Origin: an uncultured Dehalococcoidia bacterium
GTDB lineage: Bacteria > Chloroflexota > Dehalococcoidia > Lucifugimonadales > UBA1123
Direction of reading: 5' to 3'
DNA length: 64,000 bases
Assembly (NCBI GenBank): GCA_958296105.1
Contig: OY282441.1
Coordinates: 2,315,800-2,379,799 of the forward strand
The notes beneath the pieces are model-generated. The model saw only the letters and a list, made by a program, of their open reading frames with translations. It did no database searches and was not told the origin of the DNA. The position numbers and the translations under genes are program-made. This document shows, piece after piece, positions 1-64,000 of the stretch. The first letter of the stretch is position 1. Each line of letters begins with the position of its first letter.

Positions 1-669
1 CGCCTGCCGCGCCTGCCGTTCGGCGTCGCGCTCTGCTTCTGCGGCTTCACGGCCTGCTTCGGATTCCCAGTGGCTGCGCAGGTACTCTCCGGCGACAGGG
101 TCGTAGAAGCGCAGACGTCCATCGTCCCAGCACAGGTCCAAGCCCAGAGCCGGACTGTGACCCCAGATCATCCCGCCCGGCTCCTCGCGCAGCTCCATAT
201 CCACGTATCTGCCGTCCACCAGAATGTCGCCTGCCAGCGGCCTGTCGTGGTATGCGCCGCCCGTGTAGTCGAATCGCCAGTACTCGCCAGCGCCGAGATT
301 CTCGTAGCCCACGCGCTTGTCGGTGTAGTCCCGCTCACCTGTGGACTCGGAGGCGACTTCCAGCACGAAGTCCGGAGGCTTTCCGACTTCGCTGATCGTA
401 TATCCGTTGGCTTCGTCGATCGCTTCTGCGTCCACTCCGAAGGCCACCATGCAGTCCGGGTAGAGAGTGAGGTCTCCGGTGTCGTAGCACAGGTAGCATT
501 CGCCATCCACGTACACGTCCGGCCTGTCGATGTAGCGCGTCCTCAGAGTGGTGTCGGCGTTGGTTATGTGTTTGTGCTGCGGCATGTCTCTGTGTTCGGG
601 CGGATCGGGCAGAACGGTGTAACGCCCGCGCTTTCGCGGGGCGAGCGCGACTCTTGTCTGTGTGGACAT
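1..669 (-). CDS. Uma2-like family protein, array A copy 0 (partial, runs off left edge)
   Basis: Partial gene, open from its ATG at 669 to the window edge. The reading matches the four complete copies to its right almost residue for residue, starting MSTQTRVALAPRKRGRYTV. It carries the Uma2-type core with PDFVLEVASEST followed by the YENLGAGEYWRFD block. Uma2 (DUF820) proteins adopt a PD-(D/E)XK nuclease-like fold; their biological role is not settled. The charged tail (EAGREAAEAERDAERQARQ) has begun when the sequence ends, so the C-terminal coiled coil is incomplete here. A 25-bp gap separates it from copy 1. Confidence 0.85.
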   Translation of the reverse strand, partial: MSTQTRVALAPRKRGRYTVLPDPPEHRDMPQHKHITNADTTLRTRYIDRPDVYVDGECYLCYDTGDLTLYPDCMVAFGVDAEAIDEANGYTISEVGKPPDFVLEVASESTGERDYTDKRVGYENLGAGEYWRFDYTGGAYHDRPLAGDILVDGRYVDMELREEPGGMIWGHSPALGLDLCWDDGRLRFYDPVAGEYLRSHWESEAGREAAEAERDAERQARQA

Positions 670-694
670 TCCATACCTCTCGGCTTCTCTCGCG

Positions 695-1420
695 CTACTG
701 TCTTCTCAGTGAGTCCAGCAGATCGCGCAGCCGTCGGTTCTCTGCTTCCGCTGCTTCGGCCCGCGCCTCCGCTACCTGCCGCGCCTGCCGTTCGGCTTCA
801 CGGTCTGCTTCGGATTCCCAGTGGGTGCGCAGGTACTCTCCGGCGACAGGGTCGTAGAAGCGCAGACGTCCATCGTCCCAGCACAGGTCCAAGCCCAGAG
901 CTGGACTGTGACCCCAGATCATCCCGCCCGGCTCCTCGCGCAGCTCCATATCCACGTATCTGCCGTCCACCAGAATGTCGCCGGCCAGCGGCCTGTCGTG
1001 GTATGCGCCGCCAGTGTAGTCGAATCGCCAGTACTCGCCAGCGCCGAGATTCTCGTAGCCCACGCGCTTGTCGGTGTAGTCCCGCTGACCTGTGGACTCG
1101 GAGGCGACTTCCAGCACGAAGTCCGGAGGCTTTCCGACTTCGCTGATCGTATATCCGTTGGCTTCGTCGATCGCTTCTGCGTCCACTCCGAAGGCCACCA
1201 TGCAGTCCGGGTAGAGCGTAAGGTCGCCGGTGTCGTAGCACAGGTAGCATTCGCCATCCACGTACACGTCCGGCCTGTCGATGTAGCGCGTCCTCAGAGT
1301 GGTGTCGGCGTTGGTTATGTGCTTGTGCTGCGGCATGTCTCTGTGTTCGGGCGGGTCGGGCAGAACGGTGTAGCGTCCGCGCTTTCGCGGGGCGAGCGCG
1401 ACTCTTGTCTGTGTGGACAT
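695..1420 (-). CDS. Uma2-like family protein, array A copy 1
   Basis: 241 residues. The Uma2-like core (about residues 30-190) has the acidic block YPDCMVAFGVDAEAID, then PDFVLEVASEST, K/R and Y residues, and GEYWRFDYTGG, in the order seen in the PD-(D/E)XK-like Uma2/DUF820 family. The last ~45 residues form a charged coiled coil (REAERQARQVAEARAEAAEAE) ending NRRLRDLLDSLRRQ. This is the shortest tail of the array. It starts at ATG with the AGGTATGGA leader common to all copies. Nuclease activity is inferred from fold only; cellular function is unknown. Confidence 0.85.
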   Translation of the reverse strand: MSTQTRVALAPRKRGRYTVLPDPPEHRDMPQHKHITNADTTLRTRYIDRPDVYVDGECYLCYDTGDLTLYPDCMVAFGVDAEAIDEANGYTISEVGKPPDFVLEVASESTGQRDYTDKRVGYENLGAGEYWRFDYTGGAYHDRPLAGDILVDGRYVDMELREEPGGMIWGHSPALGLDLCWDDGRLRFYDPVAGEYLRTHWESEADREAERQARQVAEARAEAAEAENRRLRDLLDSLRRQ

Positions 1421-1445
1421 TCCATACCCCTCGGCTTCTCTCGCG

Positions 1446-2234
1446 CTACTGTCTTCTCAGTGTGTCCAGCAGATCGCGCAGACGTCGGTTCTCTGCTTCC
1501 GCTGCTTCGGCCCGCGCCTCCGCCGCCTGCCGCGCCTGCCGTTCGGCTTCGCGCTCGAACTCTGCGGCTTCGCGCTCGGACTCAGCGACCTGCCGCGCCT
1601 GCCGTTCGGCTTCACGGTCTGCTTCGGATTCCCAGTGGCTGCGCAGGTACTCTCCGGCGACAGGGTCGTAGAAGCGCAGACGTCCATCGTCCCAGCACAG
1701 GTCCAAGCCCAGAGCTGGACTGTGACCCCAGATCATCCCGCCCGGCTCCTCGCGCAACTCCATATCCACGTATCTGCCGTCCACCAGAATGTCGCCGGCC
1801 AGCGGCCTGTCGTGGTACGCGCCGCCAGTGTAGTCGAATCGCCAGTACTCGCCAGCGCCGAGATTCTCGTAGCCCACGCGCTTGTCGGTGTAGTCCCGCT
1901 GACCTGTGGACTCGGAGGCGACTTCCAGCACGAAGTCCGGAGGCTTTCCGACTTCGCTGATCGTATATCCGTTGGCTTCGTCGATCGCTTCTGCGTCCAC
2001 TCCGAAGGCCACCATGCAGTCCGGGTAGAGCGTGAGGTCTCCGGTGTCGTAGCACAGGTAGCATTCGCCATCCACGTACACGTCCGGCCTGTCGATGTAG
2101 CGCGTCCTCAGAGTGGTGTCGGCGTTGGTTATGTGCTTGTGCTGCGGCATGTCTCTGTGTTCGGGTGGATCGGGCAGAACGGTGTAACGTCCGCGCTTTC
2201 GCGGGGCGAGCGCGACTCTTGTCTGTGTGGACAT
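1446..2234 (-). CDS. Uma2-like family protein, array A copy 2
   Basis: 262 residues. The core is nearly identical to its neighbours. The tail is 21 residues longer than copy 1 through extra heptad-like segments (VAESEREAAEFEREAERQ). The near-identical DNA, including the 25-bp spacers on both sides, indicates recent tandem duplication or gene conversion. Family assignment rests on the PDFVLEVASEST and GEYWRFD blocks. The opposite strand is also open over most of this region, but its translation follows no protein family and is a shadow of the high-GC coding sequence. Confidence 0.85.
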   Translation of the reverse strand: MSTQTRVALAPRKRGRYTVLPDPPEHRDMPQHKHITNADTTLRTRYIDRPDVYVDGECYLCYDTGDLTLYPDCMVAFGVDAEAIDEANGYTISEVGKPPDFVLEVASESTGQRDYTDKRVGYENLGAGEYWRFDYTGGAYHDRPLAGDILVDGRYVDMELREEPGGMIWGHSPALGLDLCWDDGRLRFYDPVAGEYLRSHWESEADREAERQARQVAESEREAAEFEREAERQARQAAEARAEAAEAENRRLRDLLDTLRRQ

Positions 2235-2259
2235 TCCATACCCCTCGGCTTCTCGCGCG

Positions 2260-3027
2260 CTACTGTCTTCTCAGTGTGTCCAGCAGATCGCGCAGCCGTC
2301 GGTTCTCTGCTTCCGCTGCTTCGGCCCGCGCCTCCGCCGCCTGCCGCGCCTGCCGTTCGGCTTCGCGCTCGAACTCTGCGGCTTCACGCTCTGCCTCTGC
2401 GACTTCACGGTCGGCTTCGGATTCCCAGTGGCTGCGCAGGTACTCTCCGGCGACAGGGTCGTAGAAGCGCAGTCGTCCATCGTCCCAGCACAGGTCCAAG
2501 CCCAGAGCCGGACTGTGACCCCAGATCATCCCGCCCGGCTCCTCGCGCAGCTCCATATCCACGTATCTGCCGTCCACCAGAATGTCGCCGGCCAGCGGCC
2601 TGTCGTGGTACGCGCCGCCCGTGTAGTCGAATCGCCAGTACTCGCCAGCGCCGAGATTCTCGTAGCCCACGCGCTTGTCGGTGTAGTCCCGCTGACCTGT
2701 GGACTCGGAGGCGACTTCCAGCACGAAGTCCGGAGGCTTTCCGACTTCGCTGATCGTATATCCGTTGGCTTCGTCGATCGCTTCTGCGTCCACTCCGAAG
2801 GCCACCATGCAGTCCGGGTAGAGCGTGAGGTCGCCGGTGTCGTAGCACAGGTAGCATTCGCCATCCACGTACACGTCCGGCCTGTCGATGTAGCGCGTCC
2901 TCAGAGTGGTGTCGGCGTTGGTTATGTGTTTGTGCTGCGGCATGTCTCTGTGTTCGGGCGGGTCGGGCAGAACGGTGTAACGCCCGCGCTTTCGCGGGGC
3001 GAGCGCGACCCTTGTCTGTGTGGACAT
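2260..3027 (-). CDS. Uma2-like family protein, array A copy 3
   Basis: 255 residues. Same Uma2-like core as its neighbours. The tail reads REVAEAEREAAEFEREAERQ and then the common AAEARAEAAEAENRRLRDLL end. Its length falls on the 7-residue ladder seen across the array (241, 255, 262, 269). The array is compactly spaced and has a promoter-like sequence only upstream of copy 4, so the copies are probably cotranscribed. Confidence 0.85.
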   Translation of the reverse strand: MSTQTRVALAPRKRGRYTVLPDPPEHRDMPQHKHITNADTTLRTRYIDRPDVYVDGECYLCYDTGDLTLYPDCMVAFGVDAEAIDEANGYTISEVGKPPDFVLEVASESTGQRDYTDKRVGYENLGAGEYWRFDYTGGAYHDRPLAGDILVDGRYVDMELREEPGGMIWGHSPALGLDLCWDDGRLRFYDPVAGEYLRSHWESEADREVAEAEREAAEFEREAERQARQAAEARAEAAEAENRRLRDLLDTLRRQ

Positions 3028-3052
3028 TCCATACCTCTTGGCTTCTCTCGCG

Positions 3053-3862
3053 CTACTGTCTTCTCAGTGTGTCCAGCAGATCGCGCAGCCGTCGGTTCTC
3101 TGCTTCCGCTGCTTCGGCCCGCGCCGCCGCCGCCTGCCGCGCCTGCCGTTCGGTTTCGCGCTCGAACTCTGCGGTTTCGCGCTCGAACTCTGCGGCGTCG
3201 CGCTCCGACTCAGCGACCTGTCGCGCCTGCCGTTCGGCTTCACGGTCTGCTTCGGATTCCCAGTGGGTGCGCAGGTACTCTCCGGCGACAGGGTCGTAGA
3301 AGCGCAGACGTCCATCGTCCCAGCACAGGTCCAAGCCCAGAGCTGGACTGTGACCCCAGATCATCCCGCCCGGCTCCTCGCGCAGCTCCATATCCACGTA
3401 TCTGCCGTCCACCAGAATGTCGCCTGCCAGCGGCCTGTCGTGGTATGCGCCGCCCGTGTAGTCGAATCGCCAGTACTCGCCAGCGCCGAGATTCTCGTAG
3501 CCCACGCGCTTGTCGGTGTAGTCCCGCTCACCTGTGGACTCGGAGGCGACTTCCAGCACGAAGTCCGGAGGCTTTCCGACTTCGCTGATCGTATATCCGT
3601 TGGCTTCGTCGATCGCTTCTGCGTCCACTCCGAAGGCCACCATGCAGTCCGGGTAGAGCGTGAGGTCGCCGGTGTCGTAGCACAGGTAGCATTCGCCATC
3701 CACGTACACGTCCGGCTTGTCGATGTAGCGCGTCCTCAGAGTGGTGTCGGCGTTGGTTATGTGCTTGTGCTGCGGCATGTCTCTGTGTTCGGGCGGGTCG
3801 GGCAGAACGGTGTAGCGCCCACGCTTTCGCGGGGCGAGCGCGACTCTTGTCTGTGTGGACAT
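3053..3862 (-). CDS. Uma2-like family protein, array A copy 4 (first gene of array)
   Basis: 269 residues, the longest and the promoter-proximal member. The tail contains the duplicated segments AAEFERETAEFERETERQ, so the coiled coil is two heptads longer than in copy 3. The core differs from other copies by a few substitutions (for example DKPDVYVDG against DRPDVYVDG). Its upstream DNA diverges from the intergenic spacers after about 20 bp, which marks the boundary of the duplicated unit. Uma2/DUF820 membership is clear; activity is unknown. Confidence 0.85.
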   Translation of the reverse strand: MSTQTRVALAPRKRGRYTVLPDPPEHRDMPQHKHITNADTTLRTRYIDKPDVYVDGECYLCYDTGDLTLYPDCMVAFGVDAEAIDEANGYTISEVGKPPDFVLEVASESTGERDYTDKRVGYENLGAGEYWRFDYTGGAYHDRPLAGDILVDGRYVDMELREEPGGMIWGHSPALGLDLCWDDGRLRFYDPVAGEYLRTHWESEADREAERQARQVAESERDAAEFERETAEFERETERQARQAAAARAEAAEAENRRLRDLLDTLRRQ

Positions 3863-3910
3863 TCCATACCTCTCGGCTTTCGTACAGCTTCACCACATCG
3901 GACGTCTGCG

Positions 3911-3938
3911 CGCATACTCCGAGTACCCTCACCTGCAA
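3911..3938 (-). promoter_or_regulatory. Possible promoter for Uma2 array A
   Basis: On the minus strand TTGCAG and TATGCG are separated by 16 bp, about 50 bp upstream of copy 4. It is a moderate sigma-70-like match and the only one found upstream of the array. Confidence 0.35.
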
Positions 3939-4266
3939 CCCTCTCTTTAGTTGACGCCCCCAATCTTTCCCGATGGCTCAAGAACCGCCGTCGGGTTCGC
4001 CAGCAGGCATAGCGTCCGTTCGAGAATCGTCCGACCTAGCTCGCGGATGGCGATTGCGCCAATCCATACAGGGAACACCAGCGCGCGACGCATATCCAAC
4101 CCCGTCAAGGATAACACGGTCGATGCAGCCGCAGAAGATGGAGGTGAAGCAGGCAAGGCGGCGATCTTCTACTCGATGCACACGCCGGAGGGCAGCCTCA
4201 CAGGGGAATCGGACGCCGTAGAGGTTGTCCTGAACGGGGTAGAGTCCGCAGTACAGCGCGTTCTGG
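3939..4266. other. Intergenic stretch without a supported gene
   Basis: About 330 bp between array A and the tRNA. Short open frames exist on both strands. The minus-strand frame ending at 3947 reads LTGLDMRRALVFPVWIGA in the middle but has no recognisable ribosome binding site or family. A plus-strand frame runs through the tRNA gene and is therefore spurious. No convincing gene or repeat is seen. Confidence 0.5.
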
Positions 4267-4341
4267 TGGAGCGGGAGACCGGATTCGAACCGGCGACAGC
4301 CTGCTTGGAAGGCAGGAACTCTACCGCTGAGTTACTCCCGC
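4267..4341 (-). tRNA. tRNA-Gly (anticodon TCC), CCA encoded
   Basis: The minus strand folds as a complete cloverleaf. The 7-bp acceptor stem is GCGGGAG/CTCCCGC, the anticodon stem CCTGC/GCAGG, the loop CTTCCAA with anticodon TCC at 4307-4309, and the T-loop GGTTCGAATCC. The discriminator T is followed by an encoded CCA (4267-4269). Confidence 0.95.
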
Positions 4342-4390
4342 TCGCGGTCATACAGCGTATACATAGCATACTCGCGTTCGGCTCGACGAA

Positions 4391-5575
4391 TCAAGCCGCT
4401 GGCCCCAGAGCCTCCTGCACCAGCGCGTGATCCCTGTTCAGTCGCAGAGTCGGCAGGTGGCGGTAGAGACCGGTGAACTCGTCGAAATCCTCGAACCCCT
4501 CTTGGTTGAACATCCCCATCTGTATGGCGCTGTTGAGCGCCGTTCTGAGCATACTGTTGTCCAGCTGAATCCACGGCTGCTGATCGAGGTTCTGAATCAG
4601 GTATCTGAAGGTCACGTACCGGCTGCGCCGTTCCAGAGTGTCGCAGAAGTCGATGATGTCCATTTTCAACGTGTGCGGCAGCGTCTCGAAAGTCGCGCCT
4701 TCGTCTCCGGTCTGAGCCGCCGAGTCCGTCTGTCCGTTCAGGTCGAGCCGATCCGGCTGTTCGACCACGCTCTCGAAGTCCGAGTGAACGGGCATCACCC
4801 AGTCGACCAGCCCCTCCGTGACCACCCGAACGTACCCTGCCTCCTGCGCCTCCATGACCAGAGGCTTGAACTTCGTATGCCCAAACCTGCGCTCATCGAC
4901 CTCGCCGATTCGTTGAGTCAGCAAGGGCTTCAGCGTCGCCAGCACCAGCGGGCGCTCGTGGTGAGTAACGATGTCCCTGATTCCCTCGAATATCTTGGTC
5001 ATCTCCTCGGGAAGCGCGTCGCCGCGAGTTTCCGCGGCCGCGATCGCCGGCTCCCGCCGAGCTGAAGGCTCGACGTCCAGATCGTAGAACCGCACCCAGT
5101 CCGCGCTCTCCGTAAGCCTCGGCGAGGCTGACCAGCTAAGCGCCACTATCGCAACGAACTTGCCATAGGGCCTTAGAGAGTTCACCAGATGGATGAAGTC
5201 CCCGTCTCCAGACACCAGCATGTATACGTCTATGTTGGGATAGCGATGACAGAACTCCACGCAGTCCGCGGTGAGCTTGATATCCACGCTGTTCTTCCTG
5301 ACCGCCGATTGCGCGCCGCCCCTGCCGTCGTCGTATGTCCGCCCCGGCACGTACACCGGCTCGATGCCCGAGGCGTAGAGCCGTCTCGGGTCGTTGGACA
5401 TCGTGTAGTTCTGAAAATCGGCGTAAGCGCGCGCCACGACCACTCTTCCCAGACTCTGCGCCTCGTCCTTGATAGCGCTGATATTGGGCGTCAGCTTCCG
5501 CTCCTGAAGCCCGAACCTGATGTTCTCCCAGTCCAGCAGCAGCGCAATCTCTCGCTGCCCGTCTTCGATCACCAT
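4391..5575 (-). CDS. NYN-domain (PIN-like) protein with C-terminal winged-helix-like region
   Basis: 394 residues. The N-terminal ~165 residues form an NYN/LabA-type domain (PIN-like nuclease fold). The metal-binding acidic positions are visible: ALLLDWENIRF near residue 15, SVDIKLTADCVEF near 98-105, and LVSGDGDFIHLV near 122-130. A variable segment follows, then an OST-HTH/LOTUS-like region (about 210-265, VLATLKPLLTQRIGE...FGHTKFKPLVMEAQEAGYVRV). This NYN plus LOTUS-like layout is known in bacterial putative RNA-processing proteins. The ATG is supported by AGGAGG five bases upstream. It likely acts as an RNase; the substrate is unknown. Confidence 0.8.
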   Translation of the reverse strand: MVIEDGQREIALLLDWENIRFGLQERKLTPNISAIKDEAQSLGRVVVARAYADFQNYTMSNDPRRLYASGIEPVYVPGRTYDDGRGGAQSAVRKNSVDIKLTADCVEFCHRYPNIDVYMLVSGDGDFIHLVNSLRPYGKFVAIVALSWSASPRLTESADWVRFYDLDVEPSARREPAIAAAETRGDALPEEMTKIFEGIRDIVTHHERPLVLATLKPLLTQRIGEVDERRFGHTKFKPLVMEAQEAGYVRVVTEGLVDWVMPVHSDFESVVEQPDRLDLNGQTDSAAQTGDEGATFETLPHTLKMDIIDFCDTLERRSRYVTFRYLIQNLDQQPWIQLDNSMLRTALNSAIQMGMFNQEGFEDFDEFTGLYRHLPTLRLNRDHALVQEALGPAA

Positions 5576-5622
5576 AAATACCTCCTAGACATATCTCGTA
5601 CTCTGATAAAGTCAGCGGATCC

Positions 5623-8415
5623 CTACTTCATATCACCCCAGTTGTCGCCCGTCTTCAACTCCACTGCCAGCGGAACGTCGAGATCGAGCGACGACGGCAT
5701 CAGATCCATGACGATCTCCGACATCTGATCCAGCTCGTCACGGGGCGACTCGAAGATCAGCTCGTCATGCACTTGCAGGATCATCTTCGACTTCATGCCC
5801 AGATCCAGCATCCGATCCATAATCTCGATCATCGCGATCTTTATGATGTCCGCCGCCGTCCCCTGAATGGGCATGTTGATCGCCGCCCGCTCCGCCGCCG
5901 ACCTCGCTCGGAAGTTTCGCGCGCTGATGTTGGGCAGGTATCGCCTGCGACCCAGCGCAGTCTGAACGTATCCGCGCTCGCGGCATTCGCGCACCGTCCC
6001 CTTCACGTAGTCCTGTATGCCCGGGTAGCGCTCGAAGTACACGTCTATGAATCTCTGCCCCTGCTCGGGGTTCAGGTCGGTCTGCTGAGATATGCCGTAG
6101 GCCGTCAGACCGTACAGCACGCCGAAATTCAGGATCTTGGCGATTCGGCGCATCTCGGCAGTCACTTCGTCCATGCTCACCTCATAGACCAGAGAGGAAG
6201 TCGCGCTGTGGATGTCCTCGCCGCGCAGGAACGCCGCCAGCAGCTCCGGATCCTTCGAGAAGTGCGCCAGCACCCTAAGCTCGATCTGCGAGTAGTCCGC
6301 CGCCAGCAGAGTCGTCTCCGGCGCCCTCTCTGCCACGAACGCGCGCCGCACCTTGCGCCCCAGCTCGGTGCGAACGGGTATGTTCTGCACGTTCGGATCG
6401 CTCGAAGATATGCGGCCGGTGGCAGATCCCGTCTGGTTGTACTTGGTGTGAATTCTGCCCGTCTCCGGGTTGACCAGTCCGGGCAGCGCGTCCACGTATG
6501 TGGACTTGATCTTCGACAGATGTCGGAAGTGCAGTATATTGTCCAGCACCGCGTAGGCGCGCGGGTCGGCGTCCGACAGCGCGCCCGTGTCCAGCCGCCC
6601 CTTGAGTCCATCCAGCGCGGAGGCGTCTGTGGAGAAACCCGACTTCGTGCGGCGCGTGGGCGGAAGTCGCAGCTCGTCGAACAGAACGCCGCCAAGCTGC
6701 TGGGACGAGTTCAGATTGAACTCGTGTCCCACCGTCATGTACATCTCGTTTCTGACATCGTTCAGATCGCGCCCAAGCTCGTCGGACATTTTGGACAGAA
6801 GGTCTAGATCTACCGCGACGCCGTACCGCTGCATTCTGATCAGCACAGGCACGAGCGGCAGCTCGTAGCGGCGAAGCATTTCGCCCAGCGCCTTGTCCTC
6901 GACCTCGCCTTCCAGCTTTCGCCGAAGGCGCTCCGTGTAGTCCGCGTCCGCCGCCGCGTACTGCGCCGCCTTCTCGATCTCCACCTCATCCATCGTCTTC
7001 TGGGCGCGCCCGCGCCCGATAAGCTCGCTTATCGGGGTCATCTCCTCGCCCAGCATGTCCAGAGCGAGGTTCTTGAGTCCGACCGAGCTTCTGCCAGCGG
7101 CGTGCGCTGCCAGCATCGTGTCGAACGCCAGCCCCTCCACGCGCACCCCGTGGTTCTCCAAGACCATCATGTCGTAGTTGGCGTTGTGCGCGGTCTTGGG
7201 CACAGATGGATTCGTCAGGATCGGCTCCAGCGCATCCAGCGCCTGCGCCAGCGGCAGCTGCGCGCCCTCGACATGCCCCACCGGGACGTACCAGCCCGCT
7301 CTAGGCTCGGTCGAGAACGACAGCCCGACCAGACGCGCGCGCATCGGGTCCTGCGATGTCGTCTCCGTATCGAACGAGAACCCTTGCGGGGTGTCCAGCG
7401 CGGAGACCAGCTCGGCCAGCTTCCCCTCTGTGTCCACCACCGTGTAATCCACGGGCTGCGCGTCTCCGTTCAGGTCTAACGCCGTCTGGCTCCCCTCCCG
7501 CTCGTCCAGAGACATCGGGATTCTGGACACCATGCTGAAGAATTCCAGCCGCGTCAGCACGTCCACGACTTCGCTGCGCGAGAAGTCCCCAAAGACGCAC
7601 TTCGACAGGTCGAGCTGGACGTCGTCCACGTCTCTCTTGATGGTGGTGAGAAAGCGCGCCTCGAACGCCCTGTCGCGGTTCTCGGTGAGACTCTTCTTCG
7701 CTCTGGGCGGCCTCACGTCCTCCAGATGCTCGTATATTCCGGGTATGTCGCCGAACTCCCGAAGCAGCTTGATGGCAGTCTTTCTGCCCACGCCCGGAAC
7801 GCCCGGAATGTTGTCGGACGAGTCACCTTCCAGCGCCTTGATGTCTGCCACGCTCTCGGGTCCCAGACCGTCGTAGCGATCCCTGACCGCCTCTACGTCG
7901 TACAGCGTCTTGCGACCCACGGCGTAGCTGAGCAGCACGCTGACGGTTTGCGAGACGAGCTGGAGCGTATCCGTGTCGCCCGTCAGCACCATCGTATCGA
8001 TCCCCTGCTCCTCCGCCTGTAGGCACAGCGTGCCGATCACGTCGTCCGCCTCGTACCCCTCTCGCTCGTATATCGGCACGCCAAGCGCGCGCATCAGCTC
8101 TTTGACATGATCGAACTGCGGCCTCAGCTCCGGCGGAGTAGGCGGACGGTGCGCCTTGTACTTCTCGAATCTCTCGTGTCGGAAGGTGGGCGCCGAGACG
8201 TCGAACGTGACTGCCACGTGCGTGGGCTTGCGCTCGTTCAGCGTCTTCAGGAAGATGTTCAGAAAGCCGAAGATGGCGCGCACGTCTTCGCCCGTCGCGC
8301 GCACGTTGAGAGGCTCCCGAATCGCGTGCCACGCCCGATGCACCAGCGCGTGACCGTCCATCACCAGAAGCAGAGGACTCTGGTTCAGCATCGACTGGGT
8401 TTCTGCATTGGCCAT
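5623..8415 (-). CDS. polA: DNA polymerase I (5'-3' exonuclease, 3'-5' exonuclease and polymerase domains)
   Basis: 930 residues. It fills and processes gaps in replication and repair. The N-terminal 5'-nuclease (about 10-300) has VMDGHALVHRA, GYEADDVIGT, LTGDTDTLQL and the helix-hairpin-helix GVPGVGRKTAIKLL. The central proofreading domain keeps its acidic residues (FSFDTETTSQD, HNANYDMM, YAAADADYTERL), so it is probably active, unlike Taq polymerase. The polymerase has motif A DYSQIELRVLAHFSKD, motif B RRIAKILNFGVLYGLTAYG and motif C LQVHDELIFE. An upstream GTG at 8424 is possible, but GAGGTG lies six bases before the ATG at 8415, which I prefer. Confidence 0.97.
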   Translation of the reverse strand: MANAETQSMLNQSPLLLVMDGHALVHRAWHAIREPLNVRATGEDVRAIFGFLNIFLKTLNERKPTHVAVTFDVSAPTFRHERFEKYKAHRPPTPPELRPQFDHVKELMRALGVPIYEREGYEADDVIGTLCLQAEEQGIDTMVLTGDTDTLQLVSQTVSVLLSYAVGRKTLYDVEAVRDRYDGLGPESVADIKALEGDSSDNIPGVPGVGRKTAIKLLREFGDIPGIYEHLEDVRPPRAKKSLTENRDRAFEARFLTTIKRDVDDVQLDLSKCVFGDFSRSEVVDVLTRLEFFSMVSRIPMSLDEREGSQTALDLNGDAQPVDYTVVDTEGKLAELVSALDTPQGFSFDTETTSQDPMRARLVGLSFSTEPRAGWYVPVGHVEGAQLPLAQALDALEPILTNPSVPKTAHNANYDMMVLENHGVRVEGLAFDTMLAAHAAGRSSVGLKNLALDMLGEEMTPISELIGRGRAQKTMDEVEIEKAAQYAAADADYTERLRRKLEGEVEDKALGEMLRRYELPLVPVLIRMQRYGVAVDLDLLSKMSDELGRDLNDVRNEMYMTVGHEFNLNSSQQLGGVLFDELRLPPTRRTKSGFSTDASALDGLKGRLDTGALSDADPRAYAVLDNILHFRHLSKIKSTYVDALPGLVNPETGRIHTKYNQTGSATGRISSSDPNVQNIPVRTELGRKVRRAFVAERAPETTLLAADYSQIELRVLAHFSKDPELLAAFLRGEDIHSATSSLVYEVSMDEVTAEMRRIAKILNFGVLYGLTAYGISQQTDLNPEQGQRFIDVYFERYPGIQDYVKGTVRECRERGYVQTALGRRRYLPNISARNFRARSAAERAAINMPIQGTAADIIKIAMIEIMDRMLDLGMKSKMILQVHDELIFESPRDELDQMSEIVMDLMPSSLDLDVPLAVELKTGDNWGDMK

Positions 8416-8515
8416 AGCGATCACCTCGGAGCGTATGCCCCGATTATACAGCTATCAGCCTCGCCCTGCTCAAGCGCCGCCGGCCGCGCCTTTCCGAGTC
8501 CGCCTATCGGCCCCG

Positions 8516-9940
8516 TCACACTCCGACCAGCGCCCGAGCGTCTCCGAGCATGGCGGCTGTATCCGCGGTAGACGGTCCTTCGGCGTAGATGCGAAGAAGC
8601 GGCTCTGTTCCAGAGAAGCGCACCAGCGCCCAATAGCCGCCTTCGAGCAGGAATTTCACCCCGTCCCGGTCGTCGACCGCGATGACCGGACGGCCTCCGA
8701 TCTCGAATGGGCGCGACGTAGCAGCGCGCCGCTCGATGCCGTCTCGCTGAGCGGGGTCGAACTCCACGTCCCACCTCAGATAGACGTGCGCTCCGACGCT
8801 CTCGAAGAGAGACGCCCTCAGATCGGCGGGGTTCTCGCCCGATTTGATCACCATGTCCAGCATCAGAAGGCCGCTCAGTATGCCGTCCCGCTCAGGTATG
8901 TTGCCCCTGAATGCGTAGCCGCCGCTCTCCTCGCCCGCTGCCAGGGCGTCGACCGCCATCATCTGCGGGCCCAGGTGCTTGAAACCCACGGGCGTCTCTA
9001 TCACGTCTACGCCGTGCCGCTCGCCGAGCTTGTCTATCATGCCGCTCATGGTTACCGACTTGACGAGCGGGCCGGACTGTCCCAGACCTTCGAGCAGGTG
9101 CATACACAGCAGGCTGAACGTCTCGGTGGTGGTGACGAACTGCCCGTCGTCGTCCACCACGCCGAGACGGTCCGCGTCTCCGTCCGTGGCCAGTCCGATG
9201 TCCGCCGTGTTGTCCTCGATGGCGTCGATCAGCCCCTGGAGGTTGGCGGCTGTCGGCTCCGGCTGCGCCATTCCGGGAAACGACGGGTTGACTTCGCCAT
9301 GTATCTCCAAGACGCGCGCGCTGCCGCCCGATATGAGCTTGTCGAAGTAGCCCGCGCCCGCGCCGTGCATCGAATCCACCACTATGTCGAGACCGGAGTT
9401 TCTGATCGCGTCCAGATCCACGAGCTGAGCCACGTGGTTTAGGTAGTCTGTCTCCGGGTCTATGTACTCCACCAGCCCGCGCCGTTCTGCCTCTCTGATG
9501 TCCATTCGGCGGACTGCGCCCGACTCCTCCACTCCGCCGATGTGCCGCTCCAGCTGGGCAACGATCTCGCTCGATGCGCTGCCGCCGTAGTCCGGCTTGA
9601 ACTTGAAGCCGTTGTACGCGGCGGGGTTGTGGCTGGCGGTGATGACCGCGCCCGCGCCCGCGCTTATGGAAACCAGCGAGTGGCTTATCACCGGAGTCGG
9701 CGCGGCGCGGTCGCTCAGAAACGTGGCGATGCCGTTGGCTGCCATGACCTCCGCCACCGCTTCCGCGAATTTCTGCGAACCGAACCGCGTGTCGTACCCG
9801 ACTACGAATCCCCGCGTGGCGAGCCCGGTCGCGTTCAGGTAGTTCGCCGCGCCCTGCGCGCAGACGCGGACGTTCTCGAAGGTGAAGTCCTCGGCGATCA
9901 GCGCGCGCCAGCCGTCAGTTCCAAATCTTATCCGCGCCAT
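8516..9940 (-). CDS. Phosphoglucomutase/phosphomannomutase family protein (alpha-D-phosphohexomutase)
   Basis: 474 residues. Interconverts hexose 1- and 6-phosphates. It shows all four family signatures: the phosphoserine loop GAVITASHNPAAYNGFK (about residues 98-114), the metal loop ATDGDADRLGV (about 250), the sugar-specificity loop EESGGYAFRG (about 336) and the phosphate-binding loop VRFSGTEPLLRIYAEG near the C-terminus. The ATG follows a GGAGG-containing leader. It lies 39 bp after metK, so it may be read from the SAM operon or separately. The EESGG loop is seen in enzymes acting on glucose phosphates as well as bifunctional ones; the substrate is not settled here. Confidence 0.93.
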   Translation of the reverse strand: MARIRFGTDGWRALIAEDFTFENVRVCAQGAANYLNATGLATRGFVVGYDTRFGSQKFAEAVAEVMAANGIATFLSDRAAPTPVISHSLVSISAGAGAVITASHNPAAYNGFKFKPDYGGSASSEIVAQLERHIGGVEESGAVRRMDIREAERRGLVEYIDPETDYLNHVAQLVDLDAIRNSGLDIVVDSMHGAGAGYFDKLISGGSARVLEIHGEVNPSFPGMAQPEPTAANLQGLIDAIEDNTADIGLATDGDADRLGVVDDDGQFVTTTETFSLLCMHLLEGLGQSGPLVKSVTMSGMIDKLGERHGVDVIETPVGFKHLGPQMMAVDALAAGEESGGYAFRGNIPERDGILSGLLMLDMVIKSGENPADLRASLFESVGAHVYLRWDVEFDPAQRDGIERRAATSRPFEIGGRPVIAVDDRDGVKFLLEGGYWALVRFSGTEPLLRIYAEGPSTADTAAMLGDARALVGV

Positions 9941-9979
9941 GTGCTGCGTGCCTCCGTGTGATGGGGGGAACCGAGCTGC

Positions 9980-11221
9980 TTACGAAGACGAAGCCGCGTC
10001 GCCCGTTCCCCTGATGAACGCCTCTCGGCGCAGGGTTGCGGCCTTGTCGGTTCGCTCCCAGGGGAAGTCTTCTTCGGGCCGCCCGAAGTGACCGTATGCC
10101 GCCGTCCTCGAGTAGATTGGGCGGCGCAGGTCGAGGTCTCGGATGATCGCGCCCGGCCGCAGGTCGAAGTGCTTCTCGATCAGCCCGTTGATCGTGGCGT
10201 CCGCCACCTTGTTCGTACCGAAGGTCTCGGCGGATATGGAGATCGGCTCCGCCACGGCGATGGCGTAGGACACCTGTATCTCGGCGCGCTCTGCCAGCCC
10301 GGCCGCCACCACGTTCTTGGCAACGTAGCGCGCGGCGTAGGCAGCGGAGCGGTCGACCTTCGTTGGGTCTTTGCCCGAGAACGCGCCCCCGCCGTGCCTC
10401 GCCATACCGCCGTAGGTGTCCACCAGTATCTTCCGCCCCGTCAGCCCGGTGTCTCCCACCGGCCCCCCTATCACGAAGCGACCCGAAGGGTTGACCACCC
10501 AGCGCGTGTTTCTGTCCATCAGCTCGGCCGGAATCACGGCTTCACCCAGACTTCTAAGGTCCCTCGCTATCACGTCTTGGCTGACCTCCGGGCTGTGCTG
10601 CGCGCTCATCACCACAGTGTGAACGCGCTTCGGCCGTCCGTACTCGTACTCCACCGTGACCTGAGATTTGCCGTCAGGCCGCAGATAGGGCAGCGCGCGC
10701 TCCTTTCTGGCTGCCGACATGCGCTGGCAGAGCCTGTGCGAAAGCGCTATCGGCAGCGGCATCAGCTCGGGCGTCTCGTCGCACGCATAGCCGACCATCA
10801 TCCCCTGATCGCCCGCGCCCAGCGTACCCACCTCGTAATCCGCGGAGGAGATATCCCCTCGCGTCTCCAGCGACTGGCTGACACCCTTGTCGATGTCCGA
10901 CGACTGCTCGTGGACGGAAACCGCGATTCCGCAGGACTGATAATCGAAGCCGTATGAAGAGTCCTCGTAGCCCGCGTCTCTGATCGTGTGCCTCACGATC
11001 GTGGGAATGTCCACGTAGGTATTGGTGGTTATCTCGCCCATCACCAGAACCAGCCCGGTAGTGGTGCAGGTCTCGCACGCCACGCGACTCATCGGGTCGT
11101 TCGTCAGCAGCGCGTCGAGAACCGCATCCGATATCTGGTCACAGAGCTTGTCAGGGTGTCCCTCCGTCACCGACTCGGACGTGAAAAGGTATGAAGGGCT
11201 CTCCCTAAAGCTGTGGGCCAT
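9980..11221 (-). CDS. metK: S-adenosylmethionine synthetase
   Basis: 413 residues. Makes SAM from methionine and ATP. It has the conserved N-terminal [26 protein letters not shown], the signature [12 protein letters not shown] and the P-loop-like [16 protein letters not shown]. The C-terminal [13 protein letters not shown] matches bacterial MetK. Length is slightly above the usual 380-400 because of a short extra tail. The ATG is preceded by GGAGGAACACAC. It is the last methyl-cycle gene of the riboswitch-led operon, 21 bp downstream of the thioesterase, so SAM made here would feed back on the leader. Confidence 0.97.
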
Positions 11222-11242
11222 GTGTGTTCCTCCCTCTGATTC

Positions 11243-13976
<2,734 letters not shown>

Positions 13977-13987
13977 ACCGAGCAGCC

Positions 13988-14341
13988 CTACTTATCCGAG
14001 CCGTAGCTGGTCGGGTAGCCCTTCTCGACCCAGGGTCCAGTGCCGTCCTCCACGTTGAACAGGACGTCCGAATCGAAGCCCATGGCGGCGGCCATCTCAC
14101 ACGCCAGCCCGCTGCGCACGCCGGCGGCGCAGATGAACAGCAGGTTCTTGCCCTGCGGAAGCTCGTCTATCCTTCCCAGCAGATCGTCCACCGTGATGAA
14201 CAGAGCGTCCTTGACGTGGCCGTCCACGTACTCGTCCATGCGGCGCACGTCCACGAAGACGTGATCTTCGCTGCCGTGAAGATCCGCCGCCTCGTCAACT
14301 GAGATTCTGGTGTATGGCTCTCCGGGTACCTGTTTTGGCAT
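13988..14341 (-). CDS. Rhodanese-like domain protein
   Basis: 117 residues, a single rhodanese domain. Visible blocks are RISVDEAADL, FVDVRRMDEYVDGHVKDALF and the active-site loop LLFICAAGVRSGLACEMAA, with Cys in the six-residue loop CAAGVR typical of sulfurtransferases. The ATG at 14341 is preceded by AAGGCGGTCAGT. The same frame stays open upstream inside mtnP, but that extension is arginine-rich shadow sequence. It lies 20 bp after mtnP and 11 bp before the PfkB gene, so it belongs to the operon. A role in sulfur handling after methylthioadenosine breakdown is plausible but unproven. Confidence 0.9.
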   Translation of the reverse strand: MPKQVPGEPYTRISVDEAADLHGSEDHVFVDVRRMDEYVDGHVKDALFITVDDLLGRIDELPQGKNLLFICAAGVRSGLACEMAAAMGFDSDVLFNVEDGTGPWVEKGYPTSYGSDK

Positions 14342-14361
14342 ACTGACCGCCTTTCGATGTA

Positions 14362-15222
14362 CTACCCCAAATACTTGTCCACCAGAAGGCCGAGCTTGCG
14401 CCTCGTCTCCGGCGGTATCGAATCTCGACTTGTGATTATCGCGTTTTCGAGCGCGCTGCCGCAACCGCAGCGCCTCTCGTCCGCAAGACTGCGCGCCATT
14501 CGCCTCACCACTGCGTGAGCGACGCGGACGTTGCGGCTCAGATTCTGAATGACCAGCTCGACGGACACGTCCTCTTCTGCTGCACGCCAAACGTCGTAAT
14601 CCGTTACGAACGCCAGCGTGACGTAGCACATCTCCGCCTCGCGCGCCAGCCGCGCTTCCGGAAGCGCGGTCATGCCGACCACGCTCGCGCCCCAGCTCCT
14701 GTGAAGCTCGGACTCGGCGCGCGTCGAGAACTGCGGCCCTTCGATGGTGACATACGTTCCCCCATCGTGGAAGGTCGCCTCGCCCGCCGCCGCGTCCGCC
14801 GCTCGCCGCCTCATATCCTCGCAGAACGGATCGGCGAAGCCCACGTGCGCCACCATCCCATCCCCGAAGAAGGTCGATGGCCGTTCCCGCGTGCGGTCTA
14901 TGATCTGGTCGGGTATGACCACGTCGAGCGGCTTCATCCCCTCTCTCAGGCTGCCCACCGCGCTGATGGAGACGACCCGCTCCACTCCGAGCGACTTGAG
15001 CGCGTAGATGTTGGCGCGCGCCGGAATCTCGGTGGGGGATATGCGATGACCTCTCCCGTGTCGCGGCAGGAACGCGCATCTCACACCCTCCAGACTGCCG
15101 ACCGTGATCGCATCGCTCGGATCGCCGAACGGCGTGGAGACCTCGATCTCGCGCCTGTCCGAAAACCCCTCAATGTCGTACAGTCCGGATCCGCCAATGA
15201 ACCCGATCTTCGCCTCAGCCAT
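14362..15222 (-). CDS. mtnP: S-methyl-5'-thioadenosine phosphorylase
   Basis: 286 residues. Phosphorolyses methylthioadenosine to adenine and 5-methylthioribose 1-phosphate. It has the family's GGSGLYDIEGF start, FLPRHGRGHRISPTEIPARAN, the phosphate/base-binding GGTYVTIEGPQFSTRAES and GMTALPEARLAREAEMCY. It overlaps the end of mtnA by 8 bp, and GGAGGGAGCGA within mtnA serves as its ribosome binding site. Direct phosphorolysis feeds MtnA with no separate nucleosidase and kinase. A purine nucleoside phosphorylase activity on adenosine cannot be excluded. Confidence 0.95.
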   Translation of the reverse strand: MAEAKIGFIGGSGLYDIEGFSDRREIEVSTPFGDPSDAITVGSLEGVRCAFLPRHGRGHRISPTEIPARANIYALKSLGVERVVSISAVGSLREGMKPLDVVIPDQIIDRTRERPSTFFGDGMVAHVGFADPFCEDMRRRAADAAAGEATFHDGGTYVTIEGPQFSTRAESELHRSWGASVVGMTALPEARLAREAEMCYVTLAFVTDYDVWRAAEEDVSVELVIQNLSRNVRVAHAVVRRMARSLADERRCGCGSALENAIITSRDSIPPETRRKLGLLVDKYLG

Positions 15223-16273
15223 TCGCTCCCTCCATCATGGCGGCCAGACTGCGGCGATAGGGCGGCCGCGCCACCCCGCGCTCGCTCACTATCGCGGTCA
15301 CGTAGCGATTTGGCGTGACGTCGAACGCCGGATTGAACGCGCTCATGCCGCTCGGCGCGATCCGATTGCCGCCATAGCTCAGGATCTCGCTCTCGTCCCT
15401 CTCCTCGATGACGATTTCGTCGCCGCTCGATATTCCCATGTCGAAAGTGCTGGCAGGCGCAGCCACGTAGAACGGTATGCCGTTGTCCCTTGCGAGCGCG
15501 GCGAGGCTGTAGGTGCCTATCTTGTTTGCCACGTCTCCGTTGGATGCAACGCGATCTGCGCCGACCAGCACCGCGTTCACCTCGCCGCGCCTCATCAGCG
15601 CGCCCGCGGCGGAATCCGCCACAAGGTTAGCCTCGATTCCGTCTCTGAGCAGCTCCCACGCCGTCAGGCGCGCGCCTTGCAGCAGCGGGCGGGTCTCGGT
15701 GGCATATACGCGCTCCAGCCTGTTCTGCGCCCAAGCCGCTCTGATGATGCCCAGAGCGGTGCCGTATCCACCCGTCGCTAGCGCGCCCGTGTTGCAGTGC
15801 GTCAGCGCGCGGCTTCCCCATGGAATTAGCTTGGCGCCGTTGTCTCCGATGCGACGGTTGCCCTCCACGTCTTCGCGGTGGATGCTCGCTGCCTCGCTTG
15901 CGAGATCGGACACCACCTCTTCGGTCGTCTGCGCCGATGCGGACGCGCTCAGCATTCGCTCCACCGCCCACGCCAGATTCGCCCCCGTCGGCCTGGCTCG
16001 ACCGATCTCTCTCGCGGCGGCGTGCAACCGGTCGGAGAAGTCGCCGATGCAGCTCTGAGCCAGCTCCATAGCCGCCAGCGCCAGCCCGTATGCGCCGGCA
16101 ATTCCAATCGCCGGCGCGCCGCGCACCGACATGTTCCGGATGCACTCGACGACGGCGCGATAGTCCGACGTCTCGATCCAGACCTCCTCTGAGGGCAGCT
16201 TTCGCTGATCGAGCAGACTCAGCGAGTCTCCCCGCCAGACGATGGGTGAAAAATCCGTGTGTGCCGATGTCAA
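15215..16273 (-). CDS. mtnA: S-methyl-5-thioribose-1-phosphate isomerase
   Basis: 352 residues from a TTG at 16273. Converts methylthioribose 1-phosphate to methylthioribulose 1-phosphate. Family blocks are LLDQRKLP, MSVRGAPAIGIAGAYGLAL, the catalytic Cys in THCNTGALATGGYGTALG, the catalytic Asp in GADRVASNGDVANKIGTYSLA, and PFYVAAPASTFD. The frame is open up to an ATG at 16363, but that segment is the 3' arm of the SAM riboswitch plus its terminator. TTG 16273, just past the terminator with AGGA nearby, gives a normal family length and N-terminus. It is the first gene of the operon, so transcription should be shut off by SAM. Confidence 0.95.
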   Translation of the reverse strand: MTSAHTDFSPIVWRGDSLSLLDQRKLPSEEVWIETSDYRAVVECIRNMSVRGAPAIGIAGAYGLALAAMELAQSCIGDFSDRLHAAAREIGRARPTGANLAWAVERMLSASASAQTTEEVVSDLASEAASIHREDVEGNRRIGDNGAKLIPWGSRALTHCNTGALATGGYGTALGIIRAAWAQNRLERVYATETRPLLQGARLTAWELLRDGIEANLVADSAAGALMRRGEVNAVLVGADRVASNGDVANKIGTYSLAALARDNGIPFYVAAPASTFDMGISSGDEIVIEERDESEILSYGGNRIAPSGMSAFNPAFDVTPNRYVTAIVSERGVARPPYRRSLAAMMEGANG

Positions 16274-16291
16274 CTTCTCACGTCCTGCAAC

Positions 16292-16325
16292 AAAAAAGAC
16301 TCCTCCGTTCAAGAGAAGTCTTTTT
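16292..16325 (-). terminator. Rho-independent terminator of the SAM riboswitch
   Basis: On the minus strand GACTTCTC pairs with GAGGAGTC (one G-T pair) around a 7-base loop and is followed by TTTTTT. The flanking A-tract extends the stem. It lies directly 3' of the SAM-I aptamer and 5' of the mtnA start, as expected for an expression platform. Confidence 0.9.
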
Positions 16326-16341
16326 GCGCGGTACTCCACCG

Positions 16342-16460
16342 CTCTCATCTCTCGAACGTCCAAGCGCTCGTCGGAATTGGCACCTTTGTCGCGCGCCTAA
16401 GCGCATTCGACCGGTTGCCGGGCATCAAGGGGCCGGTCCCTCCGCCACTCTGGATAAGAG
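16342..16460 (-). promoter_or_regulatory. SAM-I (S-box) riboswitch aptamer
   Basis: The minus-strand RNA carries the S-box consensus in order: CTCTTATC (5' side of P1), AGAGTGGCGGAGGGAC, the GGCCC-TGA-GCCCGGCAACC P2 block, GGTGCCAATTCC, and GAGATGAGAG closing P1. The P1 arms at 16453-16460 and 16342-16349 pair over all eight positions with one G-T. It controls the mtnA-to-metK operon by SAM-dependent termination. Confidence 0.96.
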
Positions 16461-16488
16461 CCACAAGTATTCAGTTGTCTGCTGGAAT

Positions 16489-16516
16489 CCTATACCCCGC
16501 GCCATGGTGGTGTCAA
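16489..16516 (-). promoter_or_regulatory. Promoter of the SAM-recycling operon
   Basis: Minus-strand TTGACA (16511-16516) and TATAGG (16489-16494) are 16 bp apart. Transcription would start near 16482, about 20 bp before the riboswitch P1 stem. It is the only strong promoter between the Hsp70-like gene and the aptamer. Confidence 0.75.
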
Positions 16517-16547
16517 GAATTTCCGAGATTCGGAAGAGCGGCTTGAG

Positions 16548-18317
16548 TCAGCCGGGTCGTTCGCCATGTCCGAATGGGTTATGGGTCAAGTTACGGTGGA
16601 GAATCTCGGCTTGCCTCTCTTCGAATTTGCGTTGCTTCTCATGTCTCAACTCTATTGTCTCACGCTGCGCGTCTGTCTGCCAGACGGGGTATTGGACTAT
16701 TGGATCGACGTCATTCATGGGTTTGTGTATATGCGTGAATCCCGCTCCGAACTCCATCCAAACACTGCCAAAACGGTCCACTATGAACCTGACGCGATCA
16801 GCTTGGGGACCCTGGTAGCCATCTCGCGGCATCCGAAGGTCATCCGACTTCGACTCAAGGACATCGCCATCCGGACTTGTAATTTGTATCGAGTACCTCT
16901 TCGCTCCACCTCGTTCTAGATCGAGCCACTGCCCTTCGTGTGGATCCAGCGGTCTTCTAAAGGGCAGTCTCGTAAACGCTTCGTACCTGTCCTCCCTAGT
17001 CGAATTTGCGTCTGTCACCTTCAAGGTTATGTTCGCAGGCACGCGGTCTACCGTTATCGGCATGTGCTTTTTATCGTACATGTAGCAGGCGCCGTGAGAC
17101 AGGGTCGTCAGCGCTGCGTCGGTCGAGTCTATGCCCAGTCTGCCTGCTAGTTTAGCAGCCGTGATTACTTTCTCACTGCCAAACACTTCCCTTAATTTCT
17201 CTGGGAAGTATGGCGTCAGCGTTGGGCCGCCTACGACCAGAACTTGATCCAAGTCTCGGGCCATGTCCTCGATCTTCAGCGACCATACGGACTTACCATT
17301 GAGGAGGATTTCACCATGTGGCGGACTTCCATCGGGGCGTTTCCACAGTAGTTTGGCTTTCTTGTAGGCGTCCAATGACGCCAACAAGGTTTTCTGTATG
17401 AATTTCCCCTCTTCCAGTACGCGCTCGATATCACGCATACTGAGAGTGCGCCCGTCGTCTAGTTCGATCTCTTCCGATTCGGAAGACTCGGAAGACAGCG
17501 ACTCTTTATTGATGCGCAAGTCTCTCGGCGATCCCGAGTACTCCAGTCGTTCCGTGAGCATCTCGTCAATGTCCATGCCTCCCAGCGCAGGCAGGCTCTC
17601 CTCGGCGTAAACTGTGAGCTTATCGTTGGCTTTCTCGACAATAGCGCAGTCGAATGAACCTCCGCCAATGTCATACACGAGATAAGAGCCGTCCTCCAGT
17701 GTTCCGATTGCGTCTCCGAGCGCAACGAACAGCAGAGGCTCTTCGGTAATCCACTCTATCTTGCCAGAGCATCCCAGCTCTTCCAGCGCTGACACCAGAG
17801 CTTTGCGATAGACGAGATCGCTGCTCACAGGACAGCCGGCGCGCCACTCTGCCGCCGCGCCTGCAAGCCCAGATCTGGATATTGCCTCTTTCAGTATCCG
17901 CGCAACGGCTTCTTCCAACGATACGGTATCGTTCCAAAGCCTGATGGTGCGACTGTCGAGGTCCAGCCATGCAGGCCACATCTCCCTGTTAGGCGATTTA
18001 TTCGCGCGCTGATGAAAGTCCCACTCGATTTGTCTGCGCACATAATCGTCGCTTGCCAGCGCCCATCTTTTGATATTCCGTATAATTCTAGTATCATCTG
18101 GGGTATCGGGTCCGAGATCGAGATCGTCGGCATCTTCCCCAACTACGATGTCGACTCTTCCGTCGGGCTGCCTCTTGAATGCCATTACCGTTGGCATCAC
18201 TGACGCAAGACCACGCTGTCCGATTGGGCAGGTTGACGGATTTTCGCCGCTGTCAGCGTCCCACTGAGCTATACGGACATTCGTAGTCCCGAAATCTATT
18301 CCTACTATCTTCGACAT
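16548..18317 (-). CDS. Hsp70-like ATPase with non-canonical C-terminal half
   Basis: 589 residues. The actin/Hsp70 nucleotide-binding fold is clear: phosphate-1 GIDFGTTNVRIAQWD (6-20), ITEEPLLFVALGDAIG (190-205, the NEP-like connect motif), phosphate-2 YLVYDIGGGSFDCAIV (212-227) and adenosine motif VLVVGGPTLTPYF (359-371). It contains a Ser/Glu-rich insertion (about 274-288). The C-terminal ~150 residues do not look like a DnaK substrate-binding domain and are aromatic and proline rich. No DnaJ or GrpE gene is nearby. It starts 2 bp after the Tudor-like gene, so the two are cotranscribed. I infer a specialised chaperone-like ATPase working with that partner. Confidence 0.85.
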   Translation of the reverse strand: MSKIVGIDFGTTNVRIAQWDADSGENPSTCPIGQRGLASVMPTVMAFKRQPDGRVDIVVGEDADDLDLGPDTPDDTRIIRNIKRWALASDDYVRRQIEWDFHQRANKSPNREMWPAWLDLDSRTIRLWNDTVSLEEAVARILKEAISRSGLAGAAAEWRAGCPVSSDLVYRKALVSALEELGCSGKIEWITEEPLLFVALGDAIGTLEDGSYLVYDIGGGSFDCAIVEKANDKLTVYAEESLPALGGMDIDEMLTERLEYSGSPRDLRINKESLSSESSESEEIELDDGRTLSMRDIERVLEEGKFIQKTLLASLDAYKKAKLLWKRPDGSPPHGEILLNGKSVWSLKIEDMARDLDQVLVVGGPTLTPYFPEKLREVFGSEKVITAAKLAGRLGIDSTDAALTTLSHGACYMYDKKHMPITVDRVPANITLKVTDANSTREDRYEAFTRLPFRRPLDPHEGQWLDLERGGAKRYSIQITSPDGDVLESKSDDLRMPRDGYQGPQADRVRFIVDRFGSVWMEFGAGFTHIHKPMNDVDPIVQYPVWQTDAQRETIELRHEKQRKFEERQAEILHRNLTHNPFGHGERPG

Positions 18318-18319
18318 GG

Positions 18320-20242
18320 TTACACCTCTACTACACGGCCCTGTACTTTGATCAGCACCAATGGCGGATCCACCCCTTTTATGTATCTCACACCGGGGGC
18401 GGTAACTCTGATTTGTGAATCGCTGGCGGAAATCTTGCTCGATGAACTTGTCGCAGCTGAGGAATTCACTACATGACGATTCTGGTCATACGGTTCGATT
18501 TCCCCAATTTTGCCAAACGGCTCTGCGCCAAGTGACCTGATCGCAAGCTCTACTTTAGCTTTGACACTCGAAACATCCTTCGATGGAGAAACTGGGTAAG
18601 CGGCGATAATCTGTAGGGCTTCGCCAAGAATCTCGATGGCGTCGCCGCTAATGTCCAGAGTTGCGCCAGAGTTCTTTTTCCCAAGCTCCCCGCGCAAGTA
18701 GTTTGCCTGCTTGTTCGTTCGCTCCAGCTCGTCCTCGACTTCTCCTAGCCTACTCCGCACCCCCCTAATCTCCCGCTCCTTCTCTTCGCGCACTCTGGCA
18801 ATCTCAAACTGGGCGGCGGACTGAATCGTATCACGCCATTCAGTCATGCGCGAATCTACGGGCGCTTGGTCATTCTCACCAAAAGACACGGCGTCTTCCC
18901 GCATTAGGTTCAGCATGTCTTGGCGCAGATTTTCATGCAGAATCCAGCCGAGCGCAACCGTGCCGAACAGACAGTGGCGCTGTTCTTCCTTTGCGCGTCG
19001 CCACTCGATTTTCAGCAGAGACTCTGCCGCCCTGATCGTTTTTTCATCCTGAGCTGCAATGAGCAGAGATGAGATCAGATTTGCCTGTTCCGCAGGTTCG
19101 AGTATCTTGAGCCAGTCTCTAACCGCCGACTCCGCGCCTCGGTTAGCGTCTAGCGTAAACATCTGTCTCCAGAAGGCTGCTTTGTCGTCGCCGTCCAGCA
19201 GCGCGTTGAGCTTTTCGAGCAGCCGCCGCGTTCCATCCGGTGTTTCCTGCGATGCGAGCAGTGCGGCGCGAGCCACAGCTTCAGAATTGTAGCTGTTTCT
19301 CGACGCGTAATCAGCCAGCCATCTCACAAGGCTTTCGCAGTCGCCGTCGAGACGCGCAGCCAGTTTGGTAAATTCGGCAACCGGCACACTTGGCGCGCCA
19401 AGAATCTCGAGCCAGCGGTCGAGGGCAGCCGCGAGACAGTCCAACCAGACATTGGCCCTGGCAGACATGGCAGCCCGTCTCGCAGGTAGAACTCGCTCTC
19501 TGAGTTCGTCCGAGTACAGCCTCTCGATGGCTCTGGGCGTGACCTCTGTCGCCAATCCGCGCAGAAACGGAATGAGAGTCTCCGGCGGGTCTGTATCCGG
19601 TAATGGAGTTGGTTCATTGGATTGAACCCAAATCGCCCATTCGCTCAGCCGCGCCGTGGCGGATGTAGGCGGACGGCCAGCGCGATCCTTGCCAGACTCC
19701 GACCTCTTGGGAGTGGCGGTCGGTTCACTCAAACTGGCGAGTTCTTCTTCCGACAGCCTTTTAGCGAGCCTTGTCCCTTTCCGCGAGTAATCGAACAAGG
19801 GCGAGTCCTTCAGCTTGGGCTGGACACGATTCCACCATCGTTCCCAGGCATCGGGCGAAACCAAGTCGGGAGTGAGTTTCTCGCTTATGCTCTTCTTCTG
19901 TGCAGGTCTGCGATCTATGTCGACTAGCGCCGCAGCAACCAGACGCAGCGGCGCTTCATCCGCCCATCGCCGCGTCTCTTCGGGATTCAGGATCAGACTG
20001 GCTTCCAAGCCCTCGACCCTCAGCTTCCTGAGTGATCTCTTGGCATCGTCGCGGCTCATCGAGTGTCCGGGTTCGGACGCGAAATCAACCATGACGCGCC
20101 CATTGCCACCCACGTCGACAATCTTACCCGCCCCCAATTGGCGATGGGATACGATTGTCTCTATACGGATGTCCTCGTCTGTCAGCACAGGCACGGTCTC
20201 CTGAACGCCATAACCTCCCCTGCTTGAAACGTCATCATACAC
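18320..20242 (-). CDS. Unrecognised protein with N-terminal Tudor/KOW-like module and C-terminal coiled coil
   Basis: 640 residues from a GTG; starts at GTG codons about 17-19 codons further in are possible. Residues ~27-75 (ETIVSHRQLGAGKIVDVGG...VMVDF) resemble the small Tudor/SH3-like barrels at the C-terminus of UvrD-type helicases. Residues ~85-165 contain a tryptophan-rich block (DAWERWWNRVQPKLKDSPLF) like one I associate with long GreA-type proteins. The middle is alpha-helical and repeat-like. Residues ~480-545 form a coiled coil (VREEKEREIRGVRSRLGEVE). A TerD- or kinase-type catalytic motif is not seen. Cotranscription with the Hsp70-like gene suggests an adaptor or target-recognition subunit. 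The function is unknown. Confidence 0.7.
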   Translation of the reverse strand: MYDDVSSRGGYGVQETVPVLTDEDIRIETIVSHRQLGAGKIVDVGGNGRVMVDFASEPGHSMSRDDAKRSLRKLRVEGLEASLILNPEETRRWADEAPLRLVAAALVDIDRRPAQKKSISEKLTPDLVSPDAWERWWNRVQPKLKDSPLFDYSRKGTRLAKRLSEEELASLSEPTATPKRSESGKDRAGRPPTSATARLSEWAIWVQSNEPTPLPDTDPPETLIPFLRGLATEVTPRAIERLYSDELRERVLPARRAAMSARANVWLDCLAAALDRWLEILGAPSVPVAEFTKLAARLDGDCESLVRWLADYASRNSYNSEAVARAALLASQETPDGTRRLLEKLNALLDGDDKAAFWRQMFTLDANRGAESAVRDWLKILEPAEQANLISSLLIAAQDEKTIRAAESLLKIEWRRAKEEQRHCLFGTVALGWILHENLRQDMLNLMREDAVSFGENDQAPVDSRMTEWRDTIQSAAQFEIARVREEKEREIRGVRSRLGEVEDELERTNKQANYLRGELGKKNSGATLDISGDAIEILGEALQIIAAYPVSPSKDVSSVKAKVELAIRSLGAEPFGKIGEIEPYDQNRHVVNSSAATSSSSKISASDSQIRVTAPGVRYIKGVDPPLVLIKVQGRVVEV

Positions 20243-20364
20243 GATATTACGGCAAGCGTGGGAGTATGCGGCTTGGTATTCTCCATTCGTGTGGATAATC
20301 TAAATCATGGAGGCAAGATAGATGCGCTTCGGTTCTGAGCCGAGCGTTGGAGCGATGGGCATGA

Positions 20365-20397
20365 GGTGTACAGCTGGGCTGCCCAGCTACATGCACC
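20365..20397. terminator. Strong hairpin in the 20.24-20.43 kb gap
   Basis: AGCTGGGC and GCCCAGCT face each other across a single T, extended by outer GGTG/CACC pairs. It lies between the methyltransferase stop (minus strand) and the Tudor-like gene. No T-run follows, so it may be an intrinsic-terminator variant or an mRNA-end stem-loop. Nothing else is seen in this gap. Confidence 0.5.
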
Positions 20398-20433
20398 AAG
20401 TTGGCAAGGTCAGCGAGGAGTATGCGAGTCAGT

Positions 20434-21237
20434 CTAGGAGTGGGCGATAGCCTCTCCGAACGCGAACGCCCCACATGCGCCGGGATCCGTTCTCCACTCG
20501 TCGAGAGCGCGGAGCATGATCTCGAACTGCTCCCGAGTCGCCAGCCCGTAAGTCGTTGCCGCTTCGACCACGCGCGGCGAGAAGAACCAGTCCAATATGA
20601 AGGCGTGGAGGAAGGCCACGTCCTCGGGCGCGCTGAAGAAGTCGAAGGACGCGCCCACCTCGATGTCCGAGAAGCCTGCGTCGAGGAGCATGCTCTTCAG
20701 TTCCTTTCCCATCTGCGGATGACCTCCATTCGCCGCCAGCAGTCTGGCGAACACGCCCCACGCCTCGTCTATGACCTCGGACGCCGGCTCCACGAACGAG
20801 GACGCCACGAACAGCTCCCGACATCCGATCATGCCGCCCGGCTTCAGCACGCGCCGAACCTCCGCCAGCGCCGCCTGAGTATTCGGCACGTGCGTCAGCA
20901 CCGTATGGCAGTGCGCCACGTCGAAATAGCCGTCCGTGAAGGGGAGGTTGGTCACGTCTCCGACGTGGAACGTGGCGTTATCGTGTCCGCCTGCTTGGGC
21001 GGCGTACCGCGCCACCTCGACCTGTGACTCCTCCAGATCCACCCCATGCACCTCCCCGCCAGGCTCCACCGCCCGCGCCAGCCCCACTGAGATAGTCCCC
21101 GGCCCGCAGCCGAAGTCCAGAACTCGGAGGCCCGGATCGAGATGCGGAAGCAGATAAGCCGCGTGACTCTCCGCGTTGCGCCGATCCAGAAGCTGCAAGA
21201 ACTCCTCGCTGTAGCCCATCGTGTACTGCCCGGCCAT
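20434..21237 (-). CDS. Class I SAM-dependent methyltransferase
   Basis: 267 residues from ATG 21237, with GGGGG just upstream. Motif I LRVLDFGCGPGTISVGLA (about 38-55), the acidic post-I GEVHGVDLEESQVEVA, motif II VTNLPFTDGYFDVAHCH and VRRVLKPGGMIGCREL form the usual UbiE/Methyltransf_11 order. The C-terminal half (DEAWGVFARLLAANGG..., FLHAFILDWFF) is helical and probably binds the substrate, which cannot be predicted. It stands alone between the Hsp70-like pair and the two-TM gene. Confidence 0.9.
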   Translation of the reverse strand: MAGQYTMGYSEEFLQLLDRRNAESHAAYLLPHLDPGLRVLDFGCGPGTISVGLARAVEPGGEVHGVDLEESQVEVARYAAQAGGHDNATFHVGDVTNLPFTDGYFDVAHCHTVLTHVPNTQAALAEVRRVLKPGGMIGCRELFVASSFVEPASEVIDEAWGVFARLLAANGGHPQMGKELKSMLLDAGFSDIEVGASFDFFSAPEDVAFLHAFILDWFFSPRVVEAATTYGLATREQFEIMLRALDEWRTDPGACGAFAFGEAIAHS

Positions 21238-21297
21238 GACCAACCCCCGATCCTGTCCGCTATGCTCCCGACATTCCGTTATGTAAGCCCAGATTGG

Positions 21298-21831
21298 CTA
21301 GGAGCTGTCGGCGCGTCCATTGGGCTCGTGCCGCTGCTGGAAATCTTCAGGAGCTCTGGGCGGCGGCTCGTCGAACGGTTCGCCCTTCTCCTGAGCTTCC
21401 AGGAGACGCCGATACCAAGCGTCCCAATCCCGGTGAGTTTCCACTCGGCCTTCCACTCGGCCTTCCGCTCTGCCCTCCGTTCGGCCTTCCGCTCTGCCCT
21501 GTCTTCGGCCTTGCCTTCGGTGCCTCTCCCTGATGGGTTCGATGAAGATATCTCCAAGCGCATCTCTAATGAACATGACAAACTCCACTCCTTGGAACAG
21601 CATTATACAGGATACTGCGGCGAGGAGAGGAATGATCGCGAGTCTTTCTGTGACAGCCACGATCGTCTCTGTGAGGTCTATGTGACCGCCCCTAGTCACT
21701 TCGTAGTGAATGATGAACACCGCTGCCACCAGCACCTCTACGCTGAAGATTACGGAGAAGATAGCCCACCACTTCTTCGGTATGCTCCACACTGATTCCC
21801 TGTCGGATCGAGGATCACGATTAGCAGACAT
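21298..21831 (-). CDS. Two-TM membrane protein with Arg/Gly/Glu repeat tail
   Basis: 177 residues from ATG 21831, chosen because AAGGAG lies eight bases upstream. Two hydrophobic helices are evident (about residues 17-40, IFSVIFSVEVLVAAVFII, and 57-82, LAIIPLLAAVSCIMLFQG). The cytosolic-side tail is a low-complexity run of GRAEGRTEGRAEGRVEG type, encoded by a ~12-bp direct repeat. It ends in a short conserved-looking DWDAWYRRLLEAQEKGEPF. No family is recognised. It is followed by the methyltransferase gene and preceded by the hairpin and the XRE-NTPase gene. Confidence 0.75.
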   Translation of the reverse strand: MSANRDPRSDRESVWSIPKKWWAIFSVIFSVEVLVAAVFIIHYEVTRGGHIDLTETIVAVTERLAIIPLLAAVSCIMLFQGVEFVMFIRDALGDIFIEPIRERHRRQGRRQGRAEGRTEGRAEGRVEGRVETHRDWDAWYRRLLEAQEKGEPFDEPPPRAPEDFQQRHEPNGRADSS

Positions 21832-21888
21832 TTGGCAAACTCCTTTTTGAATAGGCCGCGAACGGCGCGGCATCCACGCGAATAGAGA

Positions 21889-21910
21889 GGCGGGCCTTCG
21901 CAGACCCGCC
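21889..21910 (-). terminator. Hairpin terminator after the XRE-NTPase gene
   Basis: GGCGGGTCTGCGAAGGCCCGCC lies 13 bp after the stop at 21924. A short pyrimidine run (TCTCTATT) follows on the minus strand. The same 22 bp recur after groEL at 24279-24303. Confidence 0.65.
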
Positions 21911-21923
21911 CCGGTTTGACTGG

Positions 21924-24080
21924 CTACTCAACACTCATGGCTGAATCTGCCAAAACCTCATTGAGGATTTCGGACAGACGATTGATTACTCCGGACCACT
22001 CTTGAGCTATCAGGTTCGCAATCGCTTTCTGGTAGCGCGAGTTGTTCTTCTCGAACCATTTCAAGTGGTGCCTTGCCACACGATCACGATAGCCTGGACC
22101 GCGCCCCCATTCGTCGTCTGATTCGGACCAAGGGTCAGTACCGGGCTTCATGTATCGGGCGTGAATTTCCGTCCCAGCTAGCTGACACTTTCGATACAAT
22201 CCCTCGACCCCGGTGACGATGACTCTACGCGCCTGACGCACTAGCCCATGCGCCTCGTCAAACCGTGAATTTTCAAGAAGATTCTCCACGACGTGGAACG
22301 AATCCATCTTGGATCTCAAGACGCTAACTGCCGTCAGGCGAGCGCCGTAGTTGAGTTCGTGTGAGTATTCAAGGTTGTACCACTCACCATTCCTGCGAAC
22401 GCTCGCGCGCAGCGAGCTGGGATGCGCGCTGCCAATGGATTTCATAAGGCTTTCTTCTACGCGCGGCGCTCCTGACAGATCCAGGGTCGCGTTGGTAGCC
22501 ACCCAGTCTTTCAGCAACTTGGCAGCCTCTTGCTGTACGAGCAGGGTTTGTTCTTGCTCGTAGTTGTCGACCAATGCTCTAGCGTCTGTGACGGCTTCAT
22601 GTAGAACCGCAACGTGCTGATCCCTGAGATTCTTCACTAGACCCAGGATGAAGGTTCGGAGTCTATCTGAATCATCATCGAGCGCGTTGAAGAACTCGAC
22701 AGACACTCCAGGGATACCGATTGACGTCAGCATAGTCTTAGCCTGTTCGAGTTTCAGGTCATAACCGTCCTCCGTGGACTCTGCGGGGGTTCCGTCGTCG
22801 TACTTGACTGACAAGGCTTCATCGTAACGCGACAATCCCAAGATTGCAGTCTTGTATTCGATCCGCTCGAATCTGCCTTCCTCGGCGCGTTTCAGCAGCT
22901 GTTGTACTGAAGGGGATGGGGTGGACTCGAACCTCGAGCATAGCACCGCGACGGTGTTCGGCTCGGCAAAGAGGGATTCGATGTCTCCTCGCTGAGCATT
23001 TCGGTCAATTCCCTTCGTGTCTATGAGCCTGATCGACAGTGACTTTTCATCGAGGATCGGATCAGGAATGTTTACCTCGATGCGTTGGGGGATTGAGAAC
23101 TCGGGGTGGCGTCCATTGTTGAGCGACTCGAAACTCTGCTTCAGCCAAGCGAGCGGCTCAATTCCAGCGACAGTCGGCTCATACCATGTTTCGCGCTTCG
23201 TCCTGCTCGCAAGGTTCATCTTCGCCAGTATCTCTACCACGAAGGCATCGGCATCTGCCATCTCGTCAGCCAGTTGTCGTGCGGGGTCTTCAGTCTTGCG
23301 CGTGGGTTTCCCATCTGGACCGATGATTCTTCGTCTCTTTTTAGTGAGTCCGCTCATGTTGCGGATCGCACGCTCGATCTCCTTCGATGTTCCGATTAGC
23401 TCGTCGCCGGCTTCATCGCTCGCTCTCGGCGGATTTTTGAGCAGACTTGCAAATTCACGGACTTCTCGGCGGATTTCCTGCTCGCTCCGAGGTTCGACCA
23501 CAAGACCGTACTCAGGTCCCTGCACAACGTGGACTTCACACACGGTTATCCCGCCGCCGCCAACCTCAAGCACCGTGTCAGGCTTTGGTTTGTCGTTGCT
23601 GATTTCAAGCCCAAGCACGCGGCATATGCTGGTGGATTTGCCAACGCCAATGTCGCCTACGAACGCGACCGAGTGCTCCGTGCGTTGGACAAGCGTAGCC
23701 GCGTCGCGCAAACCCTCTTCCATATCTCGCAGTCGGTTGGCAAACGAGTTCTTGATGTCTGGGTCTGCCAGCAGCGTCTGGATATTGTCGATCGCGCTGT
23801 CGGTATCCCACAACATAGACTGGTTGGGGTGTCCCAGTGGGGGTTTTGGAATATACCGCCACTCCAGCCCAGCCGTGTCCTTGAACTCGAGCGCTTTCTC
23901 GGTGCCGATTGCTTCCAGTATCAGGTTGCGCTCCTTAGAAGTTACAGGTCGTTCACCCGATTCGACGCGAGAAAGCACGGTCGGACTCCAGCCAACCTTC
24001 TCAGCCAACTCATTCTGCTTCAGCCCCGCCTCGTCTCTGAGTCGAGCCAGATACCTGCTGGTTTGTATGCCTGTGGTCAT
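21924..24080 (-). CDS. XRE-type HTH fused to a dynamin-like P-loop NTPase
   Basis: 718 residues. Residues 7-60 are a Cro/C1-type helix-turn-helix (ARLRDEAGLKQNELAEKVGW, then SPTVLSRVESGERP). Residues ~135-470 are a large P-loop NTPase: Walker A VGDIGVGKST (141-150), a possible switch Thr in GGGGITVCEV (174-183) and a G3-like LIDTKGID (352-359). There is no clear N/TKxD base motif; SRYDE (417-421) occupies its place. The long helical insertion (200-300) and helical C-terminus resemble dynamin-like or GBP-like GTPases. DNA binding by the HTH and autoregulation are inferred from the inverted repeat at its promoter. Function unknown; defence or stress sensing is plausible. Confidence 0.8.
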   Translation of the reverse strand: MTTGIQTSRYLARLRDEAGLKQNELAEKVGWSPTVLSRVESGERPVTSKERNLILEAIGTEKALEFKDTAGLEWRYIPKPPLGHPNQSMLWDTDSAIDNIQTLLADPDIKNSFANRLRDMEEGLRDAATLVQRTEHSVAFVGDIGVGKSTSICRVLGLEISNDKPKPDTVLEVGGGGITVCEVHVVQGPEYGLVVEPRSEQEIRREVREFASLLKNPPRASDEAGDELIGTSKEIERAIRNMSGLTKKRRRIIGPDGKPTRKTEDPARQLADEMADADAFVVEILAKMNLASRTKRETWYEPTVAGIEPLAWLKQSFESLNNGRHPEFSIPQRIEVNIPDPILDEKSLSIRLIDTKGIDRNAQRGDIESLFAEPNTVAVLCSRFESTPSPSVQQLLKRAEEGRFERIEYKTAILGLSRYDEALSVKYDDGTPAESTEDGYDLKLEQAKTMLTSIGIPGVSVEFFNALDDDSDRLRTFILGLVKNLRDQHVAVLHEAVTDARALVDNYEQEQTLLVQQEAAKLLKDWVATNATLDLSGAPRVEESLMKSIGSAHPSSLRASVRRNGEWYNLEYSHELNYGARLTAVSVLRSKMDSFHVVENLLENSRFDEAHGLVRQARRVIVTGVEGLYRKCQLAGTEIHARYMKPGTDPWSESDDEWGRGPGYRDRVARHHLKWFEKNNSRYQKAIANLIAQEWSGVINRLSEILNEVLADSAMSVE

Positions 24081-24098
24081 GTCCCTCTCCGTGAATCA

Positions 24099-24160
24099 CA
24101 AGATTGCCGCAATTATAACCCGTGTAGTTGAAAATATCAAGAAACATTGTAGCAATCTTG
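24099..24160 (-). promoter_or_regulatory. Promoter with flanking inverted-repeat operator
   Basis: Minus-strand TTGATA (24135-24140) and TATAAT (24112-24117) are exactly 17 bp apart. A perfect 9-bp inverted repeat, CAAGATTGC (24152-24160 on the minus strand) and GCAATCTTG (24099-24107), brackets the promoter. The first codon of the XRE-NTPase gene is 19 bp downstream. The placement suggests autorepression by the encoded HTH. Confidence 0.8.
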
Positions 24161-24277
24161 CTGAACTGTGATCAGGCTGAAATGGGAGTTACGCAATTGG
24201 GAGCAATTTCATAGTTGGGCAAGCGTCCTGCGATAAGTCTTCACCTTCGACTGCGTAAGTTCTGTGAAATTGAAAAA

Positions 24278-24304
24278 GGGGCGGGCCTTCGCAGACCCGC
24301 CCCC
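24278..24304 (-). terminator. Rho-independent terminator of groESL
   Basis: On the minus strand GGGGCGGG and CCCGCCCC form a GC-rich stem, followed directly by TTTTTC, 32 bp after the groEL stop. It contains the same 22-bp hairpin as at 21889-21910. Confidence 0.9.
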
Positions 24305-24336
24305 AATCTAATTCGCTATTCGGTTGTCTTCCGCGC

Positions 24337-25950
24337 CTAGTAGTCCATCGGCGGCATCGCCGGGGCGCCTGCGCCCGCGGGCTCCGGCACGTCCGTGATC
24401 AGCGACTCGGTGGTCAGCACCATCGCCGCCACGGAGGAGGCGTTCTCGATTGCCGCTCGCGTCACCTTCGCCGGGTCCATGATGCCCTTCTCCAGAAGGT
24501 GGCAGAACTCGCCCGCCTCGGCGTCGTAGCCCCAGTCGCCTTCACTCTGGAGGCTGTCCGCCAGGATCACCTCTCCGGACACGCCCGTGTTCTCGGAGAT
24601 CAGCTTGATCGGGCGCTGAAGCGCCTTTCTCAGAATGGCGGATCCGGTCGCCTCGTCGCCGCCCAGGCCCAGACCGTCCAGCGCCGCGCTCGCGCGCAAG
24701 ACCGCCAGCCCGCCGCCGGGTACGATTCCCTCTTCCACAGCCGCGCGCGTGGCAGAAAGCGCGTCCTCGACGCGGTTCTTCTTCTCCTTCAGCTCGACCT
24801 CGGTAGCCGCGCCGACCTTGATGATCGCCACGCCGCCCGACAGCTTCGCCAGACGCTCCTGGAGCTTCTCGCGGTCGAAGTCCGAAGTCGTCTCGTCCAC
24901 CTGCGCCTTGATCTGGTTGATGCGCCCTTGGATCCCATCCTCCGAGCCGGAGCCGTCCACGAAGGTCGTCTCCTCCTTGGATGCGACGATCCTGCGCGCC
25001 CGCCCCAGGTCCTCCACAGTCACGGAGTCGAGCTTGCGCCCCACTTCCTCGCTGATGACCTGGCCGCCGGTCAGGATAGCCATGTCTTCCAGCATCGCCT
25101 TGCGCCGATCGCCGAAGCCGGGAGCCTTGACGGCAACGCAGTTCAGCGTGCCGCGCAGCTTGTTCACCACCAGCGTGGCAAGCGCCTCGCCCTCGATGTC
25201 CTCAGCCACCACCACTACGTTCTTGCCGACCTGAAGTATCTTCTCCAGCGCGGGCAGAACGTCCGCCACGGCGGAGATCTTCTTGTCGGTGATCAGGATG
25301 TACGGATCGTCTATGGACGCTTCCATCCTGTCTTGGTCGGTGATGAAGTACGGGGATATGTAGCCGCGGTCTATCTGCATTCCCTCCACGAACTCCTGCT
25401 CGTAGGAGAGGCCCTTCGACTCCTCGACCGTGATGACGCCGTCCTTGCCCACCTTCTCCATGACGTCCGCGATCAGCTCGCCCATCTCGTCGTCGTGAGC
25501 GGACAGCGAGGCGACCTGCGCGATCTGCGTTCGCCCCTCGACCGGGGTGGACATCTCCTCGACGGCCTCGCGCATGGCGACGACGCCCTTCTCGATGCCG
25601 CGCTTGAGCGCCATTGGGTTCGCCCCCGCCGCGATGTTCTTGAACCCCTCGTGGATGATCGCTTGAGCCAGCACCGTAGCCGTGGTGGTGCCGTCGCCGG
25701 CCACGTCGTTGGTCTTGCTGGCCGCCTCTTTCAGTAGCTGGGCGCCCATGTTCTCGAACGGGTCCTCCAGCTCTATCTCCTTGGCTATCGTAACGCCGTC
25801 CGAGCAGACTTGCGGCGGCCCGAACTTCTTGTCCAAGACCACGTTGCGCCCGCGCGGGCCGAGGGTCACGCCCACCGTATCGGCCATGATGTCTATGCCG
25901 CGCTTCATCGCGGCCCTTGCTTCTTCGCTGAACTGAAGCTGCTTTGCCAT
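24337..25950 (-). CDS. groEL: Chaperonin GroEL (60 kDa)
   Basis: 537 residues. ATP-dependent folding chamber working with GroES. Visible blocks include [22 protein letters not shown], the ATP-binding [14 protein letters not shown] with its Asp, [16 protein letters not shown] and the signature [12 protein letters not shown]. The C-terminus ends [10 protein letters not shown], a short Pro/Met tail rather than a full GGM repeat. It is the second gene of the groES-groEL operon, 52 bp after groES, with a stem-loop at the junction and a strong terminator behind it. Heat-shock control is through the CIRCE element. Confidence 0.98.
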
Positions 25951-25979
25951 TCCGGCTCAGTCCTCCTTACTGGATTTGA

Positions 25980-26006
25980 GTAGAGGCGACTCCAAATCGC
26001 CCCTAC
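25980..26006 (-). other. Stem-loop covering the groES stop codon
   Basis: GTAG/CTAC and GGCGA/TCGCC pair around a short loop and include the TAG of groES (26003-26005). No T-run follows, so it may act in transcript processing or partial attenuation between groES and groEL. Confidence 0.5.
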
Positions 26007-26311
26007 TTCTTGAAGAGAATGTCATCCTCTCGGAGGACGAGATACTCGATCTCGCCATCCTTGTATTCGGTTCCCGCGTACTTGGAGTAGATGACCGTGT
26101 CGCCGACCTCCACCTCCATCGGGACTCTGGCGCTGCCGTCGTCCGACAGCCTGCCGGGCCCTGTAGCCACCACCACGCCCTCCTGGGGCTTCTCCTTGGC
26201 GGTGTCGGGGATGTAGATTCCGCCCGCGCTCATCTGCTCCTCGCCCTCCTGTGGCTCGACAACCACACGGTTGCCCAGAGGCTTGAACGAGACTTGGGTT
26301 TTAGTCGCCAT
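26003..26311 (-). CDS. groES: Co-chaperonin GroES (10 kDa)
   Basis: 102 residues from ATG 26311, with GAGGAGGT upstream. It caps the GroEL chamber. Characteristic segments are [16 protein letters not shown], the mobile loop [30 protein letters not shown], and [33 protein letters not shown]. The frame is open a further 32 codons upstream, but that would place the start upstream of the -10 and inside the operator. First gene of the groESL operon. Confidence 0.97.
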
Positions 26312-26353
26312 TCTTACTGTGACCTCCTCTAACGATTTTTTTCTTGCGATGCC

Positions 26354-26391
26354 AGTATATCCAATTAGCAGTCGATGGCTTTGACTGCTAA
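26354..26391 (-). promoter_or_regulatory. groESL promoter region with CIRCE-type operator
   Basis: TTAGCAGTC, nine bases, then GACTGCTAA (26365-26391) form a perfect 9-9-9 inverted repeat. It matches the HrcA operator CIRCE (TTAGCACTC-N9-GAGTGCTAA) except for one symmetric change in each arm. A -10-like TATACT lies next to it (26354-26359, minus strand), so bound HrcA would block the -35 side. Confidence 0.85.
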
Positions 26392-26485
26392 TTAAAATGG
26401 TAGCCAATGAATCTTGGGAGTGTCAACATCGATCCGCCGCTTCGGACAGTTGACGCCCGCTCTCTCTGCCGCATACCATCGACCC

Positions 26486-27424
26486 GTGAGCAGCAAGCGC
26501 CAGACACTCCGGGCGCGTGGCGTGGCGCGCATCCTGTGGGCATGCGTTCGCGCCATGCGCCCACACCAGTGGACGAAGAATCTCCTCGTGTTCTTGCCCC
26601 TGCTGTTCACCGTCAACGAGGTCTGGACGCCCGACGATCTCGCTTCCGCGTGGAGCCTGTTCATCCGCGTCGGATGCGTATTCTTGGCGTTCTGCCTGCT
26701 GAGCGGGGCGGCATACCTGTTCAACGACTATCTCGACGTCGACAGGGACAGGGCGCACCCCGCCAAGCGCAGCAGGCCGGTGGCGTCCGGACTGCTGCCC
26801 GCGCCCATCGCCGCGGGGCTCGGGATTGCGCTGGCATCCGGGCTGATGTACCCCGCGTTCCGGTTCGACGCCGGGTTCGGCTGGGTCGCGCTCGTCTACG
26901 CGCTCTCGCAGTTCGCATACAGCCTCGGCCTCAAGCGAGTCCCTCTGCTGGACGTGGGCATCGTCACGTCTGGATTCGTGCTTCGCGTGCTGGCGGGCGC
27001 GGTGGCGATAGCGGCGCCCGTCTCCCCGTGGCTGTACATCTGCTCCGGACTCGGCGCGCTCTTTACAGCCCTGTCCAAGCGCAGGAGCGAGCTGGCGAGG
27101 GCTGGGGACGCCGCCGGAGATCAGCGCGACGCCCTGCGCGCGTACACGCTTCCGATGCTCGACCAGATGATTGGCATAGTCGCCACCTCCGCCCTCATCG
27201 GCTACGCGCTCTACACCTTCAGCGCGCCCAACCTGCCCCAAGACCGATCTATGATGTTGACCATCCCCTTCGTCGTGTACGGACTGTTCAGGTACATCTA
27301 CCTGATGCACACCCAAGACGCCGGAGAGAACCCCGAGAAGGTCATAGTAACAGACATGCCTACGCTCGCTTCCGTCATTCTCTGGATGCTGGCGTCCGCC
27401 ATCATACTGACGTTGGGAAGATAG
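26486..27424 (+). CDS. UbiA-family prenyltransferase, decaprenyl-phosphate phosphoribosyltransferase-like
   Basis: 312 residues from GTG 26486; TTG 26414 or GTG 26420 would add 22-24 residues. An integral membrane enzyme with about eight TM helices. It shows the first Asp-rich motif NDYLDVDRDRAHPAKRSRPVASG and the preceding MRPHQWTKNLLVFLP typical of the 5-phosphoribosyl-1-diphosphate:polyprenyl-phosphate branch. The second acidic motif lies near YTLPMLDQM. It probably transfers a phosphoribosyl group to a polyprenyl phosphate, a first step to a lipid-linked pentose donor. It is divergent from groESL and stands alone. A TTGACG sequence 29 bp before GTG 26486 hints at a short or absent leader. 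Confidence 0.82.
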   Translation: MSSKRQTLRARGVARILWACVRAMRPHQWTKNLLVFLPLLFTVNEVWTPDDLASAWSLFIRVGCVFLAFCLLSGAAYLFNDYLDVDRDRAHPAKRSRPVASGLLPAPIAAGLGIALASGLMYPAFRFDAGFGWVALVYALSQFAYSLGLKRVPLLDVGIVTSGFVLRVLAGAVAIAAPVSPWLYICSGLGALFTALSKRRSELARAGDAAGDQRDALRAYTLPMLDQMIGIVATSALIGYALYTFSAPNLPQDRSMMLTIPFVVYGLFRYIYLMHTQDAGENPEKVIVTDMPTLASVILWMLASAIILTLGR

Positions 27425-27574
27425 CGGCAGCGCGCGGCGGATCACGCCGGAAGCAGCGAAATTCCCACCCGCCTGAGTGCCTGTAGATTCTTGACACAAT
27501 GCCGCCTCCATGCTAACTTGAAACTGTCCAGCGACTCCCGGAAATATTACAATAGGTTGGAGCGTGGACATTAC

Positions 27575-27604
27575 TGAGGCTCTACGGAGCCTCATTACTA
27601 TTTT
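27575..27604 (+). terminator. Stem-loop with UACG tetraloop downstream of the UbiA-like gene
   Basis: TGAGGCTC and GAGCCTCA form an 8-bp perfect stem closed by C(TACG)G, the hyperstable UNCG tetraloop class in RNA. It is followed by TTACTATTTTC. It is a probable terminator about 150 bp after the stop at 27424. Confidence 0.65.
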
Positions 27605-27621
27605 CTCCACAGGGGATTCGA

Positions 27622-27717
27622 GTGACGCGCGCTGCCGTTTTCGTGGATGCCGGATACCTGTACGCCGCAGGTTCGGTCGCGCTTCCGGGAAGGGGTTCAG
27701 TGTCCGCGTCCATCTGA
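27622..27717 (+). pseudogene. Truncated NYN-domain gene remnant
   Basis: A GTG-initiated frame of 31 codons reads VTRAAVFVDAGYLYAAGSVA and then stops. The AVFVDAGYLYAAGS string matches the start of NYN (PIN-like) domains, including the first catalytic Asp. Nothing homologous to the remainder follows before the EtfD-like gene, so I read this as a decayed or deleted NYN gene. The 27425-27873 gap otherwise holds the UACG hairpin and a possible TTGACA/TAACTT promoter near 27496-27524. Confidence 0.5.
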
Positions 27718-27873
27718 ATCTGAATCAGAGCATCTACATTAGAGACCGATTCAAGAGCGCCGCCCGCGAATCGGCATCGACGTCTCGATCTGAATAGTCC
27801 CCACAATCCCACCAGCCCCCGTTTTCCTGCTATCCTGTCTCTCGCATAAACACTTGGCAGGGAGATAGGCACA

Positions 27874-29919
27874 ATGGTTCCCCCGGATAACCTGTTCGGC
27901 GTCATTCCAGTCTGGCTCGCGGTGTACGTCCTGAGCGTTGGCGCGTTCGCCGCCGCCGCAGCCATCCTGTACAGGCGCGTCTTTCGCCTGATACTGCTCG
28001 GCAAAGATCCGGGCCGCTTCGACCAGCCTGCAAGACGTCTGTTCGGCGCGCTCCCGTACATATTCGGACAGCGCAAGGTGCTTCAGAGCGTGTCGCTCAG
28101 GGACAGGGCAGGAATCGCCCACTTCGTCATCTTCTGGGGATTCCTGTCGTTCACCGCCAGCTACGTCCTCTACATCTTTGGCGACTCCATCTGGCGCGAC
28201 TTCTCAGAGACCGTACTGACTCACACCGGAGTCGTGATCTTCACCGCGTACCTCGACCTGCTCGCGCTCGCGTTCTTCTTCATCCTTGTGTGGGCAGCCG
28301 TCAGGCGCTGGGGCGTCAGACCCAACAGACTCAGCTTCGACCTCACCCAGAAGGGCGAGTCCGCGATCATCCTGCTGCTCATCGCCTCGCTCATGCTGTT
28401 TACCCTCCTCGCCGAGGGGTTCTACGTGGCGGCCGGCGGAACTGGGGCGCACGCTCAGGCGCTGATAGGTCGACCACTCGGCCAGACACTCGCCGCCGTC
28501 GGGCTGGAAGGAGATATCGCCAACGCGCTGCACGGCGTCTTCTGGTGGCTGCATCTCGCCGTCATACTCGGCTTCTCGCTGTACATCCCCATGTCCAAGC
28601 ACATGCACTTGGTCGCCGCTCCGATCAGCTTCTACACGCGCAAGCTGGAACAGCGCGGTACGCTGCCCACTCCAGACCTGGACGCCGCGATCGAGAACGA
28701 GGACGCGCTCGGCGCGAGCAGGATTCAGGACTTCTCTTGGAAAGAGCTTCTGGACGGCTACGCCTGCGCCGTCTGCGGACGCTGCACCGACATCTGCCCC
28801 GCCAACATCACCGGCAAGATACTCTCCCCCATGCACATAGTCGAGAACATGAAGGAACACGTCATCGAACACGGCCCGGGCGTGGCAAAGGGTGAGGACA
28901 GCCAGGAAGCCAAGCCCCTCATCGGCAGCTGGGTAGCCGAGGAAGCCCTGTGGGACTGCCTCACCTGCGGCGCGTGCGTCCAAGAGTGCCCGGTGGGAGT
29001 CGAGCATGTCGAATCCATCGTAGACATGCGCCGATTCTTGGTCTTGGAGCAAGCCTCCATGCCCGATACCGCGATGGGCGCGCTCCTCAGCATGGAGCAG
29101 CGCGGCCACCCGTGGCGCGGCACCACCTACTCGCGCACCGACTGGGCGCAGGGTCTCGACGTGCCAACCCTCGCCCAGCGCCCCGAAGCCGAGGTCCTGT
29201 TCTGGGTCGGATGCACCGCCGCCCTCGAACAGCGCAGCCAGAGCGTCGCCCGCTCCATGGCCTCGATCCTCAAGCGCGCCGGCGTGGACTTCGCCATACT
29301 CGGCGACGAAGAGACCTGCACCGGAGACCCTGCCAGAAGAATGGGCAACGAGTACCTCTATCAGGTACTGGCGGAGCAGAACATCGAGACCATCAAGACC
29401 TACGACGTCAAGAAGGTGGTGACCATCTGCCCCCACTGCTTCAACACCATCCGCAACGAGTACCCGCACTTGGGGGGCGATTTCGACGTAGTCCACTATA
29501 CCGAGTTCGTCAACGACCTGATTCGAGATGGGCGAATCCGCCCCGTGGCTCGGATAGACGCCACCGTCGCCTACCATGACTCCTGCTACCTCGGACGGCA
29601 CAACGGCATCTACGACGCCCCCAGAGAGATCGTCGGCGCGATCCCCGGTCTGGAGATGGTGGAGATGTCCCGCTCCCGCGAGCGCGGCTTCTGCTGCGGA
29701 GCGGGCGGCGGCCACATGTGGATCGAGGAGTCGAAGGGGCAGCGCGTCAACCACGCGCGCACCGAGCAGTTCTTCGAGACCGACGCCGAAACGGTCGGCG
29801 TCTCATGCCCGTTCTGCCTCCAGATGTTCGAGGAGGGCATAGGCTCGCTCGGACAGGAAGGCAGCAAGCGCGCCAAGGACATCTTGGAGATACTCGACGA
29901 AAGCCTGTCCGCCCGATGA
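27874..29919 (+). CDS. EtfD-like membrane Fe-S oxidoreductase (heterodisulfide-reductase-related)
   Basis: 681 residues. The N-terminal ~255 residues carry five or six TM helices like a NarI-type heme b subunit (IFWGFLSFTASYVLYIFGDS, FWWLHLAVILGFSLYIPMSKHMH). Two 4Fe-4S clusters follow (C298/301/304/308 and C362/365/368/372). After these come two CCG-type domains, seen in YHDSCYLGRHNGIYDAPREI and FCCGAGGGHMWIEES. This layout is that of mycobacterial EtfD (Rv0338c class), which passes electrons from electron-transfer flavoprotein to menaquinone during fatty-acid oxidation. No etfAB genes are in view, but an acyl-CoA dehydrogenase and a MaoC hydratase are. The ATG is preceded by GGGAGATAGG. Confidence 0.85.
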   Translation: MVPPDNLFGVIPVWLAVYVLSVGAFAAAAAILYRRVFRLILLGKDPGRFDQPARRLFGALPYIFGQRKVLQSVSLRDRAGIAHFVIFWGFLSFTASYVLYIFGDSIWRDFSETVLTHTGVVIFTAYLDLLALAFFFILVWAAVRRWGVRPNRLSFDLTQKGESAIILLLIASLMLFTLLAEGFYVAAGGTGAHAQALIGRPLGQTLAAVGLEGDIANALHGVFWWLHLAVILGFSLYIPMSKHMHLVAAPISFYTRKLEQRGTLPTPDLDAAIENEDALGASRIQDFSWKELLDGYACAVCGRCTDICPANITGKILSPMHIVENMKEHVIEHGPGVAKGEDSQEAKPLIGSWVAEEALWDCLTCGACVQECPVGVEHVESIVDMRRFLVLEQASMPDTAMGALLSMEQRGHPWRGTTYSRTDWAQGLDVPTLAQRPEAEVLFWVGCTAALEQRSQSVARSMASILKRAGVDFAILGDEETCTGDPARRMGNEYLYQVLAEQNIETIKTYDVKKVVTICPHCFNTIRNEYPHLGGDFDVVHYTEFVNDLIRDGRIRPVARIDATVAYHDSCYLGRHNGIYDAPREIVGAIPGLEMVEMSRSRERGFCCGAGGGHMWIEESKGQRVNHARTEQFFETDAETVGVSCPFCLQMFEEGIGSLGQEGSKRAKDILEILDESLSAR

Positions 29920-29952
29920 GATGAACCGTTTCAGGATGAAAGGACCCATCAG

Positions 29953-30102
29953 ATGGGGAGCTTCTTCGACCTCTTCGGCTCGGCATTGGGTGAGACGCTG
30001 GGCAGAATAGTCGGCTGTGCCGTCGGCTGTCTGATGCTGTTCATCATCTTCGTCCTCGTGGTCGGCTTCTGCGGACTGTCTTACTGTTCCGTTGGCCCAT
30101 AA
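29953..30102 (+). CDS. Small single-TM membrane protein (49 aa)
   Basis: A short gene between the EtfD-like gene and the Uma2 pair. AAAGGA lies nine bases before the ATG. The product starts MGSFFDLFGSALGETLG, then has one hydrophobic helix (about residues 19-42, VGCAVGCLMLFIIFVLVVGF) with four cysteines near or in it. No family is recognised. The ribosome binding site and the coding-like composition support a real gene, possibly a small accessory subunit of the upstream oxidoreductase. Confidence 0.6.
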   Translation: MGSFFDLFGSALGETLGRIVGCAVGCLMLFIIFVLVVGFCGLSYCSVGP

Positions 30103-30126
30103 CGCGAATGCGCAAGGAGAACGAAC

Positions 30127-30663
30127 ATGGTCGCAAAGGTCGAGCTCACGTATGAAGACTACGCAAAGACGCCGGACGACGTTCGATACGAGCTGATCGG
30201 TGGAGAGCTGATCCTCATACCCTCGCCCAAAGAGATCCACCAGAGACTTCTCATAAAGCTGGTGTGGCTGTTTCGCTTTGTGGAAGAGAGAGGCTTGGGG
30301 CGAGTCTACTTCGCCCCTTTCGACGTGGTTCTCTCGGATACAGACGTCGTCCAGCCCGACCTGATCTTCGTCTCCAACGAGCGCGCGCACATCATCACCG
30401 AGGACAACATACGCGGCGCGCCCGACCTTCTCGTGGAAATCCTGTCCCCATCCACAGCCGAGCGCGACGGGACGATCAAGCGAGACCTGTACGCTCGGCA
30501 CGGCGTCAGAGAGTATTGGCTGGTAGATCCCCACGCCAAGAGCGTGACCGCGCTGATGCTGGACGAGAACCGCTTCGCGCTCTCCGGAGTGTACGGCGAG
30601 GGACAGACTTTGACTTCCCCAACCCTCGAAGGCTTCAGCCTAGACTTGGACGAGCTGTTCTAG
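30127..30663 (+). CDS. Uma2 family endonuclease-like protein, array B copy 1
   Basis: 178 residues, a canonical Uma2/DUF820 protein with no coiled-coil tail. It starts VELTYEDYAKTPDDVRYELI with GGEL. The PD-(D/E)XK-like core is VVQPDLIFVSNERAHIITED, then APDLLVEILSPSTAERD, KRDLYARHGVREYWLVDPH and a C-terminal LEGFSLDLDELF. AAGGAG precedes the ATG. It is followed after 16 bp by a paralog sharing long identical DNA blocks. Endonuclease activity is predicted from fold only. Confidence 0.88.
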   Translation: MVAKVELTYEDYAKTPDDVRYELIGGELILIPSPKEIHQRLLIKLVWLFRFVEERGLGRVYFAPFDVVLSDTDVVQPDLIFVSNERAHIITEDNIRGAPDLLVEILSPSTAERDGTIKRDLYARHGVREYWLVDPHAKSVTALMLDENRFALSGVYGEGQTLTSPTLEGFSLDLDELF

Positions 30664-30679
30664 CCAACGGAGAACGAAC

Positions 30680-31222
30680 ATGGTCGCAAAGGTCGAGCTC
30701 ACGTATGAAGACTACGCAAAGACGCCGGACGACGTTCGATACGAGCTGATAGATGGGGAGCTAACGTCCATGCCCTCGCCCAAGTGGCTTCACCAGCTGC
30801 TGCTGACAAGGCTGCTCATGCCGCTTTACGTCTTCACGCATGATAGAGGGCTGGGAGAAGTGGTACCCGCGCCCATGGACGTTGTGTTCTCGGACACCGA
30901 CGTAGTTCAGCCCGACCTGATCTTCGTCTCCAACGAGCGAGCGCATATCATCACCGATGACAACATACGCGGCGCGCCCGACCTTCTCGTGGAAATCCTG
31001 TCCCCATCCACAGCCGAGCGAGACAGGACGATCAAGCGAGACCTGTACGCTCGGCACGGCGTCAGAGAGTATTGGCTGGTCGATCCCCACGCCAAGAGCG
31101 TGACCGTGCTGATGCTGGGCGAGAACCGCTTCGCGCTCTCCGGAGAGTACGGCGAGGGGCAGACTCTGACTTCCCCAACCCTCGAAGGCTTCAGCCTAGA
31201 CCTGTCCACCGTGTTTCAGTAG
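30680..31222 (+). CDS. Uma2 family endonuclease-like protein, array B copy 2
   Basis: 180 residues. The first 30 codons and the segment from PDLIFVSNERAHIIT onward are nearly identical in DNA to copy 1. The stretch between them (residues ~35-75, PSPKWLHQLLLTRLLMPLYV) is divergent. This mosaic pattern suggests gene conversion or diversifying change restricted to one loop. The core motifs PDLLVEILSPSTAERD and YWLVDPH are intact. CGGAGAACGAAC precedes the ATG. Confidence 0.88.
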   Translation: MVAKVELTYEDYAKTPDDVRYELIDGELTSMPSPKWLHQLLLTRLLMPLYVFTHDRGLGEVVPAPMDVVFSDTDVVQPDLIFVSNERAHIITDDNIRGAPDLLVEILSPSTAERDRTIKRDLYARHGVREYWLVDPHAKSVTVLMLGENRFALSGEYGEGQTLTSPTLEGFSLDLSTVFQ

Positions 31223-31322
31223 AGACCCGTCGTACCATGTCGGCAGCCAAGACACCCGCAAGGAGAATCCGATTACACAAGCCGCAAACCTCGCAAGCTG
31301 GCCAATTCGCGTAGTCGCCACC

Positions 31323-32210
31323 GTGCTGGACTCGATCATGCCTTCGCTGGGCGCTTTGATATTCATGCTTGGCTTCGCTGTTGGCTTGGCAGCTTCCACC
31401 ACAGCCGGAACGGTAATGCTGATACTCGGCGGCGCGCTGTTCGTGGGCTATTGGGTCTGGTGGCTCATCGCGCTCAAAGACGGTCAGACGCCCGGCAAGA
31501 AAGTCGTGGGCATTCACGCAGTGCGCGCCGATACGGGCGAGCCGCTCCAATGGGGGATGATGTTCGTCAGGGAGTTCTTGGTCAAGGGCATTCTGTTCGG
31601 CATCCTCATCGGACTCAGCTTCGGCATCCTGTTCTTTGTCGATAGCCTGTGGCCCCTCTGGGACAGACGGAACCAGACTCTGCATGACAAAGTGGTCCGA
31701 ACACAGGTCGCCTACGTCGTCGGCAGTCAGGATACCCGCGAGGAGAATCCGATTACACAAACCGCAAACCTCGCAAGCTGGCCAATTCGCGTAGCCGCCG
31801 CCGTGCTGGACTCGATCATGTTCTCGCTGGGCGCTTTAATATTCATGCTCGGCTTCGCTGTTGGCTTGGCAGCTTCCACCGCAGCTGGAACGGTAATGCT
31901 GATACTCGTTGGCGCGCTGTTCGTGGGCTGCTTGGTCTGGTGGCTCATCGCGCTCAAAGACGGTCAGACGCCCGGCAAGAAAGTCGTGGGCATTCGCGCA
32001 GTGCGCGCCGATACGGGCGAGCCGCTCCGATGGGGGATGATGTTCGTCAGGGAGTTCTTGGTCAAGGGCATTCTGTTCGGCTCCCTCAGCCTGATCAGCT
32101 TCGGCATCCTGTTTTTTGTCGATAGCCTGTGGCCCCTCTGGGACAGTCGGAACCAGACTCTGCATGACAAAATAATCGAAACACAGGTCGCCTACGTCGT
32201 CGGCAGTTAA
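31323..32210 (+). CDS. Double RDD-domain membrane protein (fused tandem duplicate)
   Basis: 295 residues from a GTG. It contains two nearly identical ~135-residue RDD-type domains, each with three hydrophobic helices and the block ALKDGQTPGKKVVGI. Unit 1 lacks a stop where unit 2 has TAA (CAG in place of TAA), which fuses the two. The annotated GTG falls inside the first helix. The in-frame DNA upstream encodes ENPITQAANLASWPIRVVAT, homologous to the join between the domains, but holds no ATG, GTG or TTG. Either initiation is unusual or the gene is a decayed duplicate. RDD proteins have loosely defined transport roles. Confidence 0.7.
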   Translation: MLDSIMPSLGALIFMLGFAVGLAASTTAGTVMLILGGALFVGYWVWWLIALKDGQTPGKKVVGIHAVRADTGEPLQWGMMFVREFLVKGILFGILIGLSFGILFFVDSLWPLWDRRNQTLHDKVVRTQVAYVVGSQDTREENPITQTANLASWPIRVAAAVLDSIMFSLGALIFMLGFAVGLAASTAAGTVMLILVGALFVGCLVWWLIALKDGQTPGKKVVGIRAVRADTGEPLRWGMMFVREFLVKGILFGSLSLISFGILFFVDSLWPLWDSRNQTLHDKIIETQVAYVVGS

Positions 32211-32289
32211 GACTAAGACACCCACAAGGAAGAATCCGATTACACAAGCCGCAAACCTCGCAAGCTGGCCAATTCGCGTAGTCGCCACC

Positions 32290-32688
32290 GTGCTGGACTC
32301 GATCATGCCCTCGCTGTGCGCTGTAATATTCATGCTCGGCTTCGCTGTTGGCTTGGCAGCTTCCACCACAGCCGGAACGGTAATGCTGATACTCGGCGGC
32401 GCGCTGTTCGTGGGCTATTGGGTCTGGTGGCTCATCGCGCTCAAAGACGGTCAGACGCCCGGCAAGAAAGTCGTGGGCATTCGCGCAGTGCGCGCCGATA
32501 CGGGCGAGCCGCTCCAATGGGGGATGATGTTCGTCAGGGAGTTCTTGGTCAAGGGCATTCTGTTCGGCATCCTCATCGGACTCAGCTTCGGCATCCTGTT
32601 CTTTGTCGATAGCCTGTGGCCTCTCTGGGACAGCCGCAGCCAGACTCTGCATGACAAAGTGGTCCGAACACAGGTCGCCTACGTCTGA
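32290..32688 (+). CDS. RDD-domain membrane protein (third tandem unit)
   Basis: 132 residues from a GTG. It is almost identical to unit 1 of the preceding gene, with ALKDGQTPGKKVVGIRAVRAD and the same helices. As there, homology continues upstream of the start (ASWPIRVVAT) without a start codon. It ends TYV-type at a TGA, and its last 10 bp overlap the convergent NUDIX gene. The unit is truncated by a few residues relative to unit 2. Confidence 0.6.
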   Translation: MLDSIMPSLCAVIFMLGFAVGLAASTTAGTVMLILGGALFVGYWVWWLIALKDGQTPGKKVVGIRAVRADTGEPLQWGMMFVREFLVKGILFGILIGLSFGILFFVDSLWPLWDSRSQTLHDKVVRTQVAYV

Positions 32689-33227
32689 GCGGCTGTCCCC
32701 ATCCGCTCCTCGCGCTCGCGCGCCAACCCGCCCTCGACCCACTCGATAGCGCGCAGTCCGAGCAGTCGCACGTCCTCGGGCGGCAGCGCGGCGGGATTGG
32801 CCCCATCCGTCAGCGGCTGCCGCTCCTGAAGCGCGGCGCGCGATACCCACTGCCAGCCGCGAGCGAGCGCGCCGTGATTCCCCGTCGGACGGCAGAAGTA
32901 GATCATGTCTATGTGCTTGTGAAATCCATCCGTCGGATCGTGGATGTCCTCGACCATGATGGCGCAGGGCGGCGCGACCTGCTCGGGATACGACAGCCCA
33001 AGCGCGGGCGCGGTGGACACCACTTCCACGCTCAGCCCCGTCTCCTCCAGCGCCTCCCTGACCACCGCCTGCGCCGGGTCTTCGTTCGGCTCTATATGGC
33101 CGCCGGGCGGCAGCCACGCGCGCACCTTCGGGTGCCAGTGCAGCGCGATGCTGCCCCCGCTCACCACGAAGCCCGTCGCGGTGAAGTGGCGGACGACCTC
33201 CGTATCGGGCGTCTGGCGGTCGCTCAA
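32679..33227 (-). CDS. NUDIX hydrolase
   Basis: 182 residues. The NUDIX box is complete: G-H-I-E-P-N-E, then DPAQAVV, REALEETGL (GX5EX7REUXEEXGU), within FVVSGGSIALHWHPKVRAWLPPGG. It hydrolyses a nucleoside diphosphate linked to another moiety; the substrate is unknown. The likely start is TTG 33227, which overlaps the upstream stop as TTGA, so translation is probably coupled. The frame stays open far upstream inside the DUF4349 gene, but that extension is shadow sequence. Convergent with the RDD gene. Confidence 0.88.
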   Translation of the reverse strand: MSDRQTPDTEVVRHFTATGFVVSGGSIALHWHPKVRAWLPPGGHIEPNEDPAQAVVREALEETGLSVEVVSTAPALGLSYPEQVAPPCAIMVEDIHDPTDGFHKHIDMIYFCRPTGNHGALARGWQWVSRAALQERQPLTDGANPAALPPEDVRLLGLRAIEWVEGGLAREREERMGTAAQT

Positions 33228-34945
33228 GACTTGGCATCCCCCGCCGCTTGCGCTTCGGATTCCATCCGCGCCAGCTTCCGCGCCCTCTGGCGCGCGTCCA
33301 GACGTATGATGAACCAGATTGCCGCCCCGATCGCTCCCCATACGGGGCTGAAGATGGCCGCCCAGATGAGTACAGTCATAAGAATCTGCGCCAGCCCCGT
33401 CAGCGCGCGCGCGGCGGTCTTGAAGTTCTCGCCAAGCTCGTAGCCGCCCACCACGAACCCACGCTCCCTCTGGACGTACACGCTCACTTGGCTGAACGCC
33501 CTCACCTCGCCTACCTCGCTGTCTGCGCTGATTTCGAGTGCGGCGGTGTAGGGTTCGTTCCGATAGTCCGGGTAGACGTGGGTTGCCGTGACACGGGTCA
33601 CCCCTTCGCCGAGCGCGCCCGTCGCCGCCTCGGATCCGTCTCCGAAGTTCCACACGAACCTTACGTTGTCGAGGCCCGGCGGCCGCGTGAACGAGCCTGA
33701 GAACTCGACCTCCTCGTTCTGATCGACCGTTATGTATTCGTCCCCCGCATAAACCTGTATATGCGGAATCTCGGACACCGACACGATCAGCGTGTCCGAC
33801 CCCTCTGCCACTCCGCCTTCACCCGTCCCCCTGATCGTCACGCTGACGATGAACGGCGAATCTCGCGGGTCGTTGTAGGCGTACACCGCCGTCTGCGTGA
33901 CCCGCTCGCCCTCGTTCTGCGTGGGCGCGCTCCTGTAGACAGAGCGCGGCTCCGATCCGTCTCCGAAGTCCCACGTGGTCTCGAAGTCCGTTATCCCCGC
34001 CGGAGGTCTGAAGACCGCCCTGAACCTGATGGAGTTGCCCGAAGCCTCCGTCCTGTCTGGCCCCGCATCCACCGCCATAGCCTGCGCCGCCAGCGTCAGC
34101 GTCACGTTGATCAGCGAGAACGCCGATGTCTCCTCCAGCAGCTTGATCCGTCCCTTGATCCTCTCTATCTCCCCCTGAAGCTCGTTCAGATCCCTCTGGA
34201 CTTCCAGCGCCTGCCTTGCGTCCGGGGCGAGATCGAGGAACTCCAGCAGCCTCTCCTCCGTGGACAGCATGTTGTCCAGCCTAGACCTCAGATCGACGTA
34301 CTCGTCCGTAACGTCCCGGCTCTCCGTGGACTCCGACCTGACCTCGACCGCCATGGATCGAAGCATCGAGATCGTCTCGTCCAGAGACGTGGCAGGAACC
34401 CTTATGGATATTCCTCCCGAGTGTTTGGAATGGCGCTGGGTGGAAACGACCCAGCCGCCGATGTCTTCCGCCTCCTCGGAGATGCGGTCTATCGCGGGCT
34501 GGATGTCGTTCACCACCACGTCGATATGGGCAGTGCGCACGATGATCCGCTGGAGCGCCGCGTAGCGCGCCTCGAGCTCCTGCTGAGTCGGCACCTCGAA
34601 CCCGCCGACCACGCTGGCGGTCTGGGCAGCCGTGGCCGAGGTGGTATCTGTGGCAAGGTCGGCAGACATCTCTTGCGCCACCTCCCTCTCGACTATCACC
34701 ATGGGCGCGGGGGCTGCGGGCGCGGGCGCAGCCATCATGGGCGCGGGTGCGGCTGTCGCGGCTGCTGCGGGCGAGTCCATAGCTGCCATCATGGGCGCTG
34801 ACTGCGCGGGCGCAGCCGGCGCTGACTCGCTGAAACCCTCATCGCCGCCGGCCCCGCACGCCGTCACGCCAGCTGCCAGACACAGCGCCGCCGCCATAAG
34901 CATCGCTCCCGTCATAAGCATCGCTCGAAAAGTCTGTCTCGTCAT
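33224..34945 (-). CDS. DUF4349 lipoprotein with two PKD domains and a C-terminal TM helix
   Basis: 573 residues. The N-terminus is a lipoprotein signal (LMAAALCLAAGVTAC, lipobox Cys about residue 30) followed by an Ala/Pro/Met-rich linker. Residues ~130-290 form a DUF4349 domain (IIVRTAHIDVVVNDIQPAID, GGISIRVPATSLDETI) with a helical hairpin (DVTDEYVDLRSRLDNML). Two PKD-like folds follow, with TTWDFGDGSEP and FVWNFGDGSEA. A TM helix lies near 520-550. DUF4349 proteins are surface proteins of unclear role; PKD domains usually mediate extracellular contacts. GAGG precedes the ATG by six bases. Probably an envelope protein. The 34946-35241 gap upstream shows no gene. Confidence 0.85.
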   Translation of the reverse strand: MTRQTFRAMLMTGAMLMAAALCLAAGVTACGAGGDEGFSESAPAAPAQSAPMMAAMDSPAAAATAAPAPMMAAPAPAAPAPMVIVEREVAQEMSADLATDTTSATAAQTASVVGGFEVPTQQELEARYAALQRIIVRTAHIDVVVNDIQPAIDRISEEAEDIGGWVVSTQRHSKHSGGISIRVPATSLDETISMLRSMAVEVRSESTESRDVTDEYVDLRSRLDNMLSTEERLLEFLDLAPDARQALEVQRDLNELQGEIERIKGRIKLLEETSAFSLINVTLTLAAQAMAVDAGPDRTEASGNSIRFRAVFRPPAGITDFETTWDFGDGSEPRSVYRSAPTQNEGERVTQTAVYAYNDPRDSPFIVSVTIRGTGEGGVAEGSDTLIVSVSEIPHIQVYAGDEYITVDQNEEVEFSGSFTRPPGLDNVRFVWNFGDGSEAATGALGEGVTRVTATHVYPDYRNEPYTAALEISADSEVGEVRAFSQVSVYVQRERGFVVGGYELGENFKTAARALTGLAQILMTVLIWAAIFSPVWGAIGAAIWFIIRLDARQRARKLARMESEAQAAGDAKS

Positions 34946-35241
34946 GTCCCATCCTCGAGGCGAAGCTCAGCGCCCGTGTCGTGTATGCCGCATGTATCCA
35001 TGAAGTATATACGCTCGGCGGGGCGAAAAGGATACGCTGTCCAGCAGTCTCGCCGCTGATTCGCGTCCGCGCGGCTCGAAGCGCGCTCGTTTCGCAGGTT
35101 ATCCAAGACTGCCTCGGAGACGTGGAGCGCGGCTGCGGCGCGCTCCCCAGCGCTGGGCAGACGCGGCCCCCGGTCTCGAAGTCCGCTCTGGCGGCCCTCG
35201 CCCCAACCCCCGCAATACGCTCGCGCGCGATTTTCTCCTCG

Positions 35242-35270
35242 TTGACACGCGCCCGCCTCTAGGCTATTCT
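35242..35270 (+). promoter_or_regulatory. Promoter of the thiGES operon
   Basis: TTGACA (35242-35247) and TATTCT (35265-35270) are 17 bp apart. Transcription would start a few bases before the TPP aptamer. Confidence 0.8.
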
Positions 35271-35282
35271 GAACCTGACAGA

Positions 35283-35380
35283 TGGGCAGCCGGGAGCTTG
35301 AGAAGATCAGGCTGAGAGGGCGGATGCGATCCCTCCGCCGACCGGGATGACCTGATCTGGGTAATGCCAGCGCAGGGACT
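35283..35380 (+). promoter_or_regulatory. TPP riboswitch (THI element) aptamer
   Basis: The conserved THI-box segments occur in order: CCGGGAGCTTGAGAAGATCA, GGCTGAGAGGG, a variable P3 hairpin, then ACCTGATCTGGGTAATGCCAG and CGCAGGGA. It senses thiamine pyrophosphate and precedes thiG, thiE and thiS. Confidence 0.96.
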
Positions 35381-35396
35381 CGACGAAACTCACCAA

Positions 35397-35429
35397 ACGC
35401 CGCTGGCGCTGCTTGGGCGGCGTCTTTTT
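35397..35429 (+). terminator. Terminator of the TPP riboswitch expression platform
   Basis: ACGCCGC and GCGGCGT pair across a 13-base loop and are followed by CTTTTTG. The position between the aptamer and the thiG start implies transcriptional attenuation by TPP. Confidence 0.9.
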
Positions 35430-35447
35430 GTGTTATGGAGGATGGCA

Positions 35448-36230
35448 ATGGATGACAAGCTGGTCATTGCGGGCAAAGAGTTCGGCTCCAGGCTGATGGT
35501 AGGCACGGGCAGACACCGCAGCAACGAGGAGATGGTCGAATCCATCGAAGCCTCCGGAGCCGAAATCATCACGGTCGCCATCCGCAGGCTCGACCTCGAC
35601 AACCTCGAAGAGAAGAACATACTCGACTACTTCGACTGGAGCCAGTACACCATCCTGCCCAACACCGCCGGCTGCAAGACTGCGGAGGAGGCGATCTTCA
35701 CCGCCCATCTCGCGCGCGAGGTCACGGGATCCAACTGGATCAAGCTGGAGGTCATCCCCTACGCCGAGTATCTGCTGCCAGACCCGCGCGGCACCTACGA
35801 CGCCGCCAAGCAGCTCATAGGCGAGGGCTTCGACGTCCTCCCGTACATCCACGCCGACCCCGTGCTGGCAAAGCAGCTCGAAGATCTTGGCTGCGCAACC
35901 GTCATGCCGCTCGGCTCTGCCATCGGCTCGGGGCAGGGCGTCCAGACGCTCGACGAAATCAGCCTGATCATCAGACAGTCCAGCGTGCCTGTGGTGGTGG
36001 ACGCCGGCTTGGCCGTTCCGTCCGACGCCGCAGTCGCGCTCGAAGCGGGCGCGGATGCCGTTCTCGTAAACACCGCGATAGCGCAGGCAGAAGACCCAGC
36101 CGGCATGGGAGAGGCGTTCAAGCTCGGCGTGCAGGCAGGAAGGATGGCGTACAACGCCGGCAGGATCGCCAAACGCAACACCGGCGTCCCCTCCAGCCCG
36201 GTCGAGGGAGTCGCAGCGGCGGCTACCTGA
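35448..36230 (+). CDS. thiG: Thiazole synthase
   Basis: 260 residues from ATG 35448, with GGAGG six bases upstream; earlier in-frame ATGs lie within the riboswitch leader. Builds the thiazole phosphate of thiamine from deoxyxylulose phosphate, dehydroglycine and ThiS thiocarboxylate. Family features are MVGTGRHRSNEEMVESIEASGAEIITVAIRR, the Schiff-base Lys in NWIKLEVIPY, VMPLGSAIGSGQGV, and VVVDAGLAVPSDAAVALEAGADAVLVNTAIA. First gene of the operon; the stop overlaps thiE (TGATG). Confidence 0.97.
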   Translation: MDDKLVIAGKEFGSRLMVGTGRHRSNEEMVESIEASGAEIITVAIRRLDLDNLEEKNILDYFDWSQYTILPNTAGCKTAEEAIFTAHLAREVTGSNWIKLEVIPYAEYLLPDPRGTYDAAKQLIGEGFDVLPYIHADPVLAKQLEDLGCATVMPLGSAIGSGQGVQTLDEISLIIRQSSVPVVVDAGLAVPSDAAVALEAGADAVLVNTAIAQAEDPAGMGEAFKLGVQAGRMAYNAGRIAKRNTGVPSSPVEGVAAAAT

Positions 36231-36877
36231 TGAATCGCCCCAGAATCGAGCTGCCGTGCCTGTGCATGGTCACTGACGAATCCACAGTCTCCGCCAGCCT
36301 GCTGAAGACAGTCTCGGCGGCGGTGGATGGGGGAGTGGGGATGGTTCAGCTTAGAAGAAAGGACCTGCCAGCGCGCAGCCTGCTGTCGCTCGCCCGCGAC
36401 CTCCGAGCCATCACGAGCGGAAGGGCGCTGCTCATAGTGAACGACCGCGTCGACGTTGCCCTGCTCAGCGGCGCGGACGGCGTTCAGCTGGGAGAGGATT
36501 CGCTCGACGTTCCCTCTGCGCGGAAGCTGATAGGCGCGCACATGCTCATCGGTCGCTCCGTCCACTCGCTCGAAGGCGCGCTCGAAGCCGAATCACGAGG
36601 CGCAGACTATCTGGCGCTGGGAACCATGTTCCCCACTTCCTCGCATCCGGGGGCGCAGACTGGCGGCGTGGAGCTTGCGCGCGAAGTCGCGGGCAGGGTC
36701 CGAATTCCGACACTGTGCATCGGCGGAGTCACCGCCTCGAACGTGGGTGAGCTGATCGCGGCGGGCGCGGCGGGCGCAGCCGTCATATCCGCCATCTCCA
36801 TGTCCCCAGATCCGTCGGACGGCGCGGCTCGGCTCGTCGAATCCATGCGCCGCGCATACTCCAAGGCCGCAGGTTAA
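36230..36877 (+). CDS. thiE: Thiamine-phosphate synthase
   Basis: 215 residues. Couples hydroxymethylpyrimidine diphosphate to thiazole phosphate. The TIM-barrel motifs are GMVQLRRKDLPARSLL, LLIVNDRVDVALLSGADGVQLGEDSL, GRSVHSLEGALEAESRGADYLALGTMFPTSSHPG and LCIGGVTASNVGELIAAGAAGAAVISAI. It overlaps the thiG stop by one base. No thiC or thiD is in the window, so pyrimidine synthesis must be encoded elsewhere. Confidence 0.95.
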   Translation: MNRPRIELPCLCMVTDESTVSASLLKTVSAAVDGGVGMVQLRRKDLPARSLLSLARDLRAITSGRALLIVNDRVDVALLSGADGVQLGEDSLDVPSARKLIGAHMLIGRSVHSLEGALEAESRGADYLALGTMFPTSSHPGAQTGGVELAREVAGRVRIPTLCIGGVTASNVGELIAAGAAGAAVISAISMSPDPSDGAARLVESMRRAYSKAAG

Positions 36878-36880
36878 GAC

Positions 36881-37084
36881 ATGATAACGCTCACAGTCAA
36901 CGGCAAGCCCCGAGAGGCGGACGGCCCGGTCGAGCTGCCCGCCTACCTCCGAGACATCGGAATCACCCAGACCGCCATAGCGGTGGCGCACAACGGAGTC
37001 GTGATCAGGCGGACAGAGCTTCACACCGTCACCCTTCGGGACGGCGACACGCTGGAGATCGTCCGAGCCGTCGGCGGGGGCTAG
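36881..37084 (+). CDS. thiS: Sulfur carrier protein ThiS
   Basis: 67 residues, a ubiquitin-like sulfur carrier. It starts MITLTVNGKPREADGP and ends EIVRAVGGG, with the C-terminal Gly-Gly needed for thiocarboxylation and a third Gly after it. TAVAHNGVVIRR-type sequence in the middle matches the family. It lies 3 bp after thiE and overlaps by 4 bp the 3' end of the convergent methyltransferase gene. Confidence 0.93.
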   Translation: MITLTVNGKPREADGPVELPAYLRDIGITQTAIAVAHNGVVIRRTELHTVTLRDGDTLEIVRAVGGG

Positions 37085-37857
37085 ACCTTCCTCCCCGAGA
37101 TCACCACCGCGAACGGCACCCGCGCCAGCCTGTCTCGGTGATCGCCCCAGTACCTGCCCCCGTATGGCGAGCCTTCCCCATCTGCTGCCGGATAAGGCTC
37201 CAGCAGCCTATCGACCATCAGCCCCGCGTCCGTAATGGATCCGACAAGCTCCTCTATCGTCCTGAAGAACGTGAGGCCGGGAGAGTGGCCCTCGGGAACG
37301 GGGTCTTCCCATATCTCCACCGGAGGGTCGAAGTAGCTCGTCACCCTTAGCTCGCGCTCCGCCCCGTGCCAGTCGAACGCGCTCAGCGGATGCACTGTAC
37401 ACATCACGAGCTGCCCGCCCGGGCGCAAGAGTCGAGCGCACTCCGCCACACAGCCCCGCAGGTCGGGTATGAACTCCCAGCCGAACGAGGACAGCGCGAT
37501 GTCGAACGACTCGTCACGGAACATCGTAGGCGCTTCCATATCGCCGGCAACGAGGTCGAATCTCGTCCCTGACCGCCGCCTGAGCGATAGGGCGTGGCTC
37601 AGCTGCCTTGACGAAAAATCGAGCGCGACCACATTCGCCCCCCATCTCGAAAGCGCAACCGAGTTCTGCGCCGCGCCACATGCCAGCTCCAGAACGCGCT
37701 TGCCCGCAACCTCGCCCAGCAGCTTGTAGCGGCGCTCCCCAGCCGCGAATGGCGCGTAGTGGACGTCATCCAGCGAAATATCGCTGTCCGCCTGATAGGA
37801 CGGCGACATCGCATCCCACCCGGCGCGAATGGCTGTCTTCTGGTCGCGCGTGTTCAC
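37081..37857 (-). CDS. Class I SAM-dependent methyltransferase
   Basis: 258 residues from a GTG that overlaps the rpe stop (GTGA). Motif I VLELACGAAQNSVALSRWG (about 54-72), ANVVALDFSSRQLSHA, the motif II area DESFDIALSSFGWEFI and CARLLRPGGQLVMCTVHPLSAFDWHG define a Methyltransf_11/25-type enzyme. The C-terminal half with RTIEELVGSITDAGLMVDRLLEPYP is typical of small-molecule methyltransferases. Last gene of the arginine-cluster strand. The substrate is unknown. Confidence 0.88.
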   Translation of the reverse strand: MNTRDQKTAIRAGWDAMSPSYQADSDISLDDVHYAPFAAGERRYKLLGEVAGKRVLELACGAAQNSVALSRWGANVVALDFSSRQLSHALSLRRRSGTRFDLVAGDMEAPTMFRDESFDIALSSFGWEFIPDLRGCVAECARLLRPGGQLVMCTVHPLSAFDWHGAERELRVTSYFDPPVEIWEDPVPEGHSPGLTFFRTIEELVGSITDAGLMVDRLLEPYPAADGEGSPYGGRYWGDHRDRLARVPFAVVISGRKV

Positions 37858-38534
37858 GGCGGCGATGCGGCTGCCCTTATGCGCGCTAGGGCATGGGCGA
37901 CAGACACCGAATCGTTGTAGACCGCAGACCCCGCTACCAGCTGGCTCGCGCCGGCGTCGACCACGAGGCGGGCGTTGTCTGCCTTGATTCCGCCATCCAC
38001 TTCTAGGGTGGCGGCCGCTCGGTTCGCGCCGTTCAGCATCGCCCTTGCGCGCCCGATCTTATCCACCATCGAGGGTATGAGCGGCTGGCCGCCCCAGCCC
38101 GGATTCACGGTCATTACCAAGAGCAGGTCCATATCCGAGATGACATCCTCCACCGCTGACAGGCTGGTGCCGGGATTCACGGCGACTCCGGACTCCATTC
38201 CGAGATCGCGTATCTGGCCCATTGCGAGATGAAGGTGCGCAGACGCCTCTTGATGGACGATGATCCTGTCCGCGCCCGCGTCTCGCAGCTGTTCGAAGTG
38301 GCGCTCCGGCGACTCCACCATCATATGAATCTCCAGCGGCAGGCTGGTATGCGGACGTATCGCCTCCACGATGATCGGGCCGAACGTGATCGGCGGCACG
38401 AACCTGCCGTCCATGACGTCGACGTGCAGACAGTCCGCGCCCGCCTTCTCCGCCTCTGCGACCTGCTCCCCCAGCCGAGCGAAGTCTGCGGACAGTATCG
38501 AAGGCGCTATCTTTATTCGCTCATGGCGACTCAT
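37854..38534 (-). CDS. rpe: Ribulose-phosphate 3-epimerase
   Basis: 226 residues from ATG 38534, which overlaps the argH 3' end by 14 bp; an upstream start would extend further into argH. Interconverts ribulose 5-phosphate and xylulose 5-phosphate. Family motifs are IAPSILSADFARLGEQV, CLHVDVMDGRFVPPITFGP, LEIHMMVESPERH, MTVNPGWGGQPLIPS and LEVDGGIKADNA, covering the metal-binding His and Asp residues. Translationally coupled at both ends. Confidence 0.96.
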   Translation of the reverse strand: MSRHERIKIAPSILSADFARLGEQVAEAEKAGADCLHVDVMDGRFVPPITFGPIIVEAIRPHTSLPLEIHMMVESPERHFEQLRDAGADRIIVHQEASAHLHLAMGQIRDLGMESGVAVNPGTSLSAVEDVISDMDLLLVMTVNPGWGGQPLIPSMVDKIGRARAMLNGANRAAATLEVDGGIKADNARLVVDAGASQLVAGSAVYNDSVSVAHALARIRAAASPP

Positions 38535-39879
38535 CTTCTGCCTCCAGCTGTCGCTTGGCAGCTCCAATAGCTGCCAGCGCGCGACCGTGCGCGGTTCCCC
38601 CCGGAACGTCGCGCAGTGAGATCGACCTATCGACCGTGATACCGTACACGTCCGCTTCGAACAGTGGCGAGTATCGCTTGTAGTCCGAGATGGGCAGGCT
38701 GTGAAAGCCGAGTCCGCGCCGCCCCGCCTCTTCCGACAGCGCGGCTGCGATGCGGTAGGCTTCCCTGAATGGCATCCCCTTTGCCACGAGGTAGTCGGCT
38801 AGGTCAGTTGCCAGAAGGTAGCCCTCCGAGGCTGCCGCCGCCATGCGCTCGCGCCTGATCTGCATGTCTGCCACCATGTCCGAGAATATCTTCAGAGTCG
38901 CCAGCAGCGTGTCCACCGTGTCGAACAGCCCCTCCTTGTCCTCCTGCATATCGCGGTTGTAGGTTAGTGGAAGGCCCTTGAGCGTGGTGAATAGACCGAT
39001 GAGACTGCCATAGACTCGTCCCGTCTTGCCGCGCGCTATCTCCGCGAAGTCGGGGTTGCGCTTCTGCGGCATGATGCTGCTGCCGGTGGTGTGAGCATCC
39101 GCAAGGCGGACGAAGCCGAACTCGTCCGAAGACCACAAGATCAGCTCTTCGCCGAGCCGTGACAGGTGCATAGCGCAGATCGCGGCGGCGGAGTGGAAGT
39201 CCAGCAAGAAGTCGCGGTCAGATACTGCGTCCATGCTGTTCGCGGATATTCTGGAGAAGCCCAGCTGATCGGCAACGAAACGGCGGTCTATCGGATAGGG
39301 GAGACCCGCCAGCGCGCCACTGCCCAGGGGCATCACGTCGGCGCGCGCGAACGCCTGCGAGAAGCGCTCCGCGTCTCGGCTGAACATCTCGTAGTACGCC
39401 AGCATGTGGTGGGCGAACAGCACCGGCTGGGCGCGCTGGAGGTGCGTGTAGCCGGGCATGGCAGAATCCGGATTCGCCTCTGCCGCGCATACGAGGGCAG
39501 AGCGAAGCGCGTGGAGCGCCCCGATCGCTTCCGTGATGGCTTCCTTGACGAACATCCTGACGTCCAGCGCCACCTGATCGTTCCGGGATCGCGCGGTGTG
39601 CAGACGCAGCGCAGGTTCACCTATCAGCTCGTGCAGCCTGCGCTCTATGTTCATGTGGATGTCTTCGAGTTCGGGCATCCACGGAAACTTGCCCTCCTCT
39701 ATCTCTCGCTGGACTAGATTCAGCCCGTTCACGATGGCGTCGCCGTCCGCTTCGGAGATTATGCCCTGCTTGGCGAGCATCCGCGCGTGCGCCGCCGACC
39801 CCGCTATGTCCTGCCTGTACAGGCGGCGGTCGTAGTGGAGCGAAACGGTGTAGTCGGAGACGACTTCCCTGAGACCCAT
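38521..39879 (-). CDS. argH: Argininosuccinate lyase, short N-terminus
   Basis: 452 residues. Splits argininosuccinate to arginine and fumarate. It has the signature GSSIMPQKRNPD with the catalytic Ser loop, HTARSRNDQVALDVRM, MPGYTHLQRAQPVLFAHHML and NRDMQEDKEGLFDTVDTL. The usual N-terminal LWGGRF segment is absent. The protein begins at MGLREVVSDYTVSLHYDRRL, equivalent to about residue 13 of the E. coli enzyme, and a stop codon lies close upstream in frame. The catalytic residues are intact, so it is probably functional. It is 8 bp after the MaoC gene. Confidence 0.95.
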   Translation of the reverse strand: MGLREVVSDYTVSLHYDRRLYRQDIAGSAAHARMLAKQGIISEADGDAIVNGLNLVQREIEEGKFPWMPELEDIHMNIERRLHELIGEPALRLHTARSRNDQVALDVRMFVKEAITEAIGALHALRSALVCAAEANPDSAMPGYTHLQRAQPVLFAHHMLAYYEMFSRDAERFSQAFARADVMPLGSGALAGLPYPIDRRFVADQLGFSRISANSMDAVSDRDFLLDFHSAAAICAMHLSRLGEELILWSSDEFGFVRLADAHTTGSSIMPQKRNPDFAEIARGKTGRVYGSLIGLFTTLKGLPLTYNRDMQEDKEGLFDTVDTLLATLKIFSDMVADMQIRRERMAAAASEGYLLATDLADYLVAKGMPFREAYRIAAALSEEAGRRGLGFHSLPISDYKRYSPLFEADVYGITVDRSISLRDVPGGTAHGRALAAIGAAKRQLEAEDESP

Positions 39880-39887
39880 GCTTGAGA

Positions 39888-40358
39888 TCAGTCCTCGCGC
39901 TTGGGGACTAGGAAGCGGCGGCGCATCGTCAGTATCTGCTCGTCCCTCTGGTTGCTCGCGCGCGTCTCCACGTAGACGATTCCGCGGTCCGACCTAGAGC
40001 GAGTCTCGCTTACTTCCAATATCTCACTCTCCGCATAGATCGTGTCGCCGTGGAAGGTTGGGCCTGTGTGTACGATCTTCTCGTATTCGAGGTTGGCGAT
40101 TGCCTTTCCCGAAAGCTCCGGCACGCTCATGCCCACCACTAGGCTAAGCACGTATGCGCCGTTCACCAAGATCTTGCCGTGCTGGTGTTTGGACATGTAG
40201 CTCTCGTCTATGTGGAGCGGGTTGTGATTCATCGTGAGCAGCGAAAAGAGGTGGTTGTCCATCTCCGTAACCGTCTTGCCGGGCCAATGCCTGTGGATAT
40301 CGCCCGGTGAGAAGTCTTCCAGGTATCCGCCGAACGTGTCTCGTCTGTCGTGAATCAT
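39888..40358 (-). CDS. MaoC-family dehydratase
   Basis: 156 residues, a single hotdog domain. TVTEMDNHLFSLLTMNHNPLHIDESYMSKHQHGKILVNGAYVLSL contains the hydratase-2 motif with Asp/His-type catalytic residues (N-P-L-H-I-D). GPTFHGDTIYAESEILEVSETRSRSDRGIVYVETRASNQ matches bacterial MaoC proteins acting on enoyl-CoA thioesters. The start overlaps the DUF2283 stop by 4 bp. It sits near the acyl-CoA dehydrogenase gene, which fits acyl-CoA catabolism; the exact substrate is unknown. Confidence 0.88.
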   Translation of the reverse strand: MIHDRRDTFGGYLEDFSPGDIHRHWPGKTVTEMDNHLFSLLTMNHNPLHIDESYMSKHQHGKILVNGAYVLSLVVGMSVPELSGKAIANLEYEKIVHTGPTFHGDTIYAESEILEVSETRSRSDRGIVYVETRASNQRDEQILTMRRRFLVPKRED

Positions 40359-40672
40359 ATATTCGTGTCCTCACTGGCGCTGAGCGTCGGCTCACGGTCC
40401 GGCTTCCGGTCCGGCTTCCGCTCCCTGACGGCTGCGGCTTTTGGGGTGGATCCCAGCGGCAGGGGAGGCCCGTATTGCACGAAGTCCAGCTTCTCTAGCT
40501 GACCTAGATCGAGACTTTTGGACGCATCCAGTATCTCGAATCCAACAACGGCGCCGTTTTCACCAATATCGACCGCGATCCAATTGTCGAATATGTGCGT
40601 TGTCACATCCTGCCCTTTGGGTGTCAGCCTGATGTAGACGGCGTCCACATATGGGTCATATGTCACTTTCAT
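40355..40672 (-). CDS. DUF2283 family protein
   Basis: 105 residues from ATG 40672; the ATG at 40687 is an alternative without a clear ribosome binding site. Residues 1-60 are a DUF2283 domain: MKVTYDPYVDAVYIRLTP, then WIAVDIGENGAVVGFEILDASK. The tail has a short KPDRKPDRE repeat and is probably disordered. DUF2283 proteins are small, of unknown function, and are often neighbours of DUF4258 proteins. A possible remnant of such a partner lies just upstream. Confidence 0.85.
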   Translation of the reverse strand: MKVTYDPYVDAVYIRLTPKGQDVTTHIFDNWIAVDIGENGAVVGFEILDASKSLDLGQLEKLDFVQYGPPLPLGSTPKAAAVRERKPDRKPDREPTLSASEDTNI

Positions 40673-40696
40673 CGTTCCATTCTCCATATCTGACTA

Positions 40697-40925
40697 TCAC
40701 AGCTGCCACGTCGTAACTTCTTGCTCCTCGACATAGTACACCCAAATCTCTTTGTGGAGATGCTGCCTGCCCTCGTGTTCGTAGCCGTCCCTGAACACCT
40801 TCGCGCGCCCTGGACTTGGATGCCTTGCTGGTCTCTCTCGTCCTGAATGTTATCGTACCGACGACTTCGGCTTCCGCGGCTGCTCTCTCCTCATAGACTC
40901 ATAGGATGGACTCATAAGCATGATT
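40697..40925 (-). pseudogene. Possible decayed small gene upstream of DUF2283
   Basis: No intact frame spans this gap, but two coding-like pieces are visible on the minus strand. The upstream piece reads VVDFSNHAYESIL, stops, and continues VYEERAAAEAEVVGTI. The downstream piece, in another frame, reads KVFRDGYEHEGRQHLHKEIW to WVYYVEEQEVTTWQL and a stop. The pattern suits a small DUF4258-like gene broken by a stop and a frameshift, but this is tentative. Confidence 0.3.
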
Positions 40926-40948
40926 TGAGAAATCAACCACGCGCTCGA

Positions 40949-42106
40949 TCATACCGCGTATCTTTCGAGCAGACGGCGCGCGATCAGCAGCTGCTGGATT
41001 TCGTTGGTTCCCTCGCCGATGATCATTAGCGGCGCGTCTCGGTAGTATCTCTCGACGTCGAAGTCCTTGATGTAGCCGTATCCGCCGTGGATGCGCATGG
41101 CTTCCATTGCGACCTCGCCGCAGACTTCTGAGGCGAACAGCTTTGCCATCCCCACTTCGAGATCGACTCGCTCGCCGGCGTCTTTCTTGGCGGCGGCGTC
41201 GTAGGTGAGCAGACGCGCCGCCTGTATCTTCGTCGCCATGTTCGCCAGCTTGATCTGTATAGCTTGATGCTGGGCGATGGGCTTTCCGAAGGTCTCTCGC
41301 CGCTGCGCGTAGCGTATGGCGGCATCGAAAGCGGCGGTCGCCACCCCCACGGCTCTGGCGGCAACGTTTATGCGCCCGCCTTCCAGCGCGGCCATGACGT
41401 GCCTGAACCCCTGCCCCTCCACCTCGCCAACCAGATTCTCCGCCCCTACGCGACAGTCCTCGAAGATCAGCTCCGACGAATCGAGCCCTCGGTATCCCAG
41501 CTTGTCGAGATGCTGCCCCACGCGCAAGCCCGGGTTGGGCTTCTCGACCACGAAGCAGCTCATCCCCCTGTGGCGCGGCTGAGCGTCCGGGTCGGTCCTC
41601 GCCAGCGCCGCGAACACGTTGCCATGCTCCGCGTTGGTGATGAACATTTTCGCGCCGCTAATCACGTACTCCTCCCCGTCGCGGCTTGCGCTGGTTTTGA
41701 TGTTCTGCACGTCGCTTCCCGCATCCGGCTCAGTGAGCGCCAGACCGCCGCGCAGCTCCCCGCTCGCAAGGCGCGGCAGAAAGCGCGCCTTCTGTCCGTC
41801 CGTCCCCGCGTTGGTGAGGACGTGGGCGAGAACGTGATGGGTTCCGATGATGCCGCTGACGCTCATCCAGCCTCGGCTAAGCTCCTCGAATATCACCGCG
41901 AAGGTCGTGTGGTCGAGACCGAGTCCGCCGTACTCCTCCGGGATGGTGATGCCGAACAGACCCATCTCGCGCATCGGCTCGATCAGCTCCTGCGGGTAGA
42001 TGTCTTCGTTGTCGTATCGCTGCGCGATAGGCTCCACTTCGCGCCTGACGAAGTCTCTGACTGTGTTTACGATCTGGTTTCTGACATCCGCTGAGACTGC
42101 TGCCAT
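40949..42106 (-). CDS. Acyl-CoA dehydrogenase
   Basis: 385 residues. FAD-dependent alpha,beta-desaturation of an acyl-CoA, passing electrons to ETF. Family blocks are FGITIPEEYGGLGLD, LALTEPDAGSDVQNIKTSA, GAKMFITNAEHGNVF, QRRETFGKPIAQHQAIQIKLANMA and RIHGGYGYIKDFDVERYYRDA. The catalytic Glu lies in MIIGEGTNEIQQLLIARRLL near the C-terminus, as in short-chain and branched-chain enzymes. It follows argG by 6 bp, so it is read from the arginine cluster. Its electrons could reach the EtfD-like protein encoded at 27.9 kb. Confidence 0.96.
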   Translation of the reverse strand: MAAVSADVRNQIVNTVRDFVRREVEPIAQRYDNEDIYPQELIEPMREMGLFGITIPEEYGGLGLDHTTFAVIFEELSRGWMSVSGIIGTHHVLAHVLTNAGTDGQKARFLPRLASGELRGGLALTEPDAGSDVQNIKTSASRDGEEYVISGAKMFITNAEHGNVFAALARTDPDAQPRHRGMSCFVVEKPNPGLRVGQHLDKLGYRGLDSSELIFEDCRVGAENLVGEVEGQGFRHVMAALEGGRINVAARAVGVATAAFDAAIRYAQRRETFGKPIAQHQAIQIKLANMATKIQAARLLTYDAAAKKDAGERVDLEVGMAKLFASEVCGEVAMEAMRIHGGYGYIKDFDVERYYRDAPLMIIGEGTNEIQQLLIARRLLERYAV

Positions 42107-42112
42107 ACTGCG

Positions 42113-43381
42113 CTAGACCTCTCTATCGAAGCTCGTTCCCTGTTTTCTGCCCAGATTCTTGGCGGATATGCCCAAGACGCGCAGGAAACCCTCCGCGTCC
42201 GAGTGGTCGTAAGTCCCCATCGCCTCCATCGAGCTGTCGTCCGTGTAGAGCGAGTGGGGCATGGCAGACGGCGTATCCTCCACCGCGTCGAAATAGACGC
42301 CGCCCCTGTGCAGACGCACGGAGACCGTGCCGCTGACGAGTCTGGTCATAGGCTCCAGCGCTGCCAGCGCGGACGTGGTGGCGAGATCCAGCCAGTACCC
42401 CTGATATATCTGTACGCTTATCACCTTGGATACGTGGTCGAACAGCTCGCGCGCGCGCCTGTCGAGGACGAACTGGAGCAGGTACTCGTAGCTCTGACCG
42501 AGCAGCTCCATCGCCGGCGATTCGTATATGCCTCTGGACTTCACGCCCACGAACCTGTTCTCCACCACGTGCGTTCCTATGCCGACCCCGTGCCTGCCCG
42601 CGATGCGGTTCGCCGCCTCGAACATGCCTTCCACGTCTAGCGGTTCGCCATCGAGAGCTACGGGAACGCCGCGCTCCCAGCGCAGGGTTACGACCTGCGA
42701 CTGGTCGGGAGCGTCCCACGGCCACACCCCCATACCCGGCTCCACGAACGTGGGCGAGATGGTCACGTCTTCTAGGTCTCCTGCCTCGTGGGTAAGCCCG
42801 AGGAAGTTGGCATCCGTGGAGTAGCGCGACTCGCGCGCCGGCCTTATCGGCAGTCCGTTGACTTCGCAGTACTCGATCATCTGCTGACGGCCGGGGAACT
42901 GCTCCACGAACTCAGGGTCTCGCCAGGGAGCATAGACTTCGGCGTTCGCGTCCATCATGTTCGCCGCAAGCTGGAACCTTACCTGATCGTTGCCCCTGCC
43001 GGTGGCGCCGTGGAACAGCACCTCGATTCCGCGCTCGCGCAGGCGGGGCAGGATCGCGCCAACGGTCACGGGCCTGGCGATGCCCGTAGTATTCCAGTAT
43101 CCGCCCTCGTAGCGCGCCTGCGCCTGAATCACCTTTAGACCGGCTTGCGCCAGCGCGTCCCGAGCCGGGATGATAGCCGCCTCCGACGCGCCGCACGCGA
43201 TCATCCTGTCCGCGATGGCGTCCAGATTCTCCTCGTCCGGCTGACCCAGATCGACCGTGAACGCCTGTACCTCGAACCCTTTCTCACGAAGCCAGTGGCT
43301 GACGGTGCAGCTGTCGAGTCCGCCCGACACTGCGCCGCCTACTACGGTTACGTTTCTGTCTTTCAGCTCGCGCCAGTTCAT
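42113..43381 (-). CDS. argG: Argininosuccinate synthase
   Basis: 422 residues. Joins citrulline and aspartate using ATP. The P-loop-like GGAVSGGLDSCTVSHWLREKG (PP-loop, residues ~15-35) is clear. The protein also has FTVDLGQPDEENLDAIADRMI, FHGATGRGNDQVRFQLA, YSTDANFLGLTHEAGDLEDV and HVVENRFVGVKSRGIYESPA. It is downstream of the Uma2 array C on the same strand and immediately upstream of the acyl-CoA dehydrogenase. The array separates it from argD. Confidence 0.96.
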   Translation of the reverse strand: MNWRELKDRNVTVVGGAVSGGLDSCTVSHWLREKGFEVQAFTVDLGQPDEENLDAIADRMIACGASEAAIIPARDALAQAGLKVIQAQARYEGGYWNTTGIARPVTVGAILPRLRERGIEVLFHGATGRGNDQVRFQLAANMMDANAEVYAPWRDPEFVEQFPGRQQMIEYCEVNGLPIRPARESRYSTDANFLGLTHEAGDLEDVTISPTFVEPGMGVWPWDAPDQSQVVTLRWERGVPVALDGEPLDVEGMFEAANRIAGRHGVGIGTHVVENRFVGVKSRGIYESPAMELLGQSYEYLLQFVLDRRARELFDHVSKVISVQIYQGYWLDLATTSALAALEPMTRLVSGTVSVRLHRGGVYFDAVEDTPSAMPHSLYTDDSSMEAMGTYDHSDAEGFLRVLGISAKNLGRKQGTSFDREV

Positions 43382-43414
43382 ATGCCAGTCGCTTTCATAC
43401 TTGCCAGCTCCCTG

Positions 43415-43966
43415 CTATCGAAACACCTTGCCCAGATTCAGGCTGAACCCCGGCAGTGCGGGGGATGCCAGCGTATCGTCCTCGCCGTACCGTCCCGCCT
43501 CCTCGAATGTCGCGCTGCCGAGAACGAATACCCATATCATCCTGTACTCTGGACTTATCAGCCAGTACTCCTTGACGCCGTGCCTTGCGTACAGGTTCAG
43601 CTTCTCGTTCCAGTCGCGCCGCGCCGTGGATGGCGAGAGAATCTCCACCACGAGGTCCGGCGCGCCCTGTATGTTGGCGCGCGTGATGATATGCTCGCGC
43701 TCTTGGGAGACGAAGATCAGGTCAGGCTGAACCGTATCCGTATCCGACAGGACTACGTCGGTGGGACTGAAGAACACTCTCCCCAAGCCCCTCTCGTCCA
43801 CGAACGACGCCAAGGGGACACCGGTGTAAGACTGAATCGCCTGATGTTCGGTGTTCGGAGCGGCGGCCATGATAAGCTCCCCGTCGATAAGCTCCCAGCG
43901 CTCGCCTTGCGGCGTCTTGGCGTAGTCTTCGTATGTGAGCTTGGTCTTGAGTTTCTGGGCAGCCAT
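43415..43966 (-). CDS. Uma2 family endonuclease-like protein, array C copy 3
   Basis: 183 residues. A canonical Uma2/DUF820 protein starting KLKTKLTYEDYAKTPQGERW with ELIDGELI. It has TVQPDLIFVSQEREHIITRA, APDLVVEILSPSTARRD, NEKLNLYARHGVKEYWLISP and LPGFSLNLGKVF. It is 33 bp upstream of argG. DNA identity to the other two members is very high except in residues ~38-75, where each copy differs. Confidence 0.88.
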   Translation of the reverse strand: MAAQKLKTKLTYEDYAKTPQGERWELIDGELIMAAAPNTEHQAIQSYTGVPLASFVDERGLGRVFFSPTDVVLSDTDTVQPDLIFVSQEREHIITRANIQGAPDLVVEILSPSTARRDWNEKLNLYARHGVKEYWLISPEYRMIWVFVLGSATFEEAGRYGEDDTLASPALPGFSLNLGKVFR

Positions 43967-43986
43967 TGGCTCCCTCTTCCTCCGAG

Positions 43987-44538
43987 CTATCGAAACACCT
44001 TGCCCAGATTCAGGCTGAACCCCGGCAGTGTGGGAGATGCCAGCGTATCGTCCTCGCCGTACCGTCCCGCCTCCTCGAATGTCCCGCTGCCGAGAACGAA
44101 TACCCAGATCATCCTGTACTCTGGACTTATCAGCCAGTACTCCTTGACGCCGTGCCTTGCGTACAGGTCCAGCTTCTCGTTCCAGTCGCGCCGCGCCGTG
44201 GATGGCGAGAGAATCTCCACCACGAGGTCCGGCGCGCCCTGTATGTTGGCGCGCGTGATGATATGCTCGCGCTCTTGGGAGACGAAGATCAGGTCAGGCT
44301 GAACCGTATCCGCGTCCGACAGGACTACGTCAGTGGGACTGAAGAACACTCTCCCCAAGCCCCTCTCGCCCACGAACACCCACAGCGGGGCGCCAGTTTC
44401 GACCTGAATCGCCTGATGTTCGGTGTTCGGAGCGGCGGCCATGATCAGCTCCCCGTCGATAAGCTCCCAGCGCTCGCCTTCCGGCGTCTTGGCGTAGTCT
44501 TCGTATCTGAGCTTGGTCTTGAGTTTCTGGGCAGCCAT
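43987..44538 (-). CDS. Uma2 family endonuclease-like protein, array C copy 2
   Basis: 183 residues. Same family blocks as its neighbours. The variable window reads NTEHQAIQVETGAPLWVFVG against SYTGVPLASFVDE in copy 3 and SDTGWHLKGFVME in copy 1. A 20-bp spacer with GGGAG leads into copy 3. The PD-(D/E)XK-like acidic residues (PDLIF, PDLVVEIL) are intact. Confidence 0.88.
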   Translation of the reverse strand: MAAQKLKTKLRYEDYAKTPEGERWELIDGELIMAAAPNTEHQAIQVETGAPLWVFVGERGLGRVFFSPTDVVLSDADTVQPDLIFVSQEREHIITRANIQGAPDLVVEILSPSTARRDWNEKLDLYARHGVKEYWLISPEYRMIWVFVLGSGTFEEAGRYGEDDTLASPTLPGFSLNLGKVFR

Positions 44539-44577
44539 TGGCTCCCTCTTCGTGCCATGCCGTCTTCCGAGTCCGAG

Positions 44578-45135
44578 CTATCGAAACACCTTGCCCAGAC
44601 TCAGGCTGAACCCCGCTAGTGTGGGAGATGCCAGCGTATCGTCCTCGCCGTACCGTCCCGCCTCCTCGAATGTCGCGCTGCCGAGAACGAATACCCATAT
44701 CATCCTGTACTCTGGACTTATCAGCCAGTACTCCTTGACGCCGTGCCTTGCGTACAGGTCCAGCTTCTCGTTCCAGTCGCGCCGCGCCGTGGATGGCGAG
44801 AGAATCTCCACCACGAGGTCCGGCGCGCCCTGTATGTTGGCGCGCGTGATGATATGCTCGCGCTCTTGGGAGACGAAGATCAGGTCCGGCTGAACCGTAT
44901 CCGCGTCCGACAGGACTACGTCGGTGGGACTGTAAAAGACCCACCCCAAATCTCGCTCCATGACAAAGCCCTTGAGATGCCATCCCGTGTCGGACTGAAT
45001 CGCCTGATGTTCGGTGTTCGGAGCGGCGGCCATGATAAGCTCCCCGTCGATAAGCTCCCAGCGCTCGCCTTCCGGCGTCTTGGCGTAGTCTTCGTATCTG
45101 AGCTTGGTCTTGATCTTGAGTTTCTGGGCAGCCAT
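44578..45135 (-). CDS. Uma2 family endonuclease-like protein, array C copy 1
   Basis: 185 residues, first of the three. It has two extra residues in the N-terminal KLKIKTKLRYEDYAKTPEGE stretch, apparently a 6-bp insertion in a short repeat. The core motifs are intact (PDLIFVSQEREHIIT, PDLVVEILSPSTARRD, EYWLISPEYR). The 290 bp upstream to argD contain a large hairpin and no supported gene. Confidence 0.88.
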   Translation of the reverse strand: MAAQKLKIKTKLRYEDYAKTPEGERWELIDGELIMAAAPNTEHQAIQSDTGWHLKGFVMERDLGWVFYSPTDVVLSDADTVQPDLIFVSQEREHIITRANIQGAPDLVVEILSPSTARRDWNEKLDLYARHGVKEYWLISPEYRMIWVFVLGSATFEEAGRYGEDDTLASPTLAGFSLSLGKVFR

Positions 45136-45374
45136 TGGCTCCCTCTTCTACCTCGTACCGCGCCATCGCCAGCCTGCCCATCAGTCCGACTGAGAGCGAT
45201 AGCCCCGAGGCTCGGGCAGCGTCCCTACCCATGATCGAATCCGCCAGATTGTCCATCACGTCAGGGGGGTATGCTCGCGTTGGCTTGGAATATTCTGGAT
45301 CGTCAGCCGAGCTTGTCTTTCATCGCGGCGATGCCGAAGCTGTGTGGGCATTGGCGAAGCTCATCATGCCTGCT

Positions 45375-45413
45375 CGAAGTCGGGGGCGGCTGGCGTCGGC
45401 CGCCCCTCTTCGA
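45375..45413. terminator. Large hairpin downstream of argD
   Basis: GGGGCGGC and GCCGCCCC form the core stem, extended by outer CGAAG/CTTCG arms. It lies 14 bp after the argD stop and could terminate or process the argJBD transcript. The rest of 45136-45426 shows no gene. Confidence 0.55.
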
Positions 45414-45426
45414 TGCGGGTTATGAG

Positions 45427-46617
45427 TCAGCCCGCCACTGCTCCGATGGCGGAATCCAGCCGCTCCATGGCTTGGTCGATCTCCTCCGCTGAGACGGTCA
45501 GCGGAGGCATCAGGCGCACCGCGTTCGGGCGCAGCGGGTTCGTCAGCAGCCCCTCGGCGTTGCAGTTGGCCACCACGTCGGGGCCGATGTCCGACTCGAA
45601 CACCACTGCCCACAGCAGCCCCATGCCGCGCGCCTCCTCTATCTGTCCGTATTTGGACTGCAAGCTCGCCAGCCCCTCGGACATGCGCTCGCCCATCGCC
45701 GCCGCGTTGCCAGACAGGTCGTTGTCTATGATGTACTTGGTGGATGCGTAGCCGGCGGCGCAGGTCAGCGCGTTGCCGCCGAACGTGGATCCGTGGTCGC
45801 CCGGCTCGAAGGCGCAAGCCTCGTCCTTCGCCATGAACGCGCCGATAGGCACGCCGCCGCCCAGACCCTTGGCGAGCGTCATCACGTCCGGCTCCACCCC
45901 GAAGCTCTCGTATCCGAACAGCGTTCCGAGCCGTCCGAGTCCCGTCTGCACCTCGTCGAATATGAGCAGCAGCCCTTCCTGATCGCAGAACTCGCGCACG
46001 TTTTCCAAGTATCCGTCAGGCGGAATGTTGACGCCGCCCTCCGCCTGCACCGGTTCGAGCATGATGGCGACCGTCCTGTCCGTGACGGCTCCCTTCAGCT
46101 CCTCTATCTCGCCAAACGAAACGTGCTTGTAACCGGGCGGAATGGGTTGGAACAGCTCCTGATAGTGAGGCTGTCCAGTGGCGGACACGTTGGCCATCGT
46201 CCTGCCGTGGAACGAGTTCAGCGCGGTCACGATCTCGTATGCGCCGTTGCGCTCTCTCGCGCCGTAGCGCCGCGCCAGCTTCATCGCGCCCTCGTTCGCC
46301 TCCGCGCCGCTGTTGCAGAAGAACACCTTGTCCAGCGCCGAGTTCTCCACCAGTATCTCCGCAAGCTGAAGCTGCGGAATCGTGTAGAACTGGTTGGACG
46401 TCTGAAGCAGGGTGCGCGCCTGCTCGGATATCGCGTCCGCAATCGCGGCGTTGGCATGGCCGGCGTTGTTCACCGCCCAGCCCGATGTGAAGTCCAGGTA
46501 CTCCTTGCCGTCCACGTCCCAGACCTTCGTTCCCTCGCCCTTCACTATCACCACAGGCTGGCGGCGAACCACGAACATGTAGTATCTACTCTCGATGTCT
46601 TTCCAATCGGTGTTCAT
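45427..46617 (-). CDS. argD: Acetylornithine aminotransferase
   Basis: 396 residues. A class III PLP aminotransferase. YLDFTSGWAVNNAGHANAAIADAI, VFFCNSGAEANEGAMKLARRYG, SFHGRTMANVSATGQPHYQELF and LLIFDEVQTGLGRLGTLFGYE are present. The PLP Lys is in TLAKGLGGGVPIGAFMA, and DHGSTFGGNALTCAA follows. Placement among argB, argJ and argG makes the acetylornithine role much more likely than other omega-aminotransferase roles. It lies a single base after the downstream-strand UPF0182 start region, so the two are cotranscribed. Confidence 0.93.
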   Translation of the reverse strand: MNTDWKDIESRYYMFVVRRQPVVIVKGEGTKVWDVDGKEYLDFTSGWAVNNAGHANAAIADAISEQARTLLQTSNQFYTIPQLQLAEILVENSALDKVFFCNSGAEANEGAMKLARRYGARERNGAYEIVTALNSFHGRTMANVSATGQPHYQELFQPIPPGYKHVSFGEIEELKGAVTDRTVAIMLEPVQAEGGVNIPPDGYLENVREFCDQEGLLLIFDEVQTGLGRLGTLFGYESFGVEPDVMTLAKGLGGGVPIGAFMAKDEACAFEPGDHGSTFGGNALTCAAGYASTKYIIDNDLSGNAAAMGERMSEGLASLQSKYGQIEEARGMGLLWAVVFESDIGPDVVANCNAEGLLTNPLRPNAVRLMPPLTVSAEEIDQAMERLDSAIGAVAG

Positions 46618-46618
46618 T

Positions 46619-49408
46619 TCATTCCCCTCCGGTGAGCTCCTTGAGCTTCTCCAGCGCCTCTTCGAGGGAGGCGAGATCGGATTTGATGTTCTCTACGCTG
46701 TCGGACACGATGGTGATCTGCATGTCCAGCTCGCCCTCGGGCCCCGCCGCGGCGGGCTGCGTCCCGGATCGCGCGTCCACGCTGGGCATAGACCGTTTAC
46801 CGACCAGCTGATCCAGGGCCAGCTCCAGCGAGTCCTCCATTACCACTTTGTCCGCAGTGGCAAGGATGACGCGCTTCAGCTCCGGGAAGCTCACCCCTTG
46901 GGCCTGAATATAGACCGGCTCCGCGTATATGAGAGACGTGCCGACTGGGATGACCAGCAGGTTGCCCCTAATGCAGATCGAGCCTTCCGAACACCTCAGC
47001 GTGAACCACGCCGAAATGTCCTGATCGTTGTCGATCCGCGCCTCCACCTGCTCGGGACCATCGACTTGGAGCGTCTTGGGGAAGCTGAACGCAACCAGCT
47101 TGCCGTAATTCTCCCCGTCGCTCCGCGCCGCGAGCCAGCCGATCATGTTCGGGCGCTGGTTCGGCGTGTACGGGAGAAGCTGAACGAACTCCTCGTTCTC
47201 CTCTCCCGGCAGCTTCATTATCACGTAGTACGGCTCGACCACCTGAAGGTCGTCGCCCTGCCCGAACTTCTCGTTGGGAATCGCCCACAGGTCTTCCTTG
47301 CTGTAGAAGTTGTTCGGATCCTGCATGTGATACAGCATGTACTTCTCGGATTGCACCGAAAAGAAATCCTGCGGGTAGCGCACGTGGGACTTCAGCCCCT
47401 CCGGCATCTCGTCCGCGCTCTTGAACAGATCGGGAAAGATGCGCTGATATGTCAGCACTATCGGATCGGACGTGTCCCAGATGTAGTACGTCACGTCGCC
47501 GCTGTAAGAGTCCACCGTGGCCTTCACGCTGTTTCGTATGTAATTGATCTGCCCGCCCAGATCGCCGAACGGGTCCGAGTAGGGATAGTGGTTGGTCGTG
47601 GTGTAGGCGTCCTGAATCCAGAACAGCTTGCCGTCCGCCGTTGCTATGTACGGGTCTCTGTCCAGCTGTAGGAACGGAGCGACCGTCGCCACGCGCTCCT
47701 GAATGGTGCGGCGGTACTGCAAGCGGCTCTGCGCCGTTATCTCTCCGCTGATGAGTATGTTCACGTCCCCGAACTGCCATGCGTATGCCAGCCTGCGCAG
47801 GAACGAAGACATCTGCACCCCCCCGTCCCCGCCGTACCGCGCCCTTATCAGATCCCCCTGCTCCGTCTGGTAGTCCAGCTCCTCAGTTCTGGAGTTGGCG
47901 ATCACGTAGTCCACCGTGTTCTCGCCGTAGTAGATGCGAGGATTATCGACTATCAGGTCCGGCGCAACGCCCTCGGCCTGCGAGCCTATCGGAATCGCGC
48001 CGTCTATGGGTATGTCCTTGGCGAAGAACTCCGGACGCCCCTCCGGGGTGAACTCGGTCACCGGACTCATCGCAATGCCGATTCCATGCGTGTAGATCAG
48101 CTTCTGGTTGACCCACGTCTGAGAGTCGGGATCCAGCCTCTCCTGCGCGACCTCCCTCGCAGACAGCAGCACCTGCCGGTACTCGCCGTCTATGGTGTAA
48201 CGGTCCACGTCGGCGTCCTTGAAGTCGTAGTACGGCCTGATGACCTGGATCTGGCGATACACGTTCGACAGCGGCCTGTAGTCCCACAGACGTATGTTGT
48301 TGATGGTTTGCAGGTTGTTCTCTATCAGCTCGGAGTCCACCGCCGCCTGCTCGGTAGGGTAGAACTGCTCGTCTATGCGGTTCAGCCCGAAGGCCTCTCT
48401 GGTGAACTCGATGTTGCGCGCGATGTACGGAGTCTCCCTGTCCAGCTCCCTGGGCGTGACGATGAACTGCTGGGTCAGAGCGGGCCACGCCGTCCCCAAG
48501 ACTATCCCCAAGACTATCCACAGCGCCACCGCGCCGACGACTATGCGCATCCTCCTAACGTAGGTGTTGGCGAACATGAGAATGGCAGCCGCCGCCGCGA
48601 TCAGGGTGAGAATCGTGAGCGCGGGCATCCTCGCGTTCAGATCGGCATACGAAGCCCCGAACACCACGCCGTCATCCGAAAACACCAGCGCCCAGCGGTC
48701 CAGCCAGTGGCCCGCCGCGATGGTCAGCATCAGAAGCCCGCCGATGATCGACAGATGCACCAGCCTGGCCCCGGTCAGCTCGTACCCCGTTCCCCTCATG
48801 CTGTAGTTGATGAAGTGAATGGCGACCGTCGCCAGCAGAGTCACTATCCCTATGCCCAGTATCCACCCTTGCAGGAACGTGTACATCGGCAGGTTGAAGA
48901 TGAAGAACCCCAAGTCTCTGCCAAAGACCGGATCCACCTGCCCGAACGGCACCGAGTTGGTGAATCTGAGGAAGAGCTCCCACCGAGACGAGAGCACGGA
49001 GCCGAATATGATGCTCAGCACGAGGATCACGACCACGCTGCCCACCAGGACGATGCGCGACAGCGCGGGGATGACCTCCGGCGGAATTGGCAGCCGTATC
49101 TCCCCGGCGCTGCTGACGTGGGCGATGCGCAGGCTCGCCCCAAGAATCGCCGCGACCAATATCGCGCCGATGCCGAACAGTATTACTCGCGTAACCGTGA
49201 TCTCGACGAATATGCTGCGAAAGCCCAGCGAGTCGTACCACAGCATATCGGTGTACAGCCCCCGACCGAACGAGAACAGGCCGAACACCACTATCAGCCC
49301 CACCACTACGAGCGCCCACTTGAAGAACGAGCTTATCGCCCCCGGGTCTATCGTTACCGATTCGAGCGAAGAACCCTCTTCACCATTGCGCGAATATTCT
49401 TCAGCCAT
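46619..49408 (-). CDS. UPF0182 family membrane protein
   Basis: 929 residues. The N-terminal ~320 residues contain about seven TM helices (WALVVVGLIVVFGLFSFGRG, VVVILVLSIIFGSVL, IVVGAVALWIVLGIVLG). The rest is a large, presumably extracytoplasmic domain with the family's NIRLWDYRPLSNVYRQIQ, THGIGIAMSPVTEFTPEG, YYIWDTSDPIVLTYQRIFPDL and RPNMIGWLAARSDGENYGKL. A short coiled coil ends the protein (LASLEEALEKLKELTG). UPF0182 proteins have no established function. It sits between argB (8-bp overlap) and argD, so it is transcribed with arginine genes. Confidence 0.93.
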   Translation of the reverse strand: MAEEYSRNGEEGSSLESVTIDPGAISSFFKWALVVVGLIVVFGLFSFGRGLYTDMLWYDSLGFRSIFVEITVTRVILFGIGAILVAAILGASLRIAHVSSAGEIRLPIPPEVIPALSRIVLVGSVVVILVLSIIFGSVLSSRWELFLRFTNSVPFGQVDPVFGRDLGFFIFNLPMYTFLQGWILGIGIVTLLATVAIHFINYSMRGTGYELTGARLVHLSIIGGLLMLTIAAGHWLDRWALVFSDDGVVFGASYADLNARMPALTILTLIAAAAAILMFANTYVRRMRIVVGAVALWIVLGIVLGTAWPALTQQFIVTPRELDRETPYIARNIEFTREAFGLNRIDEQFYPTEQAAVDSELIENNLQTINNIRLWDYRPLSNVYRQIQVIRPYYDFKDADVDRYTIDGEYRQVLLSAREVAQERLDPDSQTWVNQKLIYTHGIGIAMSPVTEFTPEGRPEFFAKDIPIDGAIPIGSQAEGVAPDLIVDNPRIYYGENTVDYVIANSRTEELDYQTEQGDLIRARYGGDGGVQMSSFLRRLAYAWQFGDVNILISGEITAQSRLQYRRTIQERVATVAPFLQLDRDPYIATADGKLFWIQDAYTTTNHYPYSDPFGDLGGQINYIRNSVKATVDSYSGDVTYYIWDTSDPIVLTYQRIFPDLFKSADEMPEGLKSHVRYPQDFFSVQSEKYMLYHMQDPNNFYSKEDLWAIPNEKFGQGDDLQVVEPYYVIMKLPGEENEEFVQLLPYTPNQRPNMIGWLAARSDGENYGKLVAFSFPKTLQVDGPEQVEARIDNDQDISAWFTLRCSEGSICIRGNLLVIPVGTSLIYAEPVYIQAQGVSFPELKRVILATADKVVMEDSLELALDQLVGKRSMPSVDARSGTQPAAAGPEGELDMQITIVSDSVENIKSDLASLEEALEKLKELTGGE

Positions 49409-50216
49409 TGTCCACCTGCCTAACCTTACCTATGCGCGTGCCAAGATTCTCGCCCGCCAGCGACTGCCGAAGCGCGCCCGGCCGCCGGCCGTCTATGATG
49501 TGCGACCTGCTGCCTTGGGCGCGCAGGCAAGCCTCGATCTTTGGAATCATTCCGCCCGAGATAGTCCCCGCTCTGGTCAGGTCTCGCGCCTGCCGCGCAG
49601 TGATCTTCGGTATCAGCCGCCGCCCCCGGTCCAGCACGCCCTCCACGTCGGTCAGGAACAGCAGGCTGTCCGCCTCCAGCGCTCTGGCGATCTCTCCGGC
49701 GGCGGTGTCCGCGTTGACGTTGAGCAGCGATCCCGGATGGAACGGATCGTCAGGCGAGCAGATAGCCACTGGAGCGATAACCGGCATGAAACCCGCGCCC
49801 GACATGGCGCGTATCGGCGAAGGATCGACCGCAGTCACCTCGCCCACGTATCCCAGATCGGGGTCCTTGACGCGCCCCGTGAGCATCCCGCCGTCCGCGC
49901 CGCTCATTCCGACGGCCTTCGCTCCCGAGGCGGACAGCTCCGCCACCAGCTCCTTGTTGATGAGACCAGCCAGCACCGCGACCACTATCTCCAAGCTGTC
50001 GGCGTCAGTAACTCGCAATCCGTCCTTGAACACGGGGCGGACATTCTGCGCGGCCATCCACTCGCTGATGATCTTGCCGCCCCCATGTACGACCACGGGG
50101 CTGTAACCCTCCTCGCGCAGCGACACCAGATCTTCCAGCGTCGTGTCGTGTTCTCCGAGGGTGCTGCCGCCGATCTTGACTACGATCGTCCCATGAGGGA
50201 GCTGCTCCTTTGGCAA
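49401..50216 (-). CDS. argB: Acetylglutamate kinase
   Basis: 271 residues. Phosphorylates N-acetylglutamate. TIVVKIGGSTLGEHD and SPVVVHGGGKIISEWM are the ATP and substrate glycine loops. GLINKELVAELSASGAKAVGMSGADGGML and LLNVNADTAAGEIARALEADSLLFLTDVEGVL follow, with GMIPKIEACLRA near the end. The order and length fit the AAK family. It overlaps UPF0182 by 8 bp and follows argJ by 7 bp. No N-terminal extension typical of arginine-inhibited hexameric enzymes is seen. Confidence 0.96.
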   Translation of the reverse strand: MPKEQLPHGTIVVKIGGSTLGEHDTTLEDLVSLREEGYSPVVVHGGGKIISEWMAAQNVRPVFKDGLRVTDADSLEIVVAVLAGLINKELVAELSASGAKAVGMSGADGGMLTGRVKDPDLGYVGEVTAVDPSPIRAMSGAGFMPVIAPVAICSPDDPFHPGSLLNVNADTAAGEIARALEADSLLFLTDVEGVLDRGRRLIPKITARQARDLTRAGTISGGMIPKIEACLRAQGSRSHIIDGRRPGALRQSLAGENLGTRIGKVRQVDNG

Positions 50217-50223
50217 TGCGCGC

Positions 50224-51447
50224 CTACGTCGAGTAGGCCGAGTTGAAGGTTACGTACTCTTCCGTAAGGTCCGATCCCCACGCCGTCGCCGAGCCGTCGC
50301 CCACGTTCAGGCTCACCCTGAACTCCACCTCTTCGGCGGCCATGCCGCTTATCACCGCGTCGGCGTAGTACGGAATCGCCTTCCCCTCGTGAACGATGTG
50401 TATGCCGTTGACGAATATGTCGATCTTCGACTCTTCCAGCTCGATTCCGCTCTTGCCCAGCGCCATCATTATTCGTCCCCAGTTGGGATCTCTGCCATGC
50501 ACCATCGCCTTGACGAGGTTGGACGACGATATCTCTCTCGCGGCGATTCTGGCGTCCGAGCCCGAGACCGCGCCATCCACGATCACCGCCATCACGTGGT
50601 TTGCGCCCTCCCCGTCCCTCACCAGAGACTTGGCTAGGTGGATGCAAACGGCGGTCAGCGCCTGCTCGAAGGCGGAGCCGTCCGCGCTGTCGCCGTCCGA
50701 TATCTCCGCCCCCCCTGCCGCGCCGTTGGCGAACAGAAGAACCGTGTCGTTCGTGGACTGGTCGCCATCCACGTCTATCATGTTGAAGCTCAGATCGACC
50801 GCCCTGCTCAGCGCAGACTGGAGATAAGACCGTTCGACCGCGGCGTCTGTGGCGATGAACGACAGCATCGTAGCCATGTCCGGGTGGATCATTCCCACGC
50901 CCTTGGCGACTCCGCCCACTGCGCAGCTCCGCCCGCCCGCCTCGAACGAGGCGGCGACGTGCTTGGGCTTCGTGTCGGTGGTCATAATCGAGCGTGCGAA
51001 CGCCTCGCCGCCCTCGTCGGACAGCTGTACTTTGGCAATCGCCTCGCGTATGAGCGCCATTGGCAGCTCCACGCCGATCATGCCTGTGGACGCCACGAAC
51101 ATCTCACTGTCGCCCACCCCCACGTGGGCGGCTGCCAGCTCGGACATCTCTTCGGCGTCCAGCAGCCCTTGGTGTCCGACGGCGCAGTTGGCGCAGCCGC
51201 TGTTCGCCACGACGCCCCTGCCCAGTCCGCCGTTCGTCAGCCGCCGCTTGCTGACGGTGACGGACGGAGAGAGTATCTTGTTCTTGCTGAACGTCCCCGC
51301 GACAGTCGCCGGACTGTCCGAGACTAGGATACCCAGGTCCAGCACGTCCTCACCCGGCGTCTTGAGTCCGGCGAACACCCCTCCGGCGCGAAACCCTTTG
51401 GGCGAAGTCACGGACCCGCCTTCGATCATCTGGATAGCATGTGACAT
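50224..51447 (-). CDS. argJ: Bifunctional glutamate N-acetyltransferase/amino-acid acetyltransferase ArgJ
   Basis: 407 residues. Recycles acetyl groups from acetylornithine to glutamate. The self-cleavage region KGVGMIHPDMATMLSFIATDA contains the nucleophilic Thr that starts the beta chain. Other blocks are ANSGCANCAVGHQGLLDAEEM, MIDVDGDQSTNDTVLLFANG and GRDPNWGRIMMALG. First gene of the arginine cluster. The 51448-51611 gap upstream has a -10-like TATACT at 51531-51536 (minus strand) with no good -35. Confidence 0.96.
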   Translation of the reverse strand: MSHAIQMIEGGSVTSPKGFRAGGVFAGLKTPGEDVLDLGILVSDSPATVAGTFSKNKILSPSVTVSKRRLTNGGLGRGVVANSGCANCAVGHQGLLDAEEMSELAAAHVGVGDSEMFVASTGMIGVELPMALIREAIAKVQLSDEGGEAFARSIMTTDTKPKHVAASFEAGGRSCAVGGVAKGVGMIHPDMATMLSFIATDAAVERSYLQSALSRAVDLSFNMIDVDGDQSTNDTVLLFANGAAGGAEISDGDSADGSAFEQALTAVCIHLAKSLVRDGEGANHVMAVIVDGAVSGSDARIAAREISSSNLVKAMVHGRDPNWGRIMMALGKSGIELEESKIDIFVNGIHIVHEGKAIPYYADAVISGMAAEEVEFRVSLNVGDGSATAWGSDLTEEYVTFNSAYST

Positions 51448-51611
51448 CTGGTTTCCTCGAACAAAATAACAGTAGCGAACAGCCAGCGCCCGTCAGCTAG
51501 CCCCGACAAACGCCCACGAACAGCTAGGGCAGTATAGCACACCCGCGCCCAACTGTTCCTGCCACCCCCACCGGCGTGCGCTTGTGACTATGCTGACTAT
51601 GCTGAGCCGTA

Positions 51612-52517
51612 CTAACCGTTCTCGCCAGCGTCCGCGCTGACAGGTCGATATTGTACTACAAGGCGTTCGAGCAGCTCCTCCCGATCGGTTACTCCCGAGC
51701 CGAGCAGCCGGCGCGCGAGCCTCAAGGCTTCGCCAACCTCGGGTCCGCGAGCGAGTTTCAGAACGTACATCACGTCGCGCCCATCTATGGGAAGCACGGA
51801 CTCGAAATGAGCCAGCACGTCGCGCTCGATCAGACGCACGACCTGATCTTCCGGATCGTCGCCTTCGGGAATGGTTTCGAGAAACCCCCGCCAATTCGAG
51901 AGTCTGGCTTGACGAAACTTCCGAACGTCGAGATTCTGGCCGATGCGAGTCGCCGAGTCGCTGACAAGTCGATCGAATCTGTGCGCCGGCCAGTTTCGAT
52001 CCAGCCTCCGCCTTAGATCTTCCGCGATTCTTTCCCTATCTTCCGCGTCGGACAGCGCCATTTCGAGAGCGTCTTTGCAGCGTGTCAAGACCGCGCCAAC
52101 CTCATCGCATAGGCGCTCGAAACAGATTCGCCAGCATACCGCCCCATCCGGAGGGTTGGCTCCGCAGTTCTCCATGAACCACAAGGACGTTCTTCGGTAT
52201 ATCGCGGCGTTTCTGTCGGACGGCAGCCCCAAGTTGTGGAAACTCGAAGTGCGGAGGTCATTCACCAGCCGCCGCGCCGCGCAAGCGTCCGCCTGTGAGC
52301 GATTTGGGCTAGACAACAACTCCAGCAGATAAGGGATAGTGATTCTGCCGGACTCGAAAATCACGGCGTAACTCCACGCCGTGAGACGCAAAAACGATGC
52401 TTCATCCTCCCCGGCAGGCGGCTGGACTGTGATCTTCTCCAGTGCGTCCTCACTCACGAACGTCCGAAGCATGTTGCGTAGCCCGACGAACTCAGTGTTC
52501 AACTCGTCGAACTTCAT
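51612..52517 (-). CDS. Unrecognised 301-aa helical protein with an R-x4-H motif (HEPN-like candidate)
   Basis: 301 residues, no confident family. It is mostly alpha-helical. Residues 83-95 read RLVNDLRTSSFHN, giving R89-x4-H94. This matches the R-x4-6-H active-site pattern of HEPN ribonucleases, with a polar residue after Arg. Helices around it (LTAWSYAVIFESGRITIPYLLELL and ENCGANPPDGAVCWRICFERL) would suit a HEPN bundle. The C-terminus is also helical (GPEVGEALRLARRLLGSGV). It starts 1 bp after the stop of the SIR2-like/NTPase gene, so the two form one operon. I infer an effector or regulator of that protein; the HEPN idea is tentative. Confidence 0.7.
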   Translation of the reverse strand: MKFDELNTEFVGLRNMLRTFVSEDALEKITVQPPAGEDEASFLRLTAWSYAVIFESGRITIPYLLELLSSPNRSQADACAARRLVNDLRTSSFHNLGLPSDRNAAIYRRTSLWFMENCGANPPDGAVCWRICFERLCDEVGAVLTRCKDALEMALSDAEDRERIAEDLRRRLDRNWPAHRFDRLVSDSATRIGQNLDVRKFRQARLSNWRGFLETIPEGDDPEDQVVRLIERDVLAHFESVLPIDGRDVMYVLKLARGPEVGEALRLARRLLGSGVTDREELLERLVVQYRPVSADAGENG

Positions 52518-52518
52518 C

Positions 52519-55500
52519 TCACCGCCTAATTTGATCAGCGATTGGGCCGATGAAGTTGAATGAGATGGCGAAGTCTGACAGCGTTCGTCCGTATCGGATG
52601 TCTTCGTTGGGGAAACTCCTTTCGAGCAGCGCCACGGTTTGCCCCAATTCGTGAACGCGAATGTTCCAGCGGCCTTCGCCGCGCTCTCTTTCGATTCTCC
52701 CCGTGAATCTCACCGACTCGCCATTGGAGTCGGTTACCACGTGGCGCTGAACCATCCGACCTCGATACACGCTGTCGGTTTCATCGAATAGCTGTCGGAA
52801 AATTTCCCGGGCGGCGACGTAGTCTTCAGTCAGCCACGAGAGGACAGCTTCCAGATAGCGCGTCCCATAGCGGGCGGATTCCCCCGCCGCTTCATTCAGC
52901 GCGCGCGCGATTTCGAGGAACTGATGCCGCGCGTCTCCCACCGGCAGCGGTTGGCGCTCCCCGCGAAGCGGTCGCCGCTTCATCTCGGCTATCCAGCGAT
53001 TTTCCAACAGCAGCCATAGACACCGCTCATCGTGCTGAATCTTGTCGAAGCGCTCATCCAGAAAGTCCGCCGCTTCCTTCGCCTTCGCCAAGTCAGAGGG
53101 CGCAGTGACCTCGATATTCTCCTTGCCCAAGTCGGGAGCGTAATTCCGAGCGCGTAAGAAGTAGCCTGCGGTTGACCCCGACTTTTCGAGTTCGGCATAG
53201 GCGTCGTCCGACATCGCATGATTTCCGAGCGTGTCTCCCACCGACATTCTCCGTCGCTGGAATCTCTCTTGTTGAGACGGAGGCAGAGCGTCTATCTCGA
53301 CCTGATCCAGCGTCGAGTAGATGTCCGCGACCAGCTCCGCCCGCTGGGTATCTTCCAAATTCGCCAACCTAAACAGGTCTGCCGGAATCCACAGCGCCAC
53401 GTCGTGGGGATAGTAGTTGCTGGCGGCGCTTACCGCATGGCGGACGGCGACGCGCGCCGCTCGATACGCCGACCAGATATCGGATGACGCTTTGCCCTGT
53501 TTCGTATGGTAACGCGCCAAGAATCCGTAGATGGAGGCGCGTTCCACCAGCAGATTTTGTCTAGTTCTTTTGGCGGATCGAATCCGACCGTTGTCGATGC
53601 CGTCGAGGGCTGCCTGAACCGCCGTCCGAGCCTCTCCCAGCAGCTTGAACCGTTCGTCGTCGTCCAAATTCGCATCGTCTTCACGAATCGCCCACCTGCG
53701 AAACGCGGACTCTTGAAGCATAAGGCTCGCGTCCACCGCGTTGAACCTATCCCTAAGTTCGGTCAGCTTGCGAGCGAAGTCAACGTAAGACTGTTTGTAA
53801 CGATTGTCTTTGGGACCTTCTCGACCGATTTTCTGAAGCAGATTCAGCAGGAATTGGCGTTCGTGAGCGTTGTCAGCCCCTTGCCGCGCCGAACCTATCA
53901 GGTCCACCAATATCTTGGCTTCTGCGTGAGGTCCCCCCAGACGTCGTTGGCATATCAGGTTGGCTTCCAGCGTCAAGCGCGGGCGCAGAAGCCAGTCGCT
54001 GCCCTCCGAGTCGCTCGATTCCCAACGGAACAGGTCTAGGTCGCGGAACAGCCTCGATATCAGAGAAGAATCTATCGGACGCTGCTGTTCGTTTATCGCC
54101 CTGAGCAGGAGGTTGGCGGGGACGGGACAGTCGAGACTGCCCGCCACCATGACCATATCTATGATTTTTCCCGCGGAACCATCGTCCGGGTCGGTTTGCC
54201 GATCATTGAAAATCGGCTGATACTCGCTGGTGTATCCCTTTTCGATTAGCTGTCGATGCAGTTGAGTTATCGGCTGGTCAGCCGCGTAAATGGATTCGGT
54301 TTGCCGCCCTCTTTCATCCAGTCTGCGCGCGGTCGACCGCGCTTCCTCGCCCAATCCGGAGCCGATCCTAGGGCGGCTGGAGGGCAAATATCGGTACAAG
54401 ACCGCCAGGAACTGGTTGTCTTCCATCTTCGAAAGCGGGGGCCTCTCGGCGTAATTTGTCAGCAGCTCCGACAGCTTGCGCTTTTCAGTCGCCGTAAGCG
54501 CGGGCTTGGCTTCTATCCGCGAGTACGTCCCTTCTCCGTCGGCGTCGCCGCCAACTCTATACTGAGACCCCAGCACGACCGCGCGCCTGCCGCGACTCCG
54601 CAGGCCGCTCAGCAGCTCATCGTAGCTGTCGACGTCCCTATTCGCGTCGCACACAATCAGCGTAGCCTGAGCGTTGGCTCTTTCGGCTCGCCGGCAGAAA
54701 TCCGAAATCTCCTCAGTCTGCGGGATTCTTCCGCTAGCGTAGAGTACGGCAGCCGCCTTCTTTCCTCGAACTTTCGCCACTATCCGAGCCAGCGCAACGG
54801 ACTTGCCCGTCCCGGATTGGCCTTCAACGACTATTGGCGAATCCAGCTTGGAATGATTGGCAATCGCGCCATACACTTGGCGGGTCAACTCGCGCTCGAA
54901 CTCTCTCTCTATTGCGAACCCTCTGCGGACGCCCTCGACCAGCAGGCGGGAGCCTCCCATAATTCCGTGAAACCGTCGGAAGGTGTCATATTCCGAATCC
55001 GCGCCGAGATGCGGCAGGGACGAAGTCCAAGAATCGTCCACGATGGACGCCACCGCTTCCACCCGCAGCCGCTCCTCCGGCGATATCTCGAACGAACCCC
55101 TTTCGAGACTGACAGTGCCGGCGTCTTCCGATTCCAGCGGCATCGCGTCGGCGAGCTGTCCAATCGCGCGAAGCTCGGCGATTACGCTTCCGAGTCGGGC
55201 GGGTTCGACTAGAACGCGCCCTATCCGTTCCATTTCCGAAAAGTAATCCGCATCCTCTTCGTTCAGGTTGGGACGGCCGCCAAACCACAAAACTTGGTCG
55301 GATCCCGCTCTGGCAAGTGTATCGAGCAGATCATCGAATCGCAGCCAATCGCCGCTGCGTCCGAAACCGTCCACGACAATCGTTCCAAGCGGCGTGGCAG
55401 TGTCCAGAATTCTGCCCAGAAGCGGCATGGCATGTTGAGTGCGCCGATCTCTAAGATCGAACTGCCTCGTCGGGGGCTGCGCTTTGGAGTCGCCTTCACC

Positions 55501-55929
55501 CGAGCGGCTGAACAGATAGTACAGAGGGGGCCTAGCCCTGCTGCGCTCGACGCGCGGATGCTCCTGAGCGGTCAGAATCGGCTCGGCCTGCCGCCCGTTC
55601 TGGGAAAACAGCTTGGTCAACGTCGGATCCACCGAGGAAGTGAACACCGCGCTCAACGGCAGCTCGCTCAGAATCTCCACGAACGGAGGATGGACGCGCC
55701 GCTCGAACCGCTCCGCAAGCCAGCTGTAATAGCCCGCCGGGACAGATTGGGACGTTAGCGTCTCCGCCCATCCGCGCCGCGCCGCGCCTTCTCGCCCCAG
55801 CTTTTCCAGCGCGGACACCAGAATAGGGTCATCGCGTTCGGAATCGCGCCAAGCGTCTTGCCCGAGCAGCAGAACCAGCGGGCGCTTCTCTCTGATCGTC
55901 GATAGCAGGATTTCGCGGACGGTGGGCAT
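52519..55929 (-). CDS. Divergent SIR2-like/P-loop (STAND-type) NTPase with helical-repeat C-terminus
   Basis: 1136 residues from ATG 55929; TTG 55944 would add five. Residues ~15-260 follow the order of SIR2-like domains: LVLLLGQDAW, a helical lid, then ELPLSAVFTSSVDPTLTKLF where typical members have TTNYD. Residues ~290-620 form a P-loop NTPase with Walker A VVEGQSGTGKSVALARI (about 367-383) and Walker B-like ATLIVCDANRD (422-432). The C-terminal ~500 residues are helical and TPR-like (YGFLARYHTKQGKASSDIWSAYRAAR). SIR2-STAND-repeat layouts are known in antiphage proteins such as Avs-type systems, which sense phage proteins through the repeats. The NAD-site residues are substituted here. An extended -10 promoter lies upstream. 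Confidence 0.75.
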   Translation of the reverse strand: MPTVREILLSTIREKRPLVLLLGQDAWRDSERDDPILVSALEKLGREGAARRGWAETLTSQSVPAGYYSWLAERFERRVHPPFVEILSELPLSAVFTSSVDPTLTKLFSQNGRQAEPILTAQEHPRVERSRARPPLYYLFSRSGEGDSKAQPPTRQFDLRDRRTQHAMPLLGRILDTATPLGTIVVDGFGRSGDWLRFDDLLDTLARAGSDQVLWFGGRPNLNEEDADYFSEMERIGRVLVEPARLGSVIAELRAIGQLADAMPLESEDAGTVSLERGSFEISPEERLRVEAVASIVDDSWTSSLPHLGADSEYDTFRRFHGIMGGSRLLVEGVRRGFAIEREFERELTRQVYGAIANHSKLDSPIVVEGQSGTGKSVALARIVAKVRGKKAAAVLYASGRIPQTEEISDFCRRAERANAQATLIVCDANRDVDSYDELLSGLRSRGRRAVVLGSQYRVGGDADGEGTYSRIEAKPALTATEKRKLSELLTNYAERPPLSKMEDNQFLAVLYRYLPSSRPRIGSGLGEEARSTARRLDERGRQTESIYAADQPITQLHRQLIEKGYTSEYQPIFNDRQTDPDDGSAGKIIDMVMVAGSLDCPVPANLLLRAINEQQRPIDSSLISRLFRDLDLFRWESSDSEGSDWLLRPRLTLEANLICQRRLGGPHAEAKILVDLIGSARQGADNAHERQFLLNLLQKIGREGPKDNRYKQSYVDFARKLTELRDRFNAVDASLMLQESAFRRWAIREDDANLDDDERFKLLGEARTAVQAALDGIDNGRIRSAKRTRQNLLVERASIYGFLARYHTKQGKASSDIWSAYRAARVAVRHAVSAASNYYPHDVALWIPADLFRLANLEDTQRAELVADIYSTLDQVEIDALPPSQQERFQRRRMSVGDTLGNHAMSDDAYAELEKSGSTAGYFLRARNYAPDLGKENIEVTAPSDLAKAKEAADFLDERFDKIQHDERCLWLLLENRWIAEMKRRPLRGERQPLPVGDARHQFLEIARALNEAAGESARYGTRYLEAVLSWLTEDYVAAREIFRQLFDETDSVYRGRMVQRHVVTDSNGESVRFTGRIERERGEGRWNIRVHELGQTVALLERSFPNEDIRYGRTLSDFAISFNFIGPIADQIRR

Positions 55930-55965
55930 TTGGACGTATTCCAAGTCGAACAGTTGTAACAGACA

Positions 55966-55974
55966 ATTATAGCA
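55966..55974 (-). promoter_or_regulatory. Extended -10 promoter of the SIR2-like operon
   Basis: The minus strand reads TGCTATAAT, a TGn extended -10 with a perfect TATAAT, about 37 bp upstream of the ATG. No good -35 is present, as is usual for extended -10 promoters. Its AT-rich setting contrasts with the surrounding GC-rich DNA. Confidence 0.7.
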
Positions 55975-56014
55975 GACACGGCTTTATTCCCAGACAGGCA
56001 ATCAAGACGTGCGA

Positions 56015-56049
56015 AGCGTGGGCGATGCCCTAGTTGGACCGCCCACGCT
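56015..56049 (-). terminator. Perfect 10-bp stem-loop after the alpha-E gene
   Basis: AGCGTGGGCG and CGCCCACGCT pair exactly across 15 bases, 22 bp after the stop at 56072. The T-run is weak. It separates this transcript from the SIR2-like operon promoter. Confidence 0.6.
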
Positions 56050-56071
56050 GACTCCCCTTGTCCGGCCGCCC

Positions 56072-57040
56072 CTAGACCTCGTAGTCGAAGTAGGAGGCTG
56101 ACACGCGCTGATGCAGGTCTCGGCAGAGGCGGTCGATCTGGCGCAGCAGTCGCTCTAGGTCGTCCCTGTCGGGCCACTCGTAGCGCACGAGCGAGCCGAG
56201 CCGGCCGGCGAGGCGGCGGGCGGCGTCGCTGGAGCGGGCGTCCGGGCCGTCTCCGATGGCGACGAGCTCGGCGGCTGCCATGTCGAGCGAGCGGCGGATC
56301 GACGCCGGAAGCTGAGGATCGGTGACGAGCAGGTCGAGCGCCAAGCGCGGGCGCGCCTCCACGCTGTGCTTGCGGTTGTACGCCTCCAGCGCGTGGCACA
56401 CGCGAAGCAGGCTGATCCAGTCCGCTTCCGAATCCTCCTCGGACGACTTCGACGCGTCCAGATGAGCCAGCAGCAGCGACGCCGACAGCTGGACGCGCTC
56501 GATCAGACGCCCCAGCTGCATGAAGCTCCAGCCCTCGTCTCGGTACATCGTGGAGGCGGCCACGCCCGAGAAGGTGTCCATCTCCGCCGACATCTCCGCG
56601 TAGAAGCTCTCGGGAGATACCGTCCAGATGTCCTGGATGCTCAGGTCCTGCACGCGCAGGTAGGCGAGGTTAAGGCGTATCCACATTTCGGCGCTTATGC
56701 AGTGGCGCATCTGGCGCGCGTTCTCGCGGCCAAGCGCGAAACAGCTCCACACCGAATCGGGGTTCGACCGCTCGAAGGTGAGGTCGTCGGCGAGAGTGTA
56801 CGACTCGGCGAGGATGAAGTCATCGACTCGCGTGTAGTCTGCCTCGTCGTGTACCTGAATCTGGCCGAAGGGCGGGCTGCGGTCGATGCTGGCGTATATT
56901 CGCACCCAGCCGAAGTCTATCTCCCTTACCGGCTTGTCCACGAGGGCCGCCGTCTGAAGCTGGAGCAGACGGCAAAGACGCTCCGCCCGCTCCATATAGC
57001 GGCCCATCCAGTAGAGTCCCTGCGCGCTTCGTGAGAGCAT
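56072..57040 (-). CDS. Alpha-E domain protein (DUF403)
   Basis: 322 residues. All-helical alpha-E family. It starts MLSRSAQGLYWMGRYMERAERLCRLL, the family's most conserved segment. It continues with SIQDIWTVSPESFYAEM, TMYRDEGWSFMQLGRLIERVQLSA and LLRVCHALEAYNRKHSVEARPRLALDLL. Alpha-E proteins regularly accompany circularly permuted ATP-grasp ligases and are thought to take part in making small peptide-like products. Here the ATP-grasp gene is two genes upstream on the same strand, with an ammonium transporter between. Confidence 0.92.
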   Translation of the reverse strand: MLSRSAQGLYWMGRYMERAERLCRLLQLQTAALVDKPVREIDFGWVRIYASIDRSPPFGQIQVHDEADYTRVDDFILAESYTLADDLTFERSNPDSVWSCFALGRENARQMRHCISAEMWIRLNLAYLRVQDLSIQDIWTVSPESFYAEMSAEMDTFSGVAASTMYRDEGWSFMQLGRLIERVQLSASLLLAHLDASKSSEEDSEADWISLLRVCHALEAYNRKHSVEARPRLALDLLVTDPQLPASIRRSLDMAAAELVAIGDGPDARSSDAARRLAGRLGSLVRYEWPDRDDLERLLRQIDRLCRDLHQRVSASYFDYEV

Positions 57041-57046
57041 GTTTGC

Positions 57047-58585
57047 CTAGTACTCCTCGTCCTCATCGAACTGTTCGGGCATCAGTATGAATTCGGGGTA
57101 GGATTCGATCCCAAGCTCTCCGGCGTCCTGCCCGAGCTCCTCGATGTCGCGTGAGACTCGAACGCCTATGGTCATGTCGATCGCGCGCCACACCAGCCAC
57201 GAGGCGCTGAACGCGAACGCGCCCACCGCAACCACGCCCACCAGCTGGACGAGGATGTTTCCTCCGGATGCTATAGGCACGGCCAGGGTTCCCCAGATTC
57301 CGGCGACGAGGTGCGCGGGTATCGCGCCTACCACGTCATCCACCTTGAGCATCTCCATCCCCTTGAGCGCGCCGGTGCATACCACGCCGCCGACCGCTCC
57401 TATGGGGATTGCCCAGTAGTGATCGACGAAATCGGGCCCTGCGGTGATCGCCACCAGCCCGCCGATGGCGCCGTTCAGCCCGGTGATCAGGTCCATGCGC
57501 TTGAAGATCGGGCGCGACACCGCGAGCGCGGCTATGACTCCCGCCGCCGCCGCGAGGTTGGTGTTGACCAGAACGTGGCTCATACCCACCACGTCCGCCG
57601 CGCTGCCCAGCGCGAGCTGCGAGCCGCCGTTGAACCCGAACCAGCCCAGCCACAAGATGAACACGCCGAGAGTCACCACCAGTACGTTGGATGGAGGCGT
57701 GGGCTTGGCTGAGCCGTCTCTGCGGAACTTGCCGAGCCTGGGCCCCACCACGATCGCTCCCGCGAGCGCAGCCCAGCCGCCAACGCCGTGAACTATGGAG
57801 GAACCGGCAAAGTCCTTGAATCCCATCTCCGCCAGCCATCCGCCGCCCCACGTCCACGCGCCCACGACTGGGTAGATGAACGCAGTCAGAACTAGGACGA
57901 ACACGAAGAACGACCACATCTTGACTCGCTCTGCGAGCGTTCCCGACACGATCGAGGCCGCCGTGGCTACGAACACCATCTGGAAGAACCAGTCGGACAT
58001 GGTGGAGTAGCCGAGCGCGACTACGTCCGCAACCGCGCCTTCATCTCCGCCAACCAGGGCGATCTCGCTCTCGGACGGCCCGCGCATCAGCTCGAACGAG
58101 CCGATTATCATGCCGAAGTTTACGCCCCAGACGCTCAGATCCCTTCCCACCCCCACGTACATGAGGTTGTAGCCTATGACGAAGTAGGCAAGCCCCGCGA
58201 TGGAGTACAGGCCGATGTTCTTCAGGCAGATCATGGATGCGTTCTTGGTTCGCACCGAGCCGGATTCCAGCATGGTGAATCCCGCGCACATCCACATGAC
58301 CAGCGCGCCCCATATGAGGAACGCGAAGGTGTTGAAGACGAACTGCGTCTCCTCGTCTACGCCGGCGGCGTGGGCGACTGTCGGCCGGCCCAAGGTGATG
58401 GCGACCACTCCCAGCGCCACAGCCGCTATCAGAACGGCGTTCCTGCGGCGAGCGGGCAGCGCGCTCGACAGCTTCTCGATCAGATTGCCGAAGCTCGATC
58501 TCGGGGAGGCGTCAGCCGCCCCCGCAGTCTCGCCTCGCTTGGCGATGTACACTGGCTCTTGCAACTGTATGGTCCTCCTGTCCAT
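57047..58585 (-). CDS. amt: Ammonium transporter (Amt family)
   Basis: 512 residues from ATG 58585, with AGGA seven bases upstream. A long N-terminal extension ends in a hydrophobic signal-like helix (VLIAAVALGVVAITLG...AHAAG), followed by eleven TM helices. Amt signatures are GFTMLESGSVRTKNASMICLKN, AGSSIVHGVGGWAALAGAIV with the first pore His, and GAIPAHLVAGIWGTLAV with the second. The cytosolic tail DIEELGQDAGELGIESYPEF resembles the regulatory C-terminus contacted by PII proteins. No glnK gene is adjacent. It sits between ATP-grasp (33 bp or more) and alpha-E (6 bp) genes. Confidence 0.95.
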   Translation of the reverse strand: MDRRTIQLQEPVYIAKRGETAGAADASPRSSFGNLIEKLSSALPARRRNAVLIAAVALGVVAITLGRPTVAHAAGVDEETQFVFNTFAFLIWGALVMWMCAGFTMLESGSVRTKNASMICLKNIGLYSIAGLAYFVIGYNLMYVGVGRDLSVWGVNFGMIIGSFELMRGPSESEIALVGGDEGAVADVVALGYSTMSDWFFQMVFVATAASIVSGTLAERVKMWSFFVFVLVLTAFIYPVVGAWTWGGGWLAEMGFKDFAGSSIVHGVGGWAALAGAIVVGPRLGKFRRDGSAKPTPPSNVLVVTLGVFILWLGWFGFNGGSQLALGSAADVVGMSHVLVNTNLAAAAGVIAALAVSRPIFKRMDLITGLNGAIGGLVAITAGPDFVDHYWAIPIGAVGGVVCTGALKGMEMLKVDDVVGAIPAHLVAGIWGTLAVPIASGGNILVQLVGVVAVGAFAFSASWLVWRAIDMTIGVRVSRDIEELGQDAGELGIESYPEFILMPEQFDEDEEY

Positions 58586-58645
58586 GAGCGCGTCCTGTCC
58601 GAGTTCTCGCACAGAAAGCTGGGCGCGCTTCTTGAATCATAGTCG

Positions 58646-60079
58646 TCAGTCCGCCAGCACCCATAGGTCTTTGCCGCCCCCGCCCTGGCTGGAATTGACC
58701 ACGAGGCTGCCCCTGCGAAGCGCCACGCGACAGAACGCCCCGGGCACTATTCGCGTCTTGCGCCCGTGCAGCACGAACGGACGCAGATCGACGTGGCGCG
58801 GCTCGAATCCGCCCTCGATCAGGCAGGGCGCTCTCGACAGCGCCAGCGTGGGCTGAGATATGAAGTCCGCGGGGTTGGCGCGCACCTGCTCGGCGTACTC
58901 CTCGCGCTCCTTCGCAGTCGAGTGCGGACCTACCAGCATCCCGTATCCGCCAGACTCCCCAACCCGCTTGACCACCAGATCGCGCAGGTTGTCCAGAGTG
59001 TACTCCAAGTCTTCGGGTCGGCGACACAGCCGCGTATCCACGTTTTCCAGAATCGCCTCCTCGCTCAGATAGTAGCGGATCATATCCGGCACGTAAGCAT
59101 ACACGCTCTTGTCGTCCGCCACGCCCGTTCCCGGAGCGTTCACCAGCGCCACGTTTCCGCGCTTGTACGCTTCTATCAGGCCCGGCACGCCCAGAAGCGA
59201 ATCGGGACGAAACACGCGGGGGTCTATGAAGTCGTCATCCACGCGGCGATAGATGACGTCCACGCGCTCGGGCCCGGCGGTGGTGATCATGTAGACGAAC
59301 CCGTCCCTGGCGAGCAGATCCCTGCCCTCGACCAGCTCCGCGCCAATCTCGCGCGCCAGGAACATATGCTCGTAGAACGCGGAGTTGTAGACCCCGGGCG
59401 TCAGCAGCGCGATCGAAGGGTCCGAGCGTCCCTCCGGCGCCAGCTCGCGCAGCGTCTCCAGCAGCGCCTGCCCGTAGCCTTCCACCTCCCGCACGCGCGA
59501 CCTTCTGTACAGGCGGCGCAGGCTGGCCTTGGTCGCCTTGCGGTTGGCGAGCATGTAGGAGACGCCGGACGGAACGCGCAGATTGTCCTCCAGCACGCGA
59601 AATCCGTCATTGGTTCTCACCAAGTCCGTGCCGCATATGCCCACCCAGGTTCCATGTGGGGCCGAGAAGCCGCGCATCTGTGTTCGATACTGCGGGCAGC
59701 TCAGAACCAAGTCCTCGGGGATGACGCCGTCCTCGATGATTCTGCCCTCGCCGTACACGTCTTCGAGGAAGCGGTTGAGCGCCTCGATCCGCTGCGTCAG
59801 GCCCGCCTCGAGGCGCCGCCAGTCCTCGCCGCACATCACCCTCGGTATGCAGTCGATGGGGATGATGCGCTCGCTCGCCTCCTCGTCGCCGTACACCGTG
59901 AAGGTGATGCCCTCGTTGGAGAACGAGCGGTTGACGCGCTCCTGTATGCCGTCAAGCTCTTCGGCGGAGAAGTCGGCGAGAGTATCGTGCAGCTGACTGC
60001 AATGCTCGCGCGGAGCGCCGTCAGTCAGAAACATCTCGTCGTATATGGATGAGTCGAGATCGTATTTGTCGAAGTCCAT
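58646..60079 (-). CDS. Circularly permuted ATP-grasp type 2 protein
   Basis: 477 residues. Family blocks are ERIIPIDCIPRVMCGEDWRRLEAGLTQRI, LNRFLEDVYGEGRIIEDGVIPEDLVL, LVRTNDGFRVLEDNLRVPSGVSYMLANR, DVIYRRVDDDFIDPRVFRPDSLLG and VNAPGTGVADDKSVYAYVPDM. The final ATP-binding part is LVVKRVGESGGYGMLVGP, and the protein ends FCRVALRRGSLVVNSSQGGGGKDLWVL. It is predicted to form amide bonds; the substrate is unknown. It is paired by family association with the alpha-E gene downstream, and no transglutaminase gene is visible. Confidence 0.93.
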   Translation of the reverse strand: MDFDKYDLDSSIYDEMFLTDGAPREHCSQLHDTLADFSAEELDGIQERVNRSFSNEGITFTVYGDEEASERIIPIDCIPRVMCGEDWRRLEAGLTQRIEALNRFLEDVYGEGRIIEDGVIPEDLVLSCPQYRTQMRGFSAPHGTWVGICGTDLVRTNDGFRVLEDNLRVPSGVSYMLANRKATKASLRRLYRRSRVREVEGYGQALLETLRELAPEGRSDPSIALLTPGVYNSAFYEHMFLAREIGAELVEGRDLLARDGFVYMITTAGPERVDVIYRRVDDDFIDPRVFRPDSLLGVPGLIEAYKRGNVALVNAPGTGVADDKSVYAYVPDMIRYYLSEEAILENVDTRLCRRPEDLEYTLDNLRDLVVKRVGESGGYGMLVGPHSTAKEREEYAEQVRANPADFISQPTLALSRAPCLIEGGFEPRHVDLRPFVLHGRKTRIVPGAFCRVALRRGSLVVNSSQGGGGKDLWVLAD

Positions 60080-60257
60080 TCGCAGAGTCCGCTTTCACCG
60101 AGATTCACGAGGTCCAGACCTGAGGCTGCCCCGTCAGTTTTGCGAGCCAATTCTGATTCTGCGTCAGTTTACACGTAATACCGCCCTTTTTGCTATCTTG
60201 CCATCATCCAAACCGGAACTCTCCTGACGAATCTATATCAGATTAGTCCTCAGTACG

Positions 60258-60375
60258 GAAGTCCCCTCTCCCTCGCTGGTAGAATGCCAGACCAGAAGCC
60301 CCCTCTCCCTCGCTGGGAGAGCGCCAGACCAGAAGTCCCCTCTCCCTCGATGGGAGAGGGCTAGGGTGAGGGTGA
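60258..60375. repeat. Three 37-bp direct repeats, CCCTCTCCCTCG type
   Basis: Units begin GAAGTCCCCTCTCCCTCG at 60258, 60295 and 60332. The third adds TGGGAGAGGGCTAGGGTGAGGGTG, a REP-like palindromic end. It lies in the divergent gap between the ATP-grasp and dehydrogenase genes. The rest of 60080-60454 has no gene. Confidence 0.85.
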
Positions 60376-60410
60376 CACCGCCGTCCGCAACAGATACCCT
60401 CGCGCCGCTG

Positions 60411-60441
60411 TGCTACAATTGCGCCAGCGAGTCCAAAGGAG
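60411..60441 (+). promoter_or_regulatory. Promoter and ribosome binding site of the dehydrogenase gene
   Basis: TGTGCTACAAT is an extended -10 ending about position 60419. AAAGGAGG follows at about 60434-60441, 13 bp before the ATG, a rather long spacing. Confidence 0.5.
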
Positions 60442-60454
60442 GTTGACCTAACCC

Positions 60455-62698
60455 ATGACAATGACCGAATCCAAGAGCTACTCGGCGGTTGGAACCCGCC
60501 CAATTCGACACGACGGCTTCGACAAGGTGACGGGCAGAGCCGCATACGGCGCAGACATAGACCTGCCCGGAATGCTGCACGCCAAAGTCCTCAGAAGCCC
60601 CCACGCCCACGCAGCCATCAAGTCCATAGATACATCCAGGGCAGAGGCGTCGCCCGGAGTCAAGGCGGTCATCACGTCCGCCGACTTCCCCGAGTACGAG
60701 AACAAGCCAGTCACCTCCGCCGCCGGAGGCCCGCCCCAGAACATGCACCACGTCACCAGCAAGATAATGGCGCGCGGCAAGGCGCTGTTCAGAGGACACC
60801 CCATCGCCGCCGTAGCCGCCGACAGCCCCCACGAGGCAGAAGAAGCCCTCGATCTGATCGACGTGGAGTACGAGCCGCTGCCGGTCGTCACCACCGCCGA
60901 GGACGCGATGGCGGACGGCGCGCCGCTGCTGCACCCAGAGTTCGCCAACAACGTCGCCAGCCACTCCAGACTCCAGATAGGCGACATAGACGAGGGCTTC
61001 GAGCAGGCAGACCTCGTCATCGAGCGCGAGTTCCGCACCAAGACCGTCCATCAGGGCTACATCGAACCCCACTCCGCCACCGCGTGGTGGACGCCCCAAG
61101 ACCGCATCACCGTATGGGGCAGCTCGCAGGGACACTTCCAGATACGCGATCTGACAGCCGCCGTCGTGGGCGTTCCCTTCTCGTCCATCAAGGTCGTCCC
61201 CATGGAGATCGGAGGCGGATTCGGCGGCAAGACCACCATCTACCTCGAACCCCTAGCCGTAGCGCTCTCGAAGAAGTCCGGCCGCCCCGTCAAGGTGACC
61301 ATGAACAGAATCGAGGTCATGGAGGCCACCGGGCCGACTTCCGGCTCCTACATGAAGGTGAAGATGGGCGTGACGAACGAAGGGCGCATGACCGCCGCCC
61401 ACGCCGACCTTCGCTTCGAGGCAGGCGCGTTCCCGGGCTCCCCCGTCGGAGCGGCTGCCAACTGCATCTTCTCCCCATACGACATCGCCAACATCGTCAT
61501 AGACGCATACGACGTTGTGGACAACAAGCCCAAGACCACCGCATACCGCGCCCCCGGAGCGCCCATCGGCTCGTTCGCCGCCGAGACCATCATAGATGAG
61601 ATGTGCGAGAAGCTCGGCATGGACCCGATAGACCTCCGCATCCTCAACGCCGCCAAGGAAGGCACGCGCCGCGCCGTCGGCATCGTCAACCCGCGCATAG
61701 GCGCAATCGAGACAGCCCAAGCCGCCAGGGACCACGACCACTACGCCCAGCCGCTCGAAGGCAAGTGGCGAGGCAGGGGCGTAGCTTCCGGCTTCTGGAT
61801 CAACGGCACTGGCCCCGCCTGCGCCACCGCCAACCTCAACTACGATGGCACCGTCAGCCTGACCATCGGATCCATGGACATCGGCGGCACCCGCCCCGCC
61901 GCCGCCCAGCAGTTCGCCGAGGTGCTGGGCATCCCCGTAGAGGACGTCAACCCGCAGGTAGGCGACACCGAGGCGATAGGCTACACCTCCATGACCGGCG
62001 GATCCGGCGCCGCATTCAAGACCGGCTGGGCAAGCTACGAGGCAGCCCAGGACGTCAAGCGCCAGATGATAGACCGCGCCGCGCTGCTCTGGGAGACCGA
62101 CGCCGACCAGATCGAGCTGGAAGGCGGAGTCTTCCGCCACAAGTCCGACCCCGAGCTGAGCATGAGCTTCGCCGACCTCGCCGGCCGCGCCGCCGAGACG
62201 GGCGGCCCCATAGTCGGCAGCGCCAACATGGACCCGGGAGGAGCCGGCAGCGCGTTCGCCACCCACATAGTCGATATCGAAGTCGACCCCGAAACCGGCA
62301 AGGTCGAAATCCTGCGCTACACCGCCGCGCAGGACTCCGGAACCTCCATCCACCCGAGCTACGTAGAGGGGCAGATACAGGGCGGCGTGGTTCAGGGCAT
62401 TGGCTGGGCGCTCAACGAGGAGTACTACATGAGCGACGACGGCCAGATGATGAACACCAGCCTGCTCGACTACCGAATGCCCACCTCGCTCGACCTGCCG
62501 ATGATAGACACCGTAGTCGTCGAAGTCCCCAACCCCAACCACCCGTTCGGCGTGCGCGGAGTAGGCGAAGTGCCATTGGTGCCGCCCCTCGCCGCCCTCT
62601 CGAACGCCATCTACGACGCCACCGGCGTGCGCATGAGAGAGCTGCCCATGAACCCAGTCGCCGTCGCCAAGGCGATAGAGGAGCATGGCGCGGGGTAG
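60455..62698 (+). CDS. Xanthine dehydrogenase-family molybdopterin-binding large subunit
   Basis: 747 residues. The N-terminal a/b hammerhead domain (KVTGRAAYGADIDLPGMLHAKVLRSPHAHA) precedes the molybdopterin domain. HQGYIEPHSATAWW, the GGGFGGKTTIYLEP loop and TTAYRAPGAPIGSFAAE are present. The catalytic Glu lies in GVRGVGEVPLVPPLAALSNAI. AYRAPGAP in place of AYxCSFR argues against form I CO dehydrogenase. It is likely a molybdenum hydroxylase for an aldehyde, purine or other N-heterocycle. No FAD-binding or 2Fe-2S subunit gene lies on either side, which is unusual. A hairpin follows the stop. Confidence 0.92.
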   Translation: MTMTESKSYSAVGTRPIRHDGFDKVTGRAAYGADIDLPGMLHAKVLRSPHAHAAIKSIDTSRAEASPGVKAVITSADFPEYENKPVTSAAGGPPQNMHHVTSKIMARGKALFRGHPIAAVAADSPHEAEEALDLIDVEYEPLPVVTTAEDAMADGAPLLHPEFANNVASHSRLQIGDIDEGFEQADLVIEREFRTKTVHQGYIEPHSATAWWTPQDRITVWGSSQGHFQIRDLTAAVVGVPFSSIKVVPMEIGGGFGGKTTIYLEPLAVALSKKSGRPVKVTMNRIEVMEATGPTSGSYMKVKMGVTNEGRMTAAHADLRFEAGAFPGSPVGAAANCIFSPYDIANIVIDAYDVVDNKPKTTAYRAPGAPIGSFAAETIIDEMCEKLGMDPIDLRILNAAKEGTRRAVGIVNPRIGAIETAQAARDHDHYAQPLEGKWRGRGVASGFWINGTGPACATANLNYDGTVSLTIGSMDIGGTRPAAAQQFAEVLGIPVEDVNPQVGDTEAIGYTSMTGGSGAAFKTGWASYEAAQDVKRQMIDRAALLWETDADQIELEGGVFRHKSDPELSMSFADLAGRAAETGGPIVGSANMDPGGAGSAFATHIVDIEVDPETGKVEILRYTAAQDSGTSIHPSYVEGQIQGGVVQGIGWALNEEYYMSDDGQMMNTSLLDYRMPTSLDLPMIDTVVVEVPNPNHPFGVRGVGEVPLVPPLAALSNAIYDATGVRMRELPMNPVAVAKAIEEHGAG

Positions 62699-62726
62699 GC
62701 AGCCCCAAATCGGACTGACAACATGG

Positions 62727-62761
62727 ACGGGGCTGATTCCGCTATACCGAGTCAGCCCCGT
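62727..62761 (+). terminator. Perfect 10-bp stem-loop after the dehydrogenase gene
   Basis: ACGGGGCTGA and TCAGCCCCGT pair exactly, 28 bp after the stop. The T-run after it is poor (TACGCCGTT). Probable terminator; nothing else is seen in 62762-62862. Confidence 0.65.
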
Positions 62762-62862
62762 TACGCCGTTGACATGACGACAATGATGACACTCGTACTC
62801 GCGCAGGCTTATCATTGGTATCGAAAGGAATCGTCCACTGATCGAGCGTGCGGGAGTCAGCC

Positions 62863-64000
62863 ATGCGCCCCCAGACCATAGGCAGATACCATATCCTCGA
62901 CGAGACGGCATCCGGCGGACAGGGATCCGTGTACAAAGCGTGGGACCCGTCGAGCGGACGGGTGATTGCGCTCAAGACTCTGCTCCCGTCCGCCGCCGAT
63001 GATGTGAACGCGGTGGAGCGTTTCAGGCGCGAAGCGCGGCTGACCGAAGAGCTCGACCACCCGAACGTCGTCCGCGTACTCGACTATTGCGCAGATGACG
63101 ACGAAGATACTCGGTTCATCGTGATGGAGTTTCTTCCGACAAGCCTCGCAGATCTGATTCGATCACTTGGGCATCTGCCCATCGGCAGGGCGACAAGCAT
63201 TTGCATCCAAGCCGCACTTGGTCTTCAAGCCGCATACGAGCGCAGGATAACCCATCGCGACGTCAAGCCCTCGAACCTGCTGCTCACTCCGAACGGAAAC
63301 GTCAAAGTAGCGGATTTCGGACTCGCGCGCGCCTCACATCTGGCAACCGTAACCGATAGCGGCGCGGTACTCGGCACCTATTCTTACATGTCTCCCGAGC
63401 AAATACGCGGCGAGCGGCTCGACACCCGCTCCGACATATACTCGCTCGGAGTCGTGCTGTATGAGACACTCACCGGCGCCGTTCCGTTCTGTTCGGAAAC
63501 TTTGCCGAACTTGGCGAGGCGTATTACCGAAGATATCCCCGACTCCGCGCGCTCGAAGCGCTCAAGCGTCCCCAGGGCGCTGGACAGGATTGTCAGTCGA
63601 TGCTTGGCGAAGAGACCGGAAGATCGCTTCCAAACTCCCAGCGAGCTGGCAATCGCTCTGTCGTCCCCGCCTCTGTCGAATCGCATAGCCCTCATAGCTC
63701 TCTACGAGGCGACCGACGGTCCGGGCTGGGACGACAGTACCAACTGGCTGAGCGAAGCGCCACTCTCCGACTGGTACGGAGTGACCACTGACGATGGGGG
63801 AAATGTCACACGAATAGACCTACATGGACACGGATTGCTTGGGGCGATACCGCCCGAGATTGGCAATCTCGCCAATCTCGAACTTCTCGATCTTGGTGAA
63901 AACAGTTTGAGCGGGACGATACCGCCCGAGATTGGCAATCTCACCAATCTCAAATCTTTGCTGCTCCAAGACAATCACTTGCTTGGAGCGATACCGCCTG
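62863..64000 (+). CDS. Serine/threonine protein kinase with leucine-rich repeats (partial, runs off right edge)
   Basis: At least 379 residues. GGGAG precedes the ATG. Residues ~8-265 are a Hanks-type kinase. The glycine loop [13 protein letters not shown] is followed by Lys in VIALKTLL, Glu in [10 protein letters not shown], the catalytic [22 protein letters not shown] and [23 protein letters not shown]. Residues from ~272 read [20 protein letters not shown], then [19 protein letters not shown], the cap seen before bacterial plant-type LRRs. Repeats of ~24 residues follow ([20 protein letters not shown]). No TM helix separates kinase and LRR in the visible part, so both appear cytosolic. A signalling role is inferred. 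Confidence 0.92.

Follow-up and report, generated by a model that had tools for sequence, protein, structure and literature searches.

A mobile family of XRE helix-turn-helix–dynamin-like fusion proteins with predicted autorepression and a probable role in defence

Why a repressor-type DNA-binding domain and a dynamin-like NTPase should share one polypeptide, and which genes such a protein could control, is the question raised by a gene of an uncultured Dehalococcoidia bacterium. The gene lies at 21924..24080, minus strand, of the 64,000-nucleotide stretch that was analysed as a whole (the window), and is a single copy in its own 3.18-Mb single-contig genome. It is a single open reading frame with an ATG start, stop codon included, and encodes 718 amino acids. 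A first-pass annotation of the same DNA had proposed a direct fusion through which nucleotide or membrane state would control transcription, and had drawn the feature to position 24160, about 80 bases upstream of the ATG, which happens to cover the promoter region. From sequence comparison and structural models we suggest, with a probability of roughly 60%, that this is a solitary gene whose dynamin-like product represses its own expression and probably serves in defence.

One chain holds a Cro/C1 (XRE) helix-turn-helix (HTH), a dynamin-type G domain that lacks N/TKxD, and a helical stalk. The HTH occupies residues 9-60 (23901..24056, minus strand, as are all protein features below) and is matched by Pfam HTH_31 (E 6e-11, exceeding the gathering score) and HTH_3 (E 5e-9); it comprises five helices in the model, and its best PDB sequence matches include C.BclI and HipB. 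Its recognition helix, placed from the model helix and the helix classes described below, is PTVLSRVE at residues 33-40 (23961..23984). Two neck-like helices at residues 87-132 (23685..23822) precede the G domain in the model, and the structural alignments to mitofusins and IniA start at residues 81-88. The G domain itself, residues 133-470 (22671..23684), was delimited by Foldseek and VIA comparisons and carries the G1 P-loop GDIGVGKST (residues 142-150, 23631..23657), a switch I-like segment EVGGGGITVCE (23535..23567) and a G3 motif DTKG (residues 354-357, 23010..23021). G142, G147, K148, T179, D354, T355 and G357 are invariant in all 69 aligned homologues, so the G1 loop and DTKG, found where the first-pass annotation had placed them, are near-universal in the family. 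The absence of N/TKxD, noted there as well, is borne out: the G4 position, following a strand at 411-416, reads SRYDEA (22815..22832, from model and alignment; [PA]RxxEA in the family), with D at position 420 in only 26/69 and E at position 421 in 59/69. We call the protein dynamin-like, and not a canonical dynamin member, because it lacks the [N/T]KxD required at G4. The stalk, residues 471-718 (21927..22670), was assigned from residues 483-718 folded alone and from the VIA ranking, and has two conserved segments: HPSSLRASVRRNGEWYNLEYSHELNYGAR at residues 553-581 (22338..22424; A559 in 69/69, R563 and G565 in 66/69 each) and, as a family pattern, WxxCxxEWGxGxGYxxRV...WF at residues 651-676 (22053..22130; W651 in 69/69, G659 in 67/69, F676 in 65/69). 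A clear transmembrane segment was not found in the family, 4 of the 69 proteins rising above the KD19 threshold of 1.6.

Sequence families alone were unable to decide the fold. Pfam matches in the window protein are weak (Dynamin_N E 0.024, MMR_HSR1 E 0.01), and AAA/ABC sequence profiles weakly match some family members; structural comparison by Foldseek settled a dynamin-type fold. The full-length AlphaFold2 model, computed from the alignment of 69 homologues, has a pLDDT of 92.9 and a pTM of 0.91, and its top matches in the PDB are SynDLP (E 4.5e-9), IniA, BDLP, Campylobacter DLP and mitofusins; the unrelated ATPase fold that would have spoken against the fusion did not appear among these best matches, which belong to the dynamin superfamily. 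VIA aligned IniA to model residues 88-718 (410 residues, Z 13, rmsd 8.7) and mitofusins to roughly residues 83-513, and the architecture rests on these longer alignments because simple GTPases score equally high on the G domain alone. Folded separately, the stalk (residues 483-718) reached a pLDDT of 96.1. Campylobacter DLP took VIA ranks 1-2 for it, at a Z (9.3 over 228 residues) within the chance range for helical bundles; stalks of MxA, MxB, SynDLP and dynamin were also in the top 10, with scores that helical bundles can reach, and a Foldseek search with the stalk alone gave no significant match. Viral structure matches were confined to dynamin-like giant-virus proteins and phage repressors. 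Taken with the models, an architecture that joins an HTH to a dynamin-like protein is almost certain.

The fusion is a real and widespread family, supported by the HTH_31 match, the dynamin-superfamily fold and conservation across many phyla. Scanning genomes yielded 76 loci spread over many phyla, and tblastn against plasmids gave 18 nearly full-length homologues of 26-45% identity, in Citrobacter, Rhizobium, Mesorhizobium, sphingomonads and others. Three homologues were found on viral contigs, none in annotated phage genomes, and none in E. coli genomes by DNA similarity search. Database annotation calls the plasmid copies mostly 'helix-turn-helix transcriptional regulator', and the dynamin part is therefore currently hidden.

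The first-pass annotation had regarded homologues lacking the HTH as evidence against it; the survey returned the fusion in 62 of 69 aligned homologues and no HTH_31 match in 7. In a tree built from residue 100 onward, with the HTH columns left out, the window protein groups with SAR202/Dehalococcoidia sequences (L036, L060, L101), and the HTH-less L101 and L077/L080 nest inside HTH-bearing clades, which suggests that in these main-clade members the loss of the HTH was secondary. The HTH-less L103/L104 and L109 have long branches and an uncertain placement. In L079 a 507-aa ORF separates the HTH piece, some 2 kb upstream, from the rest, so its HTH-less appearance reflects a disruption, probably by an insertion. 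The existence of HTH-less copies implies that the dynamin part is able to function, or at any rate to be retained, on its own, and these relatives are natural controls for the contribution of the HTH. In the HTH-less Pseudanabaena/Phormidium relatives (L027, L109, L110) a gene of about 238 aa abuts at 0 bp; one record names its product a type I restriction HsdR N-terminal-domain protein.

In its own genome the gene is part of an insertion of about 7.9 kb between groEL and mtnA (16480..24336, unstranded), together with four other genes. One genome of the same genus and three of the same family have groEL followed by mtnA without this block, two other same-genus genomes have different genes after groEL, and a search of relatives found the 718-aa gene in none of the remaining 59 genomes. 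The junction between groEL and mtnA has the appearance of an insertion site. Homologues are carried on conjugative plasmids, and on such genomic evidence the gene is horizontally mobile and usually stand-alone.

Two adjacent genes inside the insertion (16551-20242, minus strand) encode proteins of 589 aa and 640 aa; the first is Hsp70/DnaK-like (HSP70 E 4e-9), the second weakly matches a GreA-fusion model. At the limits used neither was found on plasmids, and neither matched PADLOC. A 191-aa ORF (21298-21873, minus strand), 50 bp downstream of the 718-aa gene, has a hydrophobic N-terminal half, an R/E/G-rich repetitive tail and no confident family match. In the same-genus genome with the empty junction, groEL is in two pieces (G001:C5:12959-14541), possibly through a sequencing error.

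A role in defence is suggested by the company that the family keeps. We compared 100 genes within 3.7 kb of 20 homologues with 106 genes from other stretches of the same contigs. PADLOC families matched at E<=1e-15 numbered 103 near the homologues and 4 in the control stretches. Counted as proteins, defence matches were at least 12/100 near and at most 4/106 in controls (p 0.025), and at E<=1e-40 at least 12/100 and 1/106 (p 0.0009), figures to be read with the genes of one locus not being independent, as a single BREX or Gabija locus contributes several matches. BrxA, BrxB and BrxC at L061, HerA at L038 and GajA at L079 were confirmed individually; SIR2, GajB, SspD, AbiEi, PycC and PtuA are further PADLOC names among the neighbours, not traced to loci. 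The relatives thus adjoin BREX, Gabija and HerA-SIR2 systems more often than control regions do, and on plasmids the gene in places adjoins restriction-modification, DUF262, HipA-type and Dnd-related genes. The PADLOC matches of the homologues themselves fall mainly on the HTH; weak matches to Leo lie close to the P-loop. A conserved operon was considered and ruled out; as no partner recurs across the family, the gene behaves as a solitary cassette. By guilt by association we regard a defence role as probable.

A stress-response or envelope dynamin such as IniA or DynA, without any function in defence and present on the island as incidental cargo, would be another reading of this protein. IniA is indeed among the best structural matches, and none of the four neighbours in the window's insertion is a recognised defence gene; against this, the gene is patchy, plasmid-borne and nearer to defence systems than controls are, and we consider this reading unlikely.

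The preferred reading also requires that the HTH act on its own gene, and here the upstream sequence is informative. Autoregulation at promoter dyads is typical of the XRE HTH family, to which restriction-modification C proteins and HipB/HigA-type antitoxins belong. The window gene has a promoter TTGATA-17-TATAAT (24112..24140, minus strand; 11 of 12 consensus positions), flanked by two predicted operators of the GCAA-N2-TTGC type on the same strand: operator 1, AGCAAGATTGCT, upstream of the -35 (24151..24162), and operator 2, GCAATCTTGT, just past the -10 (24098..24107). The GCAATCTTG within operator 2 is the reverse complement of the CAAGATTGC within operator 1. A ribosome-binding-site-like GGAGA follows at 24086..24090 (minus strand), and a terminator-like hairpin 3' of groEL (24277..24304, minus strand) separates the transcription units of groEL and of the 718-aa gene.

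Across the family the upstream inverted repeats vary with the recognition helix and fall into four motif classes: A (helix D[QT]SRxSR, motif TGCATATATGCA), B (NQTRxSR, TGAATATATTCA), C (SP[AT]VLSR, GCAA-N2-TTGC) and D (TVxSV[LV]SK, TTGCGAA-TTCGCAA). The window gene belongs to class C, the class with the weakest 12-base motif. Mean mismatches to the own-class motif were 1.48, 0.50, 2.86 and 2.17 for A, B, C and D (4.2-4.6 in resampled sequence), none of 20,000 permutations of the class labels fitted as well as the observed assignment, and class C rewritten as GCAA-N2-TTGC occurs with at most 1 mismatch in 17/22 promoters (1.5 expected); these statistics are descriptive, because the motifs were derived from the data then counted and the clades are related, so that their sequences are not independent. 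Own promoters hold 18 occurrences of motifs A and B, against a single one in the rest of the 517 kb; C and D, weaker and scanned more loosely, occur elsewhere in the same 517 kb too, which leaves A and B as the only motifs with clear promoter-specificity. The distance from motif to start codon is 36-46 bases in many class A/B members, and TTGA[CT] stands some 20 bases further upstream, so that the motif would cover the -10 box. Upstream regions of the HTH-less relatives contained none of the family operator motifs. Class D members L028, L032, L034, L092 and L094 adjoin a divergent HipA-family-like gene of about 610-636 aa.

With an XRE HTH in 62/69 of the family and predicted dyad operators at its own promoter, the protein has the features of an XRE autorepressor, and it is very probable, judging from these sites, that the HTH represses its own promoter. 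The earlier idea of transcriptional control is thus partly supported, for the gene's own promoter by way of predicted operators, and the evidence goes against its extension to other genes. Such an extension would make the protein a transcription factor that switches adjacent defence genes through its HTH, in response to a nucleotide or membrane state sensed by the G domain. Besides the presence of the HTH, co-directional neighbours could be taken in its favour (in L079 a GajA-like gene follows after 25 bp, in L023/L024 DUF262 genes after 19-28 bp). However, the neighbours vary with no partner common across the family, the clearest operator motifs are at the gene's own promoter, a pattern search found the 17-mer around operator 1 of the window to be unique in the genome at <=3 mismatches, and HTH-less copies persist; we find this explanation improbable, and HTH control appears to be limited to the gene itself. 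Still less probable is an HTH that binds invading DNA as a targeting or sensing module on which the dynamin part assembles, which would suit the defence neighbourhood and the union of HTH and G domain in one chain, but the predicted sites overlap or flank core elements of the gene's own promoter and several lineages lost the HTH and kept the rest.

For the autorepressed defence protein we propose the following course of events. The HTH, probably dimeric, very likely binds inverted repeats that overlap or flank its own promoter and would thereby keep expression low. An invading element may disturb this repression, upon which the dynamin-like protein would accumulate, and nucleotide-dependent assembly of G domain and stalk may then carry out a protective act. 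Other dynamin-like proteins act at the membrane, and by analogy we tentatively suggest it as a plausible place for this act. The dynamin part would be the core and the HTH an accessory control part. A more intimate coupling, in which nucleotide-driven dynamin assembly pulls the protein's own HTH off the promoter and derepresses the gene, seems doubtful to us; if true, it would be a one-protein positive-feedback immune switch that links the dynamin cycle to transcription.

SynDLP, BDLP1, IniA and the Campylobacter DLP pair share with the 718-aa protein the G domain fold and, as the longer structural alignments suggest, possibly also the flanking helices and the helical stalk. Unlike these bacterial dynamin-like proteins, to which its identity is only about 10-15%, it has an N-terminal XRE HTH, a degenerate G4 and no clear transmembrane segment. 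LeoA/LeoBC (Eleos), dynamin-like proteins included in PADLOC, give weak and short profile matches around the P-loop region (best E 1.5e-4). Leo is a multi-gene locus for which no XRE HTH is reported (PMC4159319), the 'helix-turn-helix' of that paper being the neck helices, whereas here we deal with a single gene; paired dynamin genes in one operon, as in Eleos, were not found around the family, which has no recurring partner and weak profile matches only. Bacillus subtilis DynA is a dynamin-superfamily protein with an anti-phage effect that provides phage tolerance; it clusters on the membrane and delays lysis, and a fused HTH, as in the 718-aa protein, is not mentioned in the abstract (PMC8844932). 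Known dynamin-like defence is modest, as the DynA lysis delay illustrates, and in one genomic island the genes annotated as dynamins showed no activity against the phages assayed (PMC12595487).

C proteins and HipB/HigA antitoxins are small separate proteins, unlike the repressor of this family, which forms part of a dynamin-like chain. No account of an XRE-dynamin fusion turned up in the literature searched, a weak negative given its incomplete coverage. Bacterial dynamin-like proteins are known; what appears to be new is their fusion to an XRE domain, with a predicted autoregulated defence role. If our reading is true, a self-contained, autorepressed dynamin-like protein would be added to the bacterial defence repertoire, and the family would offer a natural case of a DNA-binding repressor and a dynamin-type assembly module sharing one chain.
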